DNA of 23,901 bases, taken from the IMG/VR virus record IMGVR_UViG_3300030107_002523, positions 1 to 23,901 of that record. The stretch is one strand, 5' to 3'. Shown in pieces: positions 1 through 23,901 of the stretch. A program made the position numbers and the translations under genes. Under the pieces are notes generated by a model, which had not been told where the DNA came from, ran no database searches, and saw only the letters and a program-made list of their open reading frames with translations. Source of the DNA: a virus. How positions within the stretch are numbered: position 1 is the stretch's first letter; every line of letters begins with the position of its first letter.

Positions 1-721
1 CAGCATTTCCTACTAATTCTTTCCATAATCCTGCTCCTCCTCCACCACCTGTAACAGTAACAGTTACTCCTAATCCTACAGGTGAGAAAGTAGAAACAGA
101 TGCACCAACAAAATCAATTGTCTTAACAGTTCCTGTTGGTCCTATCTGTATTCCATCATCCTTAATAGTAATACCATCAATACCAGTAGTAGTTGTTCCT
201 ACACCTGCTGCTACTGTACCATATGCAACTGCTTCTACTTTTGTTCCTACTATAGCACCTTCTTTTAATATAAATGTGCTTGCATTCGTTGCAGTAAATT
301 CTGTTGTTTCTAAAAGTTTAACACCATTAACAAATACATCTAACAATCCAACATTATATCCACCACTAACTGTGAATGTTGTTTGTCCATCTGTTGCTGT
401 ATATACCTGATTACTTTTTGCTGCAGGTAAACTAAACCACTCTAAACCTGTTCCCGTAGACTTTAATAATTGCCCATTAGTACCAGTTGTTGCACCAACA
501 CTTAACCAACCATCAATATAATTATTCTTTGAAGTCGAAATACTAACAACATTCGACTCATATCCTTCTATACTTGTACCACCAATACTACCAACGACAT
601 CCAAATTATATCTTGCCGTAATAATACCAACGCCAACCTCTCTGGTGACATCATTGGCATATATTAAATTTTCCGCAACTTCTAAACCATTACGAACGAC
701 AAAATTCTTATTTACTGCCAT
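1..721 (-). CDS. Fibre-like virion structural protein, N-terminal 240 codons (3' end outside window)
   Basis: The frame starts at ATG 721-719 and stays open to the window edge, so only the N-terminal 240 residues are visible. The protein begins MAVNKNFVVRNGLEVAENLI, a start I associate with tail-fibre or other virion proteins of marine T4-type cyanophages. It continues as Gly/Thr/Val-rich low-charge beta sequence with repeated VGI/VGATTG patterns. A stretch at about residues 104-160 (TATDGQTTFTVSGGYNVG, then DVFVNGVKLLE) resembles small beta-sandwich modules that recur in phage fibres. A GGGGGAG linker occurs near residue 228. A purine-rich ribosome-binding stretch (AGAGGGGAG, about 733-741) and a late promoter octamer lie just upstream. 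It follows the 2117-residue gene on the same strand, which suggests a distal-fibre or baseplate-decoration role. The exact part is not identifiable. Confidence 0.8.
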   Translation of the reverse strand, partial: MAVNKNFVVRNGLEVAENLIYANDVTREVGVGIITARYNLDVVGSIGGTSIEGYESNVVSISTSKNNYIDGWLSVGATTGTNGQLLKSTGTGLEWFSLPAAKSNQVYTATDGQTTFTVSGGYNVGLLDVFVNGVKLLETTEFTATNASTFILKEGAIVGTKVEAVAYGTVAAGVGTTTTGIDGITIKDDGIQIGPTGTVKTIDFVGASVSTFSPVGLGVTVTVTGGGGGAGLWKELVGNA

Positions 722-758
722 TGAGGTTCACTCTCCCCTCTTAATATTTCCTATAATC

Positions 759-766
759 TATTTATC
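759..766 (-). promoter_or_regulatory. T4-type late promoter octamer GATAAATA
   Basis: The minus strand reads GATAAATA in the 56-base gap between the two fibre-like genes, 37 bases upstream of the ATG at 721. T4-type late promoters consist mainly of TATAAATA read by the phage late sigma factor. This copy differs only at the first base. Its position in a short intergenic gap, in the right direction and at a suitable distance, supports it. Confidence 0.55.
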
Positions 767-777
767 ACATTTAATAA

Positions 778-3700
778 TTAGAACATGATCATAAAGTGGA
801 AAGCATTGGTCTGTAGAATTGGTCCTTTGTTATAGGTAGCATATTTCGCACTTGCATCAATCATATTCTTAGTCAATGGATCAAGACACACCCATGAAAA
901 ACGATTAGTCCAAGTTCCTGTTAAATTGAAATAACTGTCACTATCTTGTTGTGATGAGAAAAATACAGAATATTTAGTATGTGGAAGATCTCGTTTGAAA
1001 TATACTGTTCCATATCCATTAGCAGTTGTTGTACAATAATCTATATTAGGTGTAGCCCTTATCTTGGTCATATTCTTAGGAAAATCTCCAGAAATATTAG
1101 TGAAATAACCAAATTCTCTAACTCCATAAATTGGATAATCAGCATACTGTTGTGCTTCTGGCATTGCTGTATAAAGATTACTTTGTCTAACACCATTAGG
1201 CATTGCCAATGTTCCAGTACTAATACCAGAAGCAGTAACACCACTTAAATTAGAACCATCACCCTTAAACTGAGCAGCAGTTAAAATACCAGTTACATTT
1301 AATCCCTCAAATTGACCATGCTGACCATAAACTCTCTTAAACGTTCCAATACCTGCAGTAGCAATACCACTTGCACCCAAAGTTAAATTGGATTGTCCAA
1401 TAATACTTCCACGGAATGTTACATCATTACTATCATAAGGATAAGAGAATACACATTCATTAGTACCTGCATTCTTACGATATGCAAGAACTGCATCAGC
1501 AACTTCTCCAGTAGCAAATGATGGGTTAAAATCACCCTCAAATGCTATACCACCACCCCTTTCAGAGTTTCTACCAAGATACAGATAACCCGTTCCAGAG
1601 TTATCACCCATTGCCTCAAATCCAGCAATGTTAGCATCACCAGCAAGAACAGTAGTTGTTCTATCTGTTATTCCTGAACTTTCACCAATAGATACATTAC
1701 CATCAAATCCAGTAGTTCCAATAACACCAAATGTAGAAATACCAGCAACAAATAATTGATTTAAGTTAGTACCACCCATTACGGTAATACCTGTTCCTAC
1801 TGTTAGGAAAGGTCCAGTCGTATATCCTGTACCTGCTGCAGTTCCGTGGAAAGTAACAATACCTGAACTCCAAGTAGGTCCATAAGACGTACTTAGACCC
1901 ATAAAGGTAGATAATCCAGAAACATAAAGATTGGAAGGTGTTTCTGGGTCTGAAGTAGCAAAGTTAATAGTTGAAATACCACTGGTACTATCAAATGTTC
2001 CTGTTACAGATACACCAGCACCTACAAACTGAACTAAACTTGATATACCTATAGATCCATCTCCAGTAGCAATACCTACAGTATTCGCAGGAAGTGTCTC
2101 AACACCAGAAGGAAGAATACGTCCAAACTTCTTCCACTCATTACTAGTTGTATAAACCCAACCAACAAAATCTCCATCAAAAGGAGCAGAATAGAATACT
2201 ACATCTCCTAAATTTCCTGCTTGTGTTGGTTTGGATGTTGCAACAGTGTACTTACGTGAAACTGTAGCATTACCTTGTATCTTAAGGTTATCAACTTCAA
2301 TACCTTGAGGAGAAGTAGATACAACTGGTTTGTTGAATAAAACTGGACCATCAAATTGTGATAGTACATTACCATCTGCTCCACCTTCTACACTAATTGA
2401 TCTTCTTACATTTACCTGTAATGGATCAATAATATCAAATCCACCTTCTCCACTTGATTCCTTAGAAAGTCCACCAGTGACTGCAGGAATAGGTATACCA
2501 AATGTCTCAACCTGACCTGTAGTAGAGCTAGTTTTCTTATTTCCAAAGTAGAAATTACCACTATCATCCATTCCACTATAGTTGGAAAGACCACCATCCT
2601 TTCTAAATGATTGTGAATCTAATACTTGCTGTTCATTAAGTTTAATTGTTTGAACTTGTGGAAGTGAAGTAGAATAATTACCTGGACCAAACCCAACATA
2701 TTCAAATGTATGTCCTGATGCACGAATTAAAGAGTTCCTTCTTAATTCAACAGGATGTGGTTGAATTCTCTTAACTACAGAACCATTAAGGTGTGTTTGA
2801 CGTAAGGTTCCCATTACTCCACGGAAAACCTTAATTGGATCGGATCCACCTGTTGGAGGTGTCTGCTTGATTCTTACAATCTCATTATCAATCTTCAGAT
2901 AATCACCAAGGGTGAATCTATTACTATCCTGATTAACAATTGTAATTTCATCAATTGCCAGAGTAGATACTGCAGTAGATAACGTGGTTGTAATACCTGC
3001 ATATTCAGGAACATTTCTTGTCGATGTCTTATCATTATCTATAGTAAGGTTTCCACCTTCTGGTCTAAAGGTAGGAAGATATATACTCAAATCTTCATTC
3101 TCATTGAAATCTGGATTTGTAGATCCGATACCGACCTTAGCAGTTAAACTTGTAAGTGTAGGTGCAGAATTAGTTAAGAAATAACCATTGAATATCTGTA
3201 TTTCCTTTTTATTAGCAATTCCATTAGCATTCGTAGTTGCAACACCAACAGCACCACCCATATAGAACTTATTACCAGCAATTAAACCATGAGCACCAAG
3301 AGTAGTGATAGTAGCAATACCTGTTGGATAATCATAAGTTAATGTAGAAACACCAACAACTTGACCAGTCTGAACTATAGTTGCTTCGGCACCGATGGTT
3401 GCACCAATACCAGTGGTAGTAGCAGTTCCTGTAAGACCCATCTTAATAGGATCAACAGGTGCAACACTATTTGCTGGTTTAGCAACGAATTTCTTAGGTG
3501 CTCCAACTTCAACATTTACAATCTCATATAGAGTATTAAATGTCTCGTATGGATAAGGTAAGTTATCAATATCTAAAGAATCACCAGCATTATCATAAAT
3601 CTCTTCAACTTTTACAACTGCTGGTGTGTATCCTGTTGTTGTAGCAGTTCCTGCAACAACCATAGTATTACCAATACCATATGCAGAACCACCATCCATT

Positions 3701-6700
3701 ACTTCAATTCCTGTTAAGGTTCCACTTCCATTAACAGTAATTCTTGCAGTAGCATTACTTCCACCAGTAGAATTAGCACCACCCACCAATGTAGCATTAT
3801 AAAGAGTACCTGCAGCACCATTACCATATCCAGCTCCAGATTCACTAACACTTAACTTTGTAATACGATTGAGTCCATGATCAATTGAAGTAAAGAAGGT
3901 TACTGCTGTTCCTATAGTCTGAGCAGCTCCAACCCATGAAATTGGAAGACCTTGAATCTCTGAACCAATGAAGTCAGTAATAGCAATACCAACAACAAAA
4001 TCATCAATACCTTTCTTCAGTGATTCTCTAGTAATACTCTTCTCTGGATCATTAACATTAGTTTGTCCGACAAACTCACTAAGAGCAAACGTCTTAGAAG
4101 CAGGGAAATCACTAATAGTTTGGTCTCTATTTACCCTAGGATATAAATTCTTGATTGGTTGAGCAAATCTATCACTAGTGAAAGGTGCTACTGTAGGACT
4201 ATTAGAACTATTAGTAACAGTTAATTGGTAAATACCATCTGATATATTTTCCTTATATTCCTGTAAGGTCTGAGACTGATAGACACTAAATGTTCCACCA
4301 TAAGTATTTCTTCTAAAGTATGGAAGATTAGTATCACGAATACTTGTATCATTACTAAAGGTTCCTGGATCTGTAGTTAGCCCAACACTAAATGTCTTAC
4401 TATTTGGAATACTTACAACAGTAAATGCTCCATTAAATCCAGTATTTGCAACACCAGTAGTATTAATATTACTTCTAATATTAAATAACTCAACATCACT
4501 TCCTACGATCAAATCATGAGGAAGTTCAGTAGTAACAATACCAACATTAGATGCCCAAGATGCACTAGAAACAAAACGGAAATTTCTTAATTCAGAAGAA
4601 TTAGAAAGATTTGCAGTAGTTACACTATAATACTTTTCAATTTCTGCATTTGTATCAGCAGTAGAATCTCCTGATGGTTGAAGAATAGAACCTACAAGAG
4701 GAGGTCGTGCATTAGAACTATCTTTAGGTATAACATATCTCAATCTATAAATTGTATCTGCAAGGTTTCTATTATCAGGATGTCTCTTTAAGAAAGTTCT
4801 TGCAGTTGAATCTCCAAGAGTTGTAGTACCCATTCCAACTATTGTAGAATGAATATTATTCTCTGTAGAAGCAGCAGAAACATTGATATACCAATTACTT
4901 TCACTACTATCCCACTGAACAGGGTGTCCAATATCTCCAGATTTCTTATCAGAAACTCTACTCTCAACAGTTAAAACACCACCTTTATTATTAATAGTGA
5001 TTGGGTTTAAAGAAACCGCATCATTAAGAGTTTTAGCAACTTTTAATTGTGTATTATTACTAATTCCTGTTACGGCCTCATCAATAGTTGTAATAGCATA
5101 GTAAACAATATCATTCTCTAGTCCATCAGGAATTTCACCCGTATCACTTAAAATTCTAATACTCTCACCATTTTCAAACTGATGACTAGTATTTAATGTA
5201 ATAAGATTACTTACAATACTATTAATACCTACAGCACTACGAACAACATTATATTGTTTCTTAGAACTTACTTCTGCACCAGTAGATGCAGTAGGTGGCA
5301 TAACAATCCTGGCATTAAATTCTGTTGTGATTCCAGCTTTGTCAGTTAAAAATACATTTAAAGTATCATTATTTGCTGCACCAACTCTATATCCTTGTAA
5401 TAAGTATTCAGGTAAGGTAGATTGAGTAGTTTGATTATAAAGATATAATTTAGATGTAGATGCAATACCTACTCCAGTAGCATCACTAGATTTCTTAACA
5501 TCAAGAGCATCATACTCAAAAGTTTGAGTTGTTACTTCTAAATTTTTTGGAGGAATAACATGCGAAATATATCCTCTATCATCTTGAGAGAATGCTCTCC
5601 TTCTATATCCATCTGCAGTTAATGCCTTTGCACCAAAGTTTGAGTTAGAGTTAGTAATACTTAAATCACCACCCTTAGAACTCAAGAAATGAGATGCATA
5701 TCCAATAGCAAAGCAAGAAACTACTTGAATGAATGCATCATTAGTAGCATGAATATGATAATGTGAATATTCAGGTTTATATTGAGACCTAGGATCTGTA
5801 CTTAGATTCTCATTTCCTGATGCTGTTGAATCTTTATAGGTTCCACTTGTAGTATCATACTTAACGAATGCTTTATTATCTTTCTGCAATGAAATACCCG
5901 TATACTGGGCACAAACCATTGATTTAAATCCACTTGCTTTATCTCCATCAGCATAGAGACCATTCATACCAAATACTGACCTTAAAGTACAGTTAAAGAC
6001 ATATGGAGAAGATGAAGTAACTGTATCTTGTGCAATATTTAAAGTTGCATTAGTAATTGTGGGAAGAGGATTTGCAGGAGAATTTTGAACTTGGTACTTG
6101 ATTTGAGTTGTAGATACAACATCACTAATCACATAATTACCATCATATCCAGTAACATCTACACCAGCAATTCTAATAGCAGTGTCGGTATCAAGTCCAG
6201 GAAGTACTTTATCTGTAGTAACAGTAATCTCAGTAGAAGAAACTGATCCATCACCTGCTTTTATACTACTAATTCCAACAGAAGCACCTGTTGATCCAAC
6301 AATTCTATATTCATTAACATTAGTCTGAATATCAATTGCTGCAGATGGATAGTCTGGAGAAATATCTCTTCCACTTGCTTGACCATATGCTAGACCAATC
6401 TTTTCATAATACATGTCCAGATCAGTTCTACTTGTCTTATAAGTCTGGAAGTCGTCATCAATAGTTACACCATTAACACCATCAGCAAACTCAAATACGG
6501 TTAGTTTATGATGAGAGAAATTAGGAACGAATTGGTTTGTAGTGTAATCAACATATGCTTTTCCATTTGGATTAGCATCATTAATAGTAAGTTGCCAAAA
6601 ATAACACCCACCAGTTACACGGAAGAGGGCAGATTTTTCAATCTCATTATTAGTTGGGTTAGGTACATATAAAGGTCTTATCTTTGTCTTTCTTAAATCA

Positions 6701-7131
6701 TATCCAACAATAGATACACCACGAGGTATTATTGCTCCACCGAAAACACTATTAAGTTTATAAAGTTGATTATTTGGGTTTGTTAAATCAAATGAAGTTG
6801 TACTATCAAATGGTGGAAAATCATTTGATATAGTACCATTTCTTAACCGATAGTTATTAACACCAGAAGGTATCCATCCTGGTCTATTATCTACTAAGTG
6901 CTCTCCTGGATACAGAAGAATTGTTGTTTTTTCAAATCTATCATTATCAAGTCCTTTCTGGTAGGAAAAACGTGATGCTTCTATTAATGCCCTTTGAATA
7001 GTAATGAACGGTCTTGCAAGAGAATTACCCTGATTCTCAATTGCGTCCGTCGCATCTACGTCATTTGGACTTACATAAAGAATATTCCCACGAGTGTTCT
7101 TCAGAAAGTTATCTAGACGGCTAAGACCCAT
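778..7131 (-). CDS. Very large (2117 aa) virion structural protein, probable fibre or baseplate-associated protein
   Basis: This is the largest gene of the window. Residues 1-90 (start MGLSRLDNFLKNTRGNILYV, then RPFITIQRALIEASR and TTILLYPGEHLVDNRPG) look like the entry of a pectate-lyase-type right-handed beta-helix, in which 'pf.tIq.Ai..A' and 'i.i.pG.h' are typical. The middle is thousands of bases of Thr/Ser/Gly/Val-rich beta sequence with frequent VGIST/VGIAT patterns. Around residue 1950 a GDGSNLSG linker occurs, as often seen before fibre C-terminal domains, followed by a distinct aromatic-rich C-terminal domain of about 145 residues ending HFMIMF. No catalytic S74 chaperone, lyase or sialidase residues were recognised. 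Large proteins of this type are common in marine T4-like phages and usually annotated only as structural. A late promoter lies 31 bases upstream. Host-receptor or glycan contact is inference. Confidence 0.8.
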   Translation of the reverse strand: MGLSRLDNFLKNTRGNILYVSPNDVDATDAIENQGNSLARPFITIQRALIEASRFSYQKGLDNDRFEKTTILLYPGEHLVDNRPGWIPSGVNNYRLRNGTISNDFPPFDSTTSFDLTNPNNQLYKLNSVFGGAIIPRGVSIVGYDLRKTKIRPLYVPNPTNNEIEKSALFRVTGGCYFWQLTINDANPNGKAYVDYTTNQFVPNFSHHKLTVFEFADGVNGVTIDDDFQTYKTSRTDLDMYYEKIGLAYGQASGRDISPDYPSAAIDIQTNVNEYRIVGSTGASVGISSIKAGDGSVSSTEITVTTDKVLPGLDTDTAIRIAGVDVTGYDGNYVISDVVSTTQIKYQVQNSPANPLPTITNATLNIAQDTVTSSSPYVFNCTLRSVFGMNGLYADGDKASGFKSMVCAQYTGISLQKDNKAFVKYDTTSGTYKDSTASGNENLSTDPRSQYKPEYSHYHIHATNDAFIQVVSCFAIGYASHFLSSKGGDLSITNSNSNFGAKALTADGYRRRAFSQDDRGYISHVIPPKNLEVTTQTFEYDALDVKKSSDATGVGIASTSKLYLYNQTTQSTLPEYLLQGYRVGAANNDTLNVFLTDKAGITTEFNARIVMPPTASTGAEVSSKKQYNVVRSAVGINSIVSNLITLNTSHQFENGESIRILSDTGEIPDGLENDIVYYAITTIDEAVTGISNNTQLKVAKTLNDAVSLNPITINNKGGVLTVESRVSDKKSGDIGHPVQWDSSESNWYINVSAASTENNIHSTIVGMGTTTLGDSTARTFLKRHPDNRNLADTIYRLRYVIPKDSSNARPPLVGSILQPSGDSTADTNAEIEKYYSVTTANLSNSSELRNFRFVSSASWASNVGIVTTELPHDLIVGSDVELFNIRSNINTTGVANTGFNGAFTVVSIPNSKTFSVGLTTDPGTFSNDTSIRDTNLPYFRRNTYGGTFSVYQSQTLQEYKENISDGIYQLTVTNSSNSPTVAPFTSDRFAQPIKNLYPRVNRDQTISDFPASKTFALSEFVGQTNVNDPEKSITRESLKKGIDDFVVGIAITDFIGSEIQGLPISWVGAAQTIGTAVTFFTSIDHGLNRITKLSVSESGAGYGNGAAGTLYNATLVGGANSTGGSNATARITVNGSGTLTGIEVMDGGSAYGIGNTMVVAGTATTTGYTPAVVKVEEIYDNAGDSLDIDNLPYPYETFNTLYEIVNVEVGAPKKFVAKPANSVAPVDPIKMGLTGTATTTGIGATIGAEATIVQTGQVVGVSTLTYDYPTGIATITTLGAHGLIAGNKFYMGGAVGVATTNANGIANKKEIQIFNGYFLTNSAPTLTSLTAKVGIGSTNPDFNENEDLSIYLPTFRPEGGNLTIDNDKTSTRNVPEYAGITTTLSTAVSTLAIDEITIVNQDSNRFTLGDYLKIDNEIVRIKQTPPTGGSDPIKVFRGVMGTLRQTHLNGSVVKRIQPHPVELRRNSLIRASGHTFEYVGFGPGNYSTSLPQVQTIKLNEQQVLDSQSFRKDGGLSNYSGMDDSGNFYFGNKKTSSTTGQVETFGIPIPAVTGGLSKESSGEGGFDIIDPLQVNVRRSISVEGGADGNVLSQFDGPVLFNKPVVSTSPQGIEVDNLKIQGNATVSRKYTVATSKPTQAGNLGDVVFYSAPFDGDFVGWVYTTSNEWKKFGRILPSGVETLPANTVGIATGDGSIGISSLVQFVGAGVSVTGTFDSTSGISTINFATSDPETPSNLYVSGLSTFMGLSTSYGPTWSSGIVTFHGTAAGTGYTTGPFLTVGTGITVMGGTNLNQLFVAGISTFGVIGTTGFDGNVSIGESSGITDRTTTVLAGDANIAGFEAMGDNSGTGYLYLGRNSERGGGIAFEGDFNPSFATGEVADAVLAYRKNAGTNECVFSYPYDSNDVTFRGSIIGQSNLTLGASGIATAGIGTFKRVYGQHGQFEGLNVTGILTAAQFKGDGSNLSGVTASGISTGTLAMPNGVRQSNLYTAMPEAQQYADYPIYGVREFGYFTNISGDFPKNMTKIRATPNIDYCTTTANGYGTVYFKRDLPHTKYSVFFSSQQDSDSYFNLTGTWTNRFSWVCLDPLTKNMIDASAKYATYNKGPILQTNAFHFMIMF

Positions 7132-7151
7132 TTTATTACACTATGAAATTC

Positions 7152-7169
7152 TATTTAGTTTTATTTATC
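7152..7169 (-). promoter_or_regulatory. T4-type late promoter, with adjacent CTAAATA element
   Basis: The minus strand carries GATAAATA at 7162-7169, 31 bases upstream of the ATG of the 2117-residue gene. A second late-like heptamer, CTAAATA, lies at 7152-7158. Both are in the short gap after the 61-codon gene. The octamer differs from the T4 late consensus at one position only. Which copy is used cannot be told from sequence. Confidence 0.55.
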
Positions 7170-7172
7170 TTA

Positions 7173-7358
7173 CTAATCAGGTGCAGTATATACCAATTCA
7201 TCAGTAAGTGTTTTTCGAATAAAAGAAAGAACATTCATAAACTCTTCCGTATCTTCACAATGCACTTCTTTTGTATCCCCTTCATTGGAATATAAGTAAA
7301 ATGTTCTTTTAGTGGTATCAACAACACACCTAGTCAAATACTCGTCTTCTTTAGTCAT
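7173..7358 (-). CDS. Small conserved-looking hypothetical protein (61 aa)
   Basis: This is a compact, charged, soluble protein with no signal peptide or membrane segment. It starts MTKEDEYLTRCVVDTTKRTF and contains an acidic middle (CEDTEEFMNVLSFIRKTL). The pattern of a short beta-hairpin (RTFYLYSNEGDTKEVHCE) followed by an amphipathic helix suggests a small alpha/beta fold. It resembles small hypothetical proteins I associate with cyanophage genomes, but I know no function. It differs from its neighbours in not being fibre-like and in having an apparent sigma70 promoter right in front of it, so it may be expressed early and not be a virion part. The upstream AGG (in AGGTATCCT) is only a weak ribosome-binding site. 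Confidence 0.7.
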   Translation of the reverse strand: MTKEDEYLTRCVVDTTKRTFYLYSNEGDTKEVHCEDTEEFMNVLSFIRKTLTDELVYTAPD

Positions 7359-7379
7359 AGGATACCTAGTCGTTTGGAA

Positions 7380-7408
7380 AATATAGCATAAAATTAATTA
7401 TGTGTCAA
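7380..7408 (-). promoter_or_regulatory. Host-type sigma70 promoter: TTGACA - 17 - TATATT with extended -10
   Basis: On the minus strand TTGACA (7403-7408, exact -35 consensus) is followed after exactly 17 bases by TATATT (7380-7385, five of six matches to TATAAT). A TG dinucleotide one base before the -10 gives an extended -10 (TGCTATATT). The predicted start, about 7 bases further on, gives a leader of roughly 15 bases before the ATG at 7358. The -35 box contains the TGA stop codon of the upstream 299-residue gene. Confidence 0.65.
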
Positions 7409-8304
7409 CTACCATACGCACTAATGATACCGACTGCTGATGCAATTCCAACAATTCTATTGGTTACAATTACTTTAGAATTACGCATACCATGTTGAGC
7501 CATCTGTTTAAATCCTTTCTCAGCCTTAATGGTAGTAACAGGAGAAGATAGGGTTCCAATTCCAGTTCTAAGAGTATTGATGGTAGCAATATTAGATGCT
7601 ATATTAGCAGGTAATGCATTCGCACAAGCAGATCCACTATTAGAATAATTAATAGTCTCAGTTCCGTCTTCATCATCAGGTACAGTTACAACTCCAACAC
7701 GTGTATAAATCCATCCTATTTGAACTGAAGTAAAATTTCTAAAAAGAGAATTAGTTTTACCTGCACTTCCAGAATAAGTACCATTTTCAAATAGAACACT
7801 ACTTAAACCAGCACCAACATTAGCATTACCTGGTGTCATATTTTTATATTTTGCTCCTTCATTCATTGGAACTTCAGTATTAGTAGTGCTCTCTATTCTA
7901 GGCCACTCCCATTCCCTTGCCTGATCAGCATATAAAGGAGCTCTAGCAACATTAACAGCATTACTTCCTCTAGTGTCTCCTACAATTTCTACTGTATAAT
8001 TATCACCATAAGCAAGAATATCAGTTAATCCACTTGTATTAAAACTGGCAGTTCCTGATGCAATACCACAAGTACTACTGTTATACATTGATGTCATAGC
8101 AGCAGCAATAATTCTCTTCTGATCATTAATTAATGCAACTCTATCTAATATCTCATTATCAATATCTGTACTAATATCTTCCCACGTACTAACAATAGTA
8201 GCACCAATACCAATCTCGGTGGTCATGTCACCTACACCAGTTTCTAATCCTACTCTCTCTTGTTTTAGAAAACCTTTAGTAAATAAAATATCAGATTCAG
8301 CCAT
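7405..8304 (-). CDS. Unrecognised structural-like protein (299 aa)
   Basis: I do not recognise a named family. The protein starts MAESDILFTKGFLKQERVGL. It has a helical stretch near residues 45-75 (an acidic 'WEDISTDIDNEILDRVALINDQKRIIAAAM' type segment) and then Ser/Thr/Gly/Asn-rich, weakly charged sequence of the kind seen in virion proteins. The C-terminal part again looks helical and then beta (NSKVIVTNRIVGIASAVGII). It has no signal peptide, membrane segment or catalytic motif that I can see. A good AGGAG lies almost against the ATG and a second AGGAG lies about 18 bases upstream. It sits between the sulfotransferase and the 61-codon gene, so a virion or fibre-attachment role is only inferred from composition and position. 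Confidence 0.7.
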   Translation of the reverse strand: MAESDILFTKGFLKQERVGLETGVGDMTTEIGIGATIVSTWEDISTDIDNEILDRVALINDQKRIIAAAMTSMYNSSTCGIASGTASFNTSGLTDILAYGDNYTVEIVGDTRGSNAVNVARAPLYADQAREWEWPRIESTTNTEVPMNEGAKYKNMTPGNANVGAGLSSVLFENGTYSGSAGKTNSLFRNFTSVQIGWIYTRVGVVTVPDDEDGTETINYSNSGSACANALPANIASNIATINTLRTGIGTLSSPVTTIKAEKGFKQMAQHGMRNSKVIVTNRIVGIASAVGIISAYGS

Positions 8305-8334
8305 ACTCCTAGAAGTTATCTCCTATAGTATATA

Positions 8335-8880
8335 TTAAACTAACCTATAATCTTCAGTATAATAATACTTCACATAATTTCTAATTTCAGAAGTACTTGA
8401 TATTTTCTTATAATTAGGTTCCATATATTCCAAAATTAACTTCTGTCCTACTTCATTGTAAATATAATTCTTATCCAATTCTTTTACTACAAAATCCATA
8501 TCTAATACCTGTCCCATCCAATCACCAAAATTATCACCAAACCCATCTTCAAAATTCCAAAGACAAGTTTCTTCACTAATATAATCCAATTGTTTTTTAT
8601 ACCATCCTTTAGAATAGAATGGATGAGAACTTAAAGACAAATATCTTTCTAAAGGATCTCTTATCACTGCAATATGAGGAATATTTTTTACATCTAAATG
8701 TTTCTCATATAATTCTCTAGTGAAATGAGTAATTTCTGTATCCTCAATCTCTTTCCATATATCTTGTTCTGGTTCAAATCCATTCAACATTATATTCTCT
8801 TGAATAAATCTACCAGCAGTTTTAGGAATATGAATGAAAAGAAATCTCTTTCCAGTTTCTTTATGACGATAAGTAGGCAT
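8335..8880 (-). CDS. Sulfotransferase family protein (181 aa)
   Basis: The N-terminal FIHIPKTAG (residues 15-23) matches the 5'-phosphosulfate-binding loop of PAPS-dependent carbohydrate/protein sulfotransferases (P-loop-like 'HIPKTAGT' class). Residues 72-85, VIRDPLERYLSLSS, match the 3'-phosphate-binding 'RdP.eR..S' motif, with R74 and a nearby serine as expected ligands. The C-terminal YYTEDYRLV resembles the usual 'y..Dy.l' ending, so the protein is probably complete although short for the family. One difference is Arg in place of Thr after KTAG. The expected reaction is transfer of sulfate from PAPS to a hydroxyl of a glycan, lipid or tyrosine; the acceptor is unknown. Its ATG overlaps the stop of the upstream dioxygenase by one base (TAATG), so the two are probably co-translated and may act in one pathway. 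Confidence 0.85.
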   Translation of the reverse strand: MPTYRHKETGKRFLFIHIPKTAGRFIQENIMLNGFEPEQDIWKEIEDTEITHFTRELYEKHLDVKNIPHIAVIRDPLERYLSLSSHPFYSKGWYKKQLDYISEETCLWNFEDGFGDNFGDWMGQVLDMDFVVKELDKNYIYNEVGQKLILEYMEPNYKKISSTSEIRNYVKYYYTEDYRLV

Positions 8881-9467
8881 TAGATTGATTTATTAAACCA
8901 AAAAGATAGAACATATCTGGTACCAGACTCAACTTCACTCACATGATGAAGATATTCTCTATTAGAAAAAATTAATAACTTTCCTGCTTTCGGTTTTACA
9001 TCATACCATACTTTATCATCTAAAGTATCGAATTGAGTATGTCCTCCAACATAGTCATCATTTAAATAAAGAAAAGATGCAAGAACATTGGGACTAAACA
9101 TTTCAGATTTATCATAATGTGGTTTCATAAAAGTTCCTTTTGGCCATCTTATGACACCACAATAATCTAATTGTATATCCTTATGAAATGTTTTACAAAG
9201 TTGAGTTACCTTCTTAATTACGTTAGCAAAAAGTTCATTAGATGTCAATTTAATATCGATAGGAGATACATCTCCACCCAAATAGATTGCACCATAATCA
9301 CCATCAGGTTCTGGTATATCAGGACCATAACTCAAACTTTCATCAGAATTTGAATGAGTAACTGCTTCTAAGAATGTATCCTCCTTTTGATCTCCATGAA
9401 GATTGATAAATGGTTTACACAAAGAAGGATTTAAAAATTCCTCTTCAACATAAATTAATTTTTTCAT
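8880..9467 (-). CDS. 2-oxoglutarate/Fe(II)-dependent dioxygenase, prolyl-4-hydroxylase type (copy 2, 195 aa)
   Basis: The protein carries the iron-binding HxD of the double-stranded beta-helix fold (MKPHYDKS; H117, D119). The distal histidine lies in LHHVSEVESGTRYVLSFWF (H175 preferred over H174), and R184 is nine residues later, as expected for binding the 2-oxoglutarate carboxylate. ASFLYLNDDYVGGHTQF and PKAGKLLIFSN are typical core strands of phage and bacterial 2OG-Fe(II) oxygenases. It is a clear paralogue of the next gene upstream: both start MKKLIY-EE and share the RWP-GTFMKPH core. It has a longer insertion at residues 30-75 that may set substrate choice. The start codon overlaps the stop of the other copy by four bases (ATGA). 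Reaction: hydroxylation of an unknown substrate, with peptidyl proline or another residue the family precedent. Confidence 0.88.
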   Translation of the reverse strand: MKKLIYVEEEFLNPSLCKPFINLHGDQKEDTFLEAVTHSNSDESLSYGPDIPEPDGDYGAIYLGGDVSPIDIKLTSNELFANVIKKVTQLCKTFHKDIQLDYCGVIRWPKGTFMKPHYDKSEMFSPNVLASFLYLNDDYVGGHTQFDTLDDKVWYDVKPKAGKLLIFSNREYLHHVSEVESGTRYVLSFWFNKSI

Positions 9468-9961
9468 TTTTGATTATACCAAATACTAAGAGCAAATCTT
9501 TCTCCACCTTCAACCTGAGTAACATGATGTTTATAGATTGAATTAGAAAATACAAGTAGTTTTCCTTTTTCTGGTTTTATTTCATGTTCTTCAAATCCAG
9601 TATAACCACCAGTAAAATCATCATTCAAATAAAGAACTGCTGCAAATAAATCAGGATCTTGTCCTGGTCTTGATGGATCAATATGGGGTTTCATAAAAGT
9701 ACCCTCTGGCCATCTAACAACAGAAGCATAATCAATAATAACCCTATCATCAAAGGTTTTACAAAGATTTGTTACTTTATCAACTACATTATTCTCTTGT
9801 GAATCAAAATAAATCCCATCTAAGGTAGTAAGAAAAGTATTACCACCCCTACCTGGATTTCCATAAGGAATTTCTTCTTTATTATCTTTAGAAAGTTTAA
9901 TTAAATCATCACACTCTTGAGGAGAAATAAAATTCTCCTCAAAGTAAATCAATTTTTTCAT
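9464..9961 (-). CDS. 2-oxoglutarate/Fe(II)-dependent dioxygenase, prolyl-4-hydroxylase type (copy 1, 165 aa)
   Basis: All expected ligands are visible: H93 and D95 (MKPHIDPS), the distal histidine H146 in KHHVTQVEGGERFALSIWY, and R155 for 2-oxoglutarate. The core strands AAVLYLNDDFTGGYTGFE and PEKGKLLVFSN match the family. At 165 residues it is essentially a minimal single-domain enzyme. It is the first gene of a tightly packed trio (dioxygenase, dioxygenase, sulfotransferase) with 4-base and 1-base overlaps. It starts six bases after the stop of the fibre-like 333-residue gene, without an obvious ribosome-binding site, so it probably relies on translational coupling. Many marine T4-like phages carry such enzymes; their substrates are largely unknown. 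A fibre protein encoded alongside is one possible target. Confidence 0.88.
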   Translation of the reverse strand: MKKLIYFEENFISPQECDDLIKLSKDNKEEIPYGNPGRGGNTFLTTLDGIYFDSQENNVVDKVTNLCKTFDDRVIIDYASVVRWPEGTFMKPHIDPSRPGQDPDLFAAVLYLNDDFTGGYTGFEEHEIKPEKGKLLVFSNSIYKHHVTQVEGGERFALSIWYNQK

Positions 9962-9967
9962 AAGAGA

Positions 9968-10969
9968 TCATAATATTTGAGTATTTCTTGGACCTTCGTA
10001 TCTTGGATCCTTAAAGTTTGGATTATCAACATCATCCACCTTACCTGGATTAAAGTTAGGATCTGGATAATCTTTCCAAGTATCTCCTTCATATTCAGTA
10101 ATGAGAGGATTTATATCTTTTCTTTCTCCATACACAGAATAGAAACAATCAATAGGACCACCAGCAGAATTCTTTACTATTATCTTTTTACCCCATTCAA
10201 TCTTATCCACAAAAAGTTCTTGATAACTTTGATAAGGGGTTAAATGAACTGAAAGACTATCGGTATATACCAAATCTTTCCAATAATAAGGGAGTTCAAT
10301 TATATTATTACCATTACTCAATCTTCCTCTAATATAAACACCAACCTCTGGTCCCTCAATACATGCATAACGAAGTCTATGTCCATCTCCTTTAGTAGGA
10401 TGCTTAATGTCAAAAGGTTTTGGTTTACCATCAGCAGCACTAAATCTAGCAGACAAATCACCAATACCACCACCATTGAAATATGCATTTCCACCAACCC
10501 ATAAAGGATGTCCTCCTGTTGCCATAAAGGTAGGAGCATTAACAGTAAGAACTCCCGTATTAACACTACCCAAAGATTTTACCTTTAGACTAGTTAAAAT
10601 TCCACCACCACCTCTTTCTAATGTGATATTGGAAACATCAGATCCTGTTCCACGGAAAACTGTATAATTATCTTTGGTAGTTACTAATGCAACACCATTA
10701 TGAGGGGTATTTAAACCAGACGATTCTGTAGGTATTAAATCAAACCAAGGTGCTAATTTTCCTTCACTATCTTCATTCTCCACATAGTTATCTTCATAAG
10801 TATAATCCATATCTGCTTTACCTGTAAACGTTCCATAGTTTACAAAGGTTAGGGGATAACTGGCAGGTTTTGGTTTATATGGATAAACCTTTTCAGGTGA
10901 AGGCTTTGTTGTATTAGATGTAGAATGACGAGTTTCTTCTCCCGTTATCTTGTTTATTTCCATTGTCAT
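9968..10969 (-). CDS. Fibre-like structural protein with HP..LEGPE..V..RGRL module (333 aa)
   Basis: The N-terminal 80 residues are Pro/Lys/Tyr-rich and probably extended. Residues 90-180 are Gly-rich beta sequence. Residues 185-286 form a module also present in the next gene upstream, with the common frame HP-K-G--L--AC-EGPE-GV--RGRL, then LP-YW-DLV and a conserved GG-PIDC-Y--(Y/F)-ERKD ending. I associate this module with the C-terminal parts of adhesin and fibre-like proteins of phages and marine bacteria. About 45 Asp/Pro/Asn-rich residues follow it here. A good GAGGAG (10978-10983) lies eight bases before the ATG, overlapping the end of the previous gene. A tail-fibre or baseplate-decoration role is inferred. 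Confidence 0.75.
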   Translation of the reverse strand: MTMEINKITGEETRHSTSNTTKPSPEKVYPYKPKPASYPLTFVNYGTFTGKADMDYTYEDNYVENEDSEGKLAPWFDLIPTESSGLNTPHNGVALVTTKDNYTVFRGTGSDVSNITLERGGGGILTSLKVKSLGSVNTGVLTVNAPTFMATGGHPLWVGGNAYFNGGGIGDLSARFSAADGKPKPFDIKHPTKGDGHRLRYACIEGPEVGVYIRGRLSNGNNIIELPYYWKDLVYTDSLSVHLTPYQSYQELFVDKIEWGKKIIVKNSAGGPIDCFYSVYGERKDINPLITEYEGDTWKDYPDPNFNPGKVDDVDNPNFKDPRYEGPRNTQIL

Positions 10970-10974
10970 GGTAA

Positions 10975-11673
10975 TTACTCCTCAATTTTAAGTCTTGGAA
11001 CATCTTTCCTTTCGGCAAAGATATGATAATAACAATCAATTGGCATTCCACCTTTAGATTGTAGAAATACCTTATTTTGACCTACTCGTTTGATAATAAT
11101 ATCTTGGTGAGCTCCAATGGGTTGAAGTTGAACTGTAATACTTAACTCTTCTACCAAATCTACCCAATACTCAGGAAGATATATTACAGAAGTTCCTGTT
11201 AGTCTACCTCGACAAAAAACTCCATTCTCTGGACCTTCTAGACAAGCATGAATTAACTTTCTTCCAGGTTTACTTGGGTGAGGAATGACGAAGTTTTTAA
11301 CTCTCGCCATTATAGTCTCAGCATAAATGACTTTCGACTTTATGGTTCGAACTGTTAATAATTCATCCACCTTCAAGTAGCTTCTTATTCTAGCATAAGT
11401 TCTCACAAAAAGCGAATAAAAAGGAACAGGATGTGTTTCTCCTTGCATATCACTATTCTGTGTTTCAGCTATCATCACTGTACCCAATTGATTTTCTTTT
11501 ATGGGTGTTTTAACTTGATGATCATAATATTGAGTAGGATCTCCTGTAACTGAAGGGCCTTCGGTATAGGATGTTCCTCGAACCTCATCATCTCCCCTAC
11601 CTAAGATTTCAGGAAGTCCATTTCCAACAAATAATCTTTTTCCGACTGTTACGTCGTCCATCTCCATTGACAT
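10975..11673 (-). CDS. Fibre/baseplate-like protein sharing the same C-terminal module (232 aa)
   Basis: Residues 127-225 carry the same module as the 333-residue neighbour: VIPHPSKPGRKLIHACLEGP, then GV-CRGRL, LPEYWVDLV, and GGMPIDCYYHIFAERKD. The N-terminal 125 residues are unrelated to the neighbour and contain a probable short beta-repeat (about 100-125, LKVDELLTVRTIKSKVIYAE), as in fibre shafts. The start is well supported by a strong AGGGAGGT (11681-11688) seven bases upstream, overlapping the TAG of the previous gene. It follows the gp5-like and spike-like genes directly, so it may be attached to the baseplate or hub. No enzyme motif was seen. Confidence 0.72.
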   Translation of the reverse strand: MSMEMDDVTVGKRLFVGNGLPEILGRGDDEVRGTSYTEGPSVTGDPTQYYDHQVKTPIKENQLGTVMIAETQNSDMQGETHPVPFYSLFVRTYARIRSYLKVDELLTVRTIKSKVIYAETIMARVKNFVIPHPSKPGRKLIHACLEGPENGVFCRGRLTGTSVIYLPEYWVDLVEELSITVQLQPIGAHQDIIIKRVGQNKVFLQSKGGMPIDCYYHIFAERKDVPRLKIEE

Positions 11674-11680
11674 AATTTAT

Positions 11681-11688
11681 ACCTCCCT
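11681..11688 (-). promoter_or_regulatory. Strong Shine-Dalgarno AGGGAGGT
   Basis: This near-perfect ribosome-binding site lies seven bases before the ATG at 11673 and overlaps the stop codon of the upstream gene. It decides the start of the 232-residue gene and is stronger than most sites in this window, where many genes depend on stop/start overlaps. Confidence 0.75.
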
Positions 11689-12397
11689 AAAACGGAAACT
11701 TAAATGGGAAACCACCCAATCCCTGCTGGAAAGAAGGGATACTAGGTTTAGGTGGGAATGCATTTTCTGGTTTTTCAGCTCCTCTATTTGCAACCAATTC
11801 AGAAGTATCTTCTCCTCCAAGTTTAGAGGGTTTAGATGCAGATTGAGCACCTAAGAATTTATAAACACCTGCATAAAATTTAAGAGATGTCTGAGCAGAA
11901 ACTTGAAATGTACCAGAACTAACGAATCTTACTGATGCTTTTCCATCAAGACTAAGATTCTTTGTTTTAATATTTACAGCTTCATTTGAAACTATATTAA
12001 CTACTCCTCTATCATTAGAAGGACCATGAACATTTAAATCAAAATCTAATGCCTCCATTCTAATTCTACCATTAGTTGCTTTAATGACAATATCGCCATT
12101 TAAAGCCTCAAGAATCATAGCAGGTTCTTTACCACCTCTATTATCACCACATTTGATTTGATAAACTCCAGGACATCTATTGGTAGTCCATCCAGGTCTC
12201 TGTCCATTCTTATCCATTGTCATATAATGGATTTTATCGGAACCCTGCAACATTACATCAGATATACACTCACCTTTAAAACCAGCAGTGGTTGTGTGAA
12301 TATGCCCGAATCTTATTTCTCCATCATTATTTCCGTACTGAAGATTATAATAATTCTCAGTATCGGGATTATAATCAGGATTTAATTGATCTGCCAT
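11687..12397 (-). CDS. Spike-like beta-repeat baseplate protein (gp5 C-terminal/VgrG-needle-like, 236 aa)
   Basis: Residues 92-185 hold short repeated strands of the kind 'GDI.I.A.NGRI.M.AL...' (EALNGDIVIKATNGRIRMEA, followed by FDLNVHG, VNIVSN, VNIKTKNLSLDGKASVRF). This is the pattern of the trimeric beta-helix needle of T4 gp5 and of VgrG spikes. The N-terminal 90 residues are Asn/Asp/Tyr-rich and contain GHIHTTTAGFKG. The C-terminus is Pro/Phe/Gly-rich, ending GLGGFPFKFPF. The gene begins exactly where the gp5-like gene ends (TAA followed by ATG), so the two are translationally linked. My reading is that the membrane-piercing needle, fused to gp5 in T4, is a separate polypeptide here. An alternative is another trimeric baseplate decoration. 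Confidence 0.65.
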   Translation of the reverse strand: MADQLNPDYNPDTENYYNLQYGNNDGEIRFGHIHTTTAGFKGECISDVMLQGSDKIHYMTMDKNGQRPGWTTNRCPGVYQIKCGDNRGGKEPAMILEALNGDIVIKATNGRIRMEALDFDLNVHGPSNDRGVVNIVSNEAVNIKTKNLSLDGKASVRFVSSGTFQVSAQTSLKFYAGVYKFLGAQSASKPSKLGGEDTSELVANRGAEKPENAFPPKPSIPSFQQGLGGFPFKFPF

Positions 12398-15370
12398 TTA
12401 AGTTACCTTTCCTACACAATCTATTACCTGAAGAACAGGAGTACCTTCCAATCTATCAAGATTTCCTTCTTCATCGGATCCAATTCTTAATGGTTCAAAT
12501 ACAGGAATAAGTTTTGCATTTGTTCCCACTTCAGATTCCATCCATAATCTTGGAACCCTATTAAATCCTTGCCCTTTGGATATTATATTCACTTTAGTTA
12601 CTGTTCCAAAAGGTCCGAATTTAGGTTCCAATACAGCACCATTATTATATTTAATAAAGATAGTGTCATTTGGATCATAATTAATTCCAGGATTATCAAT
12701 GTAAACATCTACAAGTTGAAGAATTACAGGATAATCACCTAAAGCACTAGCAGGATCATTGCTTGAAATTTTAGGTGCAGTATCTAAAGGAAGAGGAGTA
12801 GTAAAACTACCTCCAGCAATTACTTTTCCAGTTCCACATAAAGTTTGAACTGTAATTCCATCTTTCACAATATCTACACAAGTTCCTGGTGGTAATTCAA
12901 CAGTATCTCCTGGATTAACATTCACAACTGTTCCTGGAGAATAAGGGAAATAACCTCCCAGTTGAGTTATATCAAAGAAATTGCCAGCATTTACATCTAC
13001 ATCAGAATCTGTATCTCCAGTTCCTGATCCATTAATAATAAACACTTGACCAACTTCATATCCAGAACCTCCCTGAGATATAGTTGCTTGATTTATTATA
13101 CCATTTTCTGAAATATAATCAACCTCAAAATCTATACCATTAGAATTTTCAACTTTAGTACCAACACCACTACCACTCTCAGGATAGGTAGAACCTCCTG
13201 TAGATAAATCAAATGCACTTACTCCTCCATTATCATCTATTTCAGTTATTATTCCTTGAGCAGGTAATCCAGGCAAAGGAGGTGGAGGTACACTAGTTAT
13301 AAATTCTTGACCAATTGTTGTAATACCAACTCCACCACCAATACCATATGGAGTATCACTTATTGTTATTGTACCACCAGTATTAGTTCCACCAAGAGGA
13401 TCATATTCAATAATAGTAGTACCTGAAGGGAAATTAATATCTGAGGGTATGTTTATAGGAATAACTGATTGACCAGGATTTATAGATCCTTCAGGGTTAG
13501 TCACATTATCAATAACATTACTACCTGTAGTTACATCGCCAATAAATCCACCAGTTCCCAAACCTGCTTGATGATTTTCATTATCTAAAGTATTTAAAAT
13601 TCCTGTAGGTTGGTAATTTACTATCGTATTGCCAGGATCTGAAAATATCTGTCCATTTCCTCCTTTAGAACCATCAAAAATATTAGTATATCCAACTCCA
13701 GGAGAAACAGAAACAACTTTTACTACCTGTCCCCATTTATTAATTACTGATATTAAATTTGCACCACCACCTTTACCACATTCATCTATAATCTTTACCT
13801 TTGGTGGAGTTTTATATCCCCAACCAGATCCACCACTGGAACTATCTTTTACATATGCACCACCATTCTTAGGTCCTGCTAAAGGATCCCATCTATTGTA
13901 TATTAAATCAACTCCTATTACTTGTCCATATCCATTCACGATAGCATTTCCTTCTGCTCCACCTGCTAAGGGATGAACTACTTCATCCTTTATAAAAAGA
14001 ACTTTAGGTGGTCCACAACTAGTCGGTCCAGAATTACAAGCAGAGTCTTCACTTTCTATAGCATCTAGTACACCACCCAAAGCACCATGAAACTCACCCA
14101 ATACTCCTCCACCATTCCATGCAGACCAAGATTCAGTAGGAGGACATTCTGGTTGTGGATCACATCCAAAGAACTCAACAATACTAGTTACAGTATCTAA
14201 TGCACCTCTAGGATCTCCACCTGCCATACCAAATAAAGAATCAGCATTACCAAAAGCAGGAAGATGACTAACAGAATTACCAATAAAATCTTGTATACCA
14301 CCTGCTGCTGTTCCCAATATTCCTACAACAGGTCCAAGTATCTTATCTAAAAGTGAACTTACAAAACTTTTAGCAGCACAAGTGGGAGAACTCACAAATT
14401 TCTCCACTACATCATTCAATAATTCTCTAACTATACCACACATCATATCAACAACACCATTCATCACACAAGTAACAGTATTGGTAACTTCTTCCTGTTT
14501 TTGTTGTAATGCAGGTCTTTCATTTGGCATTAATAAAGAAACCGCAGGTGTTATACTATTATTAACTTTCTTCAATACCAGAGCATTAACTCTTGACATT
14601 ATACTTTTTACAAATCCACATATAGCCTTCTCTGCTCTGTCAATTGCTCTCTCCATATTATTCTTTTCACCTGCTGCAGCATAAGGAAATAAAGATGCAG
14701 CCTTCTTCATCCTATTAATATCCCGCAATAACAAAGACATAACACCTTGAATACCCTGCATCTCAGTGTTTGCTGCTTCGCAGGAATTCTGCATTGTCAT
14801 TTCATCAGCACCATCATTTGCCTGAAATATATCAGCAATTGATCCCACTCTAGGATTCATTCCCTCCAATGCAGGAAGAGACCTAGGTGCTGTTGCCATA
14901 TTCTGTGGATATACAGGAACAGGTTCACTCTTTCCTTTGTATCCTGTCCTAGATTCAAATCCTTTCTCTGGATCTTTTCCCTTTAAAATCGTTTGAGAAT
15001 TATTTCCAAACGCACCCATAATTACGGGTTGTTGTGCCTCAAATCCATCCTTAAAAAATCCCATCACAAAAGCACCTTGGCATAGGTTAGGAGACATTTT
15101 AGATCCCCTATGACCACTACCAGCAGTTACTGGATAGAGAACCTCTGCCATTGGTAACTCTTCATCTGGCTCTTCTTCTTTACTGAAGGTTTGGTTGCCA
15201 AAAATTCTTACCCTATAACGATACCCCCATCCAGGATCATCTTCCTCTGAAGATTGTATCGCAGAAGGATTGGAATTATCTCTCCATGTAGAATCATCAG
15301 CAATCTGACCTATCCACCAATAAAAACCATTGGTTCCAAGAGCCTGACTATCAAATAAACTATTATTCAT
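12398..15370 (-). CDS. gp5-like baseplate hub protein without lysozyme domain (990 aa)
   Basis: Residues 15-130 look like the OB-fold of T4 gp5: FYWWIGQIADD, RYRVRIFG, an 'LPMAEVLYPVT' strand, then GAFVMGFFKDGFEAQQPVIM, matching the order W-VG-V, RVRV-G, LPW--V--P-T, G--V-G-F-D-----IV-G of gp5. Residues about 180-375 are helical with several Cys and Ala. From about 410 on the protein is Gly/Pro/Cys-rich beta sequence with modules of the type 'PKVKI...G.GA...V.N..G.V..V.V...G.GYT', including a PPPPLPGLP stretch near residue 690. No T4-lysozyme-like sequence is visible, although T4 gp5 has one in its centre. It lies directly after the gp27-like gene and one small gene, as expected for the hub partner. 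Its ATG overlaps the preceding stop (TAATG). Confidence 0.8.
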   Translation of the reverse strand: MNNSLFDSQALGTNGFYWWIGQIADDSTWRDNSNPSAIQSSEEDDPGWGYRYRVRIFGNQTFSKEEEPDEELPMAEVLYPVTAGSGHRGSKMSPNLCQGAFVMGFFKDGFEAQQPVIMGAFGNNSQTILKGKDPEKGFESRTGYKGKSEPVPVYPQNMATAPRSLPALEGMNPRVGSIADIFQANDGADEMTMQNSCEAANTEMQGIQGVMSLLLRDINRMKKAASLFPYAAAGEKNNMERAIDRAEKAICGFVKSIMSRVNALVLKKVNNSITPAVSLLMPNERPALQQKQEEVTNTVTCVMNGVVDMMCGIVRELLNDVVEKFVSSPTCAAKSFVSSLLDKILGPVVGILGTAAGGIQDFIGNSVSHLPAFGNADSLFGMAGGDPRGALDTVTSIVEFFGCDPQPECPPTESWSAWNGGGVLGEFHGALGGVLDAIESEDSACNSGPTSCGPPKVLFIKDEVVHPLAGGAEGNAIVNGYGQVIGVDLIYNRWDPLAGPKNGGAYVKDSSSGGSGWGYKTPPKVKIIDECGKGGGANLISVINKWGQVVKVVSVSPGVGYTNIFDGSKGGNGQIFSDPGNTIVNYQPTGILNTLDNENHQAGLGTGGFIGDVTTGSNVIDNVTNPEGSINPGQSVIPINIPSDINFPSGTTIIEYDPLGGTNTGGTITISDTPYGIGGGVGITTIGQEFITSVPPPPLPGLPAQGIITEIDDNGGVSAFDLSTGGSTYPESGSGVGTKVENSNGIDFEVDYISENGIINQATISQGGSGYEVGQVFIINGSGTGDTDSDVDVNAGNFFDITQLGGYFPYSPGTVVNVNPGDTVELPPGTCVDIVKDGITVQTLCGTGKVIAGGSFTTPLPLDTAPKISSNDPASALGDYPVILQLVDVYIDNPGINYDPNDTIFIKYNNGAVLEPKFGPFGTVTKVNIISKGQGFNRVPRLWMESEVGTNAKLIPVFEPLRIGSDEEGNLDRLEGTPVLQVIDCVGKVT

Positions 15371-15639
15371 TAGTCGTCATATACTCTACATTCAAGTGAA
15401 TCTGGATGGTTATCACAATACACTTCTAGATGTTGGTCTTCATGTCTTGTGTGCCAATCATTAATCTTAGCACCACCAGGATTCTCTTCATTCTCTTCAT
15501 GAGCATGAAAAGCATCATTGTGCATCTTAAGATCTTCTTCAGTATATTCAATCATGCCATGATTGACATGTTCTTTATGATCCTTCGGATCAATATAAGA
15601 TTCATGATTTAAATCATGTTCTGGTACTTTAGTAGTCAT
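15370..15639 (-). CDS. Small His-rich acidic protein between hub genes (89 aa)
   Basis: The protein has 12 histidines in 89 residues, many acidic residues and two cysteines near the end (VYCDNHPDSLECRVYDD). It has no signal peptide or membrane segment. Spaced H-x(n)-H and the closing C-D-N-H-P-x4-C pattern suggest metal binding, but no known fold was recognised. It lies between the gp27-like and gp5-like genes and shares a one-base TAATG overlap with the latter, so hub assembly or a minor hub part is plausible by context. The start is supported by GGAG (15647-15650) seven bases upstream. It does not look like a PAAR tip. Confidence 0.72.
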   Translation of the reverse strand: MTTKVPEHDLNHESYIDPKDHKEHVNHGMIEYTEEDLKMHNDAFHAHEENEENPGGAKINDWHTRHEDQHLEVYCDNHPDSLECRVYDD

Positions 15640-15660
15640 AGGTTTTCTCCCATACTCTAG

Positions 15661-15668
15661 TATTTATT
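15661..15668 (-). promoter_or_regulatory. Candidate late promoter AATAAATA
   Basis: The minus strand reads AATAAATA 21 bases upstream of the ATG at 15639, overlapping the TAA stop of the gp27-like gene. It matches the T4 late octamer at seven of eight bases. Being AT-rich and overlapping coding sequence, it could be chance. Confidence 0.35.
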
Positions 15669-17052
15669 TTCCTTTTCTTCCAAAAGAATCTCTTACTACA
15701 ATAAATTTAGAATAAGATCCTTGTGGATTTAAATGGTGACAGAGTTCTGCTACCATATATATACCACTATTTTTCTTACTTCCTTCTTTAGTTCCAGTAG
15801 ATGCAGCAGCTTCTGGTAGTTCACAAAATATCTGATCTCCTACTTCAATATCAAAAACTCCACCAGTAGTCATAGACATTTGTATTGTCATCATTTGATG
15901 ATAACGCATAACAGCTTGTGCTGTAATATCGGGATATCTTATATTTTGAACTTTACATTTTTCTATTTGTTCATTCAAATCTTTTCCTGGTGGCATTGAA
16001 CCAATATCAAGAGATTGCATATACCATCGTGAAGGATATTTACAAAATTCTTGATTAACCAAAGTTGTAGAAGGTTCTTTTGCTGTATGCTGAACTTGTT
16101 TACTAAGATCTTTTGATGTTAATTTTCTTTCATTAGATTCATTAGTATAAGGATCAAAGAAAGTTGCTTCATTATTATATACACCGTTCATTAAATCATT
16201 TTGAAAATCTATAGTCTTTAAGAAAGAAAACTTCAAAATTTTTGCATCATAATTCTCAGGTCTATTGGAAGTATCACTAGCAATAAATTTCTTCTTATAA
16301 TCTGAATTAAATAAAGTTTCAATGGACTTAAAAATAAATCCAGAATGATTTTCAAAGAACAAATACCCTGCAGAAGGATTATATTGACTTTTATTATCAT
16401 AATTCTCTACTGTAGTCTGCTTGGTTTTAGTTTTTGTAGCAGCAGGAATAGCTCTCTTAGCAAGATTAACACACCAATAAAATGGTTTTCTCCCATTACC
16501 AATAAAAGCCCATTCATTCACAGTATCTTCAACATCAACCTTCTTCTTACTTCCTAATCCATTCTTACCTTGAGCAGTTGGTGTAGTACTAACTATTTTT
16601 TGAATAGTCTCAGAAATCCTACCAGTATATCTTTTCCTAATAGCAGTCTGCTCATTATCCAAATATTCTTTACTTACAAAACTAATCATTGCAGCAAGAT
16701 CCGTAGTAGATTCTTTAAAAGGTGTTATTGTATTCACATACATTGTTAACCTTCTAGTTCTATCACAAGAATCTTCAAAAGCTATTTCTGCTTTCTCTCC
16801 TCCTGCTAGATTAAGTTCCTCAATAAAATTTTGCGACTTTCCCTTTCCCAATCCAGTCTTTTTATCTATCTCTTTATATCCAGCATCAGATACTGAAATC
16901 TGAAGTCTTACACTAGTATCAAAAATACTTTCCTGATAATAAAGGTCAACAATAGATCCCGTTATATCACGTTTTTTCTTATTTTTATTGGAGGTAATAA
17001 GAAACTTAGTTATATTACCTTGGTCGGTTCTACTTGGGACTACTTCCGACAT
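15664..17052 (-). CDS. gp27-like baseplate hub protein (462 aa)
   Basis: The protein starts MSEVVPSRTDQGNITKFLIT and has an early 'VDLYYQESIFDTSVRLQISV' type segment, the entry strands of tail hub proteins (gp27/gpD/VgrG class). The C-terminal part (about 395-460) has VGDQIFCELPE, SGIYMVAELCHHLNPQGSY and FIVVRDSFGR, the final 'G.y.i..v.H......y.t.l...rds.g' of that class. Length is somewhat above T4 gp27 (about 390). The order tape measure, gp27-like, small gene, gp5-like matches the tail hub logic, in which gp27 forms the trimeric ring between tube and gp5. Its ATG overlaps the TAA of the preceding gene (TAATG). Confidence 0.75.
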   Translation of the reverse strand: MSEVVPSRTDQGNITKFLITSNKNKKKRDITGSIVDLYYQESIFDTSVRLQISVSDAGYKEIDKKTGLGKGKSQNFIEELNLAGGEKAEIAFEDSCDRTRRLTMYVNTITPFKESTTDLAAMISFVSKEYLDNEQTAIRKRYTGRISETIQKIVSTTPTAQGKNGLGSKKKVDVEDTVNEWAFIGNGRKPFYWCVNLAKRAIPAATKTKTKQTTVENYDNKSQYNPSAGYLFFENHSGFIFKSIETLFNSDYKKKFIASDTSNRPENYDAKILKFSFLKTIDFQNDLMNGVYNNEATFFDPYTNESNERKLTSKDLSKQVQHTAKEPSTTLVNQEFCKYPSRWYMQSLDIGSMPPGKDLNEQIEKCKVQNIRYPDITAQAVMRYHQMMTIQMSMTTGGVFDIEVGDQIFCELPEAAASTGTKEGSKKNSGIYMVAELCHHLNPQGSYSKFIVVRDSFGRKGK

Positions 17053-19664
17053 TATGCTGCACCTGCACGTAAATGTTGAGTATCATTACTATTTACTCCA
17101 GAACTACTACCACTAGAACCAGAATTAACTGGAATAACTTGTGTTTTTCCAGATTTTTCCATAATAACTGGTTGTATCATAGTTACAACCTCACCTTCAT
17201 CATCATAAGAAGGATATTCACTTATATTATTAGACTTTAAAGAAACATCATTTTTAGGTTTAATACCATCAAAATCAAGCAAACTTTGTGCATACTTACT
17301 ACCACCCTCTGCTGCTTTTATTAATTTATCATTTCTATCTTTTACTTGTTTGGGTGTAAGTAAAACCCATTGATCACCAACTTGAGTCCAAGTTCCTCCT
17401 TTAGCCTCAGGATTATTTTTAATATATTCTTGCATTTCAGAATAATTATTTACTCTTGGCTGATCAATAGGATAATACTCAGAAAATCCAAGTCCTCTTC
17501 TAGATCTAGAAGGTCTTTGCATCTCTTTACCCCACCTTCTATCTCTTCCACCAGACAAAGGATTGACTTGTAAAATTCCTCTTCCCCTCTTATCAAAATC
17601 AGTTAATCCTCCTGTCATTGCATCGGTTATACCACCCATCATCCTAAGAAGTCCCCAATCCTTTGGACTTCCTGTAGGATTTTGCTTATCAAAATCAAAA
17701 GTACCTAATGTTGCAAAATCCAATGCTCCACCAATACCTCTCTTGATTCCCATTCCAGATTGTTTTTCTCCTCTCTTTGCTTGCTCATTACTAGAACCCC
17801 ATGCTTTATCCTTACCACCAAACATAGGATCAAATTGCAAGTTACCTTTACCCCTCTTATCAAAATCAGTAATTCCCATTGTTGCCCAATCTGCAACTCC
17901 TCCTGCAATTCTTCTTATGCCATAATCTTTTGGTGCTCCCTTGCGATTTTGCTTATCAAAATCAAACATGCCAAATGTAGCAAAATCTAATGCTCCACCA
18001 ATACCACGTTTAATTCCCATTCCAGATTGTTTTTCTCCTCTCTTTGCCTGTTCATCAGCAACACCCCATCTCTTATCTTTACCACCACTTATAGGATCAA
18101 ATTGCATATTACCTCGACCCCTCTTATCAAAATCAGTAAGACCCAATGTCATACTATCAGCAAGTCCACCTGCAATTCTTCTTATACCCCAATCTTTAGG
18201 ACTTCCCTTACGATTGTGTTTATCAAAATCAAACATACCAAATGTAGCCATATCAAGAGAAGATCTCCAACCTAAGAATCCACGATTTCCTTCCGTATTC
18301 GCAGTACCATCTTGTTCACTCTTTGTTTTACCATCCTTGGTATATCCCATTTTATCTGTTGCTGCATCTCCATAAAGACTACCCCACGAACCTTCATCAT
18401 CATTAATCACTCCGAGAAAATCAAACATATTAAGAGCTTTACGGAATTGTTCTCTAATTCTGGCATCATATTTTTCCAAATTAGTTCTTTGCTTCTCTTT
18501 ATCTTCTTTACTTAAGAAAGGAAAACGAATTAACTCAATAATCATTCTAAAAGGAGCACCAACAATATCCAATATACCCCCTATCAAACTCCAACCACGA
18601 TTAAGTAGTCCCATTAAACCAGCAGATATTCCCCACCAATATTTTCTAGGATCTGTCCACCACTTCTTATCAGCTTTTTGTCTCCAATCTTTCTCTATAT
18701 TATAACCTTTTTTACCAAGTTGAAATATACCTTCACCAAGACCAGATGCAAGGAGTCCAGCACCTGCCACGATACCAGCAGCTGCACCTGCTCCTATACC
18801 TGCTGCACTTCCTCCTGCTGTTCCACCTGCTGTTCCTCCTGCTGTTCCAGCTACTTGTGATGCTGTTGCTGCTAATCTAGCTTTAGCAAAAACACCTGCC
18901 ATTATTGCAAACCCTGTTCCAATAGCAGCTACACCCATTATCACATTTTTTAATACTCCTGAAAATTTATCAAATTGTTCAGCAGCTTTTTCACCAAATA
19001 GATTTTTTATAGCACCTCTTGTCCAATCATATGCTTTATATCCCCAATCAACAGCAGTTACCAATATATTAAGAGCAATTCCACCTAAGTAAACAACAAA
19101 ATCTAAAAAACGTGCTAGACCTTTAAGCAATGGCATCAATTTAGGTAACCAATCAATCAACCTTACAGCTAACCATCCAAAAAGAACAGTCATAAAATAT
19201 CTTTTTATTTGACCCCAAAAACTTGTAACTTGTTTAGGAAGAGGTAAATTAAATCTTTTTTTATCAAGTTTAGGAGCACCCTCTATTTCTTGCTCATCCT
19301 GTTTTCTTTCATCTTTTTCTTGCTGTTTTCGTTGATTCTTTTGTTGAGCCTTTTCTGCAGCAAGAGTTCCTTTTAATAACTTATCAATTTCTAAAACTTT
19401 TTCTTTAATAACCATTAAAGAACCAGACTTAGTTTGAGTTTCTGCTTTTGTAATAGAAGTTATTGGTGAAGATACTGGGACTATGTTACTCGAACCAGAC
19501 TTAACAATCGCACCTCCTTTTTCTTTATTATCACCACCACCCATTAATTTTTCAGCCTTTACCATTCCTACTTTAGGTTTTCCCTTCCTATTTAAAAGTT
19601 TCTTAGTAGCTACCTTTTTTACACCACTCTTTAATAAGGATTTTCCTAATGCTGCCCAAGCCAT
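17052..19664 (-). CDS. Second tape-measure-like protein with 89-residue DFDKR repeats (870 aa)
   Basis: Order of parts: a basic N-terminus with KKLLNRK (residues 21-27); a charged, probably coiled-coil segment at 86-128 (KQQEKDERKQDEQE type); hydrophobic helices at about 150-205, 236-262 and 345-385; a Gly/Ala/Thr stretch at 270-312 with TAGG repeats; two full and one partial 89-residue repeats at 470-712; and a soluble C-terminus with a Ser/Gly-rich tail. The KLLNRK start, the 'LF.-LVDW/LIDW' hydrophobic block and the DFDKR motif are shared with the preceding 827-residue protein, so the two are paralogues. Hydrophobic helices and internal repeats are typical of tail tape measure or hub-lumen proteins (T4 gp29 role). 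A single gp29 equivalent cannot be assigned between the two. Joined to the flanking genes by TAATG overlaps at both ends. Confidence 0.65.
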   Translation of the reverse strand: MAWAALGKSLLKSGVKKVATKKLLNRKGKPKVGMVKAEKLMGGGDNKEKGGAIVKSGSSNIVPVSSPITSITKAETQTKSGSLMVIKEKVLEIDKLLKGTLAAEKAQQKNQRKQQEKDERKQDEQEIEGAPKLDKKRFNLPLPKQVTSFWGQIKRYFMTVLFGWLAVRLIDWLPKLMPLLKGLARFLDFVVYLGGIALNILVTAVDWGYKAYDWTRGAIKNLFGEKAAEQFDKFSGVLKNVIMGVAAIGTGFAIMAGVFAKARLAATASQVAGTAGGTAGGTAGGSAAGIGAGAAAGIVAGAGLLASGLGEGIFQLGKKGYNIEKDWRQKADKKWWTDPRKYWWGISAGLMGLLNRGWSLIGGILDIVGAPFRMIIELIRFPFLSKEDKEKQRTNLEKYDARIREQFRKALNMFDFLGVINDDEGSWGSLYGDAATDKMGYTKDGKTKSEQDGTANTEGNRGFLGWRSSLDMATFGMFDFDKHNRKGSPKDWGIRRIAGGLADSMTLGLTDFDKRGRGNMQFDPISGGKDKRWGVADEQAKRGEKQSGMGIKRGIGGALDFATFGMFDFDKQNRKGAPKDYGIRRIAGGVADWATMGITDFDKRGKGNLQFDPMFGGKDKAWGSSNEQAKRGEKQSGMGIKRGIGGALDFATLGTFDFDKQNPTGSPKDWGLLRMMGGITDAMTGGLTDFDKRGRGILQVNPLSGGRDRRWGKEMQRPSRSRRGLGFSEYYPIDQPRVNNYSEMQEYIKNNPEAKGGTWTQVGDQWVLLTPKQVKDRNDKLIKAAEGGSKYAQSLLDFDGIKPKNDVSLKSNNISEYPSYDDEGEVVTMIQPVIMEKSGKTQVIPVNSGSSGSSSGVNSNDTQHLRAGAA
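17529..18257 (-). repeat. Tandem 89-codon (267 bp) coding repeats
   Basis: Unit 1 is 17991-18257, unit 2 is 17724-17990 and partial unit 3 is 17529-17723. The protein units are 89 residues each, and each carries two DFDK elements (one FDFDK, one TDFDKRG) 32 residues apart. DNA is highly similar: the stretch reading cccattccagattgtttttc occurs in both 17724-17990 and 17991-18257. Unit 3 is more diverged and stops after about 65 residues. Confidence 0.9.
18798..18851 (-). repeat. Short tandem repeat encoding TAGG units
   Basis: A 12-base unit (minus strand ACAGCAGGAGGA/ACAGCAGGTGGA type) is repeated in phase and encodes TAGG-TAGG-TAGG within a Gly/Ala linker between hydrophobic helices of the 870-residue protein. 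The unit length is a multiple of three, so copy number could vary without breaking the frame. Confidence 0.7.
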
Positions 19665-22147
19665 TATACACTAATCCCCAATACTCTTATTTTATCCACC
19701 GACCTCATTGCTATAGCACTAAATGTTGGAATCTTTTTATTTCCTCCTCCTGCTGGTGGAGTAGAAGGAGTAGAATCCGTCAATTGATCTTGATAAGCAA
19801 CTGTCACTTTTGGTTTCTTAGAAGATGGTGATATATCCAAATCCTTATCCTTTTTCATGGCATTCATATTAACCATTTTACTAGGATCACTACTTATTGG
19901 TCCTAATATACCACTACCACCACCTTTAGCACCACCTTTAGCACCACCTAATAATCCACCAACAGCACCAGCAGTTTTTCTTATCAATCCACCACCACTT
20001 CGTTTATCAAAGTCAAATAGATTACCTGTAAGTTGATCAGCAAGACCACCCATAGGACGGGCAAGAGCACCAGCAGTTTTTCTTATCAATCCACCACCAC
20101 TTCGTTTATCAAAGTCAAATAGATTTCCTGTAAGTTGATCAGCAGTACCACCAACAACACGTTTAATACCACCAAACAATCCACTACCTGTTTTAGTTTT
20201 TGATTCTGTAGGTGTTACTGTAGGTGTGGAAGTGGATTTCTGACTTGCTTGTATTTGTTTCGCAAGTTTATTCATTTCTTTCGAGAGTTGGTTCCATTTC
20301 TTCCTATCATTTCCCCTTATTTTACCATCAGGATCTCTCTCAATACGACTCCTCTCCAACTTTAATTTCTTATACTGATCTATTTGTGACTGAACAAGAC
20401 CACCACCTCGGAATCCTTGAACTAAACCACCACCCTTCATTTTAGCACTTGCAGATATACTAGCACCTAAATCATCCAGTTCAGCCTGTTCCTTGAGATC
20501 CCTTGCCATTCTTGCTACTGGATTTGAATCAAAATACGCTTGCTTCTGTTCTTCTGTTATTCTCTCCTCTCCTCCCTCAAAAATCATTTTAGAACCTCTT
20601 TGTTTCCATCTTGTCGTGGTTCTAGTCATGGTATCAAAATTCCAATCATCAGATGATTCTTCTGTTATTCCAGCACCATAAAATTCTTTACCCATTGGTT
20701 CTGTAAGTTCCACACCATCCGCATAAGATATTTTATCTAAAGGAGGCAATCCCAGAAATGCTCGTTCTTTATTAACCCAATAAAGAGTTTCCTCTTCTAT
20801 ACGTTTTTTCTTTTCTGGGTCAGTTACTGTACCCCTAGTATGTCCTAACTGTTCGCTCATAGTTTGAACCTTACCACCTGTTTTATATCTACCTAATGTT
20901 GGTCTATTAGTTCCACCAGCAGCAGCATTCATACCTGCAAGAGTATCAGCACCCCACTGATCAACAGCATCTCTACTCATCACAAACTCACCAGGAGTCA
21001 GCATAGCAGGAACTGTATCTTTATTAGCACCTCTTCCAGGAACTTTACCACCTTTATTAAATCCTTGACGACTATCATCCTTCCTAGTTTTTAAATCACC
21101 CTCTTCTTGAGATAAAGAAGAAGTTGAAGCTTCAACAGATTCTACTTGATTCTGTTTGTCTGTTGATATATTATCTCCTTTATCTTTATCCTTATTCACA
21201 ACTTTATTAACAATCGCACCAACTAGCATACCTCCTCCAAGAATTGCTAATGCTTTCCATCCCCACGGACCCATCATTTTTGCAGCCGTTATGAGAGCAG
21301 GAATAACAGTTGCTTTAAGAGTAATAGCAAATCCAATCAAACTAGATATTAATCCTGTCGCAAAACCAGCCAGACCTGTTCCAAATACAATATACGCACC
21401 CAATAAGAGTGGCCACCAATCCTTCAAAAATCTAAAAATACTTTTAACTTTATCTTGATTTGCTGGATTTCCAACCCAATCTACAAGTTTAAACAATACT
21501 CTTCCAAGAAATATTTTAGTAATAAATCCTAATATTTTACTCCAAATGTCGGCGAATGGACCAAGAACTTTACCTGCTATTTTTGAAACACCTTTCCATA
21601 CACCCTTTGCACCTTCTAGTAATTTTTCTTTTGATGCCCTTTTTGTCTTTTCCTTTTCTTTTCTTTGTTTCTCCGTCTTTTTCTTATTAAACTTTCTATC
21701 ACTTCTTAAGGTTTCAATTATAGAATTGAGACCATCAATAATAGGATTGAATGATTGATTATCCGAATCTTCTGTTTGTTTTTCTTCTTGTTTTAAATTA
21801 TCAAGTCTCTTTTCATTTGACAACACTCTACCACGAGTATCTCTCAAAATACGGGACAATTTACCAGTATTACTTTCTTTACCCTTTTCACCAACATCCT
21901 TTCTATTAAGAAGTTTGCTTGTAGATACCTTTTTCTTTACTATTTGCGATTTTGCCCTTCTATTATCTCTTACTCTTTTAACTTCTTTTTGTAGGATAGG
22001 TATTCTTCTATCACTTGGATTAGAAATTGTAAGTGAATTAGTAGCCTCCATCAATGCACGTAGATAATCCATATCACTATCCACGTCCATCAAATCAATA
22101 CCAAGATCTGATAGTATTTTTAAAATTGGTGGGCTAATAACTGCCAT
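19664..22147 (-). CDS. Tail tape measure protein-like (827 aa)
   Basis: The strongest clue is at residues 365-425: KGGKVPGRGANKDTVPAMLT, then PGEFVMSRDAVDQWGADTL and a later GGTNRP. This is the 'GG.vpG.g..D.vpAmLtPGEfVms..av...G...L' motif common in tape measure proteins of tailed phages. Before it lie a charged helical region (about 50-180, KKKTEKQRKEKEKTKR) and a long hydrophobic block (about 200-315) with several possible membrane helices, also typical. Residues 571-586 repeat KGGGLVQ/RGGGLVQ. Residues 666-733 hold two 34-residue repeats with LFDFDKRSGGGLIRKTAGA. It lies directly after the gp26-like and 58-residue genes, where a tape measure gene follows its chaperones in other phages. It overlaps the 58-residue gene by 14 bases. 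It probably sets tail length and may enter the host membrane. Confidence 0.75.
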   Translation of the reverse strand: MAVISPPILKILSDLGIDLMDVDSDMDYLRALMEATNSLTISNPSDRRIPILQKEVKRVRDNRRAKSQIVKKKVSTSKLLNRKDVGEKGKESNTGKLSRILRDTRGRVLSNEKRLDNLKQEEKQTEDSDNQSFNPIIDGLNSIIETLRSDRKFNKKKTEKQRKEKEKTKRASKEKLLEGAKGVWKGVSKIAGKVLGPFADIWSKILGFITKIFLGRVLFKLVDWVGNPANQDKVKSIFRFLKDWWPLLLGAYIVFGTGLAGFATGLISSLIGFAITLKATVIPALITAAKMMGPWGWKALAILGGGMLVGAIVNKVVNKDKDKGDNISTDKQNQVESVEASTSSLSQEEGDLKTRKDDSRQGFNKGGKVPGRGANKDTVPAMLTPGEFVMSRDAVDQWGADTLAGMNAAAGGTNRPTLGRYKTGGKVQTMSEQLGHTRGTVTDPEKKKRIEEETLYWVNKERAFLGLPPLDKISYADGVELTEPMGKEFYGAGITEESSDDWNFDTMTRTTTRWKQRGSKMIFEGGEERITEEQKQAYFDSNPVARMARDLKEQAELDDLGASISASAKMKGGGLVQGFRGGGLVQSQIDQYKKLKLERSRIERDPDGKIRGNDRKKWNQLSKEMNKLAKQIQASQKSTSTPTVTPTESKTKTGSGLFGGIKRVVGGTADQLTGNLFDFDKRSGGGLIRKTAGALARPMGGLADQLTGNLFDFDKRSGGGLIRKTAGAVGGLLGGAKGGAKGGGSGILGPISSDPSKMVNMNAMKKDKDLDISPSSKKPKVTVAYQDQLTDSTPSTPPAGGGNKKIPTFSAIAMRSVDKIRVLGISV
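19949..20152 (-). repeat. Two tandem 34-codon (102 bp) repeats
   Basis: Units at 20051-20152 and 19949-20050 are nearly identical in DNA over the stretch that encodes ADQLTGNLFDFDKRSGGGL. The protein unit (GG-ADQLTGNLFDFDKR, then a Gly-rich tail) matches the half-unit of the 89-residue repeats in the neighbouring 870-residue protein. This points to recombination or duplication between the two genes. Confidence 0.9.
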
Positions 22148-22310
22148 TACCTTGTTGTTGTTGCTTTAACTTTTCGTCTTCAAGATGTTGCTGAAGTAAA
22201 GATACATAGATGTCTCGTTCCCAAGGCATCATATTTTCTATCTCTGTCAAGCTATATTTATGGTACTGCATCAAGGCAAAATTAAGTCTGAAATAACTCT
22301 CCAGACTCAT
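22134..22310 (-). CDS. Small protein (58 aa) in -1 frame after gp26-like gene; candidate tail chaperone extension
   Basis: The protein begins MSLESYFRLNFALMQYHKYS and continues LTEIENMMPWERDIYVSLLQ, ending in a Gln-rich tail. It is helical and conserved-looking, not random. The pattern of a short hydrophobic helix, a 'YS..EI..M.WER..Y...L' helix and a charged tail resembles the T part of phage G/GT tail assembly chaperones. T4-type annotation often labels small genes here as gp51-like, but T4 gp51 is far longer, so I do not use that symbol. No ribosome-binding site precedes the ATG. The frame is open upstream of the ATG back to a slippery heptamer inside the end of the gp26-like gene. It may therefore be made mainly as a -1 frameshift fusion of about 302 residues. 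It overlaps the tape measure start by 14 bases. Confidence 0.75.
   Translation of the reverse strand: MSLESYFRLNFALMQYHKYSLTEIENMMPWERDIYVSLLQQHLEDEKLKQQQQGNGSY
22283..22309 (-). other. Hairpin downstream of slippery site
   Basis: On the minus strand TGAGTCTG (22302-22309) can pair with CAGACTTA (22283-22290), eight pairs including one G-U, around an 11-base loop. It begins 18 bases after the slippery heptamer, further than the usual 5-9 bases, so any stimulating role is uncertain. It may also limit starts at the ATG 22310, which lies at its foot. Confidence 0.4.
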
Positions 22311-22321
22311 ATGCAGTAGGG

Positions 22322-23041
22322 CTATGCGAAAAAACTTGCCAGTCCCTCCAATACGATATCACTTTCAACCTTTGTTTTAGGATTAGTAACCTTAACAGTA
22401 TGAGATAATTTAGGCATAGTTTCAAAAAACTTTTCAATCTCTTTGAATTGAGAAGAATTCATTTGTTCTAAGAAATCTTTCATTTCTTTCTTAGTACAAT
22501 CAGCAGAAGCCCATACTTCATCTTCAGTATAAATTTTATCAATACAAGATGCAATTAAATCAAAAGATTGTTCCATTTGATTTCCTTCTTTAAAATCAAA
22601 GTTATTCTTAATAAATTCATCTAAAGATGGATATTTTAACTCCATCATTATGTTAGAATCAATCTTTATTTTATTTGAATGATCCTCACTCTTCTCAACC
22701 TTAATTTCATCCAAATTAATTGTAACTGGAACTTCAGTTGTTTCATCATCAGGACATATAATATTAACTTCAAGTTCTTCTCCAACAGATTTTCCACGAA
22801 TATTTAAAAATAGATATTCAATATCAAAAGTAGGAAGTCTTTCTACTTTGATTCCTTTAGTAATAATACAATTCTTAAGAACGGCTTTGATTGCAGTTGT
22901 AATCTGTTTATTATCTTCACTTTCTAAAGCAATTACAAGAACCTTTTCTTCTTTTACGAGAAATGGTCTATATTGTATAGATGCTCCTGTCGAGGGTAAC
23001 TCCAACTCATAGGTCGGAGTTGCAATTTTTGGTAAAGGCAT
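22322..23041 (-). CDS. gp26-like baseplate hub assembly protein, candidate G-type tail chaperone (239 aa)
   Basis: The start MPLPKIATPTYELELPSTGA followed by YRPFLVKEEKVLVIALES is what I recognise for T4 gp26-type baseplate proteins of marine T4-like phages. Length is close to T4 gp26 (208). The middle is beta (EVNIICPDDETTEVPVTINL). The C-terminal half is helical and acidic (DLIASCIDKIYTEDEVW, then FLEQMNSSQFKEIEKFFETM), a pattern like tail assembly chaperones. T4 gp26 is needed for hub assembly; its presence in the virion has long been unclear. AGGA lies four bases before the ATG and a perfect late promoter 23 bases before it. The end of the gene holds a phased slippery heptamer, so a fraction of ribosomes may extend it into the next frame. 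Confidence 0.8.
   Translation of the reverse strand: MPLPKIATPTYELELPSTGASIQYRPFLVKEEKVLVIALESEDNKQITTAIKAVLKNCIITKGIKVERLPTFDIEYLFLNIRGKSVGEELEVNIICPDDETTEVPVTINLDEIKVEKSEDHSNKIKIDSNIMMELKYPSLDEFIKNNFDFKEGNQMEQSFDLIASCIDKIYTEDEVWASADCTKKEMKDFLEQMNSSQFKEIEKFFETMPKLSHTVKVTNPKTKVESDIVLEGLASFFA
22328..22334 (-). promoter_or_regulatory. Slippery heptamer T TTT TTC for predicted -1 frameshift
   Basis: The minus strand reads AGT TTT TTC GCA TAG at the end of the gp26-like gene. TTTTTTC is thus in the X XXY YYZ phase, with zero-frame codons TTT and TTC. A -1 slip continues CGC ATA GCC CTA CTG CAT and then enters the ATG of the 58-residue gene in its own frame, with no stop in between. The zero-frame stop is two codons after the heptamer. 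Confidence 0.65.
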
Positions 23042-23063
23042 AATGTCCTAATAACAAGTCGTA

Positions 23064-23071
23064 TATTTATA
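23064..23071 (-). promoter_or_regulatory. T4-type late promoter, exact TATAAATA
   Basis: The minus strand has the exact late octamer in the 42-base gap between the tube-fold gene and the gp26-like gene, 23 bases before the ATG at 23041. Position and direction fit transcription of the gp26-like/tape measure/hub block. Confidence 0.7.
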
Positions 23072-23083
23072 TATAAGGGTTAT

Positions 23084-23779
23084 TTAAGAGTTATTAATCT
23101 CTGCACTTAGATTTTCTATGTAATATCGAATATAAGTGAAGGAAACCGTACATTTTAACACGGAAGATGAATCATATGCAACAGGCATTGATGATATTGC
23201 TATTGGATATGCATTTACAAATTTATAAGTTAAATTATTTTTACCATCTTGCGGTTTTAATGGATCTTTTGCTCTTGAAGGATCAGATGGATCAGGAACA
23301 CTTTGTATATCATAATGACGTGCATCCCTTTCAAACTTTCTAACTGTTAATCCTGTTGACATATAGTTTTCAGGATATTGCATTCTATAAAAATAATTAC
23401 TCTCAATCAATTGATTTTGATCATCTGTTGATGCCCCAGTAATATAATCTATCCATTCTTCAAAATACTTAATGGAGCTATACATTCCTCCATCAACATT
23501 AAATGTTAAATCAATTCTATCATCAAATATTCTTCTATGAGCAAATCTTTCTGTAACACCAGTGCGATCATTGTTAGTTTCAAATGTAGCTAAATTAGAT
23601 CCTGGCAAAACTGCTTCTGAACACAATAAATTAATTGCGTCAGTTCTCTTATTTTGATTCCATTTTGTAGTCCAAGCGGAACCTCCTGGAGGTGTAGGAA
23701 TCTCAACTTCAAAATAAGACGTAAGAGAGGGTCTTAAAAACTTTGATTTAATGTCAGCTACTGTAACTCTACTTGGCAT
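23084..23779 (-). CDS. T4 gp19-fold tail tube or tube-initiator protein (231 aa)
   Basis: The order of segments matches the T4 tail tube fold. F-RP-L-SYFEVEI (cf. FARPNLFQVEI in T4 gp19) is at about 14-27, LLCSEAVLPGSNL at 51-63, HRRIFDDRIDLTFNVD at about 81-96, a 'YFEEWIDYI' helix at about 105-113, TGLTVRKFERD at about 142-152, and FVNAYPIAISSMPVAYDSSS with a final CTVSFTYIRYYIE strand. It is longer than gp19 (163) because of extra loops. It could be the tube protein itself, a gp54/gp48-type tube initiator at the baseplate, or a gp19 paralogue. The place next to hub genes and away from a sheath gene favours a baseplate tube-initiator. No clear ribosome-binding site precedes the ATG. Confidence 0.72.
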   Translation of the reverse strand: MPSRVTVADIKSKFLRPSLTSYFEVEIPTPPGGSAWTTKWNQNKRTDAINLLCSEAVLPGSNLATFETNNDRTGVTERFAHRRIFDDRIDLTFNVDGGMYSSIKYFEEWIDYITGASTDDQNQLIESNYFYRMQYPENYMSTGLTVRKFERDARHYDIQSVPDPSDPSRAKDPLKPQDGKNNLTYKFVNAYPIAISSMPVAYDSSSVLKCTVSFTYIRYYIENLSAEINNS

Positions 23780-23781
23780 TT

Positions 23782-23789
23782 TATAAATA
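23782..23789 (+). promoter_or_regulatory. T4-type late promoter, exact TATAAATA, plus strand
   Basis: The exact octamer lies on the plus strand in the divergent gap, 33 bases upstream of the ATG at 23823. It would drive the rightward gene and begins only three bases outside the start codon of the leftward tube-fold gene. Confidence 0.7.
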
Positions 23790-23822
23790 CTTTTTGACCT
23801 TATATATTATGTATATGAGATA

Positions 23823-23901
23823 ATGGGAGAAAGTATTAAAAGTCTATTTAAACCCACGAAACCCAAGAAATATAAAGGCGATGTAAGTAATATTATTTGT
23901 C
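23823..23901 (+). CDS. 4: Probable head completion protein gp4, N-terminal 26 codons (partial)
   Basis: ATG 23823 opens a plus-strand frame that runs to the window edge: GESIKSLFKPTKPKKYKGDV, then SNIIC. The 'FKP..PKKY.G...NII' start is that of T4 gp4 (also called gp50), the head completion protein with a nuclease-like fold, which T4 genetics shows is needed to finish DNA-filled heads before tail joining. An exact late promoter precedes it, and a weak GAGA lies two bases before the ATG. It is the only plus-strand gene seen. Only 26 residues are visible, so the call rests on this signature. Confidence 0.7.
   Translation, partial: MGESIKSLFKPTKPKKYKGDVSNIIC

Follow-up and report, generated by a model that had tools for sequence, protein, structure and literature searches.

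The window, by which we mean the whole 23.9-kb stretch of viral DNA that was analysed, is a fragment of a T4-like marine phage. All of the genes described here lie on its minus strand. DIOX1 (9464..9961) encodes a 165-aa, prolyl-hydroxylase-like 2OG-Fe(II) dioxygenase, assigned from PF13640, its facial triad and its predicted fold. It is followed by its 195-aa paralogue DIOX2 (8880..9467; PF13640 and alignment) and by ST (8335..8880), a 181-aa PAPS-type sulfotransferase by PF03567, conserved residues and predicted fold. DIOX1 and DIOX2 overlap by 4 bases (9464-9467), and DIOX2 and ST share a single base (8880). Upstream of this trio lie a gp5-like baseplate hub/tail lysozyme gene (12398..15370) and then three small genes that are fibre-like or of unknown function. 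These encode a 236-aa protein of the same block (11687..12397; phrog_26118, unknown function), a 232-aa fibre-domain protein (10975..11673) and its 333-aa paralogue (9968..10969), which lies directly upstream of DIOX1 and which we propose as the dioxygenase substrate. The 232-aa and 333-aa proteins have a C-terminal fibre domain in common, and this kinship together with their position suggests that they are fibre components. The 333-aa protein also carries a conserved proline-rich C-terminal tail, DYPDPNFNPGKVDDVDNPNFKDPRYEGPRNTQIL (9968..10072, including the stop codon), which its 232-aa paralogue lacks. On the other side of the trio, a 299-aa protein without a family match (7405..8304, directly downstream of ST) and a 61-aa DUF7294 protein separate ST from a 2,117-aa long tail fibre (778..7131; phrog_529). 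In relatives that match the neighbouring genes at 96-100% identity, the 299-aa protein reaches only 84-88%, indicating that it evolves faster than its surroundings.

A sequence-only reading of this DNA had described three intact enzyme genes, joined by 4-base and 1-base overlaps and set amid fibre genes. Open reading frames and Pfam matches bore out the genes, their coordinates and their overlaps, and the position was likewise confirmed by gp5 and the small fibre genes on one side and the phrog_529 fibre on the other. Because the same trio recurs in four relative loci (L004-L007), its arrangement is not an accident of assembly. Among named DNA, the closest to the tail genes of the window was a single-cell record of a marine virus, which aligned with a third of the query at 72.5% identity; other single-cell records and cyanophages came next. 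The string TATAAATA, which we take to be the late-promoter motif, occurred twice in the window, fewer times than expected by chance, and not within the block; a scan for sigma-70-type promoters and terminators likewise gave no more matches than shuffled sequence.

The two dioxygenases matched PF13640 (2OG-FeII_Oxy_3) with E-values of 1.4e-13 and 2.1e-14 (54.7 and 52 bits), about twice the curated cut-off of 27 bits. In DIOX1, the facial triad consists of H93, D95 and H145, with R155 as the 2OG-binding residue. Across an alignment of 138 dioxygenases that takes in both window enzymes, the HxD...H...R pattern was kept in nearly all rows: both histidines were present in all 138, the aspartate in 136 (glutamate in 2) and the arginine in 134 (lysine in 4). 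The enzyme identities and intact-looking active sites claimed from the sequence alone thus stood up, both to the Pfam search and to the check for lost ligand residues in relatives. When the dioxygenase profile was compared with the PDB, it matched prolyl 3-hydroxylase 1 (4e-10), the Bacillus anthracis P4H, the Pseudomonas putida prolyl hydroxylase (4iw3) and PHD2. The best Foldseek match of the DIOX1 model (pLDDT 81) was the chlorovirus collagen prolyl hydroxylase vCPH (1.5e-9); P. putida P4H (PPHD, also in its EF-Tu-bound form), B. anthracis P4H, PHD2 and P3H1 were among the other top matches, and most of the matches listed for this model were prolyl hydroxylases. The enzymes resemble peptidyl-prolyl hydroxylases both in sequence and in predicted fold, and we regard DIOX1 and DIOX2 as candidate peptidyl-proline hydroxylases. 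They are like PBCV-1 vCPH, PPHD and the B. anthracis P4H in profile, predicted fold and HxD...H...R pattern, but the phage enzymes are shorter (165-205 aa), duplicated and joined by an overlap to a fibre gene. In contrast to the collagen prolyl hydroxylase system, there are no collagen repeats in the window; a collagen-like substrate was considered and rejected, as the 17 window ORFs examined had no G-x-y run longer than 4 units. Two of the PHROG families matched by these enzymes carry the names "DNA endonuclease" and "DNA endonuclease V", which recur in RefSeq phage records and which the 2OG match and the intact triad contradict.

DIOX1 and DIOX2 are 51% identical by alignment (42-43% in local comparison among near-identical relatives), and in relatives the dioxygenase is single at some loci and paired at others. 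Two single dioxygenases (L123 and L126) hold both a segment otherwise found only in DIOX1 (PYGDESRGG type) and one otherwise found only in DIOX2 (a stretch ending YLGG), which suggests that the pair may have arisen by duplication followed by complementary loss.

ST matched PF03567 (Sulfotransfer_2) at 6.1e-6 and 27 bits, against a cut-off of 22 bits, over profile positions 9-102 of 252, i.e., the N-terminal half only; its match to the family phrog_3347 was stronger (1.7e-18). In 73 aligned rows, H17, P19, T21, G23, Y58, R74, P76 and W121 were invariant, and position 52 was His in 72. An HxH pair is important in heparan sulfate 2-O-sulfotransferase; at position 54, two residues after H52, the window protein has Thr where 66 of the 73 rows have His. 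A PDB sequence search with ST gave weak matches only, and the best Foldseek match of its model (pLDDT 90) was modest (E 0.025), while a second-look fold comparison returned sulfotransferases in nearly all rows listed (Z up to 9.1, rmsd 3.4). From sequence and model, its class is clear: ST has a PAPS-type sulfotransferase fold, with catalysis predicted. The model resembles glycan, small-molecule and tyrosine sulfotransferases alike, and the fold search does not single out an acceptor type; "Galactose-3-O-sulfotransferase" is a phrog_3347 label only. The phrog_3347 proteins of P-SSM7 and S-T4 that bear this label belong to the same family as ST (38% and 27% identity, respectively). Compared with such relatives, the window protein is smaller, sits at a locus other than the common gp46-like one and has Thr54 instead of the common His. 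A contig scan for bacterial relatives of ST found 31 pattern stretches, none of which was confirmed at that sensitivity.

A search with DIOX2 yielded 39 loci, and wherever an upstream gene was present, it encoded a small fibre-domain protein. Merging of the samples, with two of the 39 loci (L111 and L115) left out because the tailed fibre gene was not recognised in them, gave 120 related contigs in which one or more dioxygenases follow one type of small fibre-domain gene. The junction is usually a 4-base overlap, and sometimes a nucleotidyltransferase-like gene lies in between. Where seen (L014, L020, L021, L023 and L116), this intervening gene is of the CTP_transf_like, heptose-1-phosphate adenylyltransferase-like kind; at L014 and L116, another dioxygenase, this one of PF13759 type, is also present downstream. 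The fibre proteins end in a tail with the consensus ..DYPDPN[FY]xP...[YF]xDPx[YF]xGPPNTxT. YPDPN was present in 25 of 26 distinct upstream tails in the sample chosen by dioxygenase, and these 26 tails contain on average 5.7 prolines in their last 36 aa, compared to 2.4 in 130 distinct tails chosen by fibre domain (rank test p 1.4e-14, in a test that ignores relatedness). The mean of 6.15 prolines in the merged tail sample is inflated, as that sample was selected for the motif.

To approach the association from the tail, we scanned viral contigs for DNA encoding DYPDPN[FY]xP, which gave at least 119 stretches, and read 115 loci. Among the matches listed, all 115 were C-termini of a fibre-domain protein, and a dioxygenase lay within 1.2 kb in 78 of the 85 loci with at least 500 bases downstream, 11 of the 78 also having ST; in the 30 loci with less room, the start of a dioxygenase was visible in 11. 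A counter-sample chosen by fibre domain alone (80 of 586 loci kept, 156 ORFs) contained no DYPDPN tails, its tails being of the DYPG type, other or absent. No dioxygenase of this type was found in these 80 loci, and a loose threshold brought up three loci with weak, differently built matches. A different type of dioxygenase was observed behind DYPG-tailed fibre genes at L285, L294 and L316.

These counts are not independent, because the association mostly reflects one descent: for each of the 109 DPN-tailed fibre domains, the closest in identity is another DPN-tailed domain. The link between tail and dioxygenase thus appears to be mainly one shared descent in which the two were kept together, and physical adjacency could explain their staying together as well as function. 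The tail was found without the dioxygenase on at least seven contigs from at least two lineages; on the seven tail-only contigs, two of them 19-24 kb long, the dioxygenase profile found no match elsewhere on the fragment. The 333-aa fibre protein of the window is itself a mosaic, with residues ~237-266 nearer the DYPG type and its start and tail of the DPN type. This mosaic middle indicates that at least one swap did not part the tail from the dioxygenase, and it accounts for the fibre-domain tree, which grouped the window domain with 22 that have either a DYPG tail or none. General swapping of a portable tail among fibre domains was considered and dropped, as none of the 109 DPN rows was nearer in identity to a DYPG row. 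As to the phages concerned, psbA was clear on one of 22 contigs tested, with a weak partial match on another, and the pelagiphage marker CsgG was found on none of the 22. Given the clear psbA, at least one contig with dioxygenase and tail is probably from a cyanophage.

The cyanophage records examined commonly have 2OG oxygenases in the stretch from gp5 to the fibres. The clusters of P-SSM7, ACG-2014b, S-RIM50 and ACG-2014g occupy the same gp5-fibre island and belong to the same superfamily as the window dioxygenases, and P-SSM7 has a sulfotransferase directly behind gp5. However, the oxygenases of cultured cyanophages are at best ~34% identical to DIOX1, and by annotation in the records examined, none of them immediately follows a small fibre-domain gene. 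The related dioxygenases of cultured cyanophages cluster in the island without a DYPDPN tail, and this tail was not found in six cultured or single-cell records examined, whose tails differ.

The sulfotransferase proved less constant. A search with ST gave six loci, four with the trio at the same place (L004-L007) and two behind a gp46-like gene (named from its sequence), where one had a more distant dioxygenase together with ST and the other had ST alone. A profile search extended this to 123 loci, of which 80 were kept and their locus types counted by hand. The fibre locus accounted for 19 of these 80, each of them immediately preceded by a dioxygenase, and the other 61 were elsewhere. The gene directly upstream in the latter (taken from the first ST where a locus has two) was gp46-like in 31, of a nucleotide-sugar class in 20, a dioxygenase in 5 and an unknown small protein in 5. 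The nucleotide-sugar class, named from representatives, comprises UDP-glucose-dehydrogenase-like, epimerase and nucleotidyltransferase genes. Tandem ST genes were seen at L014, L030, L031, L075, L088 and L089. Viewed from the dioxygenase side, ST followed the fibre-locus dioxygenases in 19 of the 88 merged contigs that extend 150 bases or more past the last dioxygenase, and in 16 of 75 when at least 300 bases were required. At the gp46-like locus, all five loci with a distant dioxygenase had ST as the next gene downstream; they form one clade. On the ST tree (72 rows), the dioxygenase-adjacent rows need three label changes, at least two of them forced by supported branches, and the dioxygenase-ST pair of the gp46 locus is nested among dioxygenase-free rows. 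Adjacency of dioxygenase and ST has arisen more than once, one case consisting of five near relatives. Comparing tails with and without ST (13 vs. 51 distinct tails, 2 shared), we saw no clear difference in S/T/Y/P/N/D/K counts. The two shared tails are identical sequences that occur both with and without ST and thus give no sign of sulfation of the tail.

The sequence-only reading had proposed hydroxylation followed by sulfation and had asked for co-occurrence of the families beyond chance. The dioxygenase does co-occur with the small fibre gene in this way; its link to ST is weaker, with no dioxygenase directly upstream in 56 of the 80 ST-family loci kept from 123. The fibre context and the enzymes of the two-step proposal stood, but its obligatory form is not supported, since ST is optional and the tails are the same with and without it.

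Several explanations for this arrangement can be weighed against one another. Were the dioxygenases to make hydroxyls on the fibre protein and ST to sulfate those same hydroxyls, the conserved overlapping block of L004-L007, the repeated origin of dioxygenase-ST adjacency and the five-of-five pairing at the gp46-like locus would be expected; the frequent absence of each enzyme from the other's loci and the indifference of the tail to ST make this very unlikely. A variant in which ST, in some lineages only, sulfates the hydroxylated tail directly or via a sugar, giving sulfated virion fibres, strikes us as the least probable of the readings considered. Alternatively, all three enzymes may modify host or phage glycans, as part of an island for surface modification that would prevent readsorption or superinfection and be kept by the fibre genes since receptor and fibre change together. 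Nucleotide-sugar genes upstream of ST in 20 of 61 non-fibre loci, the nucleotidyltransferase between fibre gene and dioxygenase at five loci, and the S-T4 sulfotransferase adjoining a NolO-like carbamoyltransferase near fibres all fit such an island. We nonetheless consider it unlikely for the trio as a whole, as the dioxygenases resemble protein hydroxylases rather than small-molecule or lipid types, and they track the fibre gene, not sugar genes.

It is also conceivable, if rather unlikely, that the dioxygenases have host proteins (EF-Tu, for example) as substrates, serve in DNA repair or draw down 2-oxoglutarate, the locus being a mere parking place. A close structural relative (4iw3) hydroxylates EF-Tu, and excerpts of earlier work propose that genes of Syn9 with a prolyl-4-hydroxylase domain may serve in DNA repair (PMC2984593, a review) and tie 2OG oxygenases to 2OG and nitrogen stress (PMC3037559). 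Against a parking place stand the constant location right after a single type of fibre gene, with a 4-base overlap, and the lack of the dioxygenase behind the 156 related fibre-domain ORFs. That the genes are neutral passengers of a hypervariable gp5-fibre island, linked by common descent without shared function, would suit the many different genes held by this island in cultured cyanophages and the coming and going of ST, but appears improbable given the ligand residues kept across 138 dioxygenases and 73 sulfotransferases and the conserved overlapping junctions.

We favour the explanation that DIOX1 and DIOX2 hydroxylate the tail of the adjacent fibre protein and that ST is an optional, probably glycan-directed add-on, to which we give a probability of only about 0.4. 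Its observed part comprises gene order, family membership, ligand residues, predicted folds and co-occurrence, and the link of the dioxygenase to the fibre gene is stronger than that to ST. As to substrate, residue, timing and benefit, DIOX1 and DIOX2 would be phage peptidyl-hydroxylases of the prolyl-hydroxylase type, with the product of the gene just upstream, the small fibre protein, as their substrate late in infection. The modified residues would most likely be prolines (or Asp/Asn) in the conserved proline-rich tail of that protein, and the modification might make the tail stiffer or tune its contacts. ST would be a separate PAPS-dependent enzyme, probably carbohydrate-directed, that was added behind the dioxygenases in some lineages and modifies a glycan of the virion or the host surface; a glycan is a likelier acceptor than the tail because the wider ST family keeps company with nucleotide-sugar genes.

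In the open-licence literature, no paper came up that assigns a particular fibre substrate to a prolyl hydroxylase or sulfotransferase of a phage. LPS is described as a cyanophage receptor in PMC4390846, and a cyanophage cluster of sugar and hydroxylase genes in PMC7824862. An excerpt of PMC9301287 calls the use of viral prolyl 4-hydroxylases "cryptic" and mentions collagen in viral tail fibres, and part of PMC7029224 served as further background. Published views differ on what the many 2OG dioxygenases of marine T4-like phages are for. The tying of one dioxygenase subfamily to one proline-rich fibre tail offers a concrete candidate substrate and turns that puzzle into a testable question. If the proposal is right, it would mean hydroxylation of a tailed-phage adhesin, by a chemistry that needs oxygen inside the infected cell.

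Follow-up and report, generated by a model that had tools for sequence, protein, structure and literature searches.

Phage lambda and other long-tailed phages make their tail assembly chaperones as a short form (gpG) and a −1 extended form (gpGT), with ribosomes slipping shortly before the first ORF ends; the locus is flanked by the genes for the tail tube and the tape measure. T4 was still named as an exception to the G/GT rule in a 2016 review (PMC5009743), and T4 gp51 is needed, yet absent from the particle (PMC3004832). The gp51 proteins of cyanophages and vibriophages seemed to be short of about 200 N-terminal residues (PMC3037559). As cited in PMC10885494 and PMC12846349, Vladimirov, Gautam and Davidson (2022, Virology 566:9-15, PMID 34826709) assigned the role of tail assembly chaperone in T4-like phages to 26/51. 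Citing the same work, PMC10885494 describes a short gene and a separate fused long gene in some T4-like phages, and PMC12846349 describes poly-T slip signals in T4-like TAC-N genes. Judged by these citing papers, the core idea for T4-type phages has been in print since 2022, and an earlier note on the present DNA, which knew of no description of this arrangement in such phages, was mistaken on this point. Since the central idea is published, the added value of our analysis lies in confirmation at scale, in the argument from missing start codons and in the evidence for stimulators. A TAC frameshift with a GTTTTT motif has also been described in the Vandenendeviridae and Andersonviridae (PMC12846349). 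It shares with our locus the poly-T slip near the end of TAC-N, an unbroken −1 frame and a downstream ORF that is usually annotated as a separate gene, and it differs in the phage families and in the slip sequence.

We have analysed a stretch of virus DNA of 23,901 nucleotides (the window). On very strong sequence evidence, this marine T4-type cyanobacterial virus appears to make two tail-helper forms from one gene, and the locus is very probably a tail assembly chaperone pair produced by programmed −1 ribosomal frameshifting. The features are as follows, in the direction of transcription.

23084..23779, minus strand: tail tube protein gene, upstream (PF23849, E 1e-16; phrog_45, E 8e-38)
22322..23041, minus strand: gp26-family gene, 239 aa, predicted short chaperone form (TAC-N, G-like; PF12322, E 9e-76; phrog_150, E 1e-80; AlphaFold pLDDT 88.8)
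22344..22349, minus strand: internal Shine-Dalgarno-like GGAGGG, 9 nt 5' of the heptamer, predicted stimulator (motif and codon-choice tests)
22328..22334, minus strand: slippery heptamer T TTT TTC, in phase and widely conserved
22322..22324, minus strand: 0-frame stop TAG of gp26 (sequence)
22283..22309, minus strand: downstream hairpin, 11-bp stem, 18 nt past the heptamer, overlapping the ATG of the small ORF, predicted stimulator (folding and relatives)
22134..22328, minus strand: −1 frame extension, 64 residues, RIALLHMSLESYF..., predicted C-terminal part of the long form (TAC-NC, GT-like; aligns with T4-type gp51 residues 205-251)
22134..22310, minus strand: gp51-like ORF, 58 codons, the usual annotation from an internal ATG (phrog_634, E 2e-27)
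19664..22147, minus strand: probable tape measure protein, 827 aa (weak; position, gp51 overlap and partial tape-measure PHROG matches)

The heptamer lies in X XXY YYZ phase in the context AGT TTT TTC GCA TAG, to the base where the earlier note had placed it, and a single sense codon (GCA) separates it from the stop. Across the 18 genes of the window, the final 12 codons contain no other in-phase heptamer of the T6/A6 type. The remaining points of the proposed layout were confirmed as well. From the slip the −1 frame runs without interruption through the small gene to its stop at 22134, a Shine-Dalgarno sequence is absent before the small gene's ATG, and the next ORF starts at 22147, which gives an overlap of 14 bases. 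The predicted slip product reads ...GLASFF-RIALLHMSLESY... and has 302 residues (238+64), with VESDIVLEGLASFFR and IALLHMSLESYFR as its fusion-specific tryptic junction peptides. As in lambda, the two predicted forms would begin with the same N-terminal sequence and diverge where ribosomes slip into the −1 frame, close to the 3' end of the first ORF. The locus also sits where the lambda genes do, between the tail tube gene and the 827-aa ORF, which from its position and partial PHROG matches is probably, though weakly, assigned as the tape measure protein.

The short form is homologous to gp26 (hhalign probability 99, E 8e-21, besides the Pfam match), and the gp26 family in turn aligns with residues 5-201 of T4-type gp51 (probability 97, E 3.7e-11). 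The small ORF aligns with residues 205-251 of the same protein (probability 96, E 2e-9), and by this comparison the small gene is gp51. In T4 gp51 itself, which has 249 residues, the first ~200 align with gp26 and the last ~47 with the small ORF, while T4-type gp26 is devoid of the small domain. Judged from these alignments, T4-type gp51 consists of a gp26-like domain plus the small domain, and the frameshift fusion would be co-linear with the full-length protein. The apparent N-terminal shortage of cyanophage and vibriophage gp51 would thus arise because gp26 supplies these residues via the frameshift. Gene families and TAC-N/TAC-NC logic are the same as in T4, but T4 uses two genes where this phage would use a frameshift. 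The earlier proposal that the gp26-like protein is G-like and the fusion GT-like therefore finds support in gene position and in the domain logic of T4 gp26/gp51. Unlike lambda G-T, the heptamer here is T TTT TTY and the gene is annotated as baseplate hub; a search of Pfam gave no match to the known TAC families. Sequence searches against solved structures in the PDB returned chance matches only. The two parts of the fusion were modelled separately. In a PDB fold search the HK97 chaperone 2ob9 ranked second and fifth, not significantly (E 1.6 and 2.4).

We surveyed 306 distinct gp26 loci, from which 211 representatives below 90% identity were drawn. An in-phase T TTT TTY with gp51 in the −1 frame is found at 298 of the 306 loci. 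The earlier note had proposed to look for conservation of heptamer, phase and open −1 frame at synonymous sites, and this was seen in about 300 relatives. The first Phe codon of the slip site is TTT in 211/211 representatives (log10 P −31 under codon usage, with shared ancestry ignored), while other conserved Phe columns are 35-91% TTT. The codon before the heptamer ends in T, again in 211/211 (log10 P −48, likewise ignoring shared ancestry), although eight different codons are used. Such conservation means that the slip site is not due to chance. Between the slip and the ATG the residues of the −1 frame are conserved, too (Arg in 176/211, His in 191/211).

A separate small gp51 could in principle be made by termination at the gp26 stop and reinitiation at the nearby ATG, with the SD-like GAGG helping to hold ribosomes. 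In the window this ATG lies 11 nt 3' of the stop, so that a reinitiated gp51 is possible in this phage, and an overlapping TAATG occurs in some Vibrio phages; SD sequences near gene ends may aid coupled restarts (PMC5009743). However, an ATG is missing from the 16 codons next to the slip in 86 of the 298 loci, and in 48 of them GTG and TTG are missing as well (54 and 33 of the 211 representatives for the first 16 codons). Where start codons are missing, no route to the product other than frameshifting is evident. Where the −1 frame has an ATG, an SD-like motif precedes it in only 2 of 157 cases. Reinitiation also leaves unexplained the invariant heptamer, the T-ending codon before it and the conserved −1 residues 5' of the ATG, and T4 gp51 has both domains in one chain. 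We regard this route as improbable and have rejected it.

Frameshift stimulators are suggested on both sides of the slip. An SD-like core is present upstream in 201 of the 211 representatives compared with 17% of control windows, and GAG exceeds GAA by 152:34 at this site but not in other Glu-Gly pairs (16:59). The internal GAGG, about 9 nt 5' of the heptamer and kept against codon bias, is probably a stimulator; because an anti-SD resampling test was weak (mean p 0.30), the argument rests on codon choice and motif occurrence. The hairpin at 22309-22283, brought forward earlier as a possible but distant stimulator, does fold (11 bp; −13.1 kcal/mol for 60 nt) and is kept as a predicted stimulator, but its z-score as a single sequence is only −1.22 and its spacing from the heptamer is larger than usual for a 3' stimulator. 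Across the representatives the downstream region reaches a mean z of −1.77 at +5, and the hairpins of relatives lie in other registers and show compensatory changes, so that a downstream hairpin is probably the second stimulator. Because the stems lie in different registers, the 211 downstream segments taken together yielded an empty consensus fold, and clade-wise counts were used instead. From these patterns we infer the role of both elements. By presence and conservation, the three-part layout is that of the E. coli dnaX cassette, with an internal SD ~10 nt upstream, a slippery heptamer and a downstream stem-loop. The gene and its purpose differ from dnaX, the heptamer here is U-rich rather than A-rich, and the stimulators here are predicted.

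Transcriptional slippage on the T run would yield mRNAs one base short or two long, which when read normally would also give the fusion. Homopolymer slippage is known in bacteria, and the site has a conserved stretch of 6-8 T. Mostly, however, this stretch has only 6 T, compared with about 9 in the known bacterial cases (PMC5009743), and slippage of this kind predicts neither an internal SD nor a structured downstream region; we have set it aside as marginally less probable still than reinitiation. That the heptamer has no function and simply reflects a conserved Phe-Phe pair within an AT-rich genome is scarcely credible and was likewise rejected, since the neighbouring conserved pair has TTC 133 : TTT 71 at its first position against the invariant TTT here, gp51 is always in the −1 frame and start codons are missing in relatives.

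From the site, its phase and conservation, the coding constraint on the −1 frame, the missing starts in some relatives and the homology to T4 gp26/gp51, we infer programmed −1 frameshifting itself, its efficiency and the chaperone function. Most ribosomes would terminate at TAG, giving the 239-aa short form. Some would slip one base back on T TTT TTC, with two Phe-tRNAs on UUU UUC, aided by the internal GGAGGG upstream and the hairpin downstream, and would make the 302-aa long form. By analogy to lambda, the tape measure protein, the product of the next gene, may be coated by the short form. The rarer long form may use its helical C-terminal part to recruit tail tube or initiator proteins. Both forms would depart before the virion is complete. 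We lean, with some reserve, towards the view that in marine T4-type phages a tuned cassette of internal Shine-Dalgarno, U UUU UUY and hairpin sets a defined short:long ratio, the hairpin changing register between lineages and burying a vestigial gp51 start in many, and that the T4 lineage replaced this cassette with a separate full-length gene 51. T4-type phages are then no longer an exception to the G/GT rule. Conservation of frameshifting across several T4-like groups is reportedly stated in the abstract of the Vladimirov study. Our data suggest that in many deposited genomes one recoded gene is annotated as two. The internal SD and the hairpin offer testable handles on how a marine cyanobacterial virus would set a protein ratio.

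Small genes in other frames, stops before the ATG or loss of the T run, which would have spoken against the frameshift, were absent among the marine and cyanophage relatives with the exception of locus L231, where the two genes are fused in frame, naturally or through assembly. The other loci that do not fit the pattern include two T4-type loci (L163, L174) and two with non-canonical sequences (L169, L171). In L212 and L230 the heptamer is present and the contig ends too early, and in L121 an indel lies upstream of an intact slip site.

Programmed −1 frameshifting very probably yields a tail assembly chaperone pair at gp26/gp51, namely a short TAC-N form and a fused TAC-NC form. The features concerned are the following.
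22322-23041, minus strand: first ORF, gp26 family, 239 aa (PF12322, E 9e-76; also phrog_150)
22334-22328, minus strand: slippery heptamer TTTTTTC (T TTT TTC), in X XXY YYZ phase
22134-22310, minus strand: small ORF of 58 codons, gp51, 'baseplate hub assembly catalyst' (phrog_634, E 2e-27)

The window sequence confirms the position and phase of the heptamer as the earlier note had read them. The junction on the minus strand is ...TTG GAG GGA CTG GCA AGT TTT TTC GCA TAG CCC TAC TGC ATA TGA GTC TGG..., with one sense codon between heptamer and gp26 stop. Translation through the −1 slip gives 302 residues (238 + 64) ending at 22134, the fusion length that had been predicted; the small ORF indeed lacks a ribosome-binding site and overlaps the next ORF by 14 bases. 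Among the 18 window genes, only gp26 has an in-phase heptamer with T6 or A6 within its last 12 codons. The small ORF also gives a match to phrog_150 at its end (positions 243-281), which hints at fused family members.

Relatives keep the heptamer, its phase and the open −1 frame. We collected 306 distinct loci, each with gp26 and its stop, from IMG/VR via six protein queries and from 18 annotated phage regions, and 298 of them have gp51 in the −1 frame and, close to where gp26 ends, T TTT TTY in phase. Named phages bearing the site include the cyanophages S-SM2, P-SSM2, P-SSM4, S-PM2 and S-CRM01, as well as KVP40-type phi-pp2, Aeromonas AS-yj, Stenotrophomonas Ps15, Sinorhizobium phiM19 and Rhizobium IC12. 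Among the non-fitting loci, two contigs end ahead of a readable gp51, one (L121) has an upstream indel with the slip site intact, two are T4-type genomes (T2, Aeromonas phage 25), and two, Vibrio phage K445 and Ackermannviridae phage Guerrero, have a non-canonical sequence at the slip position. In these last two (Guerrero, L171:3200-3410, and K445, L169:3040-3300, in each locus's own coordinates) a gp51-like frame lies at −1, and A ATT TTC or CTTTTC replaces the canonical heptamer. On a 236-kb contig (L231:1201-2094) gp26 and gp51 are fused in frame, the slip region being two bases short; either recoding was truly lost here or the contig is misassembled.

Codon usage was analyzed in 211 representatives (<90% identity); slip-site codon probabilities ignore shared ancestry and are to be taken as effect sizes. 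Conservation extends to synonymous sites: the first Phe codon of the slip site is TTT in 211/211, while TTT makes up 35-91% at other conserved Phe columns. The second is TTC in 194 and TTT in 17. The preceding codon is variable (AGT, TCT, GAT, GCT, AAT, ACT, GGT, CAT) yet has T as its last base in every case. Between slip and ATG, the −1 frame conserves Arg at codon 1 and His at codon 6. ATG is absent from the first 16 codons in 86/298 loci (54/211 representatives), and ATG, GTG and TTG are all absent in 48/298 (33/211). In such phages frameshifting is the only evident route to the gp51 product. Not one of the 18 annotated regions has the two ORFs merged into a single gene. The gp51 frame is unannotated in the deposited records for Aeromonas phage AS-yj and Synechococcus phage ACG-2014j (L166:3205-3373, L179:3214-3393), and both phages lack a start codon close to the junction.

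Two elements flanking the slip site are candidate stimulators. Just 5' of it lies a conserved Leu-Glu-Gly-Leu, whose Glu codon is GAG in 152 and GAA in 34; gp26-wide, 68% of Glu codons are GAA, and other Glu-Gly pairs have GAG:GAA of 16:59 (Fisher 5e-20). An SD-like core occurs in 201/211 loci versus 17% of control windows; the window's version is GGAGGG, placed 9 nt 5' of the heptamer. Downstream, 60-nt windows that begin 5 nt past the heptamer fold more stably than their shuffled versions, with a mean z of −1.77; the three upstream control positions gave −0.06 to −0.34. The stem register differs between phage groups: P-SSM2-like phages have an 11-bp stem at +6 (85% of cells paired versus 24-47% in slid controls), and the window's clade has a 5-bp stem at +11 (84% paired, both-side changes at all five pairs). 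The window itself has an 11-bp stem at +19, which is 71% paired. This layout of heptamer and predicted stimulators resembles dnaX.

In profile comparisons, T4-type gp51 aligns over residues 5-201 with the gp26 family (prob 97, E 3.7e-11) and over residues 205-251 with the small ORF (prob 96, E 2e-9). T4-type gp26 aligns with the gp26 family and gave no alignment to the small ORF. By these alignments T4 gene 51 is co-linear with the frameshift fusion, as T4 gene 26 is with the short form, which explains why gp51 of cyanophages and marine vibriophages was noted to be without some 200 N-terminal residues (PMC3037559). The gp26 fold was modelled with confidence (pLDDT 88.8) and matches gp26-type baseplate proteins in a viral library; against the PDB, the HK97 tail assembly chaperone 2ob9 supplies the second- and fifth-ranked chains, neither match being significant (E 1.6 and 2.4). 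For the −1 extension a helical structure is predicted (pLDDT 83), and A0A8S0HX62, A0A6J7X6V4 and Acinetobacter phage ZZ1 gp51 are single viral proteins matching both models. The conservation in relatives supports the interpretation proposed earlier, and gene position and this domain logic support its G/GT-type reading.

A 2022 abstract reportedly describes frameshifting conserved in several T4-like groups, and T4 itself is said to use genes 26 and 51. A 2016 review treats T4 as an exception to the conserved G-T frameshift (PMC5009743). In the passages citing Vladimirov, Gautam & Davidson (Virology, 2022), T4-like phages have a short gene and a fused long gene (PMC10885494), and T4-like TAC-N genes have poly-T frameshift signals (PMC12846349). 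The frameshift finding is right, and given this paper, as cited and as reported, its core is not new; the suggestion that T4-type phages lacked a prior description gives way, the principle having been described already. What this analysis adds is its scale, the argument from missing start codons and the candidate stimulators.

A tail tube gene lies upstream of gp26, and an 827-aa ORF with partial tape-measure matches lies downstream of gp51. The closest named relatives by gp26 identity are the Synechococcus phages SynMITS9220M01 (84%) and S-SM2 (80%) and the marine single-cell virus AG-345-E15 (84%), which makes the window a Kyanoviridae-like cyanophage fragment. Two large ORFs 3' of gp51 contain tandem repeats coding for DFDKRG-type repeats (17529-18254 and 19960-20163; units of 267 nt in about 3 copies, and of 102 nt in 2 copies, 90% alike). 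Within the tail/baseplate cluster, 8335-9961 (minus strand) holds a sulfotransferase-like gene and two adjoining 2OG-Fe(II) oxygenase genes.
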